Origin: Lactococcus paracarnosus
GTDB taxonomy: Bacteria > Bacillota > Bacilli > Lactobacillales > Streptococcaceae
Direction: 5' to 3'
DNA: 64,000 nucleotides
NCBI RefSeq assembly: GCF_006770285.1
Contig: NZ_CP017195.1
Coordinates: 1,550,001-1,614,000 of the forward strand
In this document: positions 1 to 64,000 of the stretch, piece after piece
Layout: every line of letters begins with the position of its first letter
Numbering within the stretch: position 1 is the stretch's first letter
Program-made: the position numbers and the translations under genes
Notes under the pieces: generated by a model
Seen by the model: the letters and a program-made list of their open reading frames with translations, nothing else
The model's database searches: none
Told to the model about the DNA's origin: nothing

Positions 1-298
1 AGGTATCTTCGACCGCTTCAACTGCTAACACATTGATATCATCTGGAGTCTGTGTATCCAAGGCAAACCGTAATTTTTCAGTATCACGCGCTGATGCTAA
101 GTCAAAATGCACGACTTGACCTAAAGCGTGTACGCCACTATCCGTCCGGCCAGATCCGTTTATCTTAATGACTTGTCCAGAGGACAAGCGCGTTAAAACA
201 CGTTCAAGCTCTTCTTGAACCGTTCTCCCATTATCCTGTATTTGAAAGCCAGAAAAATCCGTCCCATCGTATGCAATAATTGCTTTATATCGTCTCAT
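1..298 (-). CDS. truA: tRNA pseudouridine synthase A (partial)
   Basis: This is the N-terminal part of TruA, which makes pseudouridine at positions 38-40 of the tRNA anticodon arm. The reading frame starts at the ATG at 296-298 and runs out of the window at base 1, so about 99 residues are visible. The family motif [15 protein letters not shown], with the catalytic Asp in RTDSGVHA, is present. The start [19 protein letters not shown] is typical. The 3' part lies outside the window. Confidence 0.95.
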
Positions 299-373
299 GT
301 CAATATTATATCATTTTCACCACACAATCAAACAGCCAATTGGACTGCACTCACCTCATCCAATTTGAGCATA

Positions 374-399
374 CAAAAAAAGACTCTCTCAAGTCTTTT
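374..399. terminator. Bidirectional Rho-independent terminator
   Basis: A 9-bp stem (AAAAAGACT / AGTCTTTTT) with a 6-base loop and runs of A and T on the two sides. It lies 10 bases beyond the stop codon of the leftward ABC transporter gene and can end that transcript. Confidence 0.8.
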
Positions 400-408
400 T
401 CTATACAA

Positions 409-2403
409 TTAATCATTTGATAAAGCTTCAATCGGATTGAGATTAGCTGCTTTTCCAGCAGGCATCAAGCTAGCAAACAAGGCGATAACAATCGCAATGA
501 TGACACTACCGATGATGGCACCCGCAGATACTTGAATAATGTTATATTTATCAATTAAATTACTGACTGCTGAATTGACAACTGTTTGGCCAATTAGTGC
601 AACAATAATACCTAGCACTGCTGATGCAAGACCCAAGATAATCGTCTCGATCACAAACAACCAACGGATATCTTTTTTACGTGCACCTAGAGCACGAAGA
701 ATACCTATTTCTTTGGTTCTTTCAGCTACTGACATATAGGTTGTTGCGATAATCATCATCAAGCTAACAAGAAGGGAAATACCCGCAATCATAGCAAGGA
801 CGATCGTTACGATAGATGTAATCGTATTAATTGGTTCTAGTACTGCACCAAGTGAGAAGGTAACAAAATCTTTCTTACCATCTGTTTTAAGTGCTTGTAT
901 TTTCTTCACAACAGCGTCAACGTTGTGACTATCATCAACTGTTGGTACGATAAAGTTTGGTTGGCTAACAAGCCCGTTTGCTTTAAATAAATCTTGGCTT
1001 GTTTTAAAATTCATGTTAAGCGACACTGTACCAGGATTGCCTTTAACAACACCAGATACTTTGACAGTTTGCGTTAATGTCACCAATTTACCATCTGAAC
1101 TCATCATCTTATAAGTCAAATCCATGGATTGACCAACTATTTTTTTCCAGTTTGATTTATCCCACTTCTTAGCGATGGTATCTGGTATGACAACTTCATT
1201 GTTACCAGGTTTTTTACCAACTAGAAGTGAATTATCCGTATTAACATCTGTCCAAGTTTGGAGTTGCGTGAATGGTGTTTTTGCTGTCCCGACATTTGCA
1301 ACTGCTTCGGTTGGTACAATCGTAAAGCCTTTCTCAACCTTCTTAACATGGTCTAACTCGGATACTTTTTTAGTTAAGCTATCAGAAATAGCTGTTTTTT
1401 CTGTATTGGCTGCGAGTGTCTGCTGACTTTCTGACATGGCTGCTTCATTCGTCTTTTTATTATCATCAGTAATCCGCTTCATGACGATCGGTACATTCGG
1501 ATTCGCTAAATCTGTCACCATCTTATTCATGTAGCCTTTGGCCCCATTTCCTAGACCAAGGAAGAACATCACTGAGAATAGACCAATCGCAACACCAATC
1601 ATAATCATCAAATTTTGTTTCCAATTATTTAGAAAATGTTGAGATGCAATTCTTGCCTTAGCGCCAAAGGATAGTGTTTTTGTCTTAAACTCACGCGGTT
1701 TTTCAGTTGTCGCATATGAAGGTTTAATTCTTTCATCTGAAGTCACTTGACCATCAGCTAGGTGCACAATCCGTGTACCATAGTCAGCAACCTCTTGAGA
1801 GTGGGTCACAACGATGACTGTCTTACCACTTTTGGCAATATCTGATAAAATACCAAGCACATCTTGCGTATTTTGCGAGTCAAGCGCGCCTGTTGGTTCA
1901 TCCGCAATAATGATATCTGGATCATTTGCGAGTGCCCGTGCAATCGCAACACGTTGTTTTTGACCACCTGATAATTGATTTGGATTTTTCTTTTTATGCT
2001 CGAATAGACCGACTTGCTTAAGCAGTTCTTCTGCTTTCTTCACTTGCGCTTTATGAGATAAATTCGTCATCTTCAAAGAAATCAGGACGTTATCTAAGAC
2101 ACTGAGGTAACTGACTAGATTAAAGGATTGAAAGATAAAGCCAACTGTATCTCGTCGATATTCATCCATTGATTTTTCTTTTTTATCGGCTTGTTTGATG
2201 CCGTTAACGATGACTTCACCATCATATTTGCGATCTAGACCACCGATGATATTCATCAAAGTTGATTTACCACCACCAGATTCACCAAGTATAGAGACAA
2301 AATCTCCCTTATCAAAACTGAGCGCTAATCCTTTTAAAACTGGAAATTCTTCTTTTCCTAAAAAATAAGATTTCTTGATGTTTTTTAATTCTAAAATTGA
2401 CAT
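409..2403 (-). CDS. MacB-like ABC transporter, fused ATPase and FtsX permease
   Basis: A 664-residue single-chain ABC half transporter. Residues 1 to about 225 are the ATPase, with Walker A GESGGGKST, signature LSGGQKQR and Walker B IIIADEPTGALD. Residues from about 265 hold a membrane helix, then a large extracellular MacB-type domain (about 290-530), then three C-terminal helices of the FtsX fold containing TKEIGILRALGARKKDI. Such proteins are mechanotransmission pumps or peptide and antimicrobial exporters, and they usually act as dimers. Walker A has Gly where most relatives have Ser (GxSGSGKST), a mild departure. It is a single-gene unit followed by a good terminator. The substrate cannot be read from the sequence. 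Confidence 0.88.
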   Translation of the reverse strand: MSILELKNIKKSYFLGKEEFPVLKGLALSFDKGDFVSILGESGGGKSTLMNIIGGLDRKYDGEVIVNGIKQADKKEKSMDEYRRDTVGFIFQSFNLVSYLSVLDNVLISLKMTNLSHKAQVKKAEELLKQVGLFEHKKKNPNQLSGGQKQRVAIARALANDPDIIIADEPTGALDSQNTQDVLGILSDIAKSGKTVIVVTHSQEVADYGTRIVHLADGQVTSDERIKPSYATTEKPREFKTKTLSFGAKARIASQHFLNNWKQNLMIMIGVAIGLFSVMFFLGLGNGAKGYMNKMVTDLANPNVPIVMKRITDDNKKTNEAAMSESQQTLAANTEKTAISDSLTKKVSELDHVKKVEKGFTIVPTEAVANVGTAKTPFTQLQTWTDVNTDNSLLVGKKPGNNEVVIPDTIAKKWDKSNWKKIVGQSMDLTYKMMSSDGKLVTLTQTVKVSGVVKGNPGTVSLNMNFKTSQDLFKANGLVSQPNFIVPTVDDSHNVDAVVKKIQALKTDGKKDFVTFSLGAVLEPINTITSIVTIVLAMIAGISLLVSLMMIIATTYMSVAERTKEIGILRALGARKKDIRWLFVIETIILGLASAVLGIIVALIGQTVVNSAVSNLIDKYNIIQVSAGAIIGSVIIAIVIALFASLMPAGKAANLNPIEALSND

Positions 2404-2525
2404 GAATAATTCCTTCTATATTCCTAAATTTATATCTTAGTCCATTGTAATTTTTTTTCAGAAAATTTTCATGGGTCTAAGGTCTTATCTTTAACAATTA
2501 TTATAACTAAAGGACAACGTCCTCC

Positions 2526-2843
2526 CTATACGAGTAAGCGTAACCCTGCCATGATGATCACACCTGTTACGACTGATAGCATTAACGATTTTCTAAAATA
2601 GCCAATTAAAAATGACGGAATCATAGCTATAAACCTCATGACATCAAGTGTTGGCAAGCTATTCTGATGTAAAACAAGCAACTCAGAGACAAGTAAACTT
2701 GTCATCATCGACAGGGATAAATAAGTTAAAAATCGATGAAAAAAAGGTGGGAACTTGATGATTTTAGCTAGAGGAAAGGGCATGATTCTGGTTAACCAAG
2801 TGACGATAACGCCTAAACATAATGTGCTATAAAAATAGATCAT
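2526..2843 (-). CDS. azlD: Branched-chain amino acid transport protein AzlD
   Basis: A small hydrophobic protein of 105 residues with three to four predicted membrane helices, matching the AzlD family. It is the small partner of AzlC in a two-subunit exporter linked to branched-chain amino acids and their analogues. It overlaps the end of azlC by four bases, the usual translational coupling in azlCD operons. Length and position next to azlC make the call firm; the true substrate is not shown here. Confidence 0.88.
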   Translation of the reverse strand: MIYFYSTLCLGVIVTWLTRIMPFPLAKIIKFPPFFHRFLTYLSLSMMTSLLVSELLVLHQNSLPTLDVMRFIAMIPSFLIGYFRKSLMLSVVTGVIIMAGLRLLV

Positions 2844-3583
2844 GATCCCTCACCTACTCTCTTTTTTTCTGGATTTGTCATGACGGCCCCAATCAGAGCA
2901 CCTACAATCGTAGCGATTAACACAGCGACATAACTTGATACGACAATACCTGAAACATAGTAAAGTAAGACCGCACTGATCACAACTATTAGGACAACTG
3001 GTAATTTTTCATGCCTTACCATAGAATCTAAAGTCAAGGCTAGTAAACCGATAAACATAGCAACAAGTGCATAATCTATGCCATATTTTTCTGGATTTGG
3101 GATTAAGTTACCTAATGCTGCTACAACGACAGTCGACGCAATCCAGGTTAAATAACTCATCACATTAACCCCGTGCATCCAAACAGGGGTTATTTTGCTC
3201 CTTTTTGCATGCTCAAGTGTTAACAAGCCAAATGATTCATCTGTGATTAAGGTGCCCATCATCATACCAGACCTCAAGGATTGGTGAGGAAAAACTTGCG
3301 TTGCCGTTAGACTCTGCAAAAACATCCTAAAATTAACCAAAAAAATCGTTAAGACCATAACGGAAATTGGTGTATGAACTGCCATCATAGCAACAATAAT
3401 AAACTGGGCAGCACCTGCATATAAAAAAGTAGACATAAAAAAAACTTGCCAAATACTATAGCCTTGTGCACTCGCAACGATACCGAATGCTGCCCCAATG
3501 CTAATATACCCTAAACTAACTGGAATGGCTGATTTAATCCCATCCATAAATGTGACCGTTTTATTCACCAAGCTAACTCCCAC
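2840..3583 (-). CDS. azlC: Branched-chain amino acid exporter AzlC
   Basis: A 247-residue integral membrane protein of the AzlC family, the large subunit of an AzlCD exporter. Family hallmarks are the early segment SLGYISIGAAFGIVASAQG, the FLYAGAAQFI helix and the TDESFGL motif near residue 115. Several hydrophobic helices follow. The first codon used here gives nine residues before the alternative Met in TFMDGIK, and the exact start is not certain. It is cotranscribed with azlD. Confidence 0.9.
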   Translation of the reverse strand: MGVSLVNKTVTFMDGIKSAIPVSLGYISIGAAFGIVASAQGYSIWQVFFMSTFLYAGAAQFIIVAMMAVHTPISVMVLTIFLVNFRMFLQSLTATQVFPHQSLRSGMMMGTLITDESFGLLTLEHAKRSKITPVWMHGVNVMSYLTWIASTVVVAALGNLIPNPEKYGIDYALVAMFIGLLALTLDSMVRHEKLPVVLIVVISAVLLYYVSGIVVSSYVAVLIATIVGALIGAVMTNPEKKRVGEGS

Positions 3584-4001
3584 TCTAATCTATAATAGTC
3601 TCATTATATCAGAAAAAATTGCCTTCAGAAATTAATAGTTTTTTCTGAAAACACCTCACAATTGACTTGATGGATATACCAGAAGATAAACTTCCCCCCC
3701 AAAAAAAACTTTTATACTGCCAAAACAGGCATTTGATTCAAAACTAAAAACACTAATAGTTCATAATTGAGGACTAGATAGCTATCAATCTTATAGCAGA
3801 TAAATGACATGTTAAGAGATCATATCAAATCAGGAACTAGGTTCATATCTATCCTAAAGATAAAACAATTTGGATAAACTGATTTATGAAATATTCAGAA
3901 AACTATTGATAAATAAAAAACCTATGTTACAATAAGAACAAAAGTTTACTTAAAACAGTTAATCTTGAAATTAATAAAGTATCAAAAATAATAGGAGACT
4001 T
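3584..4001. promoter_or_regulatory. Intergenic region with promoter of the ChW-repeat gene
   Basis: No coding sequence is seen in these 418 bases. A sigma-A-type promoter reads rightwards at 3906-3933: TTGATA, 16 bases, TACAAT. A ribosome binding site (AGGAG) lies at 3993-3997 before the ATG at 4002. A C7-A8 homopolymer lies at 3694-3708 and could vary in length. The leftward azlCD promoter should also lie here, but I cannot place it with confidence. Confidence 0.55.
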
Positions 4002-4627
4002 ATGAAAAAAAACTAAAACTTCTCTCCCTAGTTGCTTCCTTTACCTTGTGCTTGATTATCAGTTTTCATTTTAGTATTGTAAATGCTGATACTACTGTCC
4101 AAGGGTTAACTTTGACAGATGGAGAATACACTGATTTACTAAGTAGCGTCCCAAAGGGAAGTGAGATTGTTTCAAATGATGAATATGATAAATTTGCTAT
4201 GCGCAGATCGCCAACTGGTTTACTAAAAAATGCGCATATTGAAGGTTATGGTTGGCAAGGTTTCTCGACAAATAGTTTTGTAGGAACTACTGGAGAAGGC
4301 CTGCGAATGGAAGCTATTCGTTTAAACTTTTCAGGATTGAACACGGATATTACTTACTCAACTCATTTACAGAGGATTGGTTGGACACCTAACGTTTCTA
4401 ATGGCGCTGTCTCAGGAACTACTGGACAGTCTAGACGTATCGAAGCTATAGAAATAAGTACTTCGGGAAGATATCTAGTTCTTTATAGAGGGCATGTGCA
4501 AGGAAATGGTTGGGGGCCATGGCATACAAGCGCTGGACCTCCAAACCCCATGCAAAGTTTTGTTGGAACTACTGGGCAAAGTAAACGACTCGAAACATTA
4601 GAACTAATTATATTAAAAAGGGGATAG
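4002..4627 (+). CDS. Secreted ChW-repeat protein, start out of frame at A8 tract
   Basis: The mature part contains three ChW (clostridial hydrophobic, conserved Trp) repeats at about residues 60-190. Each has the pattern H-x-x-x-x-GW followed by GTTG(Q/E)xxRxE. ChW proteins are cell-surface or secreted and may bind ligands or carbohydrates. The well-placed ATG at 4002 (after AGGAG) reaches a stop after four codons. The frame carrying the protein gives a perfect signal peptide (KKLKLLSLVASFTLCLIISF) only if the run of eight A at 4005-4012 had nine. In its present state translation could begin only at TTG 4046 with a shortened signal. The gene is therefore phase-off, frameshifted, or rescued by slippage. 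Its N-terminal motif EYTDLLSSVPKG recurs in the next gene. Confidence 0.7.
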
Positions 4628-4636
4628 TTAATAGAA

Positions 4637-4990
4637 ATGAAACATAAAATAATAGAAATAATATTTTTGTCGTTTGTTGGGATAATTATTTTAAAAGAAG
4701 GTACTGTTTTAAGTGATGGAACTAACCAACCATTATCTAAGGATGTGGGGCAAGTGTCAATCTTGGAAAATAATAAAATCACAGATGATGCTAAGCAACC
4801 TACAGATGAAGAAACCATTCGTGATATTGAAAATGATGCAGATGGGAAGAATATACCCGAAGGATATAAAGTACTAAAGCAAGAAGACTTCCCTTTGTCT
4901 CAAGAAGAGTACGATGATTTGATCTCCAAAATTCCTGAGGGATATGAACTATATGACGATGTGATTGTGCAACCTGGCGTTATTAGATAG
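4637..4990 (+). CDS. Small secreted or membrane-anchored protein with EYxDL motif
   Basis: A 117-residue protein of unknown function. It begins with a positively charged start and one hydrophobic helix (residues 6-20), followed by an acidic, probably extracellular tail. The tail contains SQEEYDDLISKIPEGYEL, which resembles the motif in the upstream ChW protein, and a second IPEGYKVL copy about 30 residues earlier. It follows the ChW gene by nine bases and shares its transcript, so the two products probably work together on the surface. A strong terminator follows. Confidence 0.6.
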   Translation: MKHKIIEIIFLSFVGIIILKEGTVLSDGTNQPLSKDVGQVSILENNKITDDAKQPTDEETIRDIENDADGKNIPEGYKVLKQEDFPLSQEEYDDLISKIPEGYELYDDVIVQPGVIR

Positions 4991-5002
4991 CTTTTATAAT
5001 AT

Positions 5003-5043
5003 AAAAAACTTCTATTACTATTTGATAATAATAGAAGTTTTTT
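5003..5043. terminator. Terminator after the secreted-protein pair
   Basis: A 15-bp perfect stem (5003-5017 with 5029-5043), an 11-base loop and T-runs on both strands. It ends the rightward transcript of the two secreted-protein genes. Confidence 0.85.
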
Positions 5044-5075
5044 ATAGAGACAAAATTGCTAGTTATGAAAAATAA

Positions 5076-5114
5076 AAAAGCTCCAACCTTGAAAGCAAAG
5101 GGTTCGGAGCTTTT
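5076..5114 (-). terminator. rpsD terminator
   Basis: Inverted repeat AAAAGCTCC / GGAGCTTTT with an extra AACC/GGTT pair inside, located a few bases beyond the rpsD stop codon on the leftward strand and followed by a U-run. Confidence 0.8.
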
Positions 5115-5118
5115 AAAA

Positions 5119-5730
5119 TTACATTTGTTTGTTGTAGTATTCAACGATAAGTGCTTCGTTGATTTCTGGGTTGATTTCATCACGTTCTGGTAAACGTACG
5201 TATGTTCCTTCAAGTTTATCAGCATCAAATGTGATAAAGCTTGGACGTCCAAGAGTTGCTTCAACAGCTTCAAGGATTGCTGGAACTTTGATTGATTTTT
5301 CGCGAACTGAAATCACATCACCAACGCTAACGCGGTATGATGGGATATCCACACGTGAACCGTTAACCAAAATATGACCATGGTTAACGAATTGACGTGC
5401 TTGACGACGAGTAGTTGCTAAACCAAGACGGTAAACAACGTTATCAAGACGACGTTCAAGTAAAACCATGAAGTTGAAACCAAGTGTTCCTTCTTTAGCT
5501 TTTGTTGCTTGAACAAATAAGTTACGGAATTGACGTTCAGAAATACCGTAAGTAAAACGAAGTTTTTGTTTTTCAGCCAATTGTAAACCGTACTCAGAAA
5601 GTTTTGAGCGGTTGTTTGGACCGTGTTGACCTGGTACGTAGTTACGACGTGAAATTTCTTTACCAGTGCCTGTAAGTGATACGCCGAGACGACGTGATTG
5701 TTTCCATGATGGACCTGTATAACGTGACAT
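5119..5730 (-). CDS. rpsD: 30S ribosomal protein S4
   Basis: 203 residues, the usual length of S4 in Firmicutes. The N-terminal segment [15 protein letters not shown] and the S4 RNA-binding domain (about residues 92-155, including [13 protein letters not shown] and [15 protein letters not shown]) are intact. S4 starts assembly of the 30S subunit by binding 16S rRNA and in Firmicutes represses its own mRNA. The gene stands alone, as usual in this group, behind a long leader and a near-consensus promoter. Confidence 0.98.
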
Positions 5731-5911
5731 GTAAATGTCTCCTTCAAAAAGTTTATTTGAAGAGCATGTTTTTGCAAGCTTCCAGTTCGTGCATTTTCAG
5801 TTCGCCTCACAGCTTTGGTTACTTGGTAACACTGAAAATGTTGACGATGCCTTATCTCGCGGCTGCATAACTCAACCTTAACAGTTTATCATGAAATACT
5901 TAGTCTGTCAA
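5731..5911 (-). promoter_or_regulatory. rpsD promoter and structured leader
   Basis: The promoter is nearly perfect: TTGACA (5906-5911), a 17-base spacer, TAAACT (5883-5888). The leader of about 140 bases before the S4 start contains several short hairpins, one being GGTTACTTGGTAAC. In Firmicutes the rpsD leader is the site where S4 represses its own synthesis. I infer the same here from position and length; the fold was not computed. Confidence 0.65.
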
Positions 5912-6628
5912 GGAAAACATCAATATCCCCGCGGCAATGGCAACATTTAGCGATTCAGCTTGGCCTGGCATGTTGATATGGGCTAAAATATCAGCTGCTT
6001 GCGCTGTCTCAGGTAGGATACCAGCACCCTCATTTCCCATGATGAGGGCAAATTTGTCATATGTTGACAGCGTCCTGTAGTCAATTGACTGATCAGATAA
6101 GGTGGTCGCAATGACTGTTATGCCTGATGCTTTCAATTTGTTATAAAAAGCTAGTGGATCTGACTCTTGAAAGACAGGTAAATGAAAGTGTGCCCCTTGC
6201 ATTGTTCTGAGCACTTTTGCTGAGTAGATATCCGCACTACCATCGGTCAAAACAACAGCTGAAAAGCCAGCTGCATCTGCTGTTCTGATCATCGTCCCAA
6301 CATTACCAGGATCCTGTACATTTTCTAAAATCAATAATTTTGAGAAATCTTGTGCTGCGATAGTAGGCATGACCACTTCTGCGATGATACCCTGCGGTGT
6401 TTCAGCATCAGACAAAAATTTCATGACATCCTCAGAGACAAGGGTCGCATCTGCTAAGTCTGCAAATTTTTCCGTTACAAAAACTTGTTTAAATGACACA
6501 CCTGCTTTAAGTGCTTCCTCATATAAGTGACGGCCCTCAATTAGATAAGAACTTGTTCGATATTTCTTTTTATACAATTTTTTTGCATTTTTTATTCGTG
6601 CATTATCTTTAGATATGATCATTTCCAT
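5900..6628 (-). CDS. SpoU/TrmH-family RNA 2'-O-methyltransferase
   Basis: A SPOUT-class methyltransferase acting on rRNA or tRNA ribose. An N-terminal substrate-binding domain (about residues 1-90, with SYLIEGRHLYEEALKAG) is followed by the knotted catalytic domain. That domain has the three SpoU motifs: ENVQDPGNVGTMIRTADAAG, LIMGNEGAGI and INMPGQAESLNVAIAAGI. I place the start at the ATG at 6626-6628 because a consensus promoter occupies the bases further upstream. Translation from earlier codons would require the -35 and -10 boxes to be coding. An alternative Met lies two codons later. Confidence 0.88.
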   Translation of the reverse strand: MEMIISKDNARIKNAKKLYKKKYRTSSYLIEGRHLYEEALKAGVSFKQVFVTEKFADLADATLVSEDVMKFLSDAETPQGIIAEVVMPTIAAQDFSKLLILENVQDPGNVGTMIRTADAAGFSAVVLTDGSADIYSAKVLRTMQGAHFHLPVFQESDPLAFYNKLKASGITVIATTLSDQSIDYRTLSTYDKFALIMGNEGAGILPETAQAADILAHINMPGQAESLNVAIAAGILMFSLTD

Positions 6629-6634
6629 AGCTCT

Positions 6635-6664
6635 ATTATAAGTGTGATGGACGCTAATTGTCAA
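6635..6664 (-). promoter_or_regulatory. Consensus promoter directly before the methyltransferase start
   Basis: TTGACA (6659-6664), 18 bases, TATAAT (6635-6640). Transcription should begin about seven bases after the -10 box, which is at or next to the ATG at 6628. No ribosome binding site precedes this ATG, so the mRNA is probably leaderless. Confidence 0.7.
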
Positions 6665-6684
6665 TAGACCTTATGGCAGAGTAA

Positions 6685-6726
6685 AAAAAGTCAGGTTTAC
6701 TAATTATCTAGTAAACCTGACTTTTT
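6685..6726. terminator. Terminator after pnuC
   Basis: An 18-bp perfect stem (6685-6702 with 6709-6726), a 6-base loop and poly-A/poly-T flanks. It lies beyond the pnuC stop codon on the leftward strand. Confidence 0.88.
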
Positions 6727-6770
6727 CTTAATTCATTTGGCGATTGCTTGGTCACCTACTATAAAATAGA

Positions 6771-7544
6771 CTATTTAGTAACAGGTATCGTCTTAGTATC
6801 TGATGAGGCGTCTTTGGTAAACCAAAGGTAGGCGCCATAGAAGGCATTGACTAACATAGCAACTTGTAGAATGAACATCCCAAATACTGAATTACCTGTC
6901 GATTGCCAGGCATTAAACCAAATAATAACATTAATGAAGTCAATTAAAATCCAACCTACCCATTGACTCCGATAGCCGTAAGTCATCAGTAATTGACTGA
7001 CGATGGCAAGGGGAAGTAATGTCGCATCTAAGACAATTTGTTGGCCACCTAGGTGGTGGCTCGTGAATAAGACAAGTCCGTAAATAATCGCAAATCCTAA
7101 AATAGCTAAAATAATTTTACCCAAGGTCATATTTTTAGGGGTAACTTCTGATCCATGTGTTTTCAGCATGTCCTTTTGCCAAGCATAAATGCCAATAAAT
7201 TGCATAACCAAGTAATAGCTTTGTGAGAATACATCGCCTACCAGATGAGACCTGACTGCTACAATCAACCAAAAGACAGTTGCCACAATACCAAATGTGA
7301 AATTTGTCAATCTTCCTCGATTAACCAAAATCAAGTTTACGATCGTCACGATACCAACAATCAGTGACAAGATACTCATGCTATCAAATGTTGCTGATAA
7401 AAAGAAAGCCACTACTTGAGATGCTAACAAGATAGCTAATAACAGATAATCTTTAGTGGATAGTGAGCCTAACTCACCTGTAACTGCCTTGGGATTAAAA
7501 CATTTTTTCAATCCCATACCTAAAATATTCAATTTTGTATACAT
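6771..7544 (-). CDS. pnuC: Nicotinamide riboside transporter PnuC
   Basis: A 257-residue membrane protein with about seven helices, matching PnuC. The family takes up nicotinamide riboside by facilitated diffusion, driven by its phosphorylation inside the cell. Recognisable segments are QSYYLVMQFIGIYAWQ and RSQWVGWILIDFINVIIW, which hold the aromatic and Asn residues that line the substrate path in this family. The neighbouring gene upstream encodes an NrtR-like regulator, which fits a role in NAD salvage. Confidence 0.92.
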   Translation of the reverse strand: MYTKLNILGMGLKKCFNPKAVTGELGSLSTKDYLLLAILLASQVVAFFLSATFDSMSILSLIVGIVTIVNLILVNRGRLTNFTFGIVATVFWLIVAVRSHLVGDVFSQSYYLVMQFIGIYAWQKDMLKTHGSEVTPKNMTLGKIILAILGFAIIYGLVLFTSHHLGGQQIVLDATLLPLAIVSQLLMTYGYRSQWVGWILIDFINVIIWFNAWQSTGNSVFGMFILQVAMLVNAFYGAYLWFTKDASSDTKTIPVTK

Positions 7545-7657
7545 CCTGATTCCCTCTATATTGTAAATTGATTAGCCTACCATGATGGCAGGAAATCTAT
7601 CGTCATATCCCTATTGTTTTTGTATTGATACTAGCTAGTTCAACTCGCCACCAACTG
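7545..7657 (-). promoter_or_regulatory. pnuC leader with small hairpin
   Basis: The 113 bases between nrtR and pnuC contain a possible weak promoter and a hairpin (CCTGCC / GGTAGG) about 35 bases before the pnuC start. Some pnuC leaders in lactic acid bacteria carry NAD-related riboswitches. I cannot match the consensus by eye, so this is only a candidate. Confidence 0.25.
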
Positions 7658-8443
7658 CTATTTTCTAAGACGTAGCATTTTTTTCGGCCTACCAGGTTTG
7701 TTTGGATTTTCTTCAAATCGACCTGTATCCATCAGGATTGGGTTATTCTTAACGTAAGTCTTAACAAAATTCCCAGTCGAATAGTGTTCAAATTTACTAT
7801 CGAAACATTTTAAAACTGCCAATGCATCTGTAGACGTAAATTCATCTCCAAGTACATGTAAAATATCTGGCGTAACATCTAAACTTTCCTTAATCCGTTT
7901 AAAAGTCGCGAGTATAATGTCTTTATGATCAAAAGCTAGGTCATCAAGCCCAATCGTTAGGTCTGAACTGAGAAAGACGATAGCGCCTGTTTCATCTTTA
8001 CTAACTGCAAACCATCTTGCATCTTTCGCATCATCTCCTGCATGAGCAGCTACAAATGGCGATAAAAACGTTGCATGTGCAACAGAAATGATCCATTGTC
8101 TAGGATCTCGATTTGGATCAGTGAATGCACCAATTTGCCACATCTGATTGTCATCAGTGATTTTGACGCCAGTCTCTTCTGCTGTTTCCCGCAAGGCTGC
8201 TTGCTTTGCTGACTCGCTAGGGTCAACAAAGCCACCAATAAGCGCAAATTTATCTTTAAAGGGATGGGCCTTTCTTTCTATTAATAAGAGTTTGAGTTGC
8301 CGATCAGTCGGATCAAAAGCAAAGATGATGTTATCTACCGTCATAGCTGGTTTGTCATAGGTCTGCCAATCTTGTGTTTTGTACCAGGCTAGATAGTCCG
8401 CTTCACTTGCTTTCGTTTCGTAATATGTTTTTTCTTTAAGCAT
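7658..8443 (-). CDS. nrtR: NrtR-like Nudix transcriptional regulator of NAD metabolism
   Basis: 261 residues. A Nudix hydrolase domain (about 35-165) carries a complete Nudix box, GGFVDPSESAKQAALRETAE followed by ETGV. A C-terminal winged-helix domain (about 170-250) ends in the positively charged NKPGRPKKMLRLRK. This architecture is that of NrtR, which represses NAD biosynthesis and salvage genes and is released by ADP-ribose. The next gene is pnuC, a known NrtR target. The intact Nudix box suggests that enzymatic activity may remain; many NrtR proteins have lost it. Confidence 0.85.
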   Translation of the reverse strand: MLKEKTYYETKASEADYLAWYKTQDWQTYDKPAMTVDNIIFAFDPTDRQLKLLLIERKAHPFKDKFALIGGFVDPSESAKQAALRETAEETGVKITDDNQMWQIGAFTDPNRDPRQWIISVAHATFLSPFVAAHAGDDAKDARWFAVSKDETGAIVFLSSDLTIGLDDLAFDHKDIILATFKRIKESLDVTPDILHVLGDEFTSTDALAVLKCFDSKFEHYSTGNFVKTYVKNNPILMDTGRFEENPNKPGRPKKMLRLRK

Positions 8444-8497
8444 AATAAGAATATAACATACTTTTATTATTTTTACTACTAATTAACTTCATTTTTT

Positions 8498-8519
8498 TTA
8501 CTAATTTTTTTTCTAGTAA
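8498..8519. promoter_or_regulatory. Candidate operator upstream of nrtR
   Basis: Inverted repeat TTACTA-(10 bases)-TAGTAA in the T-rich region before nrtR, about 55 bases upstream of its start. The size suits a dimeric regulator such as NrtR itself. Binding is inferred only. Confidence 0.3.
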
Positions 8520-8607
8520 GTGCTGTTATTTCAAGACTTTTTCCACATTAAAATAATCCTTTTGGTATACTTTAATCAAGACAAGATAATCATAGGAGGA
8601 ACTTGCC

Positions 8608-8883
8608 ATGAATAAAGTGAGACTGTCAGTCACTGGACGCGTACAAGGCGTCGGTTTTCGTTATGCGACATATCAACTGGCTAAGAAACTAGATATTAGG
8701 GGAACTGTCAAAAATGAAGATGATGGCTCCGTTACGATCGAGGCCCAATCAGAGGACAAGCTAAAGCTTCAAACCTTTATCAGTGACATTCGAAAATCTC
8801 CTGCACCATTTGGTCGTGTGGACTATCTGGATGTCAAGTTAGCGAATTTCTCGAATTTTGACGATTTCAAAATGCTAAATTGA
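8608..8883 (+). CDS. acyP: Acylphosphatase
   Basis: 91 residues, the standard length. The signature VTGRVQGVGFRYATYQLAKK contains the phosphate-binding loop and catalytic Arg, and the catalytic Asn lies in GTVKNEDDGSV. The enzyme hydrolyses acyl phosphates such as carbamoyl phosphate or 1,3-bisphosphoglycerate. A strong AGGAGG site precedes the ATG and a TATACT box lies about 45 bases upstream. It is a monocistronic gene. Confidence 0.95.
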   Translation: MNKVRLSVTGRVQGVGFRYATYQLAKKLDIRGTVKNEDDGSVTIEAQSEDKLKLQTFISDIRKSPAPFGRVDYLDVKLANFSNFDDFKMLN

Positions 8884-8886
8884 TGC

Positions 8887-8937
8887 AAAAGCGCACCCGA
8901 TAAAATGACTTTCGTTCATTTTATCGGGTGCGTTTTT
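8887..8937. terminator. Bidirectional terminator between acyP and metF
   Basis: A 16-bp stem (8893-8908 with 8916-8931) flanked by A and T runs, between two convergent genes. It can serve both. Confidence 0.88.
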
Positions 8938-8968
8938 GCATTTCCTATTTATTCTTTATACATATCTT

Positions 8969-9838
8969 TTATAAGTATTTAGTCATCATCGTGTTCGCCA
9001 CAAAAGGTTTATTCATGGTATATATATGCACACCATCAACACCACGTGCTAACAAATCATCTATTTGCTTACAAGCATATTCCATCCCAGCTTTTTGTAG
9101 ATCCTCTGGTGAATCCTTGTATTTGTTGATGATTTTAATCAGTCGTGTTGGCAGACTAGCACCAAAAAATATCATGCGCTCTACTTGTGATTTTTGAAGC
9201 ACAGGCATGATGCCCGCAGCAATAGGTGCCTCAATCCCTGAATTTTTAATATAGTCATTTAATCTCAAAAATTTCTCGTTATCAAAGAAGAGCTGGCTGA
9301 CAAATAAATTAGCGCCCGCATCATACTTACGTTTAACATGCTCAATATTCTCGACCTCCAAGGCACTGTTCACATGGCCTTCTGGATAAATGGCCGCCGC
9401 AATATCAAAGTCTCCATTTTTTTTGATATCATTAATCAGCTCGTAAGCAAAATGATAGGCATCAGGAAAATCCGAACATGCTGCACCAACAGGCATATCA
9501 CCGCTTAATGCCAAAATATTATTGACATTCTTCGCTTTTATGTCGGAAAGAATGGCCGCAATCTGTTCTGGATTGTTATTAATCGACGTCAAATGATGCA
9601 TCGTTTCAATATTGTAATCCTTCTTGATTTTTTCTGCAATACGTAATGTTTTATTGCCTTGATTGAAACTCCCCATCGCTCCATAAGTCACACTGATGAA
9701 GTCAGGTTTATTAGTCAATCCAGCTACCGTATGATAAATTGTTTCCACGCCAGCATCTGTTTTTGGCGGAAAGATTTCGAGTGAGATGACAGATTTATTT
9801 TTTTTATTTTTAGTTTTATAGATATCAGTTATTTTCAT
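8969..9838 (-). CDS. metF: 5,10-methylenetetrahydrofolate reductase
   Basis: 289 residues with the MetF TIM barrel. The segments ISLEIFPPKTDAG, FISVTYGAMG, the ALSGDMP loop and GANLFVSQLFFDNEKF bind FAD and folate in this family. The enzyme reduces methylene-THF to methyl-THF for methionine synthesis. No metE or metH lies beside it in this window. The next gene upstream, pabBC, feeds folate synthesis, a loose functional grouping. Confidence 0.93.
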   Translation of the reverse strand: MKITDIYKTKNKKNKSVISLEIFPPKTDAGVETIYHTVAGLTNKPDFISVTYGAMGSFNQGNKTLRIAEKIKKDYNIETMHHLTSINNNPEQIAAILSDIKAKNVNNILALSGDMPVGAACSDFPDAYHFAYELINDIKKNGDFDIAAAIYPEGHVNSALEVENIEHVKRKYDAGANLFVSQLFFDNEKFLRLNDYIKNSGIEAPIAAGIMPVLQKSQVERMIFFGASLPTRLIKIINKYKDSPEDLQKAGMEYACKQIDDLLARGVDGVHIYTMNKPFVANTMMTKYL

Positions 9839-9907
9839 AAGACTATTCTAACAGGTTTTGCTATAGTTTAAAACTTGTTAAAAATAGGTGTTTGTCATAG
9901 TTTTAGG

Positions 9908-11518
9908 TTATATCAAAAAAACTTCTTTGATGCCTTGAACTGAATTACAGCAGAAAATTTTGTCTGCTCTCATTAAATCGGATTTGTACAGTAAGTGTTC
10001 CTGACACTGATTCGTCTCTAATAAGTGCTGTCGGTAAATACCTGCTAGTAGACCACTTGATACAGGTGGTGTTAACCAGTGACCAGCTATTTCTAAGATG
10101 ACATTAGCACGCGACATCTCAGTTAGCTCCCCACGCTCATTAAAGAATAGTTCATCTTTAGTGGTATAGTAGGGACGCTGGGTGGTTTTATGATAAAGAA
10201 AGGCTTGACCACTGTCTACAATCATCGGAGAAATAGCCACTTTATCAAAGGGAATTTGCTCTCTATAGCTGATATCGTAGTGACCATCTCGGCTCAAGGC
10301 AATACGCATCATACCATCTTGTTCAGGCTGAATTTTAGCCATATCCTCATGCAACTTAAAGCCATAAATACTAGCTGAATGACTTAATCTTGCCATATGT
10401 TCATCCTTAAATGCTAGCTTGCCATTTCCAACCTTTATTGTCTCAATCAGCTTAACCTCATCCTGTAAAAATGAGGTCTTTGCTTGCGTCTCCAGCCATT
10501 CGTCAGTTGTATCTGAATCCCAAATAATAGCACCACCCACACGATAAGTAAAACTTGATGCATCTGCTTGGCGCTGTAGGATACGAATTGGGACACTAAA
10601 AATTTGTTGCTCAGGACTTAAAAACCCAATCGCACCACAATAGATATCACGACTACCTTGCTCGATCTCATCAATCAGTCGCATCGTTGATTCTTTTGGT
10701 GCACCAGTTACTGATCCATTCGGGAAAAGGGCTTTTAAAATCGTATATAGAGAGGTATCGTCTTCTAGGTCTGCTTCGATCTGCGAGGTCATTTGATGAA
10801 CCGTCGCATGTGTCTCTACCTCAAATAGCTTGCTTACAGCGACTGTCCCATTTTTTGCAATTCGACCAAGGTCATTACGCATTAAATCGACGATCATCAC
10901 ATTCTCAGCCCTATTTTTTTCATCGGTCTTTAGAAAGTCAATCAGTATAGCATCTTCTGCTGCTGTTTTCCCACGCTTAACAGTCCCCTTCATCGGTCGT
11001 GTGATGATATGTTGCTGTTTGACCTCGAAAAAAAGTTCAGGCGAGAAACTTAGCAAGGTATCATAGTCATTTTTTATGAACGTATTATAGGGGGTCCGTT
11101 GCTTAGTCAAAAGATGCTCGTAAAGCGCAAAGTCATCGCAATCATAGGGCACCTTGTAATCGTAAGTATAGTTCACTTCATAGGTGTCGCCTTGACGCTG
11201 GGCTTGTTTAATGTTTTTAATTGCTTCTGCATAGCGATCAAAGGTAAGTTGGGCTTGCGGCACAAGTGTCACGTTAGGTACAGCACTCGGTGTATAAGCT
11301 GTATAATTATCAAATATCTCAAAGTATAGTAGTGGTAACTTAGAGGTGATGTTCTCACCTAAAAATATGGCCTTTGCTTCATAGCGTATATAGCCCACAG
11401 CATAATGCGTTTTTTGCCACTTTTCAAGTTCATTTAGTGCTGCTAGAAAACTAGCCTTATCAAAAGCAATTAATATCGTTACAGCCTCTTCAAATTTTTT
11501 GTCATCATAAATTATCAT
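9908..11518 (-). CDS. pabB: Aminodeoxychorismate synthase PabB fused to PabC-like lyase
   Basis: 536 residues in two modules. Residues 1 to about 345 form the chorismate-binding PabB domain, with RPMKGTVKRG, NVMIVDLMRNDLGRI, SVTGAPKESTMRLI and YCGAIGF. Residues about 355-536 form a class IV aminotransferase-like PabC domain that would convert aminodeoxychorismate to p-aminobenzoate. This fusion is common in streptococci and lactococci. Together the two parts carry out the last steps of PABA synthesis for folate, with glutamine amidotransferase PabA supplied elsewhere or ammonia used directly. Confidence 0.92.
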   Translation of the reverse strand: MIIYDDKKFEEAVTILIAFDKASFLAALNELEKWQKTHYAVGYIRYEAKAIFLGENITSKLPLLYFEIFDNYTAYTPSAVPNVTLVPQAQLTFDRYAEAIKNIKQAQRQGDTYEVNYTYDYKVPYDCDDFALYEHLLTKQRTPYNTFIKNDYDTLLSFSPELFFEVKQQHIITRPMKGTVKRGKTAAEDAILIDFLKTDEKNRAENVMIVDLMRNDLGRIAKNGTVAVSKLFEVETHATVHQMTSQIEADLEDDTSLYTILKALFPNGSVTGAPKESTMRLIDEIEQGSRDIYCGAIGFLSPEQQIFSVPIRILQRQADASSFTYRVGGAIIWDSDTTDEWLETQAKTSFLQDEVKLIETIKVGNGKLAFKDEHMARLSHSASIYGFKLHEDMAKIQPEQDGMMRIALSRDGHYDISYREQIPFDKVAISPMIVDSGQAFLYHKTTQRPYYTTKDELFFNERGELTEMSRANVILEIAGHWLTPPVSSGLLAGIYRQHLLETNQCQEHLLYKSDLMRADKIFCCNSVQGIKEVFLI

Positions 11519-11598
11519 ATTAGCCTTATTATATCAAATTACTAGATCAGATTTTTCCTAAATGTCTGACTAGCACTTACTCCCCAAAATCAGACAAC

Positions 11599-11621
11599 AA
11601 AAAAACTGGCTTTCACCAGTT
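11599..11621 (-). terminator. Terminator overlapping the stop of the lysozyme-like gene
   Basis: Stem AACTGG / CCAGTT with a 6-base loop followed by a U-run on the leftward strand. The stem includes the last Trp codon and the stop codon of the gene ending at 11613. It probably ends the whole tdk-glyA operon. Confidence 0.75.
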
Positions 11622-12242
11622 AAATAATTGAACGAGTTTCATATTCCAGCGTACTTCTTTTGCATAAAATATGTTACCGCCATTTTTATAAAGTTTTCCC
11701 TTGTTAAATCTAAGTGAATCCAAGGTAATATGATAGTATTCCTCTCCTGTCGTATTACCTAAACTAGGCGCAACAACATCTTTGGAATAGGCTTCTGCTA
11801 AGGGCAAGGTATTCTTACCGCCATTTTTAGCAATATAATCAACGTAAGCCTTACCAAAGTTATACGCTTGTACACCAGTCCAAACATCAACTCCCTGTTC
11901 ATTAGCATAGGCTAATACTTCAGTCAAGTTAGTTATCCCTTGGTGAATGCTATCTTCCTCAGTTTCAATTGATTTTTCAGTAGATTCCGTTGACTGCATC
12001 ACATCAGTATGCTTGCCTTTAGTTTCTGTATAGATAATCGATAAAACAAGCTCTCGATTACCAGATACCCCATATTTTTTTAAGGTTTGGGTTACAAAGT
12101 CATCATACTGCATGACACTTTTAACATTTTCATGCGTCCGATACACCCAAAAACCTGCACCTAAAACAATAACGAAGAGCAATACTCGTTTAATAAATTT
12201 TAACAATGCGTCTCCTCTTGTTTTTAGGTCTATGGTAGACAA
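11613..12242 (-). CDS. Membrane-anchored lysozyme-like protein (Pmp23 type)
   Basis: 209 residues with one N-terminal membrane helix (about 16-32) and an extracellular lysozyme-like domain. The segment SIIYTETKGKHTDVMQSTES carries the catalytic Glu expected for this fold. GVDVWTGVQAYNFGKAYVDYI matches the middle of pneumococcal Pmp23-type proteins, which cut peptidoglycan and support septum formation. A gene of this kind follows the ndpA-like gene downstream of glyA in related cocci, which fits its place at the end of this operon. Confidence 0.78.
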   Translation of the reverse strand: MSTIDLKTRGDALLKFIKRVLLFVIVLGAGFWVYRTHENVKSVMQYDDFVTQTLKKYGVSGNRELVLSIIYTETKGKHTDVMQSTESTEKSIETEEDSIHQGITNLTEVLAYANEQGVDVWTGVQAYNFGKAYVDYIAKNGGKNTLPLAEAYSKDVVAPSLGNTTGEEYYHITLDSLRFNKGKLYKNGGNIFYAKEVRWNMKLVQLFNW

Positions 12243-12256
12243 TCAGAGACTGATGA

Positions 12257-13240
12257 TTACCATTTATTCTTGATTTCCTCAATATTTTTGATGATAATCG
12301 AATACGTGCCATCATTATTTTGAATAAATTCGACAGTTTCTGCATCTTCATATAAGGTCTGTGGCACAATCATCTCAATCCCATTTGATAGCGATAGTTT
12401 TTGATTTGCCAATTTCTTTTCGATTTTATCCATAGGCATCTGATCAAATTTTATGCTATCAGGAATGCCTGCCTTGACTTGATCCTTGAAAGCCAGTCTA
12501 GCGGTCAGATTATCTGAAAATAATTGGTCAGCCAACGCTTCTGGACTGATATTCTCTTGCTTTTCAACCGCATGAAAAACCGTATTTTGTACCTTTTGAG
12601 AAAAAGCAAAATCGTCGTCATCAAAAGACTTGGCAACTGATTCAGCTGTCTTCTTAATCAATTTAATCGCCTTGTTCACGGAAATTTCAGGTTTTTCAGC
12701 AAGTAAATTTTCTGATATATAATGATAATTTTTACCATTATATTTGATCCGCTTTTCTATCAGATGATAGCCAAACGTCACACAGTTGATGGCAAGACCT
12801 TCATCTGCTGCACTACCTGCACCAGGTAATGATGACTCTGTCTTAGCGATTTTAATTTGACCATTAGTCCCATCAAAGGTATGTGAAAAAGCGTCTCTTA
12901 GTGCTAATCTGATAAAGGCAAAATGCGGCTGTGTCTCTATTTCATAAGACACAAAAAGCAAATCATTTTGCTTTTGATTTTCAGATAAGACAAACGCTTC
13001 CCGCCAAAAGTTAGCAACTGCTATCGTTGAGTCGATAAAGTCATCTGTTAGCAGTTTTAAAAACTGATTATCCTCTGATAATTGACCACGTTTGGCCTCA
13101 TCAGAATAGATTTTTTCAACTTTTTTGGTCACATAATCTAGCATGACAGGGGTTAATTCCATCAATTCCTTAGAAAAGGTAATCTCTGGATGGCCTGGAT
13201 CAAAAGCATGTAAAATCGCTTTTTTTATATAGATATCCAT
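12257..13240 (-). CDS. Nucleoid-associated protein (NdpA/YejK family)
   Basis: 327 residues matching the 37-kDa nucleoid-associated family. The N-terminal part (KAILHAFDPGHPEITFSKEL) and the regular alternation of acidic and hydrophobic stretches are typical. The molecular role of these proteins in Firmicutes is poorly known. The gene follows glyA by two bases and belongs to the tdk operon. Confidence 0.8.
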   Translation of the reverse strand: MDIYIKKAILHAFDPGHPEITFSKELMELTPVMLDYVTKKVEKIYSDEAKRGQLSEDNQFLKLLTDDFIDSTIAVANFWREAFVLSENQKQNDLLFVSYEIETQPHFAFIRLALRDAFSHTFDGTNGQIKIAKTESSLPGAGSAADEGLAINCVTFGYHLIEKRIKYNGKNYHYISENLLAEKPEISVNKAIKLIKKTAESVAKSFDDDDFAFSQKVQNTVFHAVEKQENISPEALADQLFSDNLTARLAFKDQVKAGIPDSIKFDQMPMDKIEKKLANQKLSLSNGIEMIVPQTLYEDAETVEFIQNNDGTYSIIIKNIEEIKNKW

Positions 13241-13242
13241 TT

Positions 13243-14496
13243 TTACTTAGCGTAAAGTTGGAAGTCATCTGTTAATGCTATTACTTCTGCTTTAATTTGA
13301 TCAAGCGCTGCTTGGTCATCTTTATTTTGGAAGGCACGAATAATAAATCCGGCTACTTTCACCGCTTCAGCTTCTTTGAATCCACGTGATGTGATTGCAG
13401 CTGAACCAACACGAACACCAGACGTTTTAAATGGGCTGAGTGTTTCATAAGGTACGGCATTTTTGTTTAGGGTAATTGAGACAGTATCTAACAGATTTTG
13501 TGCTTCTTTACCATTGATGCCAAAACCAGTCACATTTAACATGAACATATGGTTATCAGTCCCACCAGAAATAACACGCAATCCAGCTTCTTCAAATGTT
13601 TTAGCCATTGCTTGGCTATTTTTAATCACTTGTGCTTGGTAATCTTTATAGGCAGGATCTAGCGCTTCTTTAAAGGCAACCGCTTTAGCTGCGATGACAT
13701 GCATCAAAGGACCACCTTGGATACCAGGGAAGATGGCAGAATTGATTTTCTTAGCCAAGGCTTCGTCATTTGTCAATACCAATCCACCACGAGGACCACG
13801 AAGTGTTTTATGTGTCGTAGAGGTTGTAATATCCGCAAATGGTACTGGATTTGGATGTAGGCCTGCTGCAACCAATCCAGCGATATGTGCCATATCAACC
13901 ATTAATTTGGCACCAACTGCATCAGCGATTTCACGGAATTTTGCGAAGTCAATCGTCCGAGAATAACTTGAAGCACCAGCAACAATCAATTTAGGTTGTG
14001 TTGCTTTCGCTTGTGCTAATATTTGATCATAGTCTAATAATTCTGTTTCTTTATCAACGTTATAGCCGACAAAATGATACGTTTTTCCAGAGAAGTTGAC
14101 TGCTGCACCGTGTGTCAAATGACCACCAGCTGCTAAATCAAGTCCCATAACTGTATCCCCTGGTTCAATCAAAGCCAAGTATGCTGCTGCATTGGCTTGA
14201 GAACCTGAGTGAGGTTGCACATTTGCAAATTTTGCACCAAAAAGTGTTTTGGCACGTTCAATCGCGAGATTTTCCGCAATATCAACACATTCAGTTCCAC
14301 CATAGTAACGATTACCTGGATAACCTTCAGCGTATTTGTTGGTTAAAAGTGTGCCTTGGGCTGCCATAACAGCCTTAGAGACAACATTTTCTGAGGCAAT
14401 TAACTCAATGTTTTGTTGTTGACGATTCTCTTCTGCGTGAATAGCATCCCACAGTTCTTGATCGTAAGCTTCGTAGTTAGACTGGTCAAAAATCAT
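13243..14496 (-). CDS. glyA: Serine hydroxymethyltransferase
   Basis: 417 residues, full length. The PLP-binding motif [15 protein letters not shown] contains the Schiff-base Lys. The substrate motifs [20 protein letters not shown] and [18 protein letters not shown] are present. The enzyme interconverts serine and glycine with formation of methylene-THF, the main one-carbon source. It overlaps the start of sua5's 3' end by 11 bases and is part of the leftward tdk operon. Confidence 0.97.
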
Positions 14497-15103
14497 CCTT
14501 TATCACCTCGTAAATTTCGGATAGCGTCAGCGCACCTTGGCGCAGAATTGTCGGCAGCTCGCCTGTCAGGTCAACGATTGTCGAATCAATACCAGAGATA
14601 CTCTCGTCAGCTTTTAAAACTGCTGCAATCTGACCACTTAAATCTGACAGGACATCCTGTGCCGTTTTAGGGCTAGGATTTCCTGTCAGGTTGGCAGATG
14701 GGCCAACCATTGGTCCAGTTTGTCGCAAAATTTCAAGCGTTGTTTGGTTGTCTGGCATTCGGAAGCCAACTGTTGGCATACCATAATTGACAAGAGAAGG
14801 AACTCTTTTATTGGCTTCTAAAATCACTGTTAGACTGCCAGGCATAAATTTATTATACAACTTTTCCAAATATTTTGGTTGATTTTGGGAGAAATATTTC
14901 ATTTGTTCAAAACTTGAAATGTTCAAATTAAGGGCATGGTCATGTTGTCTATTTTTAACACGATAAATTTTTTCAACAACAGTATCATCAAGCGCCAAGC
15001 CAAATAAGCCATAAACGGTCTCAGTTGGTAAGGCAACGAGTTGACCTGCCTGCAATAATGCAACTGCTTTTGTGACGTCTTTTGGTGTGAGTATTTCAGT
15101 CAA
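14486..15103 (-). CDS. sua5: L-threonylcarbamoyladenylate synthase (Sua5/YwlC)
   Basis: 205 residues with the YrdC-like fold. The segment [21 protein letters not shown] and the ATP-binding [14 protein letters not shown] are present. The enzyme makes threonylcarbamoyl-AMP for the t6A modification of tRNA. It overlaps prmC by eight bases and glyA by eleven, showing tight coupling in the operon. Confidence 0.93.
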
Positions 15104-15914
15104 TTGCGATCATCCTATCCTTTCCGCTTAGATCCTTTAAAACACGAATCCGTTTCCGAGGAAATTGTTCCTGAAAGAGTTGACTGACAGTCTTACCTTG
15201 CAGGTGTCCAATTTCCAAATATAATTTGCCTGTTGTTGTCAAAAATTGACCCGCTTGTGCTGCAATTGCTTCATAGATGGCAAGACCATCATTTTCTGCA
15301 AAGAGTGCTAGATGCGGTTCATACTTTAAGACATTATCAGCCATATCAGCTTTTTCAACTTCAGCGATATAAGGTGGATTAGAGACAATAATATCATAGC
15401 AACCTGAAAGATTCCTAAACAGGTCAGATTGAACAAATGAAACCGTCGAGATAGCGTTTTCTCTTGCGTTATGACGTGCTAAAGCTAAGGCGTCTGATGA
15501 AATATCAGCTGCTGTCATGTCCCAAGCCGGGTTTTGTTTAGCAAGTGATAAGGCAATAGCGCCTGTCCCTGTGCCAATATCTAAGATCCTCGCTTGGCTT
15601 AACGCCCTATTTTCAGATAGAATCAAGCTAACCAATTCTTCAGTTTCAGGTCTTGGAATCAAGGCACGCGCATCGACAGTAAGCGTGAGACCATAAAATT
15701 CTGTATTTCCTACGATATATTGGGCGGGTTCATCCTGCATTAGTCGTTTTGAAATAGTTGCTATAAATGCCATATCAGCTTCTGATACGTCCGTATTTAA
15801 TAACATAATTAAGTCTGTATAGCTGAGCTTTTTTGCATATCTAAAGACATAGCGCAACTCTTCAGGTCGCGCCAATTCTTTTTCATATTTTTGAAATAAT
15901 TGTAAATAAGTCAT
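15096..15914 (-). CDS. prmC: Release factor glutamine methyltransferase PrmC
   Basis: 272 residues. The methyltransferase core contains the SAM-binding ILDIGTGTGAIALSLA and the catalytic VSNPPYI. PrmC methylates the Gln of the GGQ loop of release factors. Its substrate RF1 (prfA) is in the same operon, separated here by mutY. It overlaps mutY by four bases. Confidence 0.95.
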   Translation of the reverse strand: MTYLQLFQKYEKELARPEELRYVFRYAKKLSYTDLIMLLNTDVSEADMAFIATISKRLMQDEPAQYIVGNTEFYGLTLTVDARALIPRPETEELVSLILSENRALSQARILDIGTGTGAIALSLAKQNPAWDMTAADISSDALALARHNARENAISTVSFVQSDLFRNLSGCYDIIVSNPPYIAEVEKADMADNVLKYEPHLALFAENDGLAIYEAIAAQAGQFLTTTGKLYLEIGHLQGKTVSQLFQEQFPRKRIRVLKDLSGKDRMIAID

Positions 15915-16978
15915 AAATTTTCTTTCAGAGCAGCCTGTAATTTCAGTTGCAAGGTGGTTTGAGGTAACCCCTCATAGGCTTCTGGTGTCAGATACGTCCA
16001 CTGCTCATCATCTGCAGCCACTTGAACTAACATCACTTGCCATTTTTGATGGGTAAAAAGATGCGTTACAGGTGAGATGTTCAACTGCTTGGCATCAGCA
16101 TAGGTTGCACTGACCCCCTCATAAATCGCATCCCAAGAGTCAAACTCATGCAAGGGAAAAGTCCAAAAATTAGCCAATAAACCAGTTTTAGGGCGTTGCA
16201 TGTAGGCAAGTCCCCCCTCTTTTTCAGAGATAATCGCTGCATAAAACTTGGGAACTTGCTTTACCTTTTTAGACTTGATGGGAAAGTTTAGTTCTGTCCC
16301 ATCTTGGTAGCTGAGATTGAACTTAGCAAATGGTGAGTCAGCTTGGGTTTCTGCCTTAGCGCGCATGAGTGAGGTGCCTAAATCCATAATCGCCTGATTA
16401 AAATCTCCTGGTCGTTTAGGATCAACGATTGGTAAAATCACCTCATAAAAAAGGTGACGTGATTTTGGCTGGGCAATATCAGCCTCAATTTTTAATAGAC
16501 GCGAAAAGACGCGAAACATGTTGCCATCAAGGGCAGGAACAGCCTCGCCAAAACTAATACTTGCGATCGCTGCAGCCGTATAAGGGCCGATGCCTGCTAA
16601 AATTTGCAAGGATTTGGCAGTGGTTGGAAATTCACCATCAAAATCAGCCATGACTTGCTGGGCAGCTTTTTGCATATTTCGTACACGCGAATAATACCCG
16701 AGACCTGACCAGAGTTTGAGTAAAAGCTCTTCATCGGCACAAGCAAGTGCCTTAACAGTCGGTAACTCAGCTAAAAATCGCTCATAATAAGGGATTACCG
16801 TCTCTACCTGCGTTTGTTGGAGCATAATTTCGCTAATCCAAACATGGTAGGGTAGCGTGTTTGTTCGCCAAGGCAGGTGTGTCCGGCCTTTTTGGTCATA
16901 CCAAGCGAGTAAGGTTGCCCTAAATTCACTCACAACTTTTTCAGATAAGTTGCCTGCTTTATCATACCAGTTGATCAC
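15911..16978 (-). CDS. mutY: A/G-specific adenine glycosylase lacking Fe-S cysteines
   Basis: 355 residues. The HhH-GPD domain (about 20-225) has the catalytic Glu in [19 protein letters not shown], the hairpin [14 protein letters not shown] and the catalytic Asp in [12 protein letters not shown]. The C-terminal Nudix-like domain for 8-oxoG recognition spans about 230-350. MutY removes A opposite 8-oxoG. The four cysteines that bind a [4Fe-4S] cluster, expected around residues 205-225, are absent; the protein has one Cys in all, near residue 80. Clusterless MutY proteins are known from lactic acid bacteria. Its place between prfA and prmC is unusual. Confidence 0.93.
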
Positions 16979-18048
16979 TGTTTCAAGTCCTCAAGTTTTT
17001 GCGCTTGATCAGACAAAATCAAGGCATCAATCACATCGCCAAGCTTACCTGAAATGATGGCATCTAGCTTTTGTAGCGTCAAGCCAATCCGATGGTCTGT
17101 CACGCGGTTTTGCGGGAAATTATAGGTACGAATACGTTCTGAGCGATCTCCTGTCCCAATCGTTGACTTACGCATCTCATCATTCTTATCTTGTTCGATC
17201 TGTGCGAAGTGGTCATAGACACGAGCGTTGATAATTTTCATCGCCTTATCTCTATTTTTCTGCTGGTTACGTTCTTCTTGCATCTCCACTTTGATACCCG
17301 TTGGTACATGGACCATACGTACAGCAGTCGCAACTTTATTGACATTCTGTCCACCAGCACCAGATGCGTGGTAAATATCTATTCTAAGATCTTTCGGATC
17401 GATGTTAATATCGAAATCTTCTATCTCAGGCATAACAAGTACGGTTGCTGTTGAGGTATGAACACGCCCCTGTGTTTCTGTTTTTGGGACACGTTGGACA
17501 CGATGTGCCCCACTTTCATATTTTAATTTTGAGTAGACAGAGTTCCCTGAAATCATCACGGATACTTCTTTAATCCCACCGATTTCTGTCACATTTGACT
17601 CTAATATTTCAAATTTCCAGCCCTGATTCTCAGAGTATTTTTGATACATCGATAAGAGATCTCCTGCAAAAAGGGCAGCTTCATCACCACCTGCAGCACC
17701 ACGAATTTCCAAGATGATATTTTTTTCATCATTTGGATCCTTGGGTAAAAGTAAGATTTTAATGTCTTCTTCTAATGCCTTTTTCTCGTTTTTAAGGTCT
17801 TTCAGTTCTTCCTTGAACATATCAGACTCTTCTGCTTCCAAGCTTGAATCTGATAGCATTTCCTCGGCATCAGAAATCCCCGTCGTAACTGTAACATAGC
17901 GCTCATAAGCAGCAACTGTTTCACGTAATGACGCTTCTTCTTTAGATAAGGCCATAAAGCGTTTTGTATCGGTAACAACCTCAGGGTCACTGAGTAATTC
18001 ACCCAACTCTTCATAGCGATCTGCCATTATTTGTAACTGGTCAAACAT
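16975..18048 (-). CDS. prfA: Peptide chain release factor 1
   Basis: 357 residues, full length. The GGQ motif lies in [18 protein letters not shown] (about 230-245) and the family block [20 protein letters not shown] is present. RF1 ends translation at UAA and UAG. It overlaps mutY by four bases and follows tdk by one. Confidence 0.97.
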
Positions 18049-18049
18049 A

Positions 18050-18640
18050 TTATTTCATTTCCTTCATTTTTTCTAAATCTGGCTTAAACCAGTGCTTGCG
18101 ACAAACCGGAAGATAGCTATCATTGCCACCTATTTGGATCTGACTGCCTTCATAGACTGGCTCTCCATCTTTTGTGCGTAAGACCATAGTTGCTTTTTTG
18201 CTACAGAACCAACAGATTGTCTTAATCTCTTCGATTTTGTCAGCCAATAAGAGTAGATATTTACTACCTTCAAATAGCTGATTTTGAAAATCATTTTTAA
18301 GACCAAAGGCCATCACTGGAATGCCCAGTTCATCGACAACCTTAGCAAAATCATAAATATTTTTTTTACTGAGAAACTGTGCTTCATCTATCATGATACA
18401 AAACGGTTTTGGTGACAGGTCAGCGACATAGTCAAATACGTCAAGATGGTCATCTATCGGTACTGCTTTTTCTCGCATCCCGATTCGACTACTCACGACA
18501 CCGATTTCATCTCTATTATCAATCGCACTCGTCATGATGACAACAGGTTTTCCCTGCTCTTCATAGTTGTGTGCCACTTTCAAGATTTCAATCGACTTGC
18601 CACTATTCATCGTGCCGTATTTAAAATATAATTTTGCCAC
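18050..18640 (-). CDS. tdk: Thymidine kinase
   Basis: 196 residues of the type II thymidine kinase family. The P-loop is [11 protein letters not shown]. The Walker B and lasso region [17 protein letters not shown] follows, and zinc-binding cysteines occur in ICWFCSKKA and VCRKHW. It phosphorylates thymidine in the salvage pathway. The start is GTG at 18638-18640 preceded by AAGGAG. The first seven codons and the upstream region are repeated at 50064, so this gene is the ICE integration target and its present upstream sequence belongs to the ICE. Confidence 0.95.
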
Positions 18641-18831
18641 CGGTTATCTCCTTTTGTAAATACCTACTTGAAACCCTTTATATATAGGTTTCCTCGTTTA
18701 TAAAATAATTTATTAAATTAGTTTCTAGCCCTATATTACCCTATTTTACACTCATTTTTGCCCAGATTATGCCCAGAATTTTCAATCTGGATTATCTATC
18801 ATTCCAACAAGTTTTTCTCGCATTTTATCTG
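18618..18831. repeat. Left ICE end (attL region), direct repeat of 50064-50278
   Basis: About 214 bases covering the first seven codons of tdk, the tdk-int spacer and the last 16 codons of int recur at 50064-50278 at roughly 90% identity, with one single-base indel. Identity starts sharply at TATTTAAAATATAATTTTGC inside tdk, so the recombination core probably lies in the tdk start. I infer that these are the two attachment regions of the 31.4-kb ICE, the right one followed by a second element's left end. Confidence 0.8.
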
Positions 18832-19963
18832 TAGTATGTGTGTAAATTCTTGTCGTGATTGTGGGGTCTGAATGTCCGACACGTTCCATAATTGCAACTT
18901 GATTTGCACCAGATTCAACGAGATAGGTAATATGTGAGTGTCGTAATGAGTGCGGAGTAAATTTTTTATCAAATCCAGCTCGCTCACCAAACATTTTGAA
19001 ACTTCTACCTAAATCTCTCCAAGAGACAGGGTTTCCTGTTCTGCTAGGGAAAATATACCCATAATTAACAAAATGATTTGCATTTAACAATAGCCTATTG
19101 TTATCAAACTCAAAAAAATCAATGATCTCAATTGCTCGTTTTGATAAGTAAACTTTCCTATTCGAAGCTAGCGTTTTTGGCGTTGTATGCCTTTTTACAG
19201 TAACACCGCCACCTGAATAATCTAAAGTACTGTTCACATCAATATATTTTTCTTTCAAAAAATAGTCTTGCCAAGTAAGTGATGCTAATTCACCATAACG
19301 TAAGCCTGTCAAAAATAAAAATTCTAAAATCATAGCATTTCTATGGCAATCAGGTCTAATCATTAAGCTAAATATCTGCTTTAACTCATCATAACTAAAC
19401 AACTTTTTACTCTCTTTATTAATATCTTCTAGCGTAATAGGTGGAACACTTAGTTTAACTTTTTTCATCATGTCAACTTTGATAAAGTCTAATCTAAAAG
19501 CAAAATCCATGATTTGTTTAAAGATACCAAAATAGGTCATTAAAGTTCTACGAGTATAAGGCATTTTATTAAAATATCGCTGAATCATTAAGGGAGAAAA
19601 TTCTCCAATTTGCTTGTCTTTAAAATCCCTCTTTAAGATATTACAATATCTTGTACGTGTCATAAGCGTAGAATGTTTTATCTTGCGAACTTGGTCTTCC
19701 AACCAAATATCAATCACATCAGAAAAAAGTATAAACTCGCTTGGCGTATCAACTATCGTACTTTGCTTTTTAAGTTTATGCTTAATTTTATCAAGCATTA
19801 AACTTTTTGCCTGATTCCCAGCCTGCTTACTTTTTGAAGTAAGTGTAACTGAAATTTTTTCTTCTTTGAACGTTATCGGATTTTCATACCGCATTCTCCA
19901 TACATATTTTCCAATAGTTTTTGACTTTTCAACCCAAATACTACCTATTTTTATATCTCGCAT
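18782..19963 (-). CDS. int: ICE tyrosine integrase
   Basis: 393 residues. The N-terminal arm-binding region (about 1-70) is followed by the SAM-like core-binding domain (about 75-175). The catalytic domain has the conserved residues in order: Arg in TGLRYGELASL, Lys in the KTLASNRKVY region, HSLRHSHITYLVESGA, and the GHSDPTITTRIYTH block with the nucleophilic Tyr. It resembles the integrases of Tn916 and ICESt elements. It sits next to the left end beside tdk, with xis upstream, the standard arrangement for site-specific ICE excision. Confidence 0.93.
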   Translation of the reverse strand: MRDIKIGSIWVEKSKTIGKYVWRMRYENPITFKEEKISVTLTSKSKQAGNQAKSLMLDKIKHKLKKQSTIVDTPSEFILFSDVIDIWLEDQVRKIKHSTLMTRTRYCNILKRDFKDKQIGEFSPLMIQRYFNKMPYTRRTLMTYFGIFKQIMDFAFRLDFIKVDMMKKVKLSVPPITLEDINKESKKLFSYDELKQIFSLMIRPDCHRNAMILEFLFLTGLRYGELASLTWQDYFLKEKYIDVNSTLDYSGGGVTVKRHTTPKTLASNRKVYLSKRAIEIIDFFEFDNNRLLLNANHFVNYGYIFPSRTGNPVSWRDLGRSFKMFGERAGFDKKFTPHSLRHSHITYLVESGANQVAIMERVGHSDPTITTRIYTHTTDKMREKLVGMIDNPD

Positions 19964-20062
19964 AAGTCCTCTCCATAAAATAAAAAGGCAAATATTGAGA
20001 TAGTCATTAACACTAATTATATCACTATATTGCTTTTTTTTCTAAATTATTATTTTATCACA

Positions 20063-20284
20063 TCATTTAAAACGCTTCTTTTTTTCTTCCAGCAAAAATT
20101 TATCAAAAGCTGGTAACCAAACTCTTCCTGATAGTCTGAAACAATTAGCGCTAAGATACTCTTGATTTTTACGCATTACACCAATTTGATTTGCAACTGT
20201 TTTTTCTGATAAGCTATAAAAATCAGCAATATATTTTTTATCTCCAAACTTTTTGGGAATTTCTACATCTATCTCTTTGGCCAT
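20063..20284 (-). CDS. xis: Excisionase-like DNA-binding protein
   Basis: 73 residues, basic, with a predicted winged-helix pattern (IADFYSLSEKTVANQIGVMR) and a C-terminal FRLSGRVWLPAFDKFLLEEK segment as in Xis proteins of Tn916-type elements. It would direct the integrase towards excision. It lies directly upstream of int on the same strand. A partial copy of this gene occurs at about 54110-54196. Confidence 0.75.
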   Translation of the reverse strand: MAKEIDVEIPKKFGDKKYIADFYSLSEKTVANQIGVMRKNQEYLSANCFRLSGRVWLPAFDKFLLEEKKKRFK

Positions 20285-20311
20285 AATATATCTCCTTTCG
20301 TTTAATATTTA

Positions 20312-20381
20312 TATACCCTGCAGGGATCGAACCTGTACCACTCACAGTGCTGTGAGTGTTCTACCATTAAACTAAAGGTAT
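20312..20381 (-). ncRNA. tRNA-like element upstream of xis
   Basis: Read leftwards, this 70-base stretch folds as a tRNA cloverleaf. There is a 7-bp acceptor stem (ATACCTT / AGGGTAT), a 4-bp D-stem with AATGGTA loop, and a T-arm with the standard TTCGATC loop. The anticodon arm is abnormal: a 9-bp palindrome CACTCACAG-CA-CTGTGAGTG leaves no 7-base loop with U33, so it should not decode. It lies between two leftward ICE genes, 28 bases before xis, so it is probably part of their transcript. It may be a degenerate tRNA-Gly- or Gln-like gene or a regulatory mimic. Confidence 0.5.
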
Positions 20382-20393
20382 GCCTATTAAAAA

Positions 20394-20624
20394 TTAGTAA
20401 AGCCACATGCCGTCAACTTGCCATTCTTCTGCATTATAATTATGTTCAACAATTCTGCCATAATTATCTTCAAGAAAAATAGTATCATTGTCAAAGTCTA
20501 CAATCTCAAATTCTTCTCTGACACGTGCTTCATAATCTTCTTTTTCTAGATCAATGCTTAAATATCCTATCAAGAAAGTTTTTGCCTCACGCAACACTAC
20601 TTTCCAAGCTAAATCATGAGTCAT
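20394..20624 (-). CDS. Small ICE protein of unknown function
   Basis: 76 residues, acidic, no membrane segment. The C-terminal half (FEIVDFDNDTIFLEDNYGRI) looks like a small beta-rich fold. It sits 11 bases after the 117-residue gene, with ATCTCCTT-type ribosome binding site, and ends just before the tRNA-like element. I do not recognise the family. Confidence 0.55.
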   Translation of the reverse strand: MTHDLAWKVVLREAKTFLIGYLSIDLEKEDYEARVREEFEIVDFDNDTIFLEDNYGRIVEHNYNAEEWQVDGMWLY

Positions 20625-20635
20625 CTTTTATCTCC

Positions 20636-20989
20636 TTAAATTTCTCGTTTTTCTTTTTCGGCTTCAAATAAGCAAATAAAAACTTCCTTTGGCAAATATA
20701 CTTTAAAGGTAGGCTCATTAATATGTGGCATCAATACTACAGTCACATAATCAATCATATCTCCAATTTGATAGACACTTGCAATCCCTAAGTCCATCAC
20801 TTCGTCTGATACATTTCCGAAGTTGTACCAAACATAAAGGTAATCAATAAAATTATCTGGAGAATTGAATCTATTAATTTCATCATCTGACCATGAAGAA
20901 ATTAACCAACTAATACGATGTTGCCAATTTATCTTAATAGCTTGAGTTATCTCTTGAATCAATTCTTTATTGTTATTACTCATTTTCAT
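20636..20989 (-). CDS. ICE protein of unknown function
   Basis: 117 residues, acidic, with several Trp (INWQHRISWLISSWSDDEI) and no signal peptide. It overlaps the preceding gene by four bases. It is probably a cytoplasmic accessory protein of the ICE. No family recognised. Confidence 0.6.
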   Translation of the reverse strand: MKMSNNNKELIQEITQAIKINWQHRISWLISSWSDDEINRFNSPDNFIDYLYVWYNFGNVSDEVMDLGIASVYQIGDMIDYVTVVLMPHINEPTFKVYLPKEVFICLFEAEKEKREI

Positions 20990-21513
20990 TCACTCTTTTC
21001 TATACAGTCTAATAATTGAGCTTTTGATTGTTTGTTTAACCAATGAAATGTTCCTAACTCTCTGACTTTAAGCATGATATGTGGTAAGTTAAACCCATGT
21101 TCTGCCAAGTCATTGGAATAAGATACCAGGTATCTGACACAATTATCAATTGACACACAAAACTGATAGACAACACCTTGATACCGTCTATCTAATTCTA
21201 GTAACTCTAAAACGTAATCAGACCATACACTAGTTGTTTTGCTGTCAATATCCGCATGACTTTCAATCACAGTTGGCTTGATTTTATTTAACTTAGTTTG
21301 GATTGCCTGCTTAGCTTCCTGACATAAAAAATCAATTTGTGACTCACACTTGACTAATCGTTCACACCAGACCAAAATTTCATTAATTTTCGCATAGGGC
21401 GATAAATACAAATCATGTTTGAAAGCGATGACTTTTTGTTCAAAAAAATTGAAGTCCTCTATCATCTGAACTTCATCATTTAATGCACGTATACTAAATT
21501 CTGTTATATCCAT
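20986..21513 (-). CDS. ICE protein of unknown function, helical
   Basis: 175 residues, mostly predicted alpha-helical with heptad-like spacing (EMVQMIEDFNFFEQ-type stretches), cytoplasmic. It stands at the end of the conjugation module after the secreted protein at 21534 and overlaps the next gene, so it belongs to the same transcript. No recognisable domain. Confidence 0.6.
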   Translation of the reverse strand: MDITEFSIRALNDEVQMIEDFNFFEQKVIAFKHDLYLSPYAKINEILVWCERLVKCESQIDFLCQEAKQAIQTKLNKIKPTVIESHADIDSKTTSVWSDYVLELLELDRRYQGVVYQFCVSIDNCVRYLVSYSNDLAEHGFNLPHIMLKVRELGTFHWLNKQSKAQLLDCIEKSE

Positions 21514-21533
21514 ATCAATCCATCATCTTTCTA

Positions 21534-22256
21534 TTAAGTTAAAGTAATGTTTGCTATAATCGGATAAATATAAGACCCTGAACCTGCATATCCACCTGTT
21601 GTCGTTATAAAATTAACAGTTTGACCGATGTAATTCTGACCTGCTTCCAAATTAAGACTAGTACTCACATAACCTGAACTTGTTACTGATCCTGATACAT
21701 AATTTCCAGTTGAATCAAAATTTAAAACATAATTTAGTAAAATACTACCTTTTTCAAGTCCAATCCCACCACGAGATACTGTACCTGAAATTGTCGTACC
21801 CATCATTGTTGTTGCAATCATAGATTGCGAAGATGGAATAGCATAATAAGCACCTTCTACATGTCCATTCTCTGTATGACTGTATTGGGTTTGAGCAAAT
21901 ACAGTCGCAGAAGAAAATTGAAAGTGATCAAGTTTAGGTGCATCAGAAGTCAAAGCTGTTTGAATTTCTGCTATATTATCTGATTGCTCAATATCAGGTA
22001 CTGAACTAGCACTAGGTACTATATCAATATCAGATACTGGCTTATCCTGATTTACAATGTTTTTCTTAGTTTCATTTGTTACTTTAGTTTTAACTTCCTT
22101 AGAAATTTTATTTTGATTACTTGCATGAATCACTTTATTTTGATGTCCTGCAATCATAGCTCCACTTGACAAAATAAAAAGAACTGACCCTATCGCAATT
22201 CTTTGATTCAAAGGTGTTGCTTTTATTTTTTTCAATATACTATCCATTTTTTTCAT
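21534..22256 (-). CDS. ICE secreted protein with GGYxGSGSYIYP domain
   Basis: 240 residues. An N-terminal membrane helix (about 18-38) follows a KIKATPLNQRIAIGS start that resembles the start of the protein at 33960-34574. A polar linker of about 75 residues comes next, then a beta-rich domain at 117-240. That domain is homologous by eye to residues 70-195 of the LPxTG protein at 30793-33867: both have QYSH-x(4)-GH, F-x(2)-(S/T)G-x-Y-x-SG and GGY-x-GSGSYIYP. It is exported and membrane-tethered or released. Its place in the transfer operon suggests a role at the cell surface during mating; the function is unknown. Confidence 0.65.
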   Translation of the reverse strand: MKKMDSILKKIKATPLNQRIAIGSVLFILSSGAMIAGHQNKVIHASNQNKISKEVKTKVTNETKKNIVNQDKPVSDIDIVPSASSVPDIEQSDNIAEIQTALTSDAPKLDHFQFSSATVFAQTQYSHTENGHVEGAYYAIPSSQSMIATTMMGTTISGTVSRGGIGLEKGSILLNYVLNFDSTGNYVSGSVTSSGYVSTSLNLEAGQNYIGQTVNFITTTGGYAGSGSYIYPIIANITLT

Positions 22257-22259
22257 TGA

Positions 22260-23324
22260 TTATTTTCCCTCTACATACCAAAATTGTTTAGCTTCATCAG
22301 CCGAAAAAGTTCTATAAGACACTGTAAGTGGTGGTAGTCCTGTCACATTCATTTCTGAAATCAAGACACTACCGTCATCTTTGACTAGTTCTACAAAGGC
22401 TACATGACCGTATACTGGGTCTGATCCCGCTTGACCTTGTACAAAGCTCAATGCTGTATGAAGTTTAGGCTCATGAGACACCGAATACCCCGCCTTAGTT
22501 GCCCAATCACCACCATTGCCCATGAAACTATCAAACTTGATGCCTAGCTGATACCCCCTGTTATACACGTACCACGTACATTGTCCTTGTGGGTAAGAAG
22601 CAGAGCCATTATAAGCTTGACCGCTATAGGGTGTGTCTACTTCCCAACCGTTTGGAATGCTTGCGGACATGACACCATTTACTGCTTCGCCACTCGAATT
22701 ATTAGTGAAGCCTACATGGTCTTTAAGCAGGTCATACCATTTTTGAGCGTCATCTTGTAGCTTATCAGCCTTTGTCTGACCATCACTTAAAGCGACACCC
22801 TCGTAATACTGTGACCAATCTAAACTAGCTTGTCTAGGGTCTGTAGAAACGCTTACTAAGTCTTTTGTTTTCTTGTATGCACCGTTTAATTCAGTAGACA
22901 CAAGTTTCAACTCAACGTCCATTGAAAGTGTTCTACTTTCAGCTTTAGCCCAACGATTACCATTAACAGTATTAGACCAACCTGACCACTGGAAGATACC
23001 CGCTACACCACCACCGATATTTTCAGCTTCTGGATCGAATCCGGATTCACGTTCCGCAACTGCTAAAGCACCACTTGCACCTTGAATAGAAAACCTTTCT
23101 TTACTCATAAGATAGTTAGCTATATCAATAACGTTTTTAGCTTTTTCTTCTGAAATATTAGCTTTAGTTGCCAATTCTTTTGGTGTGATATTTAGACTGC
23201 CTGCAGAGCTTGAAAAACTATCCGCATTACCAGTCACACCACCCGCAATGACACTCATTAAGATAATAAAAAAGATAGGTATAATAAACATACCTATCAG
23301 GAATAAATGTTTTTTCTTTTTCAT
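22260..23324 (-). CDS. Conjugation peptidoglycan hydrolase (VirB1-like, lysozyme + CHAP)
   Basis: 354 residues. A membrane helix at about 6-28 anchors the protein. A phage-tail-lysozyme-like domain follows (about 60-205, with FSIQGASGALAVAERESGFD carrying the likely catalytic Glu). The C-terminal CHAP amidase or endopeptidase domain (about 235-354) has its Cys in YPQGQCTWYVYNRG and His in VYGHVAFVE. It corresponds to Orf14 of Tn916 and opens the cell wall for the secretion channel. It is part of the leftward transfer operon. Confidence 0.88.
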   Translation of the reverse strand: MKKKKHLFLIGMFIIPIFFIILMSVIAGGVTGNADSFSSSAGSLNITPKELATKANISEEKAKNVIDIANYLMSKERFSIQGASGALAVAERESGFDPEAENIGGGVAGIFQWSGWSNTVNGNRWAKAESRTLSMDVELKLVSTELNGAYKKTKDLVSVSTDPRQASLDWSQYYEGVALSDGQTKADKLQDDAQKWYDLLKDHVGFTNNSSGEAVNGVMSASIPNGWEVDTPYSGQAYNGSASYPQGQCTWYVYNRGYQLGIKFDSFMGNGGDWATKAGYSVSHEPKLHTALSFVQGQAGSDPVYGHVAFVELVKDDGSVLISEMNVTGLPPLTVSYRTFSADEAKQFWYVEGK

Positions 23325-23353
23325 TTGATTTTCTTTCTAGGTAGTTTAATACC

Positions 23354-23434
23354 TCATTTTTTCTTGAACAACGTTACGACAAACCATACAGGAATAGCAA
23401 CTATCCCAATGACAATATACTTGATAATTTTCAT
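23354..23434 (-). CDS. 26-residue membrane peptide
   Basis: An ATG at 23432-23434 preceded by a good AAGGAAA site opens a frame of 26 codons, MKIIKYIVIGIVAIPVWFVV plus TLFKKK. It is one hydrophobic helix with Lys at both ends. It begins two bases after the end of the VirB6-like gene, inside the operon. Such tiny membrane proteins are often missed in ICE annotation. Confidence 0.45.
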   Translation of the reverse strand: MKIIKYIVIGIVAIPVWFVVTLFKKK

Positions 23435-23436
23435 AA

Positions 23437-25872
23437 CTATTTTCCTTTCCTCTCGATAATACTGCTATCAAAAATACCAAGTTTTGCATTGGCAGACTTG
23501 ATCTTAATATCACGTTTTTGGTGCTTATCAGAAGTTGGTAAAGTTGGTTTCTCGGTAAACAATTCTTTACTCAACCGTTCAACTTGACCTTTTTGTCTCG
23601 CTTTTCTTGCGGACATATCCAATTTCATACCATCTGAAAATTTGCCTTTGAGTTCATCTTTTCTTTTTTGGTAGTTAATGGATTGAGCCGTTTTATCACG
23701 AAACACTTTATTTTCAGCACGTTGGAGTTTATTGCTATCAAATTTTGCAAGTTGTTTTTGAGCTTGTTCTTTTGGTAATGTACCAATTGCACTGGATAGA
23801 TTTGTTTTCAATCTATCTTTAGAATCAATGACAGCCTGCTTAGTGTCCTTAACAGAGCCTGTCACATTTTGCCACTTACCTTTAAGCCCACGCATTGTTT
23901 CTTTTCGTTTGGCTAACGCAATTTGTTTTACTTTATCATCTTGACCGAAACGCAACCCATCACTTGCATTAATTGCACCTTTAAAGCTATGTTTTGCTAG
24001 TTTTTTACCAATTGCACCAACAGTACCCACTTTTTTTGTAGCAGATAACTTAGTTTGTGACACTTTTGGACTACCAGTAGGCAAGCTACCAGATCCAACG
24101 CTTGATAGAGCAGGTGTCCTAGAAAGTTTGAGCGGGTTTTTAATATTTGAAATACTAGGTAATGACTTGACAGAATCAAGACTACCCTTAGCCAATTCAG
24201 ACACGCTTTTCTTAGCTGTATCAAACAATGATAATATCTTATCTCGTTGCCACCACAAGAGTGCATACATGATAAACTGTATAAAGATTGAGATATAGTA
24301 AGAGTGTGAAATATTTCTAAAGGCAATCTCCATAAAACTATTAAAGATAAGCCCCATTTGTACACCTAAAAGACCTGATACTGATAAAGCGGTAAATACG
24401 ACAATTCTTTTTGTCATATTGCCTAACATATGTTCAAATTCAGTCAGTATTGATAGTAATAAGACAACAGGAGCTACAAAAATCGCAAAGACAACAATCA
24501 ATTGTAATACCCATGTGTAAATTAATGTACCAACTGTAATACATGTTAAGACTAGCCCTTTAAACAACGAAGCTAGAGCCACCATGAACTTATCAGCTAT
24601 ATTTGAGAAACCTAATTTTGTAAATTCTTTTTCCTTATTAGCTTTTGCATACTTACTCACTGCGTCAGGATCACCCTTAGTCGCTAAAAGTGCTGTCTGT
24701 TCACTTTGGATTGAGTTTTCAGGTAACTTATTTGTATCAAAATTCATTTCTTTAAATGGTTCTTTGACAATGACATTAAATAATTGTGTTTTTAAAGCAT
24801 TGATTGTGCTATCAGACACTTTGTCATTTGTCGCTGATACATTAGCTGTGAAGTTAGTTGTGCTTGTTTTTTCAGTTGTATCGTCCACGATCGTCACTCT
24901 TGATAAATTATTGATCATAGAGCCAGTGAATGTGTCCGTTGCACTTTTCGTGATATAGATAATACGTGTGATCACGTGTGACCCTTTAATACCAATTGAA
25001 GAAGTTGAAAGGGGTAAGAAAAAAACACCTGCAATGACAACTCGAAGTAAGACACCTAGTATCTTTTTACCAAAGGGCTTACCTTGAGACAAATCTTTCA
25101 TCGCAGACAAACCAACTAAAGCCATTGTAATTGGGAAAATCACAGGTAATAATATCGCTTGTAAAATGACTTGCATTTTAGAGACAAAATCATCTAAAAA
25201 CTTAAAAATATCAATATTTGAAACTGCTGATAAAATTAATGAATCTAAAAGGAATAGTAGTTTTGACATGGCAAAGACAAGTTGTACAAACCAGTTAATG
25301 ATTTTAGGGAAAGCTTCTTTTGCCCCAAAAAAGCCTTTATCTTCAATATACATATAACTTGTATAAGCAGATAAGGCTGACATATCTTTTGCATTGATAG
25401 CGCCTGCTTCTTTAGCTAGGGCTTCTTGATAATCATTTGAACTATCAATTGTTCCTGCTTTAGTTAGAATCGCACTATTATAGGCATTATTTAGTGTAGT
25501 GACAGCCGAATCAGTTTTCGTTTTGTCATAACCCGCATTTGCTAGTTTTGAGATAGCTGTTTCATACTTTACCTTGTACCCTTGATAAGTCGCATCAGTA
25601 ATCGATATGGCATTATTGCCTTGCGTTTGATTACTCAGATTTTTAATCTCATTAATAACAGCTTGTACTGCCTTGTATTCAGAAGTATTGACGATATCGC
25701 CTTGACCATTTGTAATGATCTCTGGTGTTTTTATACCGCTTGAGTTCTTTGGATCTAAAAAAGCAGGCTTATCAAAACCACTATTAGTCGCATTACCTGT
25801 GTCTAAAGCGTAAACTTGACTACCACCAAAAAGTAACGTTAGAAAGGTTAGCGCTAGTAAAATCTTTTTCAT
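23437..25872 (-). CDS. Conjugation membrane protein, VirB6-like (Tn916 Orf15 type)
   Basis: 811 residues. A signal-like N terminus, an extracellular region of about 170 residues, and then about seven membrane helices between 185 and 555 (including QVILQAILLPVIFPITMALV). A long basic cytoplasmic tail with many Lys and Gln (about 560-811) follows. This is the layout of the large channel protein of Gram-positive type IV secretion systems. It overlaps the preceding small gene in an ATGA. Confidence 0.85.
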   Translation of the reverse strand: MKKILLALTFLTLLFGGSQVYALDTGNATNSGFDKPAFLDPKNSSGIKTPEIITNGQGDIVNTSEYKAVQAVINEIKNLSNQTQGNNAISITDATYQGYKVKYETAISKLANAGYDKTKTDSAVTTLNNAYNSAILTKAGTIDSSNDYQEALAKEAGAINAKDMSALSAYTSYMYIEDKGFFGAKEAFPKIINWFVQLVFAMSKLLFLLDSLILSAVSNIDIFKFLDDFVSKMQVILQAILLPVIFPITMALVGLSAMKDLSQGKPFGKKILGVLLRVVIAGVFFLPLSTSSIGIKGSHVITRIIYITKSATDTFTGSMINNLSRVTIVDDTTEKTSTTNFTANVSATNDKVSDSTINALKTQLFNVIVKEPFKEMNFDTNKLPENSIQSEQTALLATKGDPDAVSKYAKANKEKEFTKLGFSNIADKFMVALASLFKGLVLTCITVGTLIYTWVLQLIVVFAIFVAPVVLLLSILTEFEHMLGNMTKRIVVFTALSVSGLLGVQMGLIFNSFMEIAFRNISHSYYISIFIQFIMYALLWWQRDKILSLFDTAKKSVSELAKGSLDSVKSLPSISNIKNPLKLSRTPALSSVGSGSLPTGSPKVSQTKLSATKKVGTVGAIGKKLAKHSFKGAINASDGLRFGQDDKVKQIALAKRKETMRGLKGKWQNVTGSVKDTKQAVIDSKDRLKTNLSSAIGTLPKEQAQKQLAKFDSNKLQRAENKVFRDKTAQSINYQKRKDELKGKFSDGMKLDMSARKARQKGQVERLSKELFTEKPTLPTSDKHQKRDIKIKSANAKLGIFDSSIIERKGK

Positions 25873-26042
25873 TTAACCCCCGCTTTCCATGAGTTACCAA
25901 TATCTCTAAAAAAGTCAGGTAGATACTTGATGATATTAATAAATGGCTCATAAAGTCCTGTATATTTTAGAAACATCAAAAGGAAGATCATGGATACAAT
26001 TAACCCAACTAATGTATTGATAATTGAATTTTTCTTTTTCAT
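25869..26042 (-). CDS. 57-residue membrane protein of the transfer operon
   Basis: The ATG at 26040-26042 opens a 57-codon frame starting MKKKNSIINTLVGLIVSMIF, with one long hydrophobic helix at 8-26 and an amphipathic tail. Its stop overlaps the start of the VirB6-like gene (ATGA), and it lies 22 bases after the VirB4 stop. The coupling supports a real gene. Function unknown, presumably a small channel component. Confidence 0.6.
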   Translation of the reverse strand: MKKKNSIINTLVGLIVSMIFLLMFLKYTGLYEPFINIIKYLPDFFRDIGNSWKAGVK

Positions 26043-26064
26043 TGTTTTCTATCCTTTCAATTGC

Positions 26065-28548
26065 TTAGATAGCAACTAATTCTGTTTCGATTGTGTCACA
26101 CAATGGATTGAGTTCAGCCACGATACCGTCAATTGTAATCCGTTCAGTTCGTCCAAACGGATCAGTAAAGAGACATTGACCCATAGACATACTAGACACC
26201 CATTTACGTGTTTCTTCTGACTTGACAATACCATGTGTATCTAAGATTAGATCCACCTCAGTTGGCGAGTTAAAGCTAAATAATGTACCAAAACCAGTGT
26301 CATCTATACTCGTATTTGAGTCTCTATGAGATTGAGAGACAAAGACCAAGAAATTATTAAATGAGCGACCTGTCCGTCTCATTTTCATAATAATTTCTTT
26401 ACCAACATCAGTGATATTAAAGAACCACGCTTCATCAATAAAGGTTATTGTTTCTTTCTTATTCTCAGAGCCAAATTTGTAACAGAATTGTCCTAAAGCG
26501 TATAGCGCAACCAGAGACTGTCTTTGGTTTTCAGTGATATTCGTTTCACTCGTCGGTAATTCAAGACCAGTAACTTCAATAATTGTGATCCGTTTTGACA
26601 TACTGATTGCTTCATTTTGACCGTCCGAGAAACAAAGAGATAAAGTAGAGTTACTCATTTTTTCAAGTAGTAACTCAGCAGTAATTCTCACTCTATCCGT
26701 TTGACTCTTAGTGAGGGCTTCCATGATATTTTTAGTACCTACTTTTTCGCCATTTTCACGTAAAATAAGATATTTCTCAATCATCTGTAAGAGTTCTTTT
26801 TCAAACTGTTCATTTTGTTTCAAATCGTAAAATTCGCCTATCATAGAGACAATCAAGTTTTTAGCTTCCTGTCCTGTCAAAAATACAAGTGGATCAAGCA
26901 CACCATGATTTTCTGATTTTTTAGCGTCAACTGTTACAAAATGAATTTGTTTGATATAATCACAAATTTCAGGGTAAAGACCTTTACTTTCATAGTCATG
27001 TAAAATCTTAAGAAATTGTCTTCGGACTTCTGCTTTAGGGTCAAAGTAGAGGACTTTCGTTTTTAAGATACTATTCATGATGAATGTTTGCTTAACAAAG
27101 AAAGATTTACCCATACCCATTTGACCTGTTACTTTAACAAGTCCATCAAAACTGATTTTTCCCTCTACATCTAATTTGTTAGCTTGTAACAGATTGTAGT
27201 AGACACAGTTTTTTGAATTTTCAAGTGCTTCTTTCAAGCCACCAGACCATCGCTCAGCCCTCGAATCAACACGACCCATATAAAAACCAACATCAGACCC
27301 TACTTTTTGACCAGTAAAAAACAGACTTTCCGCAAAGCCTGCCATTGTCGTTGTCTGTAAGTATCTACGTTCATTTTCAAATAACGGCTCAGTCAATCTA
27401 TGTTTGTAAAAGAGATAAACTTGGTCATCTTTTGCACGTGCCAATTTAATTTGCCATTTTTTAAAATTACGCATGGCAATTTTTATCTTTTCTTGTAAGC
27501 GGTCAGAATCATCATCATAGATAAATAGTGAATGAAGATAAGAAATAACTTTCTCGCCACGATTTGATTTTTTGACTAAATCTTCTGAAAGGGCTTCTGC
27601 TTGACCAATTTCATCACGAACAATCCCATTTCTCATGGCAATATCATAGTTTGTCTTACTATGCTTTTGTTTAGCACGGTTAGCACGTTGTAGCATAGAG
27701 TTGAAGCCATTCTTTTTAGCAAAGATAGCTTTTGTTTCTACTTCTGTTTCAAACCCTAATAAGCGTCTTTTTTCCATAAAATGGTTATAAGACAGATTAG
27801 CAGGTGGTACAGTAATCGGTAGAATGGCTAAGTAGGTTTTTTGCGCACCGTCAGATAAAGTAATCAAACCGTGATGTTCAAAACCAACTTTTGAACTACC
27901 AAAATTACTGATATCATTTTGAACTTGAATCACTTCAAGTTCTTTGTCAACCCACATACCACGTGAATATTGACGGTTATTAATAAATATTGTTTGGTCT
28001 TCTTTTGGTATGTAAGCATTAAGCGGTAACAAGCCTTGATAAATTTCATGATTGAGTGCTTCAAAACGTTCATACCAATCGTCATCAAAGGTTATACTTG
28101 ACCCGATACTTGCCATCACTTTATTTGAGAAATCAGTGATCGCTGTTTTTAGGCCATCTCTAAAATCAAACGTGACATGATTATTTCTAAGCGGTATCGT
28201 CAGAAAATACTTGTCTTGTTCTACTTTACCGATTTGTTTTTCCAACTCCTCAGCTTGTCTTCTCATCGTGTATAAAGCAAATGGTTTGGTATCTTCTGCT
28301 AAGTCTTGTTCTAAAAATTGATAATTATGTGTGGCTTTAGTAGAAAATGGAATCGTTGAGAGTTCAAAGCCACCGAAAACTTCTAAATCAGATAAGGTAT
28401 CAGCTACCAAGTCCTTATATTCATTTTTCAATGTAATATCTACTGTATTAATAATTGTTTCGGGAACTTCATACATTGCATAGACATCAAGATTTGACCG
28501 TAACATCAAATTGCCGTGAAAAGCAACAATCCCATTTCTTTTATTCAA
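26065..28548 (-). CDS. Conjugation ATPase, VirB4 family
   Basis: 827 residues, the usual size of VirB4/TcpF-type ATPases (Tn916 Orf16). Walker A is GQMGMGKSFFVKQ (about residue 472-485) and Walker B is TITFIDEAWFFNI. The later motif RRTGRSFNNFLVFVSQSHRD is also typical. The protein energises assembly of the type IV channel on the inner face of the membrane. It follows the TcpE-like gene by four bases. Confidence 0.94.
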   Translation of the reverse strand: MNKRNGIVAFHGNLMLRSNLDVYAMYEVPETIINTVDITLKNEYKDLVADTLSDLEVFGGFELSTIPFSTKATHNYQFLEQDLAEDTKPFALYTMRRQAEELEKQIGKVEQDKYFLTIPLRNNHVTFDFRDGLKTAITDFSNKVMASIGSSITFDDDWYERFEALNHEIYQGLLPLNAYIPKEDQTIFINNRQYSRGMWVDKELEVIQVQNDISNFGSSKVGFEHHGLITLSDGAQKTYLAILPITVPPANLSYNHFMEKRRLLGFETEVETKAIFAKKNGFNSMLQRANRAKQKHSKTNYDIAMRNGIVRDEIGQAEALSEDLVKKSNRGEKVISYLHSLFIYDDDSDRLQEKIKIAMRNFKKWQIKLARAKDDQVYLFYKHRLTEPLFENERRYLQTTTMAGFAESLFFTGQKVGSDVGFYMGRVDSRAERWSGGLKEALENSKNCVYYNLLQANKLDVEGKISFDGLVKVTGQMGMGKSFFVKQTFIMNSILKTKVLYFDPKAEVRRQFLKILHDYESKGLYPEICDYIKQIHFVTVDAKKSENHGVLDPLVFLTGQEAKNLIVSMIGEFYDLKQNEQFEKELLQMIEKYLILRENGEKVGTKNIMEALTKSQTDRVRITAELLLEKMSNSTLSLCFSDGQNEAISMSKRITIIEVTGLELPTSETNITENQRQSLVALYALGQFCYKFGSENKKETITFIDEAWFFNITDVGKEIIMKMRRTGRSFNNFLVFVSQSHRDSNTSIDDTGFGTLFSFNSPTEVDLILDTHGIVKSEETRKWVSSMSMGQCLFTDPFGRTERITIDGIVAELNPLCDTIETELVAI

Positions 28549-28552
28549 ATTT

Positions 28553-28927
28553 TTACTCCTTATAATTTTTAATCATGATACCTTGTGAGAGGTAATGTGT
28601 GTCGCTTCTTCTGCCATAGATGAGCCAATAAATAATCTTATCCCATAAAAATCTATGAAAGAATTTACCGTCAATTTTCAAGTCAGCTACTGGGTCAGCA
28701 AAGTTCCAAGCAATTAAAGCTGAGAAGATAAATGCCCAAGAAATTGAAAAGAAAAACAAAACTTTCCAAAAAATAAGCATTGATAAAACAAACTCTAGTA
28801 TGAGATAAACTGCCCAAGCTAATTTTTTTTCGCCAATCAGTGGCAATGGTGGTAGATAAGACGGTGCTTCTAAAGAAAGCTGATAGGAGAAGGTATCTCT
28901 ATCAGGGTATCTATCTTTATCTTCCAT
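28553..28927 (-). CDS. Conjugal transfer protein TcpE-like
   Basis: 124 residues with two central membrane helices (about 36-80) and a positively charged C terminus (RFLWDKIIYWLIYGRRSD). Size, topology and place directly before the VirB4 gene match TcpE (Tn916 Orf17). It is a membrane component of the secretion channel. Confidence 0.8.
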   Translation of the reverse strand: MEDKDRYPDRDTFSYQLSLEAPSYLPPLPLIGEKKLAWAVYLILEFVLSMLIFWKVLFFFSISWAFIFSALIAWNFADPVADLKIDGKFFHRFLWDKIIYWLIYGRRSDTHYLSQGIMIKNYKE

Positions 28928-28928
28928 A

Positions 28929-29159
28929 TCACAACTCCCCTGAAAAACTATTGATAATCTTACCTAAAGCACTAATGACAGTAGTAATAATAGCTTCCCA
29001 AGCACTACGAGAGGATGAACTTACAATACTGGCTACAAATAAGCCAATTAAGGCAGTCCAAAGTGCGTCTACTTTATTGCCTTTAGTGAATGCTTTCAAA
29101 GCACCAATACCACAGGCTAATATAATGAGAACTGCGACTACATTTGATACATTATTCAT
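28929..29159 (-). CDS. Small TcpD-like membrane protein
   Basis: 76 residues with two hydrophobic stretches (about 6-24 and 33-50) and a Ser-rich turn. It lies between the TcpC-like and TcpE-like genes with one-base gaps. Small two-helix proteins of this kind (TcpD) occupy this position in clostridial and streptococcal conjugation operons. Confidence 0.65.
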   Translation of the reverse strand: MNNVSNVVAVLIILACGIGALKAFTKGNKVDALWTALIGLFVASIVSSSSRSAWEAIITTVISALGKIINSFSGEL

Positions 29160-29160
29160 A

Positions 29161-30378
29161 TTATTTTTCCTTTTCTACTTTAAAATAATTTTGTGAGACA
29201 CCATGCGTTAATGTTTTGACAAACCAAGTGTCGCCATTTTTCTTGACAACTAGCTCAAAGTTTTCTTTATGAACTGACCCGAGACTATCTTTGAAAGAGA
29301 GTGTCACAACTGCGTTTGTTGTACCAGATGACCCTTTCGCATAATAAGTGTAAAGTAACTTATCAAACTTATAGCCTTTTATACCAACAATATCAGCACT
29401 CATTGTCGCAAGTGTTTTATCATCAGTGGTATAGGCAGTGAAAAAGGCTTCCAAGAACGTATCAAACTTTTTAGATTCTTTTTCAGTATAATCTTCTGTT
29501 TGTTTAGTCAAAGCCTGTTTTTTCGTATTTTTTCCTTGTAGCTCACTTAAAGCCGTCACAAATGGTGTATCTGACACGTAAAATGTATCATTTTTACTAG
29601 CAAACGGTACGTTAAATTCTACTGATTTATCAAGCCATTTACTATCTTTGTCATCAGGTTTTTCTTTGACTTGATAAGTCACAACATAGACAGCCACATT
29701 GTTTTCAATCTTTAGCAAGGTACTAGAGACTAGTTTCATATCACTTTTATTTTCAGGTAGATAAGTCATGCTTACATTGTTTCCAAAGTATTGTGTCAGA
29801 TTTTTTGAATAGTCTCCTGCATTTTGCATACTATAATTGAAATATGTTTTGATAAAGCTAGTCATATAGACATTGACTTTATTGTCTGTTTCACTCAATA
29901 AGCGCTTATCTACCTCCGCTGATACATGAGGTCTTGATAGGGCTTTTGACTTTACCATGATAGATAAAGTCAGTGACCCCGCAGACAAAGCTAATAGCGT
30001 TGCGATCGTGCCATAGACAATGACCTTGCTTTTGAAAGTACCAGACCCTTTAAGTGTGAACTTTTTCTTAGGTTTACTGGCAAACTCAACCGTTTGTTTC
30101 TTTGTATTATCTGCTTTAGGTGGTAGTAACTTGTCTTTTTTAGTCTTGATTGCTTTTAACAGCCCCTTTTTTTCCTTTTCAGGTACTATTTCAGGATCTT
30201 TCTGTTTCTCATCAAAACGTGCAATCAATCGTTTAGCTTCTGATAAAGTAAATAAGTCGTCAGGTTTGACATCTCCAAACGCTAATTCTTTAGCAACTAT
30301 GATTAAGTCACTTACCCTAATTCTTGTCTCAGTAGCAATATCACTTAATTCATAGTAAACTTCTTCTTGTTTACTCAA
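29161..30378 (-). CDS. Conjugation channel protein TcpC-like
   Basis: 405 residues. A basic cytoplasmic part with a predicted N-terminal helix-rich segment (1-120) is followed by one membrane helix (about 128-148). Two extracellular NTF2-like domains make up the rest (about 160-270 and 290-405). This is the TcpC layout (Tn916 Orf13), a VirB8-like scaffold. The cytoplasmic part is longer than in classical TcpC. It overlaps the XRE gene upstream by four bases. Confidence 0.85.
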   Translation of the reverse strand: MSKQEEVYYELSDIATETRIRVSDLIIVAKELAFGDVKPDDLFTLSEAKRLIARFDEKQKDPEIVPEKEKKGLLKAIKTKKDKLLPPKADNTKKQTVEFASKPKKKFTLKGSGTFKSKVIVYGTIATLLALSAGSLTLSIMVKSKALSRPHVSAEVDKRLLSETDNKVNVYMTSFIKTYFNYSMQNAGDYSKNLTQYFGNNVSMTYLPENKSDMKLVSSTLLKIENNVAVYVVTYQVKEKPDDKDSKWLDKSVEFNVPFASKNDTFYVSDTPFVTALSELQGKNTKKQALTKQTEDYTEKESKKFDTFLEAFFTAYTTDDKTLATMSADIVGIKGYKFDKLLYTYYAKGSSGTTNAVVTLSFKDSLGSVHKENFELVVKKNGDTWFVKTLTHGVSQNYFKVEKEK

Positions 30379-30722
30379 ATTTTTTCACTCCTTTTCATAT
30401 TATTTATTTTTTCTTGAAATAATAAAATTTCAGGTATTGCATTTCTAGCTTCTAAAATCATAGTCGCTTTCTTGACATACTCATCAATATTATCATGACT
30501 TATTTCTAGTTGAATTTCCAACTCAGTACCAAATAATTGGGGAGCAGTTGCATTAAAGTAGCGAGCTATTTTATCTAAATTTGAAAAAGTTGGATAACCT
30601 GTACCCAATTCAATTTTAGATATTGTAGCTTTCCCAACCCCAATATGATCTGCCAGTTCCAATTGACTAATATTTTTCATTTGTCGTAATCGAGTTAAAT
30701 TTCTAGCAAAATTTTCTATCAT
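30375..30722 (-). CDS. XRE-type regulator inside the transfer operon
   Basis: 115 residues with a clear helix-turn-helix of the Xre/Cro class at 5-60 (LTRLRQMKNISQLELADHIG, then VGKATISKIE). The rest is a short acidic helical tail. It sits between the adhesin gene and the TcpC-like gene. It overlaps the latter in four bases, an unusual place for a regulator in a Tn916-type operon. It may adjust transfer gene expression downstream of the adhesins. Confidence 0.8.
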   Translation of the reverse strand: MIENFARNLTRLRQMKNISQLELADHIGVGKATISKIELGTGYPTFSNLDKIARYFNATAPQLFGTELEIQLEISHDNIDEYVKKATMILEARNAIPEILLFQEKINNMKRSEKI

Positions 30723-30792
30723 ATACTCTCAATTTCTAAAGGGCTTCGCACCCCTTTTGCACACTCAGCTAGTTGTGGTTTAGTCGTAACTT

Positions 30793-33700
30793 TTATTTTT
30801 TGAGTTTGGACTTGATAGACACAAAAGTTTTTGCGATCGCATTATGTTTCAAGAACCCAATGACCGAAATAATCACAGCACCTAAAATACCTAAAATAGT
30901 AGCCTTGGCTTCACCTGTCATAGGAAGACTAGGTTTCGCAGGTGTCGGTGTTTCAGGCGTTTTAGGTTTTTCACCATACCATTTGTCATGGTCACCAACA
31001 TCTTTACCAGAGATAGCACCTTTAGCAGATACTGTCGCTTCATCACCATGTGTTTCGCCATCAGCCAACTTATCAAGCGTACCAGTTGCTTCGACATAAG
31101 CGTCTACTGGTAATTCAAGAAGTTTACCATCAAGTTCAAACTCACCGTCTTTATTGATAGTAAGCGCCTTACCTTGATAAGTCCACTTAATGTCTTTGAC
31201 ATCTTGTTTGCCCTCAATTGTTTTGTCTATCACCTTAACATGATTCAGAGTTTCAGTGCCATTGTTAGTGACACGGAAATTGATTGTTTGGGCTTTATCA
31301 GTTAGCTTAACAGCAGTCGCTTTCGTGTCTGCATCACCTTTCCCCAAATTATCATCTTTATCGGTATTGTTACCTTGACCTGCTTGTGGGATCTTTTCAG
31401 ACGATTTTTCAATATCAACAGATGGTTTTTCTGGTTTTGTTGGTACTTCTTTATCAGTCAGGTTTATCTTTGATAAACTAACAAACGGTACATCACTAGA
31501 GACACTACCTGCCACAGTACCCTTAATATTCTCGTTCTTACCGCCCACATTATCACTTTGTGAGAATGTACGTGTTGAGAATGGTTTTGAGAAGTCTTCA
31601 TGGTAGCTTGCGGAAATTGTGATAATATCTGTTTCTGGATCAGTTGTCATGTGGATATAGATAGGTTTGATTAGATCATAGCCTTTAGGCGCAGTTGCCT
31701 TATCTTCAGATAGTTTCCAGTCGCCATAGACAAGCTCAACGTTTGCATAACCATCTTCATCACCTTTAATACCAGTTGTGATCGTTTGTGGTTCAGATTT
31801 AGTACCATTAATAGGTGTCAAATAGAACTTAATATCATTAAAACCACTTTCAGCACTTGCGCCTGAAATTTCAACTTTTTTCTGAATTGAAATTTTAGCT
31901 TTAATCACTTGTTCAAGTGATTTAGATTGAGGAGTGATAATAGTTTGTGTTTTATCATCTTTCTTCTTAATCTCGAATTCATGAACTTCCTTATCAGAAG
32001 CATAACCTATAGGCGCATTGATTTCCTTAAAGCCATAATGTCCAATGCCAAGATTACCAACATAAGCATTGAATTTCTTACCATCGATACGGACAACAAT
32101 GTTATCACCATGTGATACCTTTTTACCATTGATAACTGACTTAGTTACTTTTTCACCAGAAATCAATTTAGCATTTGGTTTATCAGACCATTTAACAGGA
32201 TCTCCTTTTTTATGAGGACTTGACCCAGTACTATCATCCAGATAAATAAGGGCATACTCAGCACCTTTAAGTTCTGCTTTACCCTGGCTTTCAGCTTTAC
32301 CAGTATCTTTGTCAAGTTTTAAAAGTTCGCTCTCACCTTTTATTTCTTGATTTGTACCAAATGTTTGACCAAAAATAATTTCTGTTTTTTGATCTTTATA
32401 AGATAAAGAAACTGTTTTTTTAGCAAAAGTATTCACGAAACCATTTGAAGCTTTCGTTTCAGTAATATCGTAAGTTCCTAATGGTAAATTATTAATCGTA
32501 GCCTTACCCTCTTTGTTTGTATCAACAAAGTATGTTTTACCATCAACCTGATTGGTCAGCTTAAACGTATTCCCCTCAAGACTATAGTTCCCATTCCAAA
32601 GACTAGTTCCTGACTCTACACCAGATTTTGAAATAGTAACTTGACCTGTAACTGCCACATTTTCAGTAGCAGTGGCATTTGTAACAATTGCTGTATTTTG
32701 ATCTTTGTAAGTCAATTCAGCTTTGTAAATTTTGTCATTATATGTCATACCAGATTTAGCAGTAACTGATGTAGCAATTTCTTGAACATTATACTTTCCT
32801 AGAGGTAACATTTTTGTTGATGCATTACCATCTTTATCAAGTGTCACAACATCAGAATATTTACCATCTTCTGATGTCACCTTATACTGTATGCCTGAAA
32901 AACTATAATTCCCATTAGGAAATGTTTTTCCATAATTTTTAGCTTGTTTTGAGATAGTAATTTTACCAGTTACAGCATCATTTTTAAGTTTATCTTCTCC
33001 GATGGTAGTTGTTTTACCTGCTTCAATCGTGAAGTCTAGATCAGTACGCTGTGTTTGACCAGTTGATGACCAAGCACTTGATTTTTCACGTAAGAAGTAA
33101 TCCCCTGCAGGCAACACCAAGTCGTTCATTTTACCGTTACTGTCAACTGTAAAAGATTTAAAAACTGTAGAAGTTCCTTTTTTATAAACATCAAATGCAA
33201 GTCCTGTAAAATTATAGTTGCTATTAGGTAAATTGTCTCCAAATTGATTAGTCGTTTTATCAACGTTTAATTTACCAGTTAGATCAATGAATTTAAAAGT
33301 CATTCCTGCTTTAGTTGGGTAGATATATGAACCTGATCCGCTATATCCACCACTTGTTTCTAAAAATTTGAAACTTCCTTCATATTTTTGACCAACAACT
33401 AAAGTTAGTTTCGCCGTCTCATAACCACCGTAACAATTTATGGTCCCCGATTTATAGACACCACTATTATCAAAGATAAGTTTGTAAACTGTTCTAATCG
33501 TACCGTTTTCTGTGCCAACATGGTCTCTTACAATCTCTCCCTCAATAATAGTATTATCAGCATTTTTTGATACAGTTGGTTGATTAATACCGAGTTGAGC
33601 AACATCTCCTTGATTATGTCCATCTGCTGAATGTGAATATTGCGAAAATGCTTCAACAGTAACATCAGATATTGCCTTCTCACTAGACGTATCAGCATGT

Positions 33701-33867
33701 GCAATCATCATATGTGACAGTGAACCACTACTAGATACTAATACAACTCCACCTGTTGCTAGTGCTGTAACTATTAAACCAGCACAAAGCCATTTTTTGC
33801 CTGATTTCCATTGACGAAATCGTGTTTTTGTAGTTTCAGGCATAATTTTTTCTTTGTATTTTTTCAA
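30793..33867 (-). CDS. LPxTG surface adhesin of the ICE, CnaB repeats
   Basis: 1024 residues. A long signal region with a membrane helix (about 28-46) is followed by the GGYSGSGSYIYP-type domain (70-195). Three CnaB-like repeats start near residues 198, 300 and 407, each with (F/L)PN-NY-x-F-like starts (for example YGKTFPNGNYSFSG). A SpaA-type domain follows, then a Pro-rich stalk and the sorting signal LPMTG near residue 981 with helix and basic tail. Start is TTG at 33867 after AAAGGGG. Sortase would link it to the wall. In conjugative systems such proteins promote cell contact; I infer that role. It is preceded by an attenuator-like terminator. Confidence 0.82.
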   Translation of the reverse strand: MKKYKEKIMPETTKTRFRQWKSGKKWLCAGLIVTALATGGVVLVSSSGSLSHMMIAHADTSSEKAISDVTVEAFSQYSHSADGHNQGDVAQLGINQPTVSKNADNTIIEGEIVRDHVGTENGTIRTVYKLIFDNSGVYKSGTINCYGGYETAKLTLVVGQKYEGSFKFLETSGGYSGSGSYIYPTKAGMTFKFIDLTGKLNVDKTTNQFGDNLPNSNYNFTGLAFDVYKKGTSTVFKSFTVDSNGKMNDLVLPAGDYFLREKSSAWSSTGQTQRTDLDFTIEAGKTTTIGEDKLKNDAVTGKITISKQAKNYGKTFPNGNYSFSGIQYKVTSEDGKYSDVVTLDKDGNASTKMLPLGKYNVQEIATSVTAKSGMTYNDKIYKAELTYKDQNTAIVTNATATENVAVTGQVTISKSGVESGTSLWNGNYSLEGNTFKLTNQVDGKTYFVDTNKEGKATINNLPLGTYDITETKASNGFVNTFAKKTVSLSYKDQKTEIIFGQTFGTNQEIKGESELLKLDKDTGKAESQGKAELKGAEYALIYLDDSTGSSPHKKGDPVKWSDKPNAKLISGEKVTKSVINGKKVSHGDNIVVRIDGKKFNAYVGNLGIGHYGFKEINAPIGYASDKEVHEFEIKKKDDKTQTIITPQSKSLEQVIKAKISIQKKVEISGASAESGFNDIKFYLTPINGTKSEPQTITTGIKGDEDGYANVELVYGDWKLSEDKATAPKGYDLIKPIYIHMTTDPETDIITISASYHEDFSKPFSTRTFSQSDNVGGKNENIKGTVAGSVSSDVPFVSLSKINLTDKEVPTKPEKPSVDIEKSSEKIPQAGQGNNTDKDDNLGKGDADTKATAVKLTDKAQTINFRVTNNGTETLNHVKVIDKTIEGKQDVKDIKWTYQGKALTINKDGEFELDGKLLELPVDAYVEATGTLDKLADGETHGDEATVSAKGAISGKDVGDHDKWYGEKPKTPETPTPAKPSLPMTGEAKATILGILGAVIISVIGFLKHNAIAKTFVSIKSKLKK

Positions 33868-33886
33868 AGAATCCCCTTTCTGATAT

Positions 33887-33917
33887 AAAAAAAAAGAGAA
33901 ATCAATAACGATTTCTC
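33887..33917 (-). terminator. Terminator between the two surface-protein genes
   Basis: Perfect 8-bp stem GAGAAATC / GATTTCTC, 6-base loop, then nine U on the leftward strand. It lies after the gene ending at 33960 and before the adhesin gene, so it can reduce expression of the adhesin and the transfer genes behind it. Confidence 0.7.
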
Positions 33918-33959
33918 CTAGTTTAGTTTTTCGACTTTTCGGTCAATATTTACTTACAT

Positions 33960-34574
33960 TTACTTATATTTATCAAAATAAGAAGGATCTGTTACTTTTT
34001 TAGCTCCAGTCGGTACTTCATATTCATGACCATCGGGCGCAATATAATTACCTGTCCCACCTTGTGGTTGTGGTTGTGGTTGTTGAGTAACCGTTGCTTG
34101 TGCCTGTTCGGCTTGAGCTTGTTGAGTAGCCGTTGCTTGTGCCTGTGCTTGTTGAGTAGCTATTGCTTGTTCAGCTTGCGCTTGTTGAGTAGCCACTGCT
34201 TGAGCCTGTGCTTGTGCTTGTTCGGCTTGAGCTTTATCAGCTTCTGCCTTGGCTTTGGCATCGTTATCAGCCTTTTGTTTAGCTTCCATATCAGCCTTAA
34301 GTTTGGCTTGTTTTTCAGCTTCTACCTTAGCTTTGGCTTCACTTTCAGCCTTTAACGCTTTTGCCTTAGCTTCCTTATCAGCTTTTAAGTGTTTATCAAG
34401 GTTAGCTTTTTTATCAGCTTTCACTACTTTATTTTTTGAGTCAGCTAATACATCTTTATTATGATTTTTCACAACAAGAGCAGTACCGCCACCTAGCAAT
34501 AACAAAATAATTGCCCCAGTCGCAACTCTCTGTTTTAAAGTTGTTTGTTTGATTTTTTCTACTAAATTCTTCAT
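33960..34574 (-). CDS. ICE surface protein, Lys/Ala/Gln-rich coiled coil
   Basis: 204 residues. The N terminus (VEKIKQTTLKQRVATGA) and membrane helix (about 18-36) resemble those of the protein at 21534-22256. Residues 45-115 are a highly charged KAEAEKQAK-type coiled coil. Residues 115-170 are repeats of AQAxATQQAQAEQ. The C terminus is a short conserved-looking tail (YIAPDGHEYEVPTGAKKVTD). It is exported and anchored by its N terminus. The role is unknown; a spacer or contact protein on the mating surface is possible. Confidence 0.65.
   Translation of the reverse strand: MKNLVEKIKQTTLKQRVATGAIILLLLGGGTALVVKNHNKDVLADSKNKVVKADKKANLDKHLKADKEAKAKALKAESEAKAKVEAEKQAKLKADMEAKQKADNDAKAKAEADKAQAEQAQAQAQAVATQQAQAEQAIATQQAQAQATATQQAQAEQAQATVTQQPQPQPQGGTGNYIAPDGHEYEVPTGAKKVTDPSYFDKYK
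34080..34235. repeat. Imperfect tandem repeats in the coiled-coil gene
   Basis: Units of about 54 bases with the core GCTTGTTGAGTAGCCGTTGC repeat about three times within the gene for the Ala/Gln-rich protein. Such in-frame repeats (unit a multiple of three) can change length by recombination without breaking the frame. Confidence 0.6.
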
Positions 34575-34620
34575 AATTTTTATCCGTTCTAAGCAATAAT
34601 TGCTATTAACCCATACCCCT

Positions 34621-34648
34621 ATTATACCATATACAACAAGGGTTTACA
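34621..34648 (-). promoter_or_regulatory. Internal ICE promoter before the surface-protein genes
   Basis: TATAAT (34621-34626) with TGTAAA 16 bases upstream (34643-34648) reads leftwards, about 45 bases before the start of the coiled-coil protein. The 160-base gap here is the largest gap within the leftward module between 20 kb and 37 kb. This suggests a second transcription unit for surface proteins and channel genes. Confidence 0.5.
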
Positions 34649-34733
34649 GCGTTTTCAACACTTTGTTATTGTTGTTTTTTACTCCTTTAACCATACTTAA
34701 TACCCACTAATTTCATAACGATCGCTTTCTACA

Positions 34734-35003
34734 TTATGGAATAAAGCGACTAACAATAATCAAAGAACCCAATACCATTAATTCTTCTTTTGATAAATCA
34801 TATAATTCATAATTATCATAAATACTTTTTGTAGATTGAAACCATACATCATCTCCATATAAATCAACAACTTTATCAATCAAACTCAAGGTATCATTGT
34901 TTTTTATAGATTGAACGATCTCAGTTTTTACCGTTTCAATATCAAAAATTTCAACTGCTAACTGATTTTCTACACCAGTTTTAGTTTTACCTGTTACTTG
35001 CAT
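34734..35003 (-). CDS. Small ICE protein of unknown function
   Basis: 89 residues starting MQVTGKTKTGVENQLAVEIF. I chose the ATG at 35003 because it follows a GTAGGAAA site identical in style to that of the next gene upstream; an earlier ATG would begin inside a hairpin. The protein is acidic and soluble. It ends about 160 bases before the promoter region of the surface genes. No family recognised. Confidence 0.55.
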   Translation of the reverse strand: MQVTGKTKTGVENQLAVEIFDIETVKTEIVQSIKNNDTLSLIDKVVDLYGDDVWFQSTKSIYDNYELYDLSKEELMVLGSLIIVSRFIP

Positions 35004-35037
35004 AAATTTCCTACTTTCTATTTTGCTAGTATAAGAG

Positions 35038-35062
35038 CGCAAACTTCGACATTTGCGCCCCT
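35038..35062. terminator. Possible attenuator hairpin
   Basis: Inverted repeat GCGCAAA / TTTGCGC with an 8-base loop between two small ICE genes. There is no strong U-run on the leftward strand, so it may be an mRNA processing or stability element instead of a terminator. Confidence 0.35.
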
Positions 35063-35086
35063 TGTCTTAAAAAAGACCTAAGTCTT

Positions 35087-35311
35087 TTAATCGTATAATT
35101 CACGCAAGCGATCAATCAAAATATCTAATTCTTCATTTGATAATTCACAGGCTCCAGATACTATTTTAGATATCAAATTGGTATTTAACAGATTTTCATG
35201 AATTTCAATTTCATAATCATCTTGAACAATTCGCCCAGTTCCGTATACACCTTCACGTGCATTTGCCAAAATGTGCTCAGGGACATCTCCCCATTTTACA
35301 GTTACAATCAT
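35087..35311 (-). CDS. Small ICE protein of unknown function
   Basis: 74 residues, acidic, starting MIVTVKWGDVPEHILANARE. The C terminus (LSNEELDILIDRLRELYD) forms a predicted helix. The AGTAGGAAACT ribosome binding site matches that of the next gene downstream. Soluble; no known domain. Confidence 0.55.
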   Translation of the reverse strand: MIVTVKWGDVPEHILANAREGVYGTGRIVQDDYEIEIHENLLNTNLISKIVSGACELSNEELDILIDRLRELYD

Positions 35312-35359
35312 AGTTTCCTACTTTCTATTGATTAAAATAATCCCCCCTGTCAGTCAACC

Positions 35360-35644
35360 TTAACTTGCTACATCATTTGCCCTACGTGCAAAAGCATAGG
35401 TACGTTGACTGAATTTTTTGTACTGTTCGTTGAGAGAATAATAGGACTTGATAACACTCTCTAAAGCGCTATACTCAGCACCATTTAAATTCTCAGCTTG
35501 TTCTTTTAAAATACTATTTAGCTGTCCTGCAATCGTCCACGCTTCATCAAAATTGTGTTTTTCTACCAGCTCCCCTAGTGAACTAATCAGTTGATTCGTT
35601 TTTTTAGGGTCAATTTTTGGATAGTCTTGTGTTGCATTTGCCAT
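35360..35644 (-). CDS. Small helical ICE protein
   Basis: 94 residues, predicted all-helical (LGELVEKHNFDEAWTIAGQL), soluble, with GAGG before the ATG. It lies downstream of the relaxase gene cluster, where Tn916-type elements carry variable accessory genes. No recognised family. Confidence 0.55.
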   Translation of the reverse strand: MANATQDYPKIDPKKTNQLISSLGELVEKHNFDEAWTIAGQLNSILKEQAENLNGAEYSALESVIKSYYSLNEQYKKFSQRTYAFARRANDVAS

Positions 35645-35721
35645 AGGTTATACCTCTTTTCTCTTGTTAAAAGTTAGTTTATTTAAAAGTTCAATACCCA
35701 CCCAATCATTATTTTAATTTC

Positions 35722-36045
35722 TTACTCCCGATAGAGTAAGTTATCATATTCAACATTAAGTCTTTTTAATTCTTGTAGTTTCTCCTCTCTAGTCCAACCA
35801 TAATAAAGATGACCATAGTCAAACTTCCTTTTATCGTGTCTCAAATAGTTATGATCACATAGAATATCAATTTTGATACGCATAATTTGACACGCTTCAC
35901 TATCAATATTTTTTAACATGATTTTTCTTGTAGCTTCATAACTGCCACGCATTTTTTGAGTACTCAATTTTAAAGACGCTTCAATCAATCGCCTTTCACG
36001 TGCTTCATTGATTTTTTCAATTTCAGATAAGCTTAACTCAGTCAT
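35722..36045 (-). CDS. ICE protein downstream of relaxase, unknown function
   Basis: 107 residues, charged and helical in the first half, with YGHLYYGWTREEKLQELKRL near the C terminus. It overlaps the 3' end of the relaxase gene by eight bases, so it is translationally coupled and may be a partner or regulator of the relaxase. Function unknown. Confidence 0.6.
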   Translation of the reverse strand: MTELSLSEIEKINEARERRLIEASLKLSTQKMRGSYEATRKIMLKNIDSEACQIMRIKIDILCDHNYLRHDKRKFDYGHLYYGWTREEKLQELKRLNVEYDNLLYRE

Positions 36046-37300
36046 AATCAGCTTCTATCACATCATGGAAATTTTCAAAAAATGCCCTTTTCTTTTTCTC
36101 CTCAACAATAGCATCAATCATTCTTTGACGCTTTTCATCAATTACCTTGTCATTTAATAGATCTAAAGTTTTCGTTGAACCAGTCCGTGCATCTACTTCT
36201 AAACTTGCCTTATAAGATGCAAGAACTTGAAAATCAAGCCATTGTAGTGTTCTCTCATAGCTAACTTCTCTAGGTCTACTAACAAAACCATAGCTTTTAT
36301 CAGACCCAAAAACGTTTAGCCACTCAATATCCCAATTGCCTTGATCATCTTTGATATCTAAATAATGAGAAATAATTTGACCTGCTAAATTTTGTAACGG
36401 AATGTCGTTATACCAAAAATCAAAAATGACATCCATAGCTTTATCACCAAACATTCTGATTTCATAACGATTTTTATAACCGTACAATTCATGAATTTCA
36501 TCAACCCAAAGATCACGTGCCATTGATTGTTCTTTATCTTTTTCGTAAAAGTTTAAGTAAATTGACTTACTTTTTCTTGAACCAAAATACAAAGACAAAC
36601 CTGTAGACTCAAAAATACCATTTCTCAGTAAGAAACTTTCGTTTGATGAAAATTGTCTGAATGGTGTCTGAATTTGACCAGACATCATTTTGTCATACAA
36701 TTTACGTAGATCATAGTTACCATTCTTTGAGTACATTTCGTCAGTTGCTAAGTCAAAGCGAGTGAACTTTAGGTAGTCATCTAATAACTCAATAGTTGTC
36801 ACACCTTTTTGCTTCATAGAAAAATGGAAACAATCTTCAAAAAATTGTTTCCATGTTCTATTTTGGTCTTTAAGTTCCTGTTCAAACTCACGACAACCCC
36901 CACCGTTTAACTCTATGAGTGTACCCATATCAATATTTTCACTATGCCTTAATACACGAATACTGCCATACGACATACTCATATTGTAGTTGTGCATACT
37001 TGTTACATCGACATTAAACAAGTTTGAGTCAATCAAAAGTAAATTTTCAATTATGTCAAACCACTTTAATGTTTTAAGCCTAATTCTCAGATAGTCAACA
37101 CTAGACTCTAGCTCATATTTTGAATCATAACTTAGATAATCAAGTAATATTTTTTTCTTTTCAGTGCTTAATTCCTTTTCGCCAGATAAGACCTTAGAAA
37201 CAAAAGGTTGTGAAACACCTACTATTTTGGCAACATCTTTTTGACTCAAAACATAATTACTCATGATACCTTTTAAATCAAAATTTCCGTCTATCGTCAT
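36038..37300 (-). CDS. mobT: MobT relaxase with N-terminal HTH
   Basis: 420 residues. The N-terminal Xre-like helix-turn-helix (LSQKDVAKIVGVSQPFVSKV) is followed by a Rep_trans (replication initiator) domain at about 90-400. A catalytic Tyr region is expected near YEKDKEQSMARDLW / YKNRYEIRMFGD. This matches Tn916 Orf20 and ICESt3/ICEBs1 relaxases, which nick oriT and lead single-strand transfer. A second possible start (MSNYVLSQKD, 37264) with AAAGGT upstream fits the family's usual N terminus better. Confidence 0.9.
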   Translation of the reverse strand: MTIDGNFDLKGIMSNYVLSQKDVAKIVGVSQPFVSKVLSGEKELSTEKKKILLDYLSYDSKYELESSVDYLRIRLKTLKWFDIIENLLLIDSNLFNVDVTSMHNYNMSMSYGSIRVLRHSENIDMGTLIELNGGGCREFEQELKDQNRTWKQFFEDCFHFSMKQKGVTTIELLDDYLKFTRFDLATDEMYSKNGNYDLRKLYDKMMSGQIQTPFRQFSSNESFLLRNGIFESTGLSLYFGSRKSKSIYLNFYEKDKEQSMARDLWVDEIHELYGYKNRYEIRMFGDKAMDVIFDFWYNDIPLQNLAGQIISHYLDIKDDQGNWDIEWLNVFGSDKSYGFVSRPREVSYERTLQWLDFQVLASYKASLEVDARTGSTKTLDLLNDKVIDEKRQRMIDAIVEEKKKRAFFENFHDVIEADYD

Positions 37301-37478
37301 TTGCTAGGTATTCCTTTTCTGTAATTTTAGTGATCGTATATTTAGCAAGTGAAAAATCATTGCCACAATAATGAGTGCTGATATCACTTTCAACTTCCAT
37401 CTCGCTGTTAGCACTAATTACGTAATCATCATCAAAAACGCTGTTCTCGCCAATTACCTTAACCTTGTAATATGTCAT
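37278..37478 (-). CDS. Small ICE protein preceding the relaxase
   Basis: 66 residues, starting MTYYKVKVIGENSVFDDDYV, soluble and beta-rich by appearance. It overlaps the relaxase start by 23 bases if the longer relaxase start is used. It lies between oriT and the relaxase gene and could assist oriT recognition; that is only an inference from position. Confidence 0.5.
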   Translation of the reverse strand: MTYYKVKVIGENSVFDDDYVISANSEMEVESDISTHYCGNDFSLAKYTITKITEKEYLANDDRRKF

Positions 37479-37574
37479 ACTTCATGTCTCTTTTCTATAC
37501 TTTTGGTTTTTTCGTATAACCAATCATGAATGAGTTGAAACCTTGAAATGACTAGGTTTAGTAAGTTGGTTATA

Positions 37575-37780
37575 TATTAACACCCCGTATTACAATTCGG
37601 GGTGTAAGCTGTTTTGCCTGCGCCCTTGCGGACGCAGGCAAAGGACTTGTAACTGCGCAACAAGCCCATAAAAACCGCACTCACGACGCTTCCGCCTTAC
37701 GGCTCTGCTGTTCGCCACGTTCTTTATGGTCTCGTTTCGTAGACAAGTCCACCGCTCAATGATTCTTGAAATAGATTTTT
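37575..37780. other. Candidate oriT
   Basis: Between the coupling-protein and relaxase genes, where Tn916 and ICEBs1 carry oriT. It is a GC-rich island in AT-rich surroundings with two strong inverted repeats: ACACCCCG / CGGGGTGT (37580-37587, 37598-37605) and TTTGCCTGCG / CGCAGGCAAA (37613-37622, 37633-37642). An open frame of 65 codons across it has the composition of non-coding DNA. The nick site was not identified. Confidence 0.65.
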
Positions 37781-37783
37781 TCA

Positions 37784-39373
37784 TCATAATATCGCTTCAC
37801 TGATAGATTCCTGATAAGTTTTACCAGATTTTCTACACTCGATCGCCCTTTCAAACATAATTAAGTCACTAGTACTATAGGTTTTATCAAATTCTTGACC
37901 TGCTGTCTCAAACTCAGACTTATATTTTTTAAACACTCGATAATCAATAACTAACTCTTCAGACAGTTCTTTACCTGTATAAGTTTTAGCTACTGATTCT
38001 TGTTTATCAAATTCAAGTTCAAGTCTTTCTAACCTTTCAAACTCATCATAATATTCCCATTCCTTAGGATCAGGAATTAAAGGAGAGAAGAACTCTCTAG
38101 CAGGACTACCAAATACACCAAAGTAACCACGACCATAAACACGTTCGCCATTGATTTGTTCAATATACTTAAAGTATTTATTTTTGTTTTCTTCTCCAAA
38201 AATAACCTCATACGAAAAATGAGATAAACGACCAACTGAAATACGTGTCATGATATTATCTTTAAGGGTAGAGGGTAAATCATCAGCCTTTACATTCTGA
38301 GTTGCGATAATCGCAAAGAAACCCGCTTGACGACCTTTTAAGATAATTTGCTTTAACGAAGCCATAACTATTTCAGCTTCTGGCATTAACTCCCTTTGTT
38401 CAAGCATACTCGCACGAAAAGAGGGGAACTCATCAATTATCAAGAAAGCAGGTTTCAAATCATATGACTGAAAATTACCCAATTCTTTTTCATTTCTATC
38501 TTTTTTGAATTGACGCATTGTCGCATATCTGATTTCCATATTTTCTTTGAATTGTTTGATTTTATTCATCATTTGAACTAAATCTATTTCAACTCTATCT
38601 TTTAAAACATCTAATTGACTATAAGATTCAAAGTCAGATTGCTTAGGATCTAGTATTTCAACAACACCAACTCTAAGTAGACCATTTAAGATAGAACGTA
38701 ACAGAACCGTCTTACCACCACCAGTACCACCTGCAACTAATAAATGTGGATCATGCACATAGTCCCAATAGACATTTTCCATTAACATGAGACCTTTATC
38801 AACGACACGAATATCTTTAGCTGAGATACGACCTAAGATAGTATCCGCAGAATAAACATAAGAAACGTAGCCCTTTTCATCTATTTTACCCATTAAGTCC
38901 GCTGAATACGTAACCTCTAAAGCACCACCAATATTCAAGAACTTATCTTGAAATTGACCACCACGCAATTCTAAAGTAACAATTATGGTGTACTTATTTT
39001 GTTTGAGATAAACAGGAGGGTACTTAATCTTATCTTTCTTATCCTTTCTCTTAATCGGATAAAATATCCGATTTTCTGTTAAGTGTCTCAGTAACAATCT
39101 TCGATTTTCTAACTTCTTAAAAAACCAAAATTTGATATGGAGTAAACGATAAAAAAAGAAAGTAGCTAAAGCACTTACTCCGATAAACAAGATGACATAG
39201 ATTATCAGGAAAATATAATTTGACAGCAACTGTGGTAATAAAAGATAAGTCAAAAAACCAAATAATAACAAAAAAGGTAAGAGTAAGGCAATCACAATTA
39301 TTTTTTGTATTGTCTTGTCTTTCTTACCAATTTTTATACCCTTAAAACGGAAAATTTGTTTCATTAACTTCAT
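37784..39373 (-). CDS. Conjugation coupling ATPase TcpA (FtsK/SpoIIIE family)
   Basis: 529 residues. Two N-terminal membrane helices (about 28-75) are followed by the motor domain with Walker A VAGGTGGGKTVLLRS and Walker B PAFLIIDEFPSF. It corresponds to Tn916 Orf21 and brings the relaxase-DNA complex to the channel. It precedes the oriT region on the leftward strand. Confidence 0.93.
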   Translation of the reverse strand: MKLMKQIFRFKGIKIGKKDKTIQKIIVIALLLPFLLLFGFLTYLLLPQLLSNYIFLIIYVILFIGVSALATFFFYRLLHIKFWFFKKLENRRLLLRHLTENRIFYPIKRKDKKDKIKYPPVYLKQNKYTIIVTLELRGGQFQDKFLNIGGALEVTYSADLMGKIDEKGYVSYVYSADTILGRISAKDIRVVDKGLMLMENVYWDYVHDPHLLVAGGTGGGKTVLLRSILNGLLRVGVVEILDPKQSDFESYSQLDVLKDRVEIDLVQMMNKIKQFKENMEIRYATMRQFKKDRNEKELGNFQSYDLKPAFLIIDEFPSFRASMLEQRELMPEAEIVMASLKQIILKGRQAGFFAIIATQNVKADDLPSTLKDNIMTRISVGRLSHFSYEVIFGEENKNKYFKYIEQINGERVYGRGYFGVFGSPAREFFSPLIPDPKEWEYYDEFERLERLELEFDKQESVAKTYTGKELSEELVIDYRVFKKYKSEFETAGQEFDKTYSTSDLIMFERAIECRKSGKTYQESISEAIL

Positions 39374-39401
39374 TTAGAACCAACTTTCTATAAATCAAAA
39401 A

Positions 39402-39935
39402 TTATTTCTTTTGATTTTCTTCTTTTGGTTTTGGTTGTGGTTCGGATTGCATTGGTTTAGAATCAGCTAGAATTTTTTCTAATCCCTCAGCTGAAACTGT
39501 GAAATAATAATCAGCTACTATTTCTTGACGTGTTCGACCATTTGGGGTAGAAATTTCAATGCGTTTTGTTTGAGGGTGTACACGAGCAACCACTTTACCA
39601 GTCAAGCGCACAATATCATTCATCTTGAATTTTGTATCATCAAAATCTAATGGCACAGCAATATCCATCGTATCTTTTTGTACTTCTGAATAGGCTTGCA
39701 CATATAGATTGCTAATCTCATGCGTATTTTCAACCTTTTGTAAATTTTTATCAGGTTGCACTTTATCAAGTTCATCTTGATTATCATAGATAGCACCAGT
39801 TTCTGTATCAATGTAATTAAAACGTTCAGAAGCGATTGTTTCCAAATAAGTCAATTGACCATAGGTTGCTTCAACATCAACTGAATAAGCCTTATTAAAC
39901 GTATTGATACCATATTTTTTCTTAACTTCTACCAT
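39402..39935 (-). CDS. YdcP-like conjugation protein (DUF961)
   Basis: 177 residues with a YdcP/DUF961 domain (about 60-155) and a charged PQPKPKEENQKK tail. Proteins of this family (Tn916 Orf22/Orf23, ICEBs1 YdcP) are needed for conjugation or its replication step; some act as helicase-processivity factors. It overlaps the next DUF961 gene by one base. Confidence 0.8.
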   Translation of the reverse strand: MVEVKKKYGINTFNKAYSVDVEATYGQLTYLETIASERFNYIDTETGAIYDNQDELDKVQPDKNLQKVENTHEISNLYVQAYSEVQKDTMDIAVPLDFDDTKFKMNDIVRLTGKVVARVHPQTKRIEISTPNGRTRQEIVADYYFTVSAEGLEKILADSKPMQSEPQPKPKEENQKK

Positions 39936-40246
39936 TATTTAATCTCCTCTACACGATCCGCAAAAATAACTGTTGAATCTTTTCTACCTGCTGTACCTTC
40001 ATCAAACATAAACCCATTAAATCTAGGATTGATAATTCTAATGCGTACCCTACCTGTTGGCATAAAGGCATTTTTAGATGGTACTACAATACGAAAATTT
40101 GGTTGACCAATACCACTTGCACTATAGACAACTAGATCAGGAGCAGTCGTTGTTTTTTTGACATTAGTAGGGTTCGGATTGACCCAAACTTTCTTATCTT
40201 CAATTACTTCTTCCAATTTAACTGGAAGTTCTCTCAATACTGACAT
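39935..40246 (-). CDS. YdcP-like conjugation protein (DUF961), short paralogue
   Basis: 103 residues, DUF961 family, with VVPSKNAFMPTGRVRIRIIN in its core. It is the shorter of the two tandem YdcP proteins that open the conserved transfer module in Tn916-type elements. Confidence 0.8.
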   Translation of the reverse strand: MSVLRELPVKLEEVIEDKKVWVNPNPTNVKKTTTAPDLVVYSASGIGQPNFRIVVPSKNAFMPTGRVRIRIINPRFNGFMFDEGTAGRKDSTVIFADRVEEIK

Positions 40247-40332
40247 ATTTTTTCATCTCCTAAAAAAAATTTTAATCAAAAATAAAGACTGGAAGCACAG
40301 TCTTTTGATTATCGTAACTTCACAACATTTAC

Positions 40333-40358
40333 ACAGTTTAAAGACTTGTTTGGGTCAA
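40333..40358. repeat. Third copy of the TTGACC repeat
   Basis: Leftward strand TTGACC-CAAACAAGT-(4)-AAACTGT, in the gap between two ICE genes. It matches the two copies at 40831 and 40928. Confidence 0.5.
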
Positions 40359-40373
40359 GTTTAGCCAACCTTA

Positions 40374-40571
40374 TTAAAAAGGGCCAAATAAATCAGTACA
40401 GATAAAATGACTGATCCAATCAATTTGTTCTTCCTCTAAAGTAGCTTGTGACTTTAATTCATAATTATTATCCACCTCTCTAAGAAAAAAAGGACGCAAC
40501 GTATCCGCTAGCTCTTCAGCATTCATTTTTTTAATTTGTTTTTGATAAGCACTATCACTATTTTTCTTCAT
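40374..40571 (-). CDS. First small gene of the ICE transfer module
   Basis: 65 residues, charged (KKMNAEELADTLRPFFLREV), soluble, unknown family. It is the first gene after a terminator and tRNA-like element, so its expression, and that of the module behind it, depends on readthrough. Confidence 0.5.
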   Translation of the reverse strand: MKKNSDSAYQKQIKKMNAEELADTLRPFFLREVDNNYELKSQATLEEEQIDWISHFICTDLFGPF

Positions 40572-40621
40572 ATTACAACAACCATTTTTCTATACCACTA
40601 TTTCTTTATATTTTTAGTTTA

Positions 40622-40708
40622 TGCGACCGACAGGAATCGAACCTATTTGTTTTAGTGAAGCTAAAACGTACCTTAGTTAAAAGTTCTCGTCAACCAGACG
40701 ACAATCGC
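40622..40708 (-). ncRNA. tRNA-like element with long variable arm
   Basis: The leftward strand folds like a class II tRNA. There is a 7-bp acceptor stem (GCGATTG / CGGTCGC) and a D-arm CGTC-TGGTT-GACG. An anticodon-like arm ACTT-TTAACTA-AGGT, a long variable arm GTTTTAG-CTTCA-CTAAAAC and a T-arm with TTCGATT loop follow. D-loop and anticodon stem are shorter than in real tRNAs, so decoding is doubtful. It starts immediately after a terminator and lies before the transfer module. It may be a tRNA gene in decay or a tRNA-shaped regulator. Confidence 0.45.
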
Positions 40709-40741
40709 AAAAAAACAAGATAATTTAAATACCTTGTTTTT
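40709..40741 (-). terminator. Terminator/attenuator before the transfer module
   Basis: Stem AAAACAAG / CTTGTTTT (40712-40719, 40733-40740), 13-base interior, followed by seven U on the leftward strand. Transcripts from the upstream promoters must read through it to reach the tRNA-like element and conjugation genes. Confidence 0.65.
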
Positions 40742-40830
40742 ACTCTAAGACAACACTTTGTTAACAAATTTATAGATGCTGTTTCATCTCGGTTGATACT
40801 TTCAACCTAATCTCAATTTTATATGGCTAA

Positions 40831-40953
40831 ACAGTTTATCACTTGTTCAGGTCAAAATCGAAAAAATATTTTGTTGTAATCAGATAACTAAAACAGTTTG
40901 ACACTCTCTATACCTCCATAAGTTAATACAGTTTCATGACTTGCTCAGGTCAA
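40831..40953. repeat. Two copies of a TTGACC-CAAGT-AAACTGT motif
   Basis: Leftward strand copies at 40831-40855 and 40928-40953 read TTGACCTGA(A/G)CAAGT-(3-4)-AAACTGT. A third is at 40333-40358. TTGACC looks like a -35 box, but no well-spaced -10 follows in all copies. They may be promoters or binding sites of an ICE regulator. Confidence 0.5.
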
Positions 40954-40964
40954 AAAACAATAAC

Positions 40965-40992
40965 AAAAAAGACTAGATTTCTCTAGCCTTTT
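40965..40992 (-). terminator. Terminator after the toxin gene
   Basis: Stem AAAAGACTAGA / TCTAGCCTTTT with one mismatch and a short loop, directly after the toxin gene's stop codon. Confidence 0.65.
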
Positions 40993-40995
40993 CTT

Positions 40996-41334
40996 TTATT
41001 TTAGCAAAAAATCAGTATCAGATAAAAAAGTAATAAACCTTTCAAAATCTCTTTCTGTTAACTTACCCAAAACATGAATTTTGAAATTTTCATCATCTAA
41101 AGGATATGCTCTAAAAGTATCTATCCACGATTGACGATTAAGCCCAGCTTCAATATAATCAATTATTTCAAAATACTTACTTTGCATATATTCTGATTTT
41201 GTAGCAAATTTTGTAGTTATTCTTAAAAATTTAACAGCTCGACTATTAACACTTAAAATAAATACAGGTCGCCATTTATAATCTTCGGAGTTTTCAAAGG
41301 GAACTTTCGCAACAATAATATCAAATTCTTCCAC
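40996..41334 (-). CDS. Toxin of a toxin-antitoxin pair (PemK/MazF-like)
   Basis: 112 residues. The N-terminal FDIIVAKVPFENSEDYKWRP and VFILSVNS match the beginning of PemK/MazF-like mRNA interferases, where the KxRPVxIL stretch is conserved. The later part is divergent. It abuts the antitoxin gene. Such modules stabilise ICEs. The catalytic assignment is by motif only. Confidence 0.65.
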   Translation of the reverse strand: MEEFDIIVAKVPFENSEDYKWRPVFILSVNSRAVKFLRITTKFATKSEYMQSKYFEIIDYIEAGLNRQSWIDTFRAYPLDDENFKIHVLGKLTERDFERFITFLSDTDFLLK

Positions 41335-41625
41335 TTATAAATCCCAACCGTCTAGCAATTCTCTTCTCTCTGTTTCACTAATATCAGAAATGCTCTTTAC
41401 TGGAATCTTACTCAATAACTCAGACAATCTTTCTTTACTTTCCATAGAATAATCAATCCTTTCTGAAATAACCTCTGGTATAAACGGCATTCTCTTTTCA
41501 TCAACTACACGCTTAAAAAACATTGTGATTGCAACAGTAGGATTTAACCCCATTTCTGAAAAGTATTGTTCGGCTTTTTGTTGTAAGTCTTCATCAATTC
41601 TATAAGTTTTTTGTATTGTTGTCAT
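41335..41625 (-). CDS. RelB/DinJ-type antitoxin
   Basis: 96 residues starting MTTIQKTYRIDEDLQQKAEQ, a ribbon-helix-helix domain followed by the DinJ-like GLNPTVAITMFFKRVVDEKR. The start ATG at 41625 follows GGAGG by ten bases. The protein should bind its operator and neutralise the downstream toxin. The antitoxin-first order is standard. Confidence 0.78.
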   Translation of the reverse strand: MTTIQKTYRIDEDLQQKAEQYFSEMGLNPTVAITMFFKRVVDEKRMPFIPEVISERIDYSMESKERLSELLSKIPVKSISDISETERRELLDGWDL

Positions 41626-41803
41626 GATAGTCAATCCTCCACAACTTCATTATACTTCAAAACAAAATCAATTACAATTAATAGAGTTCATTTAAGCGTA
41701 ATCGAACAAAATTAATCTGCTCTAAACTACTTATAAGGAAAGTTGGGAAAATACTTATAAGCAGTTTACAACAGACAAATATTGTCTATTGTTATTTTCA
41801 CAG

Positions 41804-41905
41804 AAAACAAACATATCTAAGTTGATATTCATTGACAATTATTTTCTTTATTGCTAAAGAAACAAACATACCGAAGTTGGCACTCATTGATAATTGTTTT
41901 CCTGA
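41804..41905 (-). promoter_or_regulatory. Tandem duplicated leftward promoters
   Basis: Two imperfect copies of a segment of about 45 bases. Each holds a leftward promoter with 17-base spacing: TTGTCA/TATGTT (41833-41838, 41810-41815) and TTATCA/TATGTT (41888-41893, 41865-41870). They lie about 190 bases upstream of the antitoxin gene and could drive it and the transfer module. No gene is seen between 41640 and 42320. Confidence 0.5.
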
Positions 41906-42325
41906 CTTAATAGAAACAAGCACATTCATATAGTATGATGTTCAGCAGGTGCTTTCTATCGGAAAATTAAAAAGTATCAGCATAACTGATACCATATATT
42001 TTATGTTACATTAATATTCAATATAATCTCTAGTCTTTCATTTTCAAGACATAGTAAAGTTGAACCCACCACCGTTTGTACTATTAAAACATCTAATTTT
42101 TAACCGGCTAAAATATTTCATAAGTCAGCTAACATATTACCTATATGAAAAATTTTTAGTCATTTTTCAGGCGCAATGCGTTCCTTTGTTAGACAGGTTC
42201 ACTACATAGACCGAGATTTGATTGTGGCTCGCTTATTTAAAGGTCTTGGCTCACTAAGTCCATGCAGTGTTCTGAGGTCTCTACAGACCCCTGTGTGCTT
42301 ATACGGATCAACCGCCATCATCATT

Positions 42326-42354
42326 TTGACAACAGCTTTACAATCAGTTATAAT
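42326..42354 (+). promoter_or_regulatory. Perfect consensus promoter
   Basis: TTGACA, 17 bases, TATAAT reading rightwards. There is no good coding sequence within the following 310 bases, and a terminator lies about 175 bases downstream. Confidence 0.75.
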
Positions 42355-42360
42355 AAAAGT

Positions 42361-42568
42361 ACGACCAATTATTATTACTGAATTGTAAGCCAGTTTCTTA
42401 ACGATTCTGATTTATTTTTCAAAGAACTATATTCAAAGTTTGCTTCTTGTGTGAATTGATTTTTGTTTAAATTCTAAAATAGAATTATTAATCAAGGCTT
42501 ACAAGCTAGTTTGAATAGTGTTCTTGAACCAATCGGCTATTTATATTATAATAAGTAGCCTTTTGTTT
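42361..42568 (+). ncRNA. Candidate structured small RNA of the ICE
   Basis: Bounded by a perfect consensus promoter and by a terminator (stem GGCTATTTAT / ATAAGTAGCC at 42535-42560 with a T-rich tail). The 5' part pairs with the 3' part: TTGTAAGCC near 42384 is complementary to GGCTTACAA near 42499, and TCAAAGAAC-TA-TATTCAAA to TTTGAATAGTGTTCTTGA. A hairpin ATTCTAAAATAGAAT lies between. No open frame with a ribosome binding site was seen. It may regulate the divergent transfer module or immR. Confidence 0.5.
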
Positions 42569-42578
42569 CAAGGTTTTT

Positions 42579-42619
42579 GTAAACATTTGTTTACCATTTA
42601 ATTGTACACAAATGTTTAC
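42579..42619. promoter_or_regulatory. Paired operators for the ImmR-like repressor
   Basis: Two near-identical palindromes GTAAAC-ATTT-GTTTAC (42579-42594) and GTACAC-AAAT-GTTTAC (42604-42619), centred 25 bases apart, directly upstream of the immR-like gene. The spacing and symmetry fit a Cro/CI-type repressor dimer. Confidence 0.65.
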
Positions 42620-42673
42620 ACCTTGTCAACAGTTTTTTAAAAAAGATTTATATTATTTTTCAAGGAGAAAAAA

Positions 42674-43018
42674 ATGTTACCTGATCGATTGAAAATCCTT
42701 CGTTTGGAATCAAAACTAACACAAAATGAAATTGCTGAAAAACTAAAAATTTCAAAAATGACTTACTCTTATTGGGAAAATGGAAAAAGAAATCCTAAAA
42801 ACATTCAACAAATTGCTGACTTTTTTAATGTTTCAACTGATTATCTACTAGGAAATACAGACATCAAGAATCAAAAGAAAATTAATGAAGATTTAGGAGA
42901 AACACTTGATACTTTCAAGTCGTTTGATGGGAAACCAATGACTGAATCTGACCGCGAAACAATTAGAGAAGTTTTGAAAAGGCGACAGAGAGAACGAGAG
43001 CAAAAATTAAATAAATAA
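42674..43018 (+). CDS. ImmR-like ICE repressor (XRE family)
   Basis: 114 residues. The helix-turn-helix (SKLTQNEIAEKLKISKMTYS, WENGKRNPKNIQQIADFFN) is followed by VSTDYLLGNTD, characteristic of phage and ICE repressors, and an acidic-basic tail. The preceding palindromes are probably its operators. Together with the following protease gene it forms the regulatory pair known from ICEBs1 and ICESt3, in which the protease cuts the repressor on DNA damage. Confidence 0.85.
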   Translation: MLPDRLKILRLESKLTQNEIAEKLKISKMTYSYWENGKRNPKNIQQIADFFNVSTDYLLGNTDIKNQKKINEDLGETLDTFKSFDGKPMTESDRETIREVLKRRQREREQKLNK

Positions 43019-43019
43019 T

Positions 43020-43460
43020 ATGCTCAAAAAAATTACTAAAAAGATTAAAGAACTTGGAATAAATATTGAGTATTGTTATCTTGATAAAATGGGTTATTTT
43101 GGATTAGAAGAAAATAAACCTATAATATTTATTAACGAAAAGTTAAATGAATTAGAGACATCACTAACACTATTGCATGAGACGGCACATTTTCTAAATG
43201 GAGATTGCGAAAAATATATCGATAATCACTTGCAAAATGATAACTTAGAGTATGAAGCAAATAAATACATGATCCACGAAGTTATGAAAATGTTAGATGG
43301 AATATATGAATTTACTCCAGATACAAACTACCAGCAGATTATTGAAAATTTAAATCTACCATACCATCTTGATGGAGTTGTTGCTGATGAATTTCATGAT
43401 ATCATATCAAATAAATTTGAAATTGAACCTTATTATGATCCGGACTATTTTTATGAGTAA
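43020..43460 (+). CDS. ImmA-like metalloprotease (IrrE family)
   Basis: 146 residues. The zinc motif HETAHFLNGDCE contains HExxH, followed by the third ligand region EYEANKYMIHEVMK, which resembles the family's ExxA(D/N)x(Y/F)A helix. It begins one base after the repressor gene's stop. ImmA cleaves ImmR to switch on excision and transfer. A decayed paralogous piece occurs at 49745-49969. Confidence 0.87.
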   Translation: MLKKITKKIKELGINIEYCYLDKMGYFGLEENKPIIFINEKLNELETSLTLLHETAHFLNGDCEKYIDNHLQNDNLEYEANKYMIHEVMKMLDGIYEFTPDTNYQQIIENLNLPYHLDGVVADEFHDIISNKFEIEPYYDPDYFYE

Positions 43461-43612
43461 TATTTTGAATACAAGATAGTTATGATATTTTTTATTTTTA
43501 ATGAATTAATCAATAGTACATCAGACTTTTTAATCCAAATTTTACCATATCCGCTTTGTACTATGGTAAAATTAAGTCATAATTTTCACATAAATTCAAC
43601 AATTATAAAAAA

Positions 43613-44306
43613 GGCTCTATAAAAAATCGTGTGGGAAATATATTCCCATACGATTTTTTTTGCCTTGAATTGTCAAGTTAAGTATTTGGTTATGGACATG
43701 AATTACAGCTATGACAAGCTAATCAAGCGGTGCTTCCCTAATGCGCAACTCATCACTGACCGGTTTCATGTTGTCCAACAAATGACACGAGCCTTTAATA
43801 CTCTACGCATACAAGTCATGAAATCATTTGACACAAGAACTCCAGAATACCGGCATCTTAAGTATTATTGGAAGCACTTGCTTAAGCATTACGATGACTT
43901 ATCTGAGACCTCTTTTTACTCCCGCTCTTTACGCAGATGGACATCCAGTCGGCAATTGGTTGAACAGTTGATTAACTACGATTCTGTATTATACGAGGCT
44001 TGGCAGATATTACAATTCGCGATGGGACACTTTAGAAACAAAGATTCGGATGCCTTTTTCAATCTGATTGATGGACTAGATACCTGTATGCTGCCTGACC
44101 CCTTTGTCAAAAAGTACCAATTTTTATTAAGAAAACGACCATCTATTGAATTAGCAATCAAGCGCTGTGCATTTGGCTTTAGGACCTTTAGAAACTTCAA
44201 GAAACGCATCCTGTTAATGAACACTGTTTTAACTAACTAAAAAAACAAGCACCGAAGTACTTGCTTATAGAGTTTGGCTATTTCCCACACGATTTGACAA
44301 AGAGCC
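43613..44306. mobile_element. Internally deleted ISL3-family element
   Basis: Imperfect terminal inverted repeats of about 28 bases, GGCTCTATAAAAAATCGTGT and following GGGAAATA at the left, mirrored at the right end (GGCTCTTTGTCAAATCGTGT in reverse). The interior keeps only the 3' part of the transposase gene. No 8-bp target duplication is visible. About half of a full ISL3 element is missing. Confidence 0.8.
43629..44240 (+). pseudogene. ISL3-family transposase, C-terminal fragment
   Basis: The recognisable part starts near 43676 (KYLVMDMNYSYDKLIKRCFP) and continues through LITDRFHVVQQMTRAFNTLR to a normal C terminus. One catalytic Asp (VMDMN) is present, but the N-terminal zinc-ribbon and helix-turn-helix part, about 200 residues, is missing. 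The first 15 codons derive from the IR region. It should be inactive. Confidence 0.85.
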
Positions 44307-44508
44307 ATTTTTAGTCCAGTTTATCGGGAACATTACATGGAAAGTCCATATTCTGGGGTGCACTTCTGAGATGGAAATCTTTTTATCTCTCATTACTTAA
44401 TGAAAGAAGAGATATATTAGATTCATAACTTTAAAAATTAGGTTCCTGTCTGTCAGTTATTGTTTCCAGAAACTTTCTAATACAACCGATTACATCAGCA
44501 CATTATTG

Positions 44509-44814
44509 TTAATTTTGATCAATAATTTGATAATGTGTGTTGAAACTCTTTTTTGAAATCACTCTATGATTAGTAACGTCTAAAAATTCACCAATATATG
44601 CTGTTGGGTATGCAGAATATCCAGGGTAACTTAATAGTCCTATCTTTAAGTTGTACCCAACAGATGGATTTATTCCACTCATAGAAATTACTAGTTTATC
44701 ATCTAGCCATCTTAAATAATTCTCTTTAAATGCTTTTTTAACCCAGACTGGTTGAACATTGCTTTTACTAATTTCCCATACATCAGATGGGCATCCTTTA
44801 TATAAAGCTTTCAT
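44509..44814 (-). CDS. Possible bacteriocin immunity protein
   Basis: 101 residues starting MKALYKGCPSDVWEISKSNV, with the ATG ten bases after AAGGAG. It is soluble or peripheral, with aromatic-rich stretches (YLRWLDDKLVISMSG) and no clear membrane helix. It follows the bacteriocin-like gene within 20 bases and shares its promoter, the position of immunity genes. No immunity family is recognised, so the role rests on position alone. Confidence 0.5.
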   Translation of the reverse strand: MKALYKGCPSDVWEISKSNVQPVWVKKAFKENYLRWLDDKLVISMSGINPSVGYNLKIGLLSYPGYSAYPTAYIGEFLDVTNHRVISKKSFNTHYQIIDQN

Positions 44815-44831
44815 ACAGTACACGCTCCTTA

Positions 44832-45059
44832 TCAGAAATTACATGCATTAGGTGTCCCACCAGTACCTCCTGGAGAACAAGAACTACCGGGACCACGATT
44901 GGGATATTTTCCATTTAGTTGATCAACTACTTGCTGTGGATTAACAGGTTTTCCTAGTTTCCCTATAGCTCCTAAGACATCACCAATCCAGTGGCCACCA
45001 TTTAGAGAACGACACTCTTCATCGGACAACTCTTTAAATTTTTCAGAATACAATTTCAT
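44832..45059 (-). CDS. Candidate double-glycine bacteriocin precursor
   Basis: 75 residues. The leader MKLYSEKFKELSDEECRSLN-GG matches the class II pattern (ELSxxE(L/C)xxLNGG), cut after the double Gly. The mature peptide of 53 residues begins HWIGDVLGAIGKLGKPVNPQ and ends with GSSCSPGGTGGTPNACNF, whose two Cys may form a disulfide. It combines an amphipathic N-terminal part with a Gly/Pro-rich tail. The start at 45059 follows AAGGAGG; an earlier in-frame ATG lies within the promoter. No C39-peptidase transporter is in the window, so export needs one elsewhere. Confidence 0.7.
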   Translation of the reverse strand: MKLYSEKFKELSDEECRSLNGGHWIGDVLGAIGKLGKPVNPQQVVDQLNGKYPNRGPGSSCSPGGTGGTPNACNF

Positions 45060-45082
45060 TTTTCTTACCTCCTTATAGTATA

Positions 45083-45111
45083 TACATATCAAAAAAACAT
45101 ACAAATGTCAA
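45083..45111 (-). promoter_or_regulatory. Promoter of the bacteriocin-like gene
   Basis: TTGACA (45106-45111), 17 bases, TATGTA (45083-45088), leftward, with a TATACT overlapping further down. It lies 24 bases before the start codon and just upstream of an AAGGAGG site. Confidence 0.7.
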
Positions 45112-45372
45112 GAATAAAAACATATATATTTTTTTATATGCTTTCAGACCGCAAACAAGGTCGCTTTAATCTTGTTTATTCTTAATAGACGTGACTGGTA
45201 AATATTTTTTGATGGTTTTGAGATAGTGTACATTATAAAATCAAGGAAAGATTTGTACAATCTTTGATATTGTTTTTATAAACTTTATAATCCTGACGAT
45301 TTGTAGTCGTAGACAGTAAAAGCTTACCATGAAGAGAGAGCTAGTCATCATAAAATTTACCATAGACATACT

Positions 45373-46180
45373 GGTTCTGTTGCAAAGTTCCCCATAACTC
45401 TTGATTTATTGTAAAATGTAATAAAACGATAGCGAGGGAGACAGATGGATCATTTCAAAGGGAAACAATTCCAAAAAGACGTAATTATTGTCGCTGTTGG
45501 TTACTACCTGCGTTACAATCTGAGCTATCGTGAAGTTCAAGAACTACTGTATGATCGTGGAATAAATGTTTGTCACACTACGATTTATCGCTGGGTTCAA
45601 GAGTACAGTAAAGTCCTCTATCATCTTTGGAAAAAGAAAAATAGACAGTCCTTCTATTCGTGGAAAATGGATGAAACCTACATCAAAATTAAAGGACGTT
45701 GGCATTATCTCTATCGTGCGATTGATGCGGACGGACTAACCTTAGACATCTGGTTACGAAAGAAACGAGATACACAAGCAGCTTATGCTTTCTTAAAACG
45801 ACTCCAGAAACAATTTGGACAACCGAGAGTCATCGTGACAGATAAGGCACCATCGATTGGTGCTGAATTTAGAAAGTTACAGAGTAATGGTTTATATACT
45901 AAAACAGAACATCGAACTGTTAAGTATCTCAATAATTTAATTGAGCAGGACCATCGGCCAATTAAGCGGCGTAATAAATTTTATCAAAGTCTCAGAACTG
46001 CCTCAACCACGATTAAGGGCATGGAGGCCATTCGAGGGATATACAAAAAGAACCGAAGAAATGGAACGCTCTTCGGATTTTCGGTGTCAACTGAAATTAA
46101 AGTTTTACTAGGGATACCAACATAATCAAAATATAAGATTAAGACTATGATACCCTTTTGGGGAACTTTGCAACAGAACC
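45373..46180 (+). mobile_element. ISS1 (IS6 family), complete
   Basis: 808 bases with perfect inverted repeats GGTTCTGTTGCAAAGTTCCC at both ends. Length and ends match lactococcal ISS1. The flanking 8 bases differ (GACATACT and TATTTCAA), so there is no target duplication, which suggests a cointegrate or a deletion at this copy. Confidence 0.93.
45445..46125 (+). CDS. ISS1 transposase
   Basis: 226 residues, full length. The DDE residues are in WKMDETYIKIKGRWHYLYRA, VIVTDKAPS and the NNLIEQDHRPIKRR segment. IS6-family enzymes move by replicative transposition and form cointegrates. It looks intact. Confidence 0.95.
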   Translation: MDHFKGKQFQKDVIIVAVGYYLRYNLSYREVQELLYDRGINVCHTTIYRWVQEYSKVLYHLWKKKNRQSFYSWKMDETYIKIKGRWHYLYRAIDADGLTLDIWLRKKRDTQAAYAFLKRLQKQFGQPRVIVTDKAPSIGAEFRKLQSNGLYTKTEHRTVKYLNNLIEQDHRPIKRRNKFYQSLRTASTTIKGMEAIRGIYKKNRRNGTLFGFSVSTEIKVLLGIPT

Positions 46181-47078
46181 TATTTCAACATTAATGATGA
46201 TTTTTTTGAATTACTATTTTCCATTTTTAATTATTAAAAATAAAAAAATATCAATAATCTTTGACTAGTAAATTCCTGTCTTTTGCAATATATTTGAATA
46301 CAAAATAAAGTCCACCAGTTTTTTCTTGCTGATAGACTTTATTTTTTATTCAACTAATGATTTTATATTGATTATTTTTGACCTAAATTGCCCAGAATTC
46401 ATTTTCTATGATTAATCACTTGTGTATATCAAGGGTTTAGACAGTAGCCAAGATTTGGAAAGAGAGTTTAATCAGGGAATTGATAAGCCATATTTTACCT
46501 CACAACTAGCCTTTTAAATATAAAATTATTGGTCAGTAAAGATTGTTATTTAAAATCAGAAAATATTTCTAAACGAAATTAGTAAAGTTCATCAATTTCT
46601 ACTGACGGACTTTACTTTTATTCAACGAAATAATGGTGTGAACTTTTAGTATTAAATAGCTCAATTCATATATTTTTAGGGTGAAATTCACACCATTAAG
46701 ATGATATTAGTTGAAATTAGATAAAAGTAGTTTATGTGAAATCGCTTGTAAGTCTTTCTATTAAAGGTTTTTGAATTTTACGCTAACGGATACGTTTCAA
46801 AGCAGGTCTTAAGAATGCTAATATAAAAAATATCAGCTTTTGTATAGGATTGAAAATATTTAAATTTCCCCTATCAACTGCATTTATTGTATACCAAATT
46901 TGCACATTAGTACCATTAAAAAATGCCAAATCAATCAACTAATATTTTTATATTTACTTTCTTGTTGTTAGTCGTACAGTATTTATTAATCTTTTTGTTT
47001 ATGAAATCGTTTTCGTGTTATACTGAGACTAGAACGATTGTCAGAAAACATTAATAGTCGCTCAATGAATGGAGCAAC
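46181..47078. promoter_or_regulatory. Intergenic region before ceo with promoter
   Basis: About 900 bases without a credible gene. They contain a terminator-like hairpin at 46295-46352 and a similar one near 46575-46625. The ceo promoter is near the end: TTGTTT (46995-47000), 18 bases, TATACT (47019-47024). A short open stretch around 46441-46517 (DSSQDLEREFNQGIDKPYFT) could be gene debris. The rest is AT-rich and shows nothing recognisable. Confidence 0.5.
46295..46352. repeat. Hairpin repeat family, copy 1
   Basis: Near-palindrome starting TGAATACAAAATAAAGTC and ending GACTTTATTTTTTATTCA with a CAG/CTG inner pair. Related copies: 48292-48349, 49908-49962, 58856-58905 and weaker 61344-61386. 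It can work as a bidirectional terminator. Confidence 0.6.
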
Positions 47079-48050
47079 ATGAATAACCAAAATACAATTG
47101 GCTTTTTAAAGAGTCATAAAAAGTATGAACGTCGTATCGCATTATTGCCTCAGGAATTATCTAAATTAACAGACCCAAATTCAATTTATTTAGAAAAGAA
47201 TCATGGCAGTGATTTAGGAATTTCAGACAGTGATTACACAGTCTTAGGTGCACATATTGTATCTCGAGATATTACGTTAGAACAAGATATTATTTGTGAT
47301 CCAAAGATTGGTGATGCTGATTTTTTACATCAATTACAGAAACATCAGACTGTTTTTGGATGGCTTCATGCAAAACAAAGTCAATCTATTACAAGTGTAC
47401 TTGTAGAAACCAAGGTTCGTGCCATTACTTGGGAAGAAATGTATTTAGATAATCGACACATCTTTTGGCGTAATAATGAACTTGCTGGTGAGGCAGCAAT
47501 CATGCACGCCTTTCTCCTAACAGGACAAATGCCCTATGATACAAAAGTTGCAGTGATAGGTCGAGGCAATGTTGCTTTCGGCGCAATAAAAATTTTACAA
47601 GGGCTTGGTGCCGACATTACGGTATTCAAACATAACCAAGAGGAATTATTAAGTAAATCCCTTAATGAGTATGATGTTATTGTAAATGCTGCTCTTTGGG
47701 ATGTTAATAGACACGATCATTTGATATCTCTTGATGATTTAGCACAAATGAATGCTGGAACTTTAATTATAGATATTTCTGCTGATGTTGGGGGTGGTAT
47801 CGAAAGTTCTCATATCACAACAATGAACAAGCCTTTATATAAACTAGACCAAATCAACCACTATGTTATTGATCATACTCCCAGTTTACTTTATAGAACT
47901 GCATCTAAAAGTATTTCTCAAGCAATTTCGCCCTTTCTAAATGATCTAATATTTAAAACTGAAAATGAAGTTTTAAATAAAGCAACTATCATAGAAAAAG
48001 GAGAAATTATCGATTCAGATATTTTAGATTTTCAATCTAAAAATTATTAA
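47079..48050 (+). CDS. ceo: N5-(carboxyethyl)ornithine synthase
   Basis: 323 residues of the alanine dehydrogenase/pyridine nucleotide transhydrogenase superfamily. The N-terminal half has IGFLKSHKKYERRIALLPQE, and the Rossmann domain has VAVIGRGNVAFGAIKILQGL. Shortness and divergence from alanine dehydrogenase (about 370 residues) point to CeoA, which condenses ornithine or lysine with pyruvate using NADPH. The enzyme is known from L. lactis strains, where the gene travels on a nisin transposon. No nisin genes are seen here. GGAGCAAC precedes the ATG. Confidence 0.82.
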   Translation: MNNQNTIGFLKSHKKYERRIALLPQELSKLTDPNSIYLEKNHGSDLGISDSDYTVLGAHIVSRDITLEQDIICDPKIGDADFLHQLQKHQTVFGWLHAKQSQSITSVLVETKVRAITWEEMYLDNRHIFWRNNELAGEAAIMHAFLLTGQMPYDTKVAVIGRGNVAFGAIKILQGLGADITVFKHNQEELLSKSLNEYDVIVNAALWDVNRHDHLISLDDLAQMNAGTLIIDISADVGGGIESSHITTMNKPLYKLDQINHYVIDHTPSLLYRTASKSISQAISPFLNDLIFKTENEVLNKATIIEKGEIIDSDILDFQSKNY

Positions 48051-48521
48051 CTTTAAACTATTTACAATATCATAGTCATAACATAGAATTTGAAGTAAAA
48101 AGAGTACATGATATAAGGAATCACAAAATAATTAGCTGACAAAAATGAATTTACACCTGACACAAATTATTACACAATCATAGAAATTTAAAAACTTCGT
48201 TATCATCTGGATAGCATAATAATTTATGAATTTAACAACGTTAAAGCTGACAAATTTGGCATGCCCCCTATTATGAAACAGACTATTTTTATGAATAAAA
48301 AGTAAAGTCCATCAGTTTATGCTTACTGATAGACTTTATTTTTTATTCAATATTTTATACTTAGTCAGTACAAAATCCCCTTCTTTGATAAAATTCTATC
48401 ACTAACTCTTCTTTTATCGGGTTAGACTATAAATAAAAGGATCTTTTTAGAACGGTCGAAATAGGTAGTTCCTCTAAAATTATTGATACAATAAAATCCT
48501 TAGACTTTAACAGTTCTTTAT
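48051..48521. repeat. Intergenic region with hairpin repeat copy 2
   Basis: No gene is seen in these 470 bases. The hairpin at 48292-48349 (GTAAAGTCCATCAGT / ACTGATAGACTTTAT) is the strongest copy of the repeat family and can terminate both flanking convergent genes. Confidence 0.5.
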
Positions 48522-49646
48522 TTATTTATTTAAAATATATTTGATTAAAAAAGGTGCAATAATCGTTGTCAAAATAATAACTATTACTAGATCTGAGTAG
48601 ACCGTTTGATTAATAATTGTACCAGTTATTCCTATTTGTGCGACAATAAGTGCCATTTCCCCTCGTGATACCATACCAGCACCTATTAAAAGCGATTCCT
48701 CTTTATCTAAATTAAATAACTTTCCTGCATAATATGCTGGGACAAATTTGGTTAGAATAGCTAAAATAGTAAAACAAAGAATAAGCATAGGTGCAGTCAA
48801 TAAACTTTTTAAATCAATAGATATAGCAATAGAGACAAAGAATACAGGGATAAATATAATATTACCTATTTCAGATATTGCACTTTCTATTTGATCAGAT
48901 ACTTTTGTTTGAGCAATGGCAAGACCAGCGAAAAAACTACCAATAACAGCAGACATACCAACACTATTTGCCAACAGACTTAAACTTAAACAAATCAGTA
49001 AAGCAGTTATAACATGCTTTTTAGGTACAGAAAGTTTATTTACTAATTTCCAAAAGTTCGGAATAAACTTGTAAACTAAAAATAAAAAGATGAAAAAAAT
49101 TATTTCAGACATAAATTGATATAAGAGATTGCCTTCTTGCTTTTTTACACTTGTAAAGACTGATAAAATCAAAATTGCAAGTATATCATCTACTACTGCA
49201 GCACCCAAAATAATATTCCCAGCTTTTGTTGATAACTTACCATATTCTTGTAAGACTTGTACTGTTATAGAAACCGAGGTAGCTGAAAATACAATGCCAT
49301 AAAAGAAGCTGGTAGATATATCATGTCCCAGACCAATTGATACTGCCCCAAAAATTAAAATCGGAATAAATACACCAGTTAAAGCTACAAGTAAGGAGGG
49401 TTTTAAATATTTTTTTAATAACTCTATATCACTTTCTAAACCTGCCAAGAACATGAGCAATATCACACCTACTTCAGATATTACTTCTATAGTGTGGCCT
49501 CCAGTTACCCATCCTAAAAGAGATGGTGATAATATCACACCAATAACCATTAAACCAACAACTTCTGGTATTTGTATGCGTCTAGAAATAATGGTAGCAA
49601 TAAAAGAAAAAGCAAGTATTATCGTTATTTGTAAAATATCATTCAT
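48522..49646 (-). CDS. Cation/proton antiporter, CPA2 family
   Basis: 374 residues with about 12 membrane helices. The conserved double-acid site of electrogenic members appears to be VVDDILAIL (about 149-157), and the FLAGLESDIELLKK and GMVSRGEMALIVAQIG blocks are typical of the NapA/KefB group. No C-terminal TrkA-N domain is present. It exchanges Na+ or K+ for H+. It lies within the ICE's right part and may be cargo that helps salt or pH tolerance. Confidence 0.87.
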   Translation of the reverse strand: MNDILQITIILAFSFIATIISRRIQIPEVVGLMVIGVILSPSLLGWVTGGHTIEVISEVGVILLMFLAGLESDIELLKKYLKPSLLVALTGVFIPILIFGAVSIGLGHDISTSFFYGIVFSATSVSITVQVLQEYGKLSTKAGNIILGAAVVDDILAILILSVFTSVKKQEGNLLYQFMSEIIFFIFLFLVYKFIPNFWKLVNKLSVPKKHVITALLICLSLSLLANSVGMSAVIGSFFAGLAIAQTKVSDQIESAISEIGNIIFIPVFFVSIAISIDLKSLLTAPMLILCFTILAILTKFVPAYYAGKLFNLDKEESLLIGAGMVSRGEMALIVAQIGITGTIINQTVYSDLVIVIILTTIIAPFLIKYILNK

Positions 49647-49744
49647 GATTACTATTTTATCATAATCATTGTTTAAAAAGGGGGATGAGAAAAATTTAAT
49701 ACATTTGCGGAGTCTACCCCGCCCATCGGTTCCATTAAATTATA

Positions 49745-49969
49745 TTTAGAGTAAAACTTTTTCGACTGGAGTATCTATTACATGAGACTACAGTTTTCCT
49801 TGATAGTGATTGTATAAGATATATTGTTAAACATTTACAACATTATAACTTTGAGTATGAAACAAATAAATATATGATCCATGAAGTTATAAAAATTTTA
49901 GATAAAAAATACAAAATAAAGTTTACCAATTTATATGATGATAAACTTTACTCTGTATTCAATTTTTAA
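49745..49969 (+). pseudogene. ImmA-like protease remnant
   Basis: The frame reads LEYLLHETTVFLDSDCIRYI and then FEYETNKYMIHEVIKILD, closely parallel to the intact ImmA-like protein at 43020-43460, but it lacks a start and both ends. In the HETTV motif the second zinc His is replaced by Val. It lies about 100 bases before the right ICE end, so it is probably debris of a related element. The 3' part overlaps hairpin repeat copy 3. Confidence 0.7.
49908..49962. repeat. Hairpin repeat family, copy 3
   Basis: AATACAAAATAAAGTTTACC paired with a GATAAACTTTACTCTGTATT-type right arm. Diverged, yet with compensating changes on both arms, which supports selection on the stem. Confidence 0.5.
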
Positions 49970-50063
49970 TGACTATTCTCAAAACATTTGCCCAGATTTT
50001 GCCCAGAATTTTAGTTAATAAACTCTGGAACCTGCTATATAAGGCTTAATGTGACTATATCAT

Positions 50064-50278
50064 ATATTTAAAATATAATTTTGCCACCGGTTATCTCCTT
50101 TTGTAAATACCTACTTGAAAGCCTTTATATATAGGATTTTTCGTTTTTAAACTAATTTATTAAATTAGTTTTCAGCCCTAGATTACCCTATTTTACACTC
50201 GTTTTTGCCCAGATTATGCCCAGAATTTTCAATCTGGATTATCTATCATTCCAACAAGTTTTTCTCGCATTTCATCTG
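50064..50278. repeat. Right ICE end (attR region) joined to a second int 3' end
   Basis: Repeat of 18618-18831, including the tdk start codons and the last 16 codons of int (50228-50278). Because it contains int coding sequence on the chromosomal side, it marks the left end of a second, deleted element lying in tandem with the complete ICE. Confidence 0.8.
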
Positions 50279-50405
50279 CCAGGCCAAACCCTATCTATTT
50301 TCATGTCTCACATTAGTTATCTCTGTAAAATAAAAAAATATAGAGATAGCAATTACTACTAATTATATCACTATATTTGTCTTTTTTCTAAATTATTATT
50401 TGATG
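50279..50405 (-). pseudogene. Deleted integrase remnant and int-xis spacer
   Basis: Directly after the int 3' fragment, bases resembling the 5' end of int (around 50283-50312) and the int-xis spacer (ATTATATCACTATATTTGTC) follow. About 1.1 kb of the integrase gene has been lost between them. The same spacer occurs intact at 19968-20060 and again at 53982-54110. Confidence 0.65.
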
Positions 50406-50606
50406 TCCTATATCTTAAAATGCTACTCTGATTCTTTTTCCAACGTATCCACATGTGCTGTTTATCATTGTTTAGCTTGCAAGATAGATAATTTGCAAAT
50501 TAAGTACAAAATAAAAGCAGTTAACTTTTGATGCTTAACGCTTTATTTTTAATTTTATATCGTCTCCTATTACTTAAACAACAAAAAAACATCTTTGATA
50601 ATTAAA

Positions 50607-50900
50607 TCAAAGATGGTCATTTTGTTTATTCCGCTCTTTTAGTAATTCCTCGTAAATTGGTGGTAAAAGTTCCTCTAAATTACTTATATCTATTTTAACA
50701 GCATCTAAAATCTCTCTTTTTGGCATATTATTATATTCATGATCTATGAAATTACGCAGTAAACGAATACTATTCCAGTCAACATATGGATATTTTTCTT
50801 TTGTCTGCTCGGCTAATTTAGCTAAACTAGCCTGTTCTCCAATCTGAGATAAACTAAATGAAATATCTTCTATAACCATTCCATCAATTAAATCATACAT
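50607..50900 (-). pseudogene. HEPN/HepT-like protein, probably N-terminally truncated
   Basis: 97 residues with the HEPN motif RNFIDHEY (Rx4-6H) and the helical pattern of HepT (DUF86) RNase toxins. The usual first helix of about 30 residues is missing. Codons upstream stay open in this frame for 22 residues (FLLQAGDSTTIGEDNLSGYA), then reach a stop. Open sequence continues in another frame across a run of five G near 50944, suggesting a frameshift. No MNT-type antitoxin gene lies beside it. It may also be a real short gene. Confidence 0.5.
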
Positions 50901-51089
50901 TCTCGCATATCCACTTAAATTATCTTCGCCAATAGTAGTTGAGTCCCCCGCTTGTAGTAAGAAACAACTTGTATATTACCATCATTGCATCAAGTTCACT
51001 CTTGGCTAAAGACAAGCAGGTTATATGCTCTACACTAGCAATTTTTAACCAAATAACTATAGATACTATTTCATGATGTTAGCCTTAAA

Positions 51090-51947
51090 TCACAACATTT
51101 GTTGCAATCTTTTAATTTCATCTCTGTAAATTTTTGCTTTCTCTGATAAAAAAAATTGTTCATATGTCTCTGAAACTCGTACTAATATAGAAATCGTCGT
51201 TTGAAAGTTTTCTAGTTTCTCATAAAGATTTGCTTCTAGCAACATATAAGTGATCCCAATTTCTAATGTCCCTATTTTGGGTATTAACGACTTAAATGTT
51301 TCTAAATAATACGTCACTTTTTCATATTGACTGTTATTAATCAAGACATAAATCGAATTTCTTAGCACCATCAAAAGTAAATTAATATCTAAAGATTCCT
51401 GCTCAAGTACACTATCTAGATAAAAAATAATCGATTGATTATCTAGTTGTGTTACTGCAACTGCAAAAAATTGTAGATTTGATATTTTCCAATCCGTAAC
51501 ATTTTGTAGATAGTCTTCCAATATCTCCTGCTCAATAATTGTTAACCTGTCTTTTTGACCATAATTTATTAACACACACTTTAGCGCAATCAGATTCAAA
51601 TGATCTTGCTTTTTAACGCTATTTCTGTTCTTTCTTCTCTCTTTTTCATAAAGTGTATTAAGCTTATCAAGTTCTCCACGTTGCTCTAAATTGCCAACTA
51701 CATCAAATAAAGTTGTCGTTTCATCTTTTTTTAAAAAAATTGAGAATTCAGCTATTGAAATATCAATATTTTGAATTAAGGCAAAAAATCTATCTGTGGT
51801 TATGTCTCCATCTCCTCGTTCAAAGTGTGACAATTGTGATGGAGAGAGGATTTTATCACTAGCTTGAGCTAATGAAAGCCCCTTATCTTGTCTAAGTTCA
51901 CGAAATAATTTCCCAATTTTTTTACTCATTAATTTCCTATCAAACAT
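51090..51947 (-). CDS. Rgg/GadR/MutR-family regulator
   Basis: 285 residues. The N-terminal helix-turn-helix (FRELRQDKGLSLAQASDKIL, SPSQLSHFERGD) is followed by a TPR-like all-helical domain for peptide binding. Rgg proteins control neighbouring peptide or bacteriocin genes in response to short hydrophobic peptides. The likely target is the peptide-exporter unit at 52125-53656. No SHP-type pheromone gene was found beside it. A second Met (MSKKIGKLF) may be the true start. Confidence 0.87.
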   Translation of the reverse strand: MFDRKLMSKKIGKLFRELRQDKGLSLAQASDKILSPSQLSHFERGDGDITTDRFFALIQNIDISIAEFSIFLKKDETTTLFDVVGNLEQRGELDKLNTLYEKERRKNRNSVKKQDHLNLIALKCVLINYGQKDRLTIIEQEILEDYLQNVTDWKISNLQFFAVAVTQLDNQSIIFYLDSVLEQESLDINLLLMVLRNSIYVLINNSQYEKVTYYLETFKSLIPKIGTLEIGITYMLLEANLYEKLENFQTTISILVRVSETYEQFFLSEKAKIYRDEIKRLQQML

Positions 51948-52124
51948 CTAAATAAATAAACGAGTAGATAGATTTCTTTTCATGAATTATCTACTTTGAA
52001 CCAAGTGGCATGAGATCATCCTAAAGTATAAAAAATCTATATATTAGTTAATAATATTATAGAATATGTCCTTGAAAATTTCAAAAAATATGAGCGATAA
52101 TGATTCAATTTACCTTCTAAACAT

Positions 52125-53360
52125 TTACTTATTGACAGATTTTTTATCCTTATTCGACATCACTAAACAAAAAAATACAACTACTGATAGTATAGATACA
52201 ATATAAAATGTCGGATAGATACCAATTAAATTTGCAAGGAATACGAAAACTATGCCACCCAAAGGAATTGAGAACGTAAAAATTGTTGTAATACCACCTC
52301 CTATTTTTCCTAAATATTCTTGTGGCACATTTTCTAAAATCAGTGCACTTAATTTAGGACTTGCCTTTGCTGAAACATAAGCCAAAGCAAATAAACACAC
52401 TAGAGAGAGATAACCATAATGAATAACTAAAACTGAAAAAAGGGAAATCATAAGAAATGAAGTTAACAGTAATTTAGAAAGATCCCAGTTTTTAAGTTTG
52501 TCATCCATAATGAATGAACCTGAGAGCATCCCAACCATCAATATTATATTAAAAATCATAACAGAGGTTCCAAATTTTGTTGGAAAAGGATTAAATTTTA
52601 GAATCGTTAAACTAATTAATGGGCCCACACCAGCCATGATAAAGTTAATAAAAATAAGAGAAAAGAGCAAAATTAAAAAATTTGAAGAATTATCTACATC
52701 AAATATTCCCTTAATTTGAGTAAAACTTTCTTTCATATTAAATTCAAATTTTTTAGTATTTATAAGTGGTTTATAAGTTAAGAATGAGTTAAATAACAAC
52801 AGTGAAATCCCACTGAGAAAATATAAAACACCATTCACCATAAGAACAAAACTGAATGATTGATTCGACATTGCTAATAAAGTGACACCTAAGGGTTGTC
52901 CTATGATTTCAACAATAGATGATAACCCTTGAAGTTGACCAAAAGCAGGTTGAAGGCCCTCCGATTTTAGGTTATATTGCAAAATAGGTGAACGCAATCC
53001 AGATTTATAACTTGTCATTAAATCAGATAATATTTTAACGATTGCAATTAAAATAAAGGACATGATATTTTTTTCATTCATGACTACAAAAAGCATTATG
53101 AATAAAATACCTTGAATCCAACTAAATATAATCATTGATTGAACTTTATGCTTAGTTTTATCTGCTAAAAAACCAGTGTAGGCGGAGAATATAAGAGGAA
53201 GCAATATACATATCTCTGCTAATGAGACCATCATTTTAGCATGTGGTAATGAACTTGCATAGATTAAAAAAACAATATTGAACAAACTAGTACCAAGCAT
53301 TGAAAAAATTGAACTGATCAGTAATGATCCGAATGCCTTGTTTTTTAACATTAATGCCAT
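52125..53360 (-). CDS. MFS transporter, probable peptide or drug exporter
   Basis: 411 residues with 12 predicted membrane helices, MFS type. The loop 2-3 motif (YTGFLADKTKHKVQSM) is typical of the group that includes macrolide and other small-molecule exporters. Its ATG overlaps the stop region of the 50-residue gene before it, so it is translationally coupled to the peptide locus and may export or give immunity to its product. Confidence 0.8.
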   Translation of the reverse strand: MALMLKNKAFGSLLISSIFSMLGTSLFNIVFLIYASSLPHAKMMVSLAEICILLPLIFSAYTGFLADKTKHKVQSMIIFSWIQGILFIMLFVVMNEKNIMSFILIAIVKILSDLMTSYKSGLRSPILQYNLKSEGLQPAFGQLQGLSSIVEIIGQPLGVTLLAMSNQSFSFVLMVNGVLYFLSGISLLLFNSFLTYKPLINTKKFEFNMKESFTQIKGIFDVDNSSNFLILLFSLIFINFIMAGVGPLISLTILKFNPFPTKFGTSVMIFNIILMVGMLSGSFIMDDKLKNWDLSKLLLTSFLMISLFSVLVIHYGYLSLVCLFALAYVSAKASPKLSALILENVPQEYLGKIGGGITTIFTFSIPLGGIVFVFLANLIGIYPTFYIVSILSVVVFFCLVMSNKDKKSVNK

Positions 53361-53503
53361 AAATCCTCTCTCATTCTTTTAATTAATTTATAACCTTCAT
53401 ATCCCTTAAGAAAATCTATTTCGTAAGATGAGGTAGCAGATATATGTACTTTAAAGCCATATTCAGGAAGTTTGTAATTCTTGGTTTTTATATATTCAAA
53501 CAT
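53351..53503 (-). CDS. 50-residue protein resembling LanKC N terminus
   Basis: The ATG at 53501-53503 after AAGGAAG opens 50 codons. The segment YKLPEYGFKVHISAT is very like the (LP)-x-x-G(W/F)K(V/L)H(V/I)SAT motif near the N terminus of class III lanthipeptide synthetases (LanKC). After residue 27 the sequence no longer matches and ends at 50. I infer an internal deletion of a synthetase gene that kept the two ends in frame, or a free-standing short relative. Its stop overlaps the MFS start. Confidence 0.45.
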   Translation of the reverse strand: MFEYIKTKNYKLPEYGFKVHISATSSYEIDFLKGYEGYKLIKRMREDLWH

Positions 53504-53516
53504 TATTCTTCCTTAT

Positions 53517-53544
53517 AAAAAACCTGACTTTTTATATAGCCAGG
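53517..53544 (-). terminator. Attenuator between peptide and downstream genes
   Basis: Stem CCTGACT / AGCCAGG (one G-U pair on the RNA) with an 8-base loop and a U-run on the leftward strand. It sits between the 31-residue peptide and the 50-residue gene, a common arrangement that favours precursor peptide over enzyme. Confidence 0.6.
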
Positions 53545-53560
53545 CTTATCTCTAAAATTT

Positions 53561-53656
53561 CTACCCAATAATCGCGCAATACAACGTAATATTGATGTCA
53601 TCTTCATTTTTGATTTCTTTTGGTAATCTATTAAGTTTGATAATCTTCTCTTTCAT
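53561..53656 (-). CDS. 31-residue candidate RiPP precursor
   Basis: A strong AAGGAGG site precedes the ATG at 53654-53656. The peptide has a charged leader-like part (MKEKIIKLNRLPKEIKNEDD) and a hydrophobic tail INITLYCAIIG. The tail contains one Thr and one Cys spaced for a T-x-x-C ring, as a lanthionine-type bond could form. Followed by an attenuator, then a LanKC-like fragment and an exporter, and near an Rgg gene, it has the context of a ribosomal natural product precursor. The product is not one I know. Confidence 0.5.
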   Translation of the reverse strand: MKEKIIKLNRLPKEIKNEDDINITLYCAIIG

Positions 53657-53685
53657 TATTATTTCCTCCTTAAGTTAATATAGTC

Positions 53686-53722
53686 ATTCTACTATAAAAA
53701 AAGGACTTTTATTCCAAGTTCC
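53686..53722 (-). promoter_or_regulatory. Peptide promoter region with imperfect palindrome
   Basis: -10-like TATAGT (53691-53696) with TTGGAA upstream (53712-53717) at a short 15-base spacing. An inverted repeat GGACTT-(7)-AAGTTCC (53703-53722) overlaps the -35 element and could be an Rgg operator. Activator-dependent promoters often have such poor boxes. Confidence 0.4.
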
Positions 53723-53981
53723 TATATATAATAAAAAATACATTGTAAAATTAGTATGCAGCTTATTTTTTTCAAAGTATGCACTGACCATTTTCTGATA
53801 AAAATATCTTTTTTATCAGAATACAAAAATAGTATAAATTGAAAAGAATATAGTTAAATGCGAACTAAAATACACTAGTGCTATGTTGTGACCTGGGGTC
53901 TAAATATTTGATACGCGACTAATTGCAACTTATTTACGCCAGTTTCAACTCAGTCAGGCCATACAAGCAACTTTTTGCTTA

Positions 53982-54205
53982 TCAACCCAAGTCCTATATA
54001 TTCTCATGTCTCACATTAGTCATCTCTGTAAAATAAAAAATATAGGGATAGCAATTACTGCTAATGATATCACTATATTTGTCTTTTTCTAAATTATTAT
54101 TTGTTTACATCATTTAAAACGCCTCTTTTTCTTACATCAAAAATCTATAAAAAGCTGGTAACCAAACTCTTCCTGATAACTTAAAACAATTTCTCAAAGT
54201 ATTTA
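53982..54205 (-). pseudogene. Second int/xis remnant
   Basis: Matches 19932-20165: int 5' end, int-xis spacer and the last part of xis, where AAAAGCTGGTAACCAAACTC (+ strand) is retained. It also matches 50285-50405. It marks the end of a third, mostly lost element and bounds the peptide locus on the right. Confidence 0.75.
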
Positions 54206-54245
54206 TACTAGTAAAGTATGCCCCATACAATTTGATAGAGGGTCA

Positions 54246-55046
54246 CTATCTCTCAATTAATACAAGATTAATTTTAGGTATAACTAATGAAGTAATAACA
54301 AGCATTAATAACGATACCACGATTATTAAAACCACTTCATAAGGTGACTGTATGCCAAAATATACATCTCGAATAACATTAAGTTGATAAGTTAATGGAT
54401 TCAATCTACCAAACCATTGAATTAGAGTAGGTGCCGATGCTAGTAAATAAAAAACAGGCGCTGTAAATCCTAATGGTGTTAAAACAAATCTAATCACAAT
54501 GTCTCTGCTTCTATAGTCGTTTATAAACATTGTAATTAAAATTCCTAAAGCATTCCAAAATAACGATATAATTAAAGATAATAACATAATTTCTAAAAAT
54601 TTATCTAATTTAATCCCAATTTTAAAAAATGAAGAAACACTATATATAACAATTTCCTGAATCAATAAACCTAAAATAGGATACACACTCATACCGATAA
54701 TATAATAAAGTGGTCTTACACCACTTGACAATTTTAAGGCTAAAAGGCCATATTTTTTATCAATTGTCACCCGATAGATAGCTTGACTCATCTGACTGAT
54801 AACAAATAAGCCAACAAGGCCAACAGTCGTGTACTGTGCATAAGATATAGTCATTCCCTTATAATCGGTATTCCCTATAGTTGAATTAAGGCCAATAATC
54901 ACAAAAGCAACATATAAAATAGGTTGAATGAACAATGATGCCATTAACCCTTTATTTCTAAAAAAAGCAGCTAACTCATTTTTGGAAATGATAATTATTC
55001 CTCTAATACCCAAATTAGATTTTTTTCTTAAATTGACAACATTCAT
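54246..55046 (-). CDS. ABC-2 type transporter permease
   Basis: 266 residues with six predicted membrane helices and the ABC-2 pattern (LGFTAPVFYLLAS, FGRLNPLTYQLNVIRD). It overlaps the ATPase gene by four bases. Two-gene ABC-2 exporters of this kind move drugs, polysaccharides or antimicrobial peptides. Its closeness to the peptide locus makes a role in immunity or export possible. Confidence 0.85.
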   Translation of the reverse strand: MNVVNLRKKSNLGIRGIIIISKNELAAFFRNKGLMASLFIQPILYVAFVIIGLNSTIGNTDYKGMTISYAQYTTVGLVGLFVISQMSQAIYRVTIDKKYGLLALKLSSGVRPLYYIIGMSVYPILGLLIQEIVIYSVSSFFKIGIKLDKFLEIMLLSLIISLFWNALGILITMFINDYRSRDIVIRFVLTPLGFTAPVFYLLASAPTLIQWFGRLNPLTYQLNVIRDVYFGIQSPYEVVLIIVVSLLMLVITSLVIPKINLVLIER

Positions 55047-55963
55047 TTCAGGTCTCCTCTCACTCTATTTAGGTAACTTTCTCTTAGATGATTCTCTTGT
55101 CTAGAAATATCTTTAATCTCGAACAGTGGTGTAAGATCGTGAATGATAGTCAAAAGTGTTGTTTTTTTAGGAACAATAAATTTACAGCTACTCTTATCAA
55201 TCCTATCAACAGAAAACTTATAATTTTGAAGCCAATAAAGTTGATCAGTAGTCAAATCACTGTTAAACGTCACAACAATTTCAGATTCTGAGTTATTGAT
55301 AAATTCTACCAATGAGCCATAATAAACTAGTTGCCCATTACTTATAAATATAATTTTATCACTAAACATTTCTAATAATTGGATATCATGCGAAGAGATG
55401 ATAACGGTTTTACCAGATTCTGATTCTTTTTTCAAATAGTTAAGAAATTTTTCTGATGATTCAGCGTCTAAACCAACTGTTGGTTCATCCAATATGTAAA
55501 TATCTGGTTTATGCGCAATCGCTCTAGCTATTTGTACACGCTGTAATTGGCCACCCGATAAAGATTCTACTAACATATCTTTTTTACTTGTAAGGCCTAA
55601 AACATTCAGTGCTGCCCTACATAGCTCATTTGCTTCTTTTCCCATTTTGCCAGCTAAATTGACCCCTAATATGACATTATCCCATACTGTTGTGTAGTAG
55701 TCCATTACAGAAGTTTGGGCAGAAAAACCAAGGGAGGCAAAAGGTTGTTTTTTATTGGATAGATAATCTTCATTATAGATAATTGAACCATGAGACATTT
55801 TTTGTAATCCTGTGATAGCGTTAATAAAAGTTGATTTTCCTGCACCATTAGAGCCTAATAAACAAATAAATTCTCCTCCTCCTATCTCTAGGTTGATATG
55901 GTCCAATGCAACTTTTTCTCCATAGTTTACTGTTAAGTCTGTTGCTTTTAAGATATAACTCAT
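55043..55963 (-). CDS. ABC transporter ATP-binding protein
   Basis: 306 residues. Walker A LLGSNGAGKSTFINA, signature LSGGQLQRVQIARAI, Walker B IYILDEPTVGLD. The C-terminal 80 residues are an accessory domain seen in DrrA-type ATPases. Start at 55963 follows GAGGAGAATT, preferred over an ATG nine codons earlier. It pairs with the permease behind it. Confidence 0.9.
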   Translation of the reverse strand: MSYILKATDLTVNYGEKVALDHINLEIGGGEFICLLGSNGAGKSTFINAITGLQKMSHGSIIYNEDYLSNKKQPFASLGFSAQTSVMDYYTTVWDNVILGVNLAGKMGKEANELCRAALNVLGLTSKKDMLVESLSGGQLQRVQIARAIAHKPDIYILDEPTVGLDAESSEKFLNYLKKESESGKTVIISSHDIQLLEMFSDKIIFISNGQLVYYGSLVEFINNSESEIVVTFNSDLTTDQLYWLQNYKFSVDRIDKSSCKFIVPKKTTLLTIIHDLTPLFEIKDISRQENHLRESYLNRVRGDLK

Positions 55964-56185
55964 AATTCTCCTCACAAACCTCTCATTCAATTCTATTGCA
56001 CATATGGTCGTCTTTTCTTAATTCATCAAAAGATGTAAACTCGTGATTAAATGATTTCTTTCTTATTATGCTATATTAATTATAACATTCGTTAATAAAT
56101 TAAAAGTAAATAATACAAAAATAGTATCTATTATTTAGAAAAAATTTTATATTTCTATTGACACTCTCCCCCTAAATCACAGTCA
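55964..56185. promoter_or_regulatory. Upstream region of the ABC-2 operon
   Basis: AT-rich, without a gene. It includes an inverted repeat TTATAAC-ATTC-GTTAATAA (about 56080-56097) next to TATAAT on the leftward strand, a possible regulator site. The promoter -35 element is not clear. Confidence 0.4.
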
Positions 56186-56797
56186 TCATTGCTCATGCAA
56201 GAGTATGTATTCAAAAATAAATTTCCCTACGCCACCTTCTTGACAACTAACTGTTTGATGGTGACTGCTTTGTTTGATATGTTCAGTCGCATTTTCGACA
56301 GCAACTGCAACATCTACAACTTCAAACATTGGTAAATCATTTTCGCCATCACCAAATCCAAAACTAGTCACATTAGTATAATCTTTTAAATAGTTTTGTA
56401 TCGCACTCCCTTTGCTACTTAGTGGGTGGACAATTTCCAGTGTTTTCACAAAAGATGTAAAGACAGTAACTAATGGACTTTTCAACTTTTCTCGAAGCAT
56501 TTGATGTCTTATATCACTTGCTTCCATTAATTCTACTTTTAGAATAGCTCTATCAGGATGCTTTGTTAAAAACGCAACAATATCTGTTACATGATAGCAG
56601 GTCTCTTCAAAATAATTTGTTTTATAGTCCATTAAAGAGATGCCTTGCTCTCCCATATAGGTCAATCTCTCACGTAAATTCTGAAGCTTCCTGCATTTCT
56701 TCAACCATTTCCAATCCTCGACCTGTCACAAAAACGAATTTGTCTTGATGTTTTTGTAAAACTTCAACAACATAAATATCTGAAAATATTATATTCA
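56186..56797 (-). pseudogene. HAD-family (Cof-type) phosphatase, broken
   Basis: The N-terminal frame starts at ATG 56797 (MNIIFSDIYVVEVLQKHQDK, then FVFVTGRG). It shifts near 56690 into the frame that carries the C-terminal half (MGEQGISLMDYK to GDGENDLPMFE). The catalytic DxDGT loop is shortened so that the second Asp is missing. Both the frameshift and the loop deletion indicate a dead gene. Confidence 0.78.
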
Positions 56798-57265
56798 TCT
56801 TTTTTCTTTTTTAGTATAAGATAATCAAATTATATCATAAAGCAATCAAGAATACTCCTGCCCTAACTAAAGTCAAAAAGCAAAGACTACTGTAGCCAAC
56901 ATGGACTATACTAATCAACTAACAAAAAAATCAAGCAGTCAATACTTGATTTAAAAAGATCATATTTTAGGGTTGATATCGTATGACTAATCGCCTATTT
57001 ATTTAAGCAAACACAAAAGTCATAAAAGATATTTATACAATTTGACTAGCTATAGATCAAGAGTAAAGCTTTCAATAAAACAGTACTCTACAATAAATTC
57101 TATGGCAATAGTAATTTTCAGCTCAGTTTAGTTATTTTTATTGTGGAATTATTAAAAATTGCTATCTCTCCTCCAGAAGTAGTAATATATAAACTGATTA
57201 CTTCTCCTGATGTTATCCTTAAATCTTAGAGTCATTATTGTATAATTTACACAAAGGAAAAAAAC
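56798..57265. other. Intergenic region before the IS3 element
   Basis: About 470 bases with no convincing gene, probably containing the left end of the IS3 element and its promoter (a TATAAT near 57239). The terminal repeat could not be fixed because the right end of the element is lost. Confidence 0.35.
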
Positions 57266-57968
57266 ATGCAAAAACGATACTCAAAAGAATTTAAAGAAAC
57301 CCTTATTGACTTCTACCATTCTGGGCAATCCGTTACACAGCTTTCTAAAGAATACAGCGTGTCTCCTGCAACAATTTATAAATGGATCGACCTCTACTCT
57401 AAGTCTAATGAAAGCTCAGTTTCTAAAGCTGATTTTCTAGAATTAAAAAGACAACTAGCAAAAGTTAAGGAAGAACGAGACATCTTAAAAAAAGTATTGA
57501 CCATATTCGCCGAGAAAAAGAAGTGAGTGCTGCGGATATGACTCAAACCATTAAAACTTTAGCACTCAATGTCAGGCTCAGTTGTCAACTTCTTGGTGTC
57601 CCTGAATCAAGTTATTATGAACGGATCAATCGACGTCGTTCCAAAACTCAATTACGGAGGCAACACTTGGCAATTAAGATTGTCCAACTTTTCAAGGCGA
57701 ATCGGGGAATCTATGGGGCACCTAAGATTCAGCACCTCTTACTAAATCAAGGGGAAAAAGTAGGGTTAAACCTCGTACAAAAAATAATGAAACAACTTCA
57801 GATCAAGTCAGTCGTCGTTAAAAAATTTAAACCAGGACACTCCGTTAGGGATGGCATTAAAAGAAAGAACCTCATACAAAATGAGCCTACAAAGAAAAAT
57901 AAGGTTTGGTCAACCGATATTACTTATATCCCGACTCAACAAGGCTGGGCTTATCTCTCAACCATTAT
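57230..57968 (+). mobile_element. IS3-family element, 3'-truncated
   Basis: Contains orfA complete and the first half of orfB. After the WSTDITYIPT motif, homology stops near 57968, where unrelated regulator sequence begins. The right inverted repeat is absent. Confidence 0.75.
57266..57526 (+). CDS. IS3-family transposase OrfA
   Basis: 86 residues with a helix-turn-helix (SVTQLSKEYSVSPATIYKWI) and a leucine-zipper-like C terminus (LKRQLAKVKEERDILKKVL). The A-rich GAGAAAAAGAAG end just before the stop could allow the -1 frameshift that makes OrfAB in this family. Confidence 0.88.
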   Translation: MQKRYSKEFKETLIDFYHSGQSVTQLSKEYSVSPATIYKWIDLYSKSNESSVSKADFLELKRQLAKVKEERDILKKVLTIFAEKKK

Positions 57969-57995
57969 ATGCTCAAGGGATTATAAAAGAGGTAA
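57523..57995 (+). pseudogene. IS3-family transposase OrfB, N-terminal fragment
   Basis: Residues up to YLSTI match OrfB, including the HTH_21 part (NRGIYGAPKIQHLLLNQGEK) and the first catalytic Asp in WSTDITYIPT. The second Asp and the Glu are missing because the element ends there. It cannot be active alone. The reading frame runs about 10 codons into the neighbouring sequence. Confidence 0.85.
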
Positions 57996-58138
57996 ACGAT
58001 AATTCCTCCTGGATGATTTTAACTGCACTTATTGGATTTGGTATGAATGCTCTTGAGAATCAGTTGTTTCTTTTGGATAATTGGCACAATCTGATCGCAT
58101 CATTTGTAGATATATTAATGCATGGCATTTCAAAGTAG
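57968..58138 (+). pseudogene. TetR-type regulator, C-terminal remnant
   Basis: The frame LYAQGIIKEVNDNSSWMILT to FVDILMHGISK looks like the ligand-domain end of a TetR-family regulator. The N-terminal DNA-binding half has been replaced by the IS3 fragment. A TetR regulator often precedes FMN-binding and flavodoxin genes such as those that follow. The assignment is by pattern and is moderate. Confidence 0.45.
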
Positions 58139-58182
58139 GATGAGAAAATGCGTTCAATGGTATTGCAACAAGTAAGTTTGGT

Positions 58183-58292
58183 TGTCTCAGCTCAACCTTA
58201 GAAGTGGATGCGATAGCTGGTGCAACTTATAGTGTAATATTATTTTGAAAGCAATCGAAAATGCCTTAAAGAAAGGACAGACAACTAAATGA
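58183..58292 (+). pseudogene. FMN-binding domain remnant
   Basis: EVDAIAGATYSVI followed, after a one-base shift, by ILKAIENALKKGQTTK. This is the end of an FMN-binding domain, in which D(A/G)(V/I)(S/A)GAT holds the flavin-linked Thr. The gene is frameshifted and lacks its N terminus. Its last codons overlap the flavodoxin start (ATGA), so it once belonged to the same operon. Confidence 0.55.
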
Positions 58293-58783
58293 AAATACTC
58301 ATTCTGTATACGAGTAAGCATGGGTTTACCAAGGCATGTACAACTTATTTAAGCGATAGACTTATAGGGAAAGTTGACGTACAAAACTTAGGTGATAACA
58401 GTCAACTTTCACTTGATGGTTACGACTGGATTGTTATGGGTAGCGCTGTTTATATGGGCAAAATAAACAAAAAAATGACACTATTCTCAGATAAAAACAG
58501 GGATAAGCTACTTAGTCACAATATCGCACTATTTACTTGCTGTACGACACCAGAGGAATCTGATAAGTATCTATTGACTGGTTTTTCTAAGAGACTCTAT
58601 GAGGCTTCTAAGCTCAACACAAACTTTGGTGGTAAACTACAGAGAGATGAACTGACTTTTTTTGAGAGAAAATTAACAGATCTGATTTCAAAAACTGAAG
58701 GAAAAGTTCAACAAACGTTTTACGAAAATATGGATAGTCTAGTTCGTCTTATCAATAATAGTGAACAAAGTGAAAAGGTATGA
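58289..58783 (+). CDS. Flavodoxin-domain protein (HemG-like)
   Basis: 164 residues. The N-terminal FMN phosphate loop is ILYTSKHGFTKAC, and MGSAVYMGKINKKM and FTCCTTPEE follow, as in flavodoxin-like proteins related to HemG. It probably transfers electrons; the haem link is unlikely in a lactococcus. AAAGAAAGGA precedes the ATG. It is the surviving gene of a damaged operon. Confidence 0.82.
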   Translation: MKILILYTSKHGFTKACTTYLSDRLIGKVDVQNLGDNSQLSLDGYDWIVMGSAVYMGKINKKMTLFSDKNRDKLLSHNIALFTCCTTPEESDKYLLTGFSKRLYEASKLNTNFGGKLQRDELTFFERKLTDLISKTEGKVQQTFYENMDSLVRLINNSEQSEKV

Positions 58784-58800
58784 ATTAGCAATTACCAACT

Positions 58801-58842
58801 AATAATCTGGATCAAGTCTTATCATGATCCAGATTATTTTTA
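58801..58842. terminator. Terminator after the flavodoxin gene
   Basis: 14-bp perfect stem (58801-58814 with 58825-58838), 10-base loop, T-run. Confidence 0.88.
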
Positions 58843-58855
58843 TGCATAGGACTTT

Positions 58856-58905
58856 TGAATACAAAATAAGGCCTATCATTCACTGATAGACCTTATCTTA
58901 TATTT
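58856..58905. repeat. Hairpin repeat family, copy 4
   Basis: TGAATACAAAATAAGGCCTA with a right arm TAGACCTTATCTTATATTT; the G-C changes are matched on both arms. It lies 18 bases from another terminator, which makes a simple terminator role redundant. Confidence 0.55.
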
Positions 58906-59055
58906 AACCTATTTTTTATTCCGTTTTTCTGCCTTTATCAATTTCAATGCACGTTACGGTCACATCCAATGAATGCTCAGTACGCCTATCTGAATCCTAT
59001 TTACGATAGGCTAAACTGTTAGTTGCATCTTAAACGATGACCTAATAAAGAGTCA

Positions 59056-59913
59056 TTAATTAATATCACTAGTAATCTTTTTAGGCACTATTTTTTCTCC
59101 CCGTTTTGGCACACTAAGTAAATATTCTTGTATTAATGTGATCACTTCATTGTTCTCAGGTAAACTAGAATGCTCCGCATCACTGCCAGAAACAGTGATT
59201 TGTGTATAGGTTTTTACTTGATTTTGAAAAATATACTTCCCAGCTGTCACACTTTGGACTGGTACGACGCCATCATCGGTATAATCTTCTGTACCTGCTA
59301 CTGAGTAAACTGATAGACTATTTGGTAAATTAGTTTTACGCTCCATATAATCTTTCAGCATAACTGTGGGACGTGTTTGCGAAGCTTCCGAGAAATTATA
59401 AGGTGTCCCTAAAGTCATCAATACTGACATATGAAATTGGTCTTCACTGTAATCATTTTCTAAATAACCCGTCCAAATCAGCCCCCCGTTTGAATGACCA
59501 ATGGCTTGGAAATTTTGAAAATGGAACCGCGCTTGTAAACTATTCATAGCGATATTTAGCCAGTTATATTGTTTTTTAATATTACTATAGCCATCGTTGT
59601 TATTTTGAAATCCGATGATAATAAATGGTTGCTGATCATTGGCGCGAATACGACCAGAATAGGTGAGATGACCATCTGTATTGACCTGAACTTTCAGGAC
59701 ACTATGCTTAGTCCCCTTACTATTTAGTGTAGCGATTAAACTATCAAAACGGTCAATAGTAGCACTAGATCCAGGAATAAAAATAATCGGTTTGAGATGT
59801 GAATTTTGAATTTTTGCCTGTGTATTATTGGTTTTTATAACCCATTCACGGCCAAAATAGCCACTTACAATCATGAGTAGGAGACTTAAAACGATAATAA
59901 TCTTATTTTTCAT
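59056..59913 (-). CDS. Secreted alpha/beta hydrolase (DUF915 family)
   Basis: 285 residues. A signal or anchor helix (about 4-20) is followed by an alpha/beta hydrolase with the nucleophile elbow AIGHSNGGLIW and the late DDGVVPVQS and AEHSSLP segments that supply Asp and His. The family is extracellular and of unknown substrate, perhaps esterase or lipase. The ATG at 59913 lies 11 bases inside the preceding PTS gene, so the two are coupled. Longer upstream frames lie within the PTS gene and are not used. Confidence 0.82.
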   Translation of the reverse strand: MKNKIIIVLSLLLMIVSGYFGREWVIKTNNTQAKIQNSHLKPIIFIPGSSATIDRFDSLIATLNSKGTKHSVLKVQVNTDGHLTYSGRIRANDQQPFIIIGFQNNNDGYSNIKKQYNWLNIAMNSLQARFHFQNFQAIGHSNGGLIWTGYLENDYSEDQFHMSVLMTLGTPYNFSEASQTRPTVMLKDYMERKTNLPNSLSVYSVAGTEDYTDDGVVPVQSVTAGKYIFQNQVKTYTQITVSGSDAEHSSLPENNEVITLIQEYLLSVPKRGEKIVPKKITSDIN

Positions 59914-61111
59914 AGATAGTCTCACTGTTCTGTATCTTAATAAATGGCATATAGATGATGACTGATAAGCCGAAAATAATGGCAACAACGAGTAAAGACC
60001 AGCCATCATTACTGCCTAAAAAGGCTAATAAAAGATTAGGCATACCACTCGGCGTCACCAAAGTAGCCGGTTTAATCAAATGCATCATAATTGCAGTATA
60101 CCCAATTAAAGTCCCCACTACACTTGTCACAAGCATCGGCACTAACATAAGTGGCCGTAAAAAAATGGGTAAGCCAAAGTAGAGCAATTGGTTTTGGTTA
60201 AAAAGACTCGGAACAAGTGATAGCAAGCCCAGATTTTGACGCTTTTTTGATACTGCGAATAATAATAAAAAACTCAGCACTACTGTATTGCCGATACCGC
60301 CAAATTGAGAAAAAGCATGATAGACACTATACAAGTTAGTCGGATAAGGTAAGCTACCATTTTGGTTTTTTATGACGACATCTAAATTTTTAACGACTGC
60401 AGGGATATTAATTTGATCCGTCACTAGTTCTCTGGGTATCGAAATTCCGAGCCAAAAAAACAGAGGTATCAAGCAACTAATGAGCAGTAGTCCAAGAAAA
60501 CTAGTCCAAAATACATTAGCGGTTAAACTACTCATAGCCTGATAAATGAAAGTACTGGGTGACACCATTTGTAAGCCTATATTAACAACTAAAATAATGC
60601 CCGCCCATAATAAAAAACGCATTGCAAAAGGCTGTACGTTGGGGCGAGTCACTTTTTTGTGATAATATACAAAACTCTCGCTGCTCAATGTTACGATGAT
60701 CACAAGTAATAAATATTGCGTGCTATCATAACTGAGCAGTTTATCTTTACCTAGTAATAAAAAAAATGTACCCAAAAAATTAGTGATAACTGGTAATGTT
60801 GTTTGAAAAACATGACGTGACGAGAGATAAGTCCCTGTATATATTGCTGAAAATAACATTAAAACTAAAAGATCAAGCAGTAAAGACAGGTCTTGCAACT
60901 GCATTAACATAGGAATCTTTATTGAGAGATGAAACAGTCTAATAAAAAATGCATCCGGTTTTAAAAATAGGTTGATTATTAATTGAAGATAAACACTTAT
61001 GGTAAGTAATGGTAGAGTCTGTTGCATTGCTGTGAAAATAGCGTTAAAAACAGGCAGTTTTAAGACAAACTGATCCCATTTTACAGTACGCTCAATTATT
61101 TTATTGATCAT
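59903..61111 (-). CDS. PTS EIIC component, lactose/cellobiose family
   Basis: 402 residues with about 10 membrane helices. Family motifs are FSQFGGIGNTVVLSFLLLFA and SLFNQNQLLYFGLPIFLRP. It forms the sugar channel of a phosphotransferase permease, here probably for a beta-glucoside or chitobiose-like sugar. No EIIA or EIIB gene lies beside it, so it must share these with another locus. The coupled hydrolase might release its substrate. Confidence 0.85.
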   Translation of the reverse strand: MINKIIERTVKWDQFVLKLPVFNAIFTAMQQTLPLLTISVYLQLIINLFLKPDAFFIRLFHLSIKIPMLMQLQDLSLLLDLLVLMLFSAIYTGTYLSSRHVFQTTLPVITNFLGTFFLLLGKDKLLSYDSTQYLLLVIIVTLSSESFVYYHKKVTRPNVQPFAMRFLLWAGIILVVNIGLQMVSPSTFIYQAMSSLTANVFWTSFLGLLLISCLIPLFFWLGISIPRELVTDQINIPAVVKNLDVVIKNQNGSLPYPTNLYSVYHAFSQFGGIGNTVVLSFLLLFAVSKKRQNLGLLSLVPSLFNQNQLLYFGLPIFLRPLMLVPMLVTSVVGTLIGYTAIMMHLIKPATLVTPSGMPNLLLAFLGSNDGWSLLVVAIIFGLSVIIYMPFIKIQNSETIYEK

Positions 61112-61393
61112 ATTACTCCAACTCTAAATACTTGATTATTTATAATAGCACAACTATGCTATCATCTTATTATCGTAAGAGATTCATTATGATACAATTA
61201 TACATTAATATACGCTATCAGAATCATTTAAAATACCAGACTGGCTAAATTAGTTAATAATGGTCCACCAAGTTATAAATAGGTATCCTCAAAATATATC
61301 TGCGGCTGCACTTTGAACTAACCTCTCCAAATCACCTTTTCATGCAAAATAAAATCCACCAACATTTTGTCGATGGAATTTTTTTACTTAGGG
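61112..61393. repeat. Intergenic region with weak hairpin repeat
   Basis: No gene is seen. A hairpin at 61344-61386 (AAAATAAAATCCACC with GGTGG-like right arm, T-run) resembles the repeat family loosely and can end the leftward glycosyltransferase transcript. Confidence 0.4.
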
Positions 61394-63370
61394 TCACTTT
61401 CTAAAACTAAGGTGCCCCTTCAAAAGTGACAGTAGAACTTTTGTCATTTTATTAGGTCTCTCTTCTTTGATTGGTAACTTATCTGATGCTATTGCATACG
61501 TTTGAGTAATGATATAGGCATATTGGTCATAGTCTAATGCTAAAAATGATAAGCCGACATATAGCGTATCTTTTTCTGGTCTAACTCTTCTAACAACACT
61601 TTCTAGCTGATAGCCATTTATATTAAGTAACACTTTTTGTCCTATTTCTATGTCAGGTAAATCACTGTGATCGATAACCAATCCAGCGCCTAATTCATTC
61701 CAATCAACCATCGTACATGCGTCAATTAACTGACCACGCGTATCAAGTATTTGTGCTTTTTCAGAGCTTGCAAATCTTTCTGATTTTCTAAAACGAGGTC
61801 TCTCAAAAGGGACAAGGACTGCAAAAATTAAAATAAAAACATTGTACATTAACCAAAACGCATTGATATAAAGCGCCGTTTTCCCATCAGGAAATGGTAA
61901 TACATCAAAAATAATGAGTAATGATTTAGCTAATGCAATAACAGATAAAATAAGTAAGATTAAAAGTGGCAAGGATAAGCGCCAATTATAATACTTTTTA
62001 CTTGTATTATAGCCTTTATTAGTGACTGAAAACCCTTTTTTACTCTTTAGTACTGCTTCACTAATCACAGCATAGCTGATGAATGGTGCCATAACAGTTT
62101 CATAAATATTTGTTAATAAGATACTTTGGGTACCCTGACTCACACGATTAAAGGCAAGCTGAGAAGCAAAAAATGAGGGTAACCAAAAAATCAAAATACC
62201 AGTAAACGTCGCATTTAAACTATAAAATCCTAAAAGTACGAACCACAAGGGCGCAAGCATAAAAATCATTTTATAGATGCCCGAAAACCAATAATGAATC
62301 CCATCCATATATAAAAACTTTTGAACTTTACTTAAGCCTTTAACTTTTAATGGGGACCATTTTCTTGCTACTTGAATATTCCCTCTTGACCAACGATCTC
62401 TTTGTTTAATTAAATCCGCAAAGTTTTCGGGTGCCAAACCGCTTGCCAAATTTTTGTTAACGAATCTAGTTTCCCACCCCTTAGCTTGAATAAACATGCC
62501 AGTAGCTAAATCTTCTGTGATGACCCCTGTCGAGAATCCCCCAATGCTGTCAATAGCTGTTCTTCGAAAAACAGCATTTGAGCCAATATACATCACTGAG
62601 TTATAGATATCTTTTTGATTTTCAATACGACGCATGAAAAAATCTTGATCATTATTTAGGTTATTTTCAGAAAAGAGATTAAATTGATAGGGATCATTAT
62701 TGAAAAAAGTTTGTGGTGCTTGTATAAATCCCATTTTTGGATTTTCAAAATAGCCTATCGTTTTTTCTAAAAAGTCTACCCTAGGAATCATATCCGCATC
62801 CAAAGTGACGATTAACTCGCCTTTGCTTTTAGTTAACCCATGGTTTAAATTACCAGCCTTTGCATGTGCATTATCATCTCTTCTGATATAGTTAACATGT
62901 AATTCCTCAGCAAGTAAAGCAATTTCTTCTCTGTCTCCATCATCAAGAATATAGACTTGCACTTTTTGCAAATCAGGATAGTTAATTTTACTTGACGCAA
63001 CAATTGTTCTTTTTAATATTTCAGCAGATTCATTATACGTCGCAATAAATATATCTACCGTCGGATAATTAGGGAAAAGTGCGGCTAATTCCTTTTCTTC
63101 CTTTGTATTTTTTTGCCAAAATAAAAAATAAAAGAGCAGTGATAAAATAAAGGAGCCTATCTCGGCTATTAACAGTGCCGCGCCTAAAATCATACTAATG
63201 ACCGAGCTATCTGGTAGCGTATAAAAAGCACGCCACAAAATGTAACTGGACATGGTTAAGATATACAAACCAATCAATATTTTTCTAAACAAAAAATATT
63301 TTTTTGAAAGAAAATAGATGATAATCAGCGCTACATTTGAAGCGACAATATAATATAAATAATTTTCCAA
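61394..63370 (-). CDS. BcsA-like membrane glycosyltransferase with PilZ-like domain
   Basis: 658 residues. Several N-terminal helices, a GT2 catalytic domain (about 100-340) with ILDDGD, TLDADMIPR, VITEDLATG and the processive QRDRWSRG motif, then further helices. The C-terminal region (about 535-650, FRKSERFASSEK, VIDHSDLPDIEIGQ) resembles PilZ, the c-di-GMP-binding domain. It should make an exopolysaccharide such as cellulose or a mixed beta-glucan under c-di-GMP control. The gene before it encodes a GGDEF protein, which supports this. Confidence 0.87.
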   Translation of the reverse strand: MENYLYYIVASNVALIIIYFLSKKYFLFRKILIGLYILTMSSYILWRAFYTLPDSSVISMILGAALLIAEIGSFILSLLFYFLFWQKNTKEEKELAALFPNYPTVDIFIATYNESAEILKRTIVASSKINYPDLQKVQVYILDDGDREEIALLAEELHVNYIRRDDNAHAKAGNLNHGLTKSKGELIVTLDADMIPRVDFLEKTIGYFENPKMGFIQAPQTFFNNDPYQFNLFSENNLNNDQDFFMRRIENQKDIYNSVMYIGSNAVFRRTAIDSIGGFSTGVITEDLATGMFIQAKGWETRFVNKNLASGLAPENFADLIKQRDRWSRGNIQVARKWSPLKVKGLSKVQKFLYMDGIHYWFSGIYKMIFMLAPLWFVLLGFYSLNATFTGILIFWLPSFFASQLAFNRVSQGTQSILLTNIYETVMAPFISYAVISEAVLKSKKGFSVTNKGYNTSKKYYNWRLSLPLLILLILSVIALAKSLLIIFDVLPFPDGKTALYINAFWLMYNVFILIFAVLVPFERPRFRKSERFASSEKAQILDTRGQLIDACTMVDWNELGAGLVIDHSDLPDIEIGQKVLLNINGYQLESVVRRVRPEKDTLYVGLSFLALDYDQYAYIITQTYAIASDKLPIKEERPNKMTKVLLSLLKGHLSFRK

Positions 63371-63438
63371 TTTTTCCCCTTACTCCTTAACTCCCTAATT
63401 ATGAAGATGATGCCTAAATCTAGTCGACTGACGTAAAC

Positions 63439-64000
63439 TTAAACACTAACCACTACTCGGTTTCTTCCGGATTCTTTTGCTTTGTATAGTGCTTCATCGG
63501 CACGCAACATAAAGTTGTCTACATTCGAAAAAGTGCTGACATGAGTTGCACCTATTGAAACAGTGACCTCTTTTATTTCTTCATTTGATAACAGTGTATT
63601 GATGTTTATTTTTTGAACTGTCTGTCTAATTTTTTCTAATTCCTTTTCGACATCACGAAACTCAGTTTGTTCAAAAGTAAAAGCAAACTCTTCTCCACCA
63701 ATGCGATAACAATTAATTTGATGTGTTTCAAAAGATAAAAAAACCTTACCTACCTCTAATAAGACTAAATCCCCGACCAGATGATTAAATGAATCATTAA
63801 ACATTTTAAAATAATCAATATCTAAAATAGCTAGAGAAAAAACTTTTTCTTTTTTCACTAACATGTCTATTTTATTTTGAAATTCACTCCGATTTTTCAT
63901 TTTTGTCAAATAATCATGACTAGATTGTTTTTGCATCCTTCGGATATCATTGATCATAAAGTAAAAGATAAAGATCATGATCGTACTGATGACATATAAA
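63439..64000 (-). CDS. Membrane-anchored GGDEF diguanylate cyclase (partial)
   Basis: The GGDEF domain spans most of the visible 187 residues, with DYLTKMKNRSEF, ILDIDYFKMFNDSFNHLVGD and the active site RIGGEEFAF. A hydrophobic segment at the visible N terminus (VISTIMIFIFYFMI) continues beyond base 64000, so the start is outside the window. It makes c-di-GMP, probably for the neighbouring glycosyltransferase. An inhibitory RxxD site was not clearly seen. Confidence 0.9.
   Translation of the reverse strand, partial: LYVISTIMIFIFYFMINDIRRMQKQSSHDYLTKMKNRSEFQNKIDMLVKKEKVFSLAILDIDYFKMFNDSFNHLVGDLVLLEVGKVFLSFETHQINCYRIGGEEFAFTFEQTEFRDVEKELEKIRQTVQKININTLLSNEEIKEVTVSIGATHVSTFSNVDNFMLRADEALYKAKESGRNRVVVSV

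What the first reader, a model, noticed from the sequence alone, without database searches (positions are those of the whole stretch)
51090..53722. Minimal Rgg-linked peptide locus with LanKC-like fragment
In one leftward unit stand a 31-residue peptide with T-x-x-C tail, an attenuator, a 50-residue protein with the GFKVHISAT motif of class III lanthipeptide synthetases, and an MFS exporter, followed by a separate Rgg regulator gene. Both small genes have strong ribosome binding sites. It may be a deleted lanthipeptide cluster or a small RiPP system of a new kind. Free-standing LanKC N-terminal pieces are not known to me.
Basis: partly seen in the sequence, partly recalled or inferred. Interest (0 to 1): 0.72.

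Follow-up and report, generated by a model that had tools for sequence, protein, structure and literature searches.

The report
Lanthipeptide operon with gutted synthetase gene
A small bacterial peptide operon has lost nearly all of its modifying enzyme through one clean in-frame deletion, while keeping the peptide gene, the exporter and the regulator; intact versions in relatives belong to a family that seems to have gone largely unnoticed.

Summary
On the minus strand lie a 31-residue TxxC peptide, a hairpin, a 50-residue ORF, an MFS exporter and, further on, an Rgg regulator. The 50-residue ORF is not a free-standing LanKC N-terminus. It is the first ~24 and last ~24 residues of a ~614-residue class III-type lanthionine synthetase, fused in frame: a profile from three intact Lactococcus synthetases hits it at both ends (model 4-26 and 590-614, E 2.8e-11, best of 1703 window ORFs). 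Lactococcus plasmids (pMRC01 and others) and an L. cremoris chromosome contig carry the intact operon. L. hircilactis carries an independent in-frame deletion, plasmid pS74 a third deletion. [T/S]xxC peptides sit at 25 of 27 family loci read. The remnant lacks most lyase residues and all of the kinase and cyclase, and no other LANC_like or RamC_N match was found in this genome, so the peptide is very probably unmodified here. Best reading: a non-producing derivative keeping regulator and exporter, perhaps for protection (inferred, not statistically shown). The locus itself is a known kind of thing, a broken bacteriocin-type cluster; the intact family, with a half-size cyclase region, is the more interesting part.

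The parts
53719..53737 (-). 19-bp promoter motif TTTTTATTATATATAGGAA, putative Rgg operator
   Evidence: Upstream of the peptide gene in 6 of 6 Lactococcus-type loci laid side by side, window included. Only match with up to 2 mismatches in the own genome, but the control (pattern read backwards) also had 1. Not found in G041 or G011 (best 4-6 mismatches). Binding by Rgg is inferred.
53561..53656 (-). 31-aa precursor peptide with TLYC (TxxC) near its C-terminus
   Evidence: 58-61% identical to the pMRC01 and L. cremoris precursors; same place in the operon.
53520..53547 (-). hairpin between precursor and synthetase remnant (attenuator-like)
   Evidence: hairpin at the same place in 6 of 6 Lactococcus-type loci; not listed by the simple terminator scan.
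53351..53503 (-). 50-aa remnant ORF of a short LanKC, internal in-frame deletion
   Evidence: Two-ended profile match, E 2.8e-11.
53432..53503 (-). N-terminal part of the remnant, residues 1-24, ending GFKVHISAT (lyase Lys-x-His motif)
   Evidence: Profile positions 4-26; Lys and His match ThurKC K65/H67 by spacing.
53360..53428 (-). C-terminal part of the remnant, SYEIDFLKGYEGYKLIKRMREDL
   Evidence: Profile positions 590-614, the very end of the enzyme; the ATGA of the relatives reads ATGG here, so two residues (WH) follow before a TAA.
52125..53360 (-). MFS exporter, 411 aa, open
   Evidence: 66-67% identical to the MFS next to LanKC or its remnant in pMRC01, L. cremoris and L. hircilactis; groups with them in a tree; start overlaps the remnant ORF by 10 nt.
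51090..51947 (-). Rgg-type regulator, open; here downstream of the MFS gene, upstream of the peptide in Lactococcus
   Evidence: 61-62% identical to the Rgg of pMRC01, L. cremoris and L. hircilactis, same clade.
53987..54103 (-). upstream copy of a ~117-bp direct repeat flanking the locus (role unknown)
   Evidence: 92% identical to 50284-50402.
50284..50402 (-). downstream copy of the same direct repeat
   Evidence: a third copy, 78%, at 19932-20078.

Best explanation
The locus is a defective, non-producing derivative of an Rgg-linked minimal lanthipeptide operon (Rgg, short TxxC precursor, hairpin, ~614-aa short LanKC, MFS exporter). One internal in-frame deletion of roughly 560 codons removed almost the whole synthetase and fused its first ~24 to its last ~24 codons (shown by sequence). 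Working of the intact system (inferred from homology): Rgg switches on the promoter; the hairpin keeps the precursor above the enzyme; the kinase domain phosphorylates Thr, the lyase domain makes Dhb, Cys adds to give one four-residue methyllanthionine ring; the MFS protein exports the product and/or protects the cell. In this genome this enzyme cannot modify the peptide. What remains usable is regulator and exporter, possibly kept as self-protection or efflux (inferred). The C-terminal stub may survive partly because it overlaps the MFS start and the sequence in front of it, so that an in-frame deletion leaves exporter translation undisturbed (inferred). The confidence given is for deletion and non-production; for retention of the exporter as protection I would say about 0.45.
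For: Two-ended match of the ORF to the intact enzyme. All 16 plasmid records hit by the 50-mer are Lactococcus: 15 through its first half, pS74 through residues 24-48. Same order from peptide to MFS in pMRC01, KMGR2-43 and L. cremoris. Independent in-frame deletion in L. hircilactis: 75-aa N47+C28 fusion, 1617 bp fewer than pMRC01, 11 bp shared by the two ends, with peptide, MFS and Rgg kept. A third deletion in pS74 took most of the peptide gene and of LanKC but left Rgg and MFS. MFS and Rgg trees both place the window in the Lactococcus-type clade. MFS, Rgg and peptide show third-position-heavy divergence. No LANC_like match and no RamC_N match but the remnant itself in the own genome. Residues invariant in 18 of 18 intact relatives match ThurKC K65, H67, K94, K117, D152, R163 by spacing; the remnant keeps only the first two.
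Against: The ORF is still open, with a start and a ribosome binding site, and is no more diverged from pMRC01 (31 of 47 residues identical) than the intact KMGR2-43 enzyme is over the same stretches (32 of 47), so recent loss and maintained function cannot be told apart. No relative with an intact gene at this site was found (11 other genus genomes). Retention of the exporter for immunity is not statistically shown: in 27 genome loci read, LanKC is broken, cut down or missing with MFS open in 9, the reverse in 2; with the window 10 to 2, P 0.08-0.09 against the gene-length ratio. In plasmid records it is 3 to 2. The promoter motif was not found in G041 or G011, so Rgg control of MFS there is unsupported. 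No product or activity of any member is known to me.
Confidence: 0.9

Rival explanations
1. The 50-residue fusion is a functional microprotein, for example binding the leader of the precursor or acting on the exporter or Rgg, and the mini-operon is a working peptide system without modification.
For: Open frame with start and ribosome binding site; a second, independent in-frame mini-LanKC in L. hircilactis that also keeps the peptide; peptide and promoter motif conserved in the window.
Against: The two fusions have different junctions and lengths (50 and 75 aa); the leader-binding residues named for ThurKC lie in lyase, linker and kinase parts that are missing (PMC10604976, passages); in G041 the remnant has decayed to stops and in G011 none was found, with MFS and Rgg open.
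Confidence: 0.05
2. Neutral decay: the operon is dying, and exporter and regulator are open only because the deletion is recent. (Agrees with the best explanation on the deletion, differs on why the rest is still there.)
For: The L. hircilactis deletion looks young (MFS 99% identical to pMRC01); several interrupted synthetases in the family; the bias for MFS retention is not significant.
Against: G041 and G011 have open MFS and Rgg although LanKC is decayed or not found; the window's promoter motif and hairpin are intact.
Confidence: 0.35
3. The remaining Rgg-MFS pair is an efflux module not concerned with the lanthipeptide, from which the RiPP operon was built or onto which it was grafted.
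For: G011 has only Rgg and MFS, though its genome is 70% complete; the MFS protein matches the drug exporter model Mef(A) far below cut-off (28.5 of 675 bits).
Against: Loci outside this clade also have LanKC before MFS, so loss in G011 is simpler; G041 carries LanKC debris next to MFS.
Confidence: 0.15

Closest known systems
Class III lanthionine synthetases LanKC (ThurKC, RamC; Pfam RamC_N, NCBIfam NF038151)
   Same: Lyase and kinase domains of the intact relatives match (NF038151 253.5 and 237.6 bits for the two tested; LanKC crystal structure 8sao E 2.1e-64 over profile 3-342); six lyase residues of ThurKC matched by spacing, invariant in 18 of 18.
   Different: Whole enzymes 614-658 aa in 18; the part after the kinase is about 180 aa in the 614-aa form, against 372 for the ThurKC cyclase (residues 491-862); LANC_like at E 0.01 in 6 of 18; NF038151 cut-off of 575 bits not reached. 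The window holds only the two ends.
Class III lanthipeptide precursors with Sx2Sx3C motifs (PMC7268733, passage)
   Same: Short precursor beside the synthetase; the Lactococcus-type leaders share L[NH]xLP, which may correspond to the LELQL motif named for ThurA1 (my comparison).
   Different: One T or S and a Cys three residues later, no Sx2Sx3C in the Lactococcus-type peptides; none of 9 family peptides matches any NCBIfam model.
Partial bacteriocin clusters that keep immunity or transporter genes ('cheaters') in pneumococcus (PMC6120550, passages)
   Same: Production lost, transporter kept.
   Different: There mostly the bacteriocin gene is lost; here the synthetase is lost and the precursor kept.
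Rgg/SHP-controlled radical-SAM RiPPs (streptide and others; PMC11002830 and PMC13361665, passages)
   Same: Rgg regulator beside a RiPP operon.
   Different: LanKC instead of a radical SAM enzyme, and an MFS exporter in the operon; I did not look for an SHP gene beyond reading the ORF list.

Membership tests
Class III lanthipeptide synthetase (LanKC), the window 50-mer | Lyase, kinase and LanC-like domains on one chain | tested here: not met
   Only residues 4-26 and 590-614 of the model are present.
Class III lanthipeptide synthetase (LanKC), the window 50-mer | Descent from a LanKC gene | tested here: met
   Two-ended profile match E 2.8e-11 and conserved gene order.
LanKC, the intact relatives | RamC_N-type lyase domain with catalytic Lys/His | tested here: met
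   18 of 18 at E 0.01; residues invariant.
LanKC, the intact relatives | Protein kinase domain | tested here: met
   16 of 18 by Pfam Pkinase at E 0.01; D300, H302, N305 and D318 invariant in 18 of 18.
LanKC, the intact relatives | Full LanC-like cyclase domain | tested here: inconclusive
LanKC, the intact relatives | NCBIfam NF038151 curated cut-off (575 bits) | tested here: not met
   253.5 and 237.6 bits for the two tested.
Lanthipeptide | (Methyl)lanthionine in the product | not testable with these tools
   Needs mass spectrometry.
Rgg family regulator | HTH plus Rgg C-terminal domain | tested here: met
   HTH_3 and Rgg_C above Pfam cut-offs; TIGR01716 below its cut-off (26.4 of 36.9).

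The most novel reading that the evidence does not exclude
Streptococcaceae carry an uncharacterised family of minimal lanthipeptides, each with a single four-residue TxxC ring (the size of nisin ring B, recalled) made by a LanKC with a half-size cyclase region, mostly next to an Rgg regulator and an MFS exporter; and non-producers that lose the synthetase while keeping regulator and exporter arise again and again (in frame in the window and L. hircilactis, by other routes in pS74, G041 and perhaps G011), pointing to selection for immunity without production.
Probability: 0.4. Interest if true: 0.62.

Novelty: new variant of a known kind. Interest (0 to 1): 0.42.

Why it matters
It settles an odd fragment as a deletion scar and shows how to recognise such scars: a match to both ends of a missing enzyme. 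It also brings up an operon family that standard mining can miss: the two full-length enzymes tested fall under the NCBIfam LanKC cut-off, LANC_like finds 6 of 18, and a published survey discarded ORFs under 30 residues (PMC7268733, passage), while many precursors here have 27-29. On pMRC01, the plasmid of lacticin 3147 (recalled), the enzyme is listed as a hypothetical protein. A one-ring lanthipeptide with a half-size cyclase region would be a small model for asking what the cyclase domain needs.

Tried and rejected
Free-standing LanKC N-terminal domain: rejected, the C-terminal half matches the other end of the enzyme. A second LanKC acting in trans: no LANC_like match and only the remnant for RamC_N in the own genome; its other LanKC match (E 1.2e-4) covers only query residues 180-328, the kinase part, in a 651-aa frame. 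Orthologues in the same genus: the MFS matches in G001, G005, G006 and G009 are 30-31% identical and form a separate group in the tree; only G011 (38%) joins the clade. The peptide and the 50-mer were not found in the 11 other genus genomes. Flanking direct repeats as an RNA: no Rfam match in the window except a tRNA, folding not clearly better than shuffles (z -0.46 and -1.23). Empty site in relatives: the upstream ABC genes gave only short matches in the genus, so no empty site was sought further. Viral contigs: one distant relative only. Species of the window: not determined; a plasmid search gave no hint. Codon-position comparison of the remnant did not date the deletion. Bias towards exporter retention: not significant. 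Rgg motif in G041 and G011: not found. No chance control was run for the [T/S]xxC peptides; they were picked by a Cys filter and by eye.
Full report
WHAT IS THERE. The window is bases 1,550,001-1,614,000 of a 2.27-Mb single-contig genome. On the minus strand run a 31-codon peptide gene (53561-53656), a hairpin (53520-53547), a 50-codon ORF (53351-53503), an MFS gene (52125-53360, starting inside the end of the 50-codon ORF) and, 177 bp further on, an Rgg gene (51090-51947). The peptide has AAGGAGG and the 50-mer AAGGAAG before the ATG.

WHAT THE 50-MER IS. Public libraries give only sub-threshold hints of LanKC (RamC_N E 0.0078, NF038151 E 0.0043). tblastn against plasmids hit 16 records, all Lactococcus; in 15 the best place covers the first half of the 50-mer, in one (pS74) residues 24-48. 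In pMRC01 and like plasmids the match is to a 614-aa protein between Rgg and MFS, with an unannotated 29-32-codon peptide before it. I built profiles without the window sequence: from 18 intact relatives the ORF scores E 3.3e-8 (N-terminal part only); from the three Lactococcus ones E 2.8e-11, with two adjoining matches, model 4-26 and 590-614, the latter ending at the last residue of the enzyme. It is the best of 1703 stop-to-stop ORFs in the window; the runner-up has E 0.69 and 1.2. So the ORF is N-terminus plus C-terminus, with some 560 codons missing and the frame kept. The stop overlapping the MFS start in relatives (ATGA) reads ATGG here, adding W-H before TAA.

IT IS NOT A WORKING SYNTHETASE. 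In ThurKC the lyase uses K65, H67, K94, K117, D152, R163 and R191 (PMC10604976, section 9 read). K20, H22, K49, K72, D106 and R118, invariant in the 18 intact relatives, have the same spacing within one residue (my mapping). The window 50-mer keeps only the first two and has no kinase or cyclase. The own genome has no LANC_like match and no RamC_N match besides the remnant, so no substitute enzyme is in sight.

OTHER DELETIONS. L. hircilactis DSM 28960 has a 75-aa version, 47 N-terminal plus 28 C-terminal residues, with peptide, MFS and Rgg kept. Set against pMRC01 it lacks 1617 bp, with 11 bp shared between the two ends. Plasmid pS74 lost most of the peptide gene and of LanKC, keeping Rgg and MFS. 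In G041, another genus of the family, LanKC is in debris with stops beside an open MFS and Rgg, in the same order as the window. In G011, same genus as the window and 70% complete, Rgg and MFS stand side by side with no LanKC or TxxC peptide found there. In both trees G011, G041 and the window fall with the Lactococcus-type genes (MFS clade 98/98, Rgg clade 98/96); the program warned of long branches for G011, G041 and some others, and the root is the midpoint.

HOW COMMON. Of 335 family genomes, 44 have a LanKC-like match at E 1e-10 or better; the 11 other genomes of the window's genus have none beyond kinase-part matches, and neither the 50-mer nor the peptide. I read 27 loci: 26 of the 44, plus G011 from the MFS search. 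A 27th of the 44, G024, is most likely the L. cremoris contig read as L015. The other 17 were not read; 16 of them have longer frames, 737-874 aa, and one, G298, 180 aa. A short peptide with T or S, two residues, then Cys was found at 25 of 27 loci (T in 22, S in G214, G065 and G187); the two without are G041 and G011. Rgg lies near the operon in 24 of 27 (split in G095; none seen in G304, G313, G302). LanKC and MFS are both in one open frame in 16 of 27 (in one of these, G126, a stop is counted in the match and the frame starts late; in G251 and G276 the MFS is only 24-26% identical to the window's); LanKC broken, cut down or missing with MFS open in 9 (G283, G088, G023, G028, G079, G158, G062, G041, G011); MFS broken or not in place with LanKC open in 2 (G214, G247). 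Some breaks may be sequencing errors. In the 16 plasmid records LanKC is matched in one piece in 13, in two pieces in 2 and deleted in 1; MFS is in pieces or incomplete in 2 others. The excess of LanKC loss (10 to 2 with the window) against the length ratio of the genes gives P 0.08-0.09, not significant; a search by LanKC also misses complete losses.

THE INTACT FAMILY. The 18 enzymes aligned have 614-658 aa; at E 0.01 RamC_N is found in 18 of 18, Pkinase in 16 and LANC_like in 6. The profile matches LanKC crystal structures over its first half (8sao E 2.1e-64, positions 3-342; SalKC 9ugq, 17-378). The part behind the kinase is about 180 residues in the 614-aa form, against 372 in ThurKC. That g6 is Lactococcus rests on G028 having the contig length (18169) and remnant of the L. 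hircilactis scaffold and G024 having the same 87% full-length match as L. cremoris NBRC 100676. That g10 is Streptococcus is my guess.

REGULATION. A 19-bp motif, TTTTTATTATATATAGGAA, lies upstream of the peptide in 6 of 6 Lactococcus-type loci compared, window included, and in none of the eight other-type ones printed (by eye). It occurs once in the own genome within two mismatches, but so does the control pattern read backwards; in the window one match with up to 3 mismatches against 0.16 expected, 15 of 100 shuffles having at least one. So its weight comes from conservation of place, not rarity. It was not found in G041 or G011. A hairpin lies between peptide and synthetase in 6 of 6, with different sequences. 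The promoter region and hairpin of the gutted operon thus look intact.

AGE AND SELECTION. MFS differs from L. cremoris by 0.29, 0.11 and 0.58 per codon at positions 1-3; Rgg and the peptide show a like pattern. The remnant is 31 of 47 identical to pMRC01; the intact pMRC01 and KMGR2-43 enzymes are 32 of 47 over the same residues. The deletion is therefore recent or the stub is constrained; the overlap with the MFS start would be enough reason.

LITERATURE. Nearest passages seen: a 2026 review of Rgg/SHP and RaS-RiPPs has no hit for 'class III', 'Lactococcus' or 'MFS', but mentions a pneumococcal Rgg939 transcript that includes a lanthionine biosynthesis protein (PMC13361665); a Streptococcus thermophilus study mentions a truncated lantibiotic cluster with a dehydratase, a lanthionine synthetase and an MFS transporter (PMC10826417), and whether that is this family I did not test. 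Subscription journals are mostly not held, so the family may be described elsewhere. Partial clusters that keep immunity or transporter genes are reported in pneumococcus (PMC6120550, passages).

VERDICT. The finding is real and mostly explained: a deletion-gutted lanthipeptide operon with regulator, precursor and exporter left. The more interesting object is the intact family behind it.

Noticed in passing
window 50284-50402, 53987-54103, 19932-20078: A ~117-bp direct repeat (92%) flanks the RiPP locus plus a 97-aa ORF; a third copy (78%) lies about 230 bp from a tRNA at 20312-20381. No Rfam match; folding not clearly better than shuffles.
   Followed up: partly
window 50607-50900 (-): 97-aa ORF matching the second half of the HepT-like ribonuclease family (Pfam PF01934, profile 63-117 of 120, E 4.9e-7); looks like a fragment.
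   Followed up: partly
L070 3165-3211 and 7372-7418 (G023): An identical 47-nt hairpin-like sequence flanks that genome's RiPP locus 4.2 kb apart, as if the locus had been inserted or copied with it.
   Followed up: no
L005 (plasmid of L. lactis KMGR2-43): The precursor gene is tandemly duplicated with an identical peptide.
   Followed up: no
L004 (NZ_CP094477.1): The plasmid holds two LanKC places; the first is frameshifted before its C-terminus, the second is matched in two pieces.
   Followed up: no
L012, L013, L014: Three goat-gut MAG contigs labelled Clostridia carry the Lactococcus LanKC (100% in the best segment; L014 only residues 107-614), probably binning contamination.
   Followed up: no
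H31/H97, NZ_PP589880.1: The MFS gene next to an intact LanKC is matched over only 67% of its length, with an IS30 family transposase annotated in the matched stretch.
   Followed up: no
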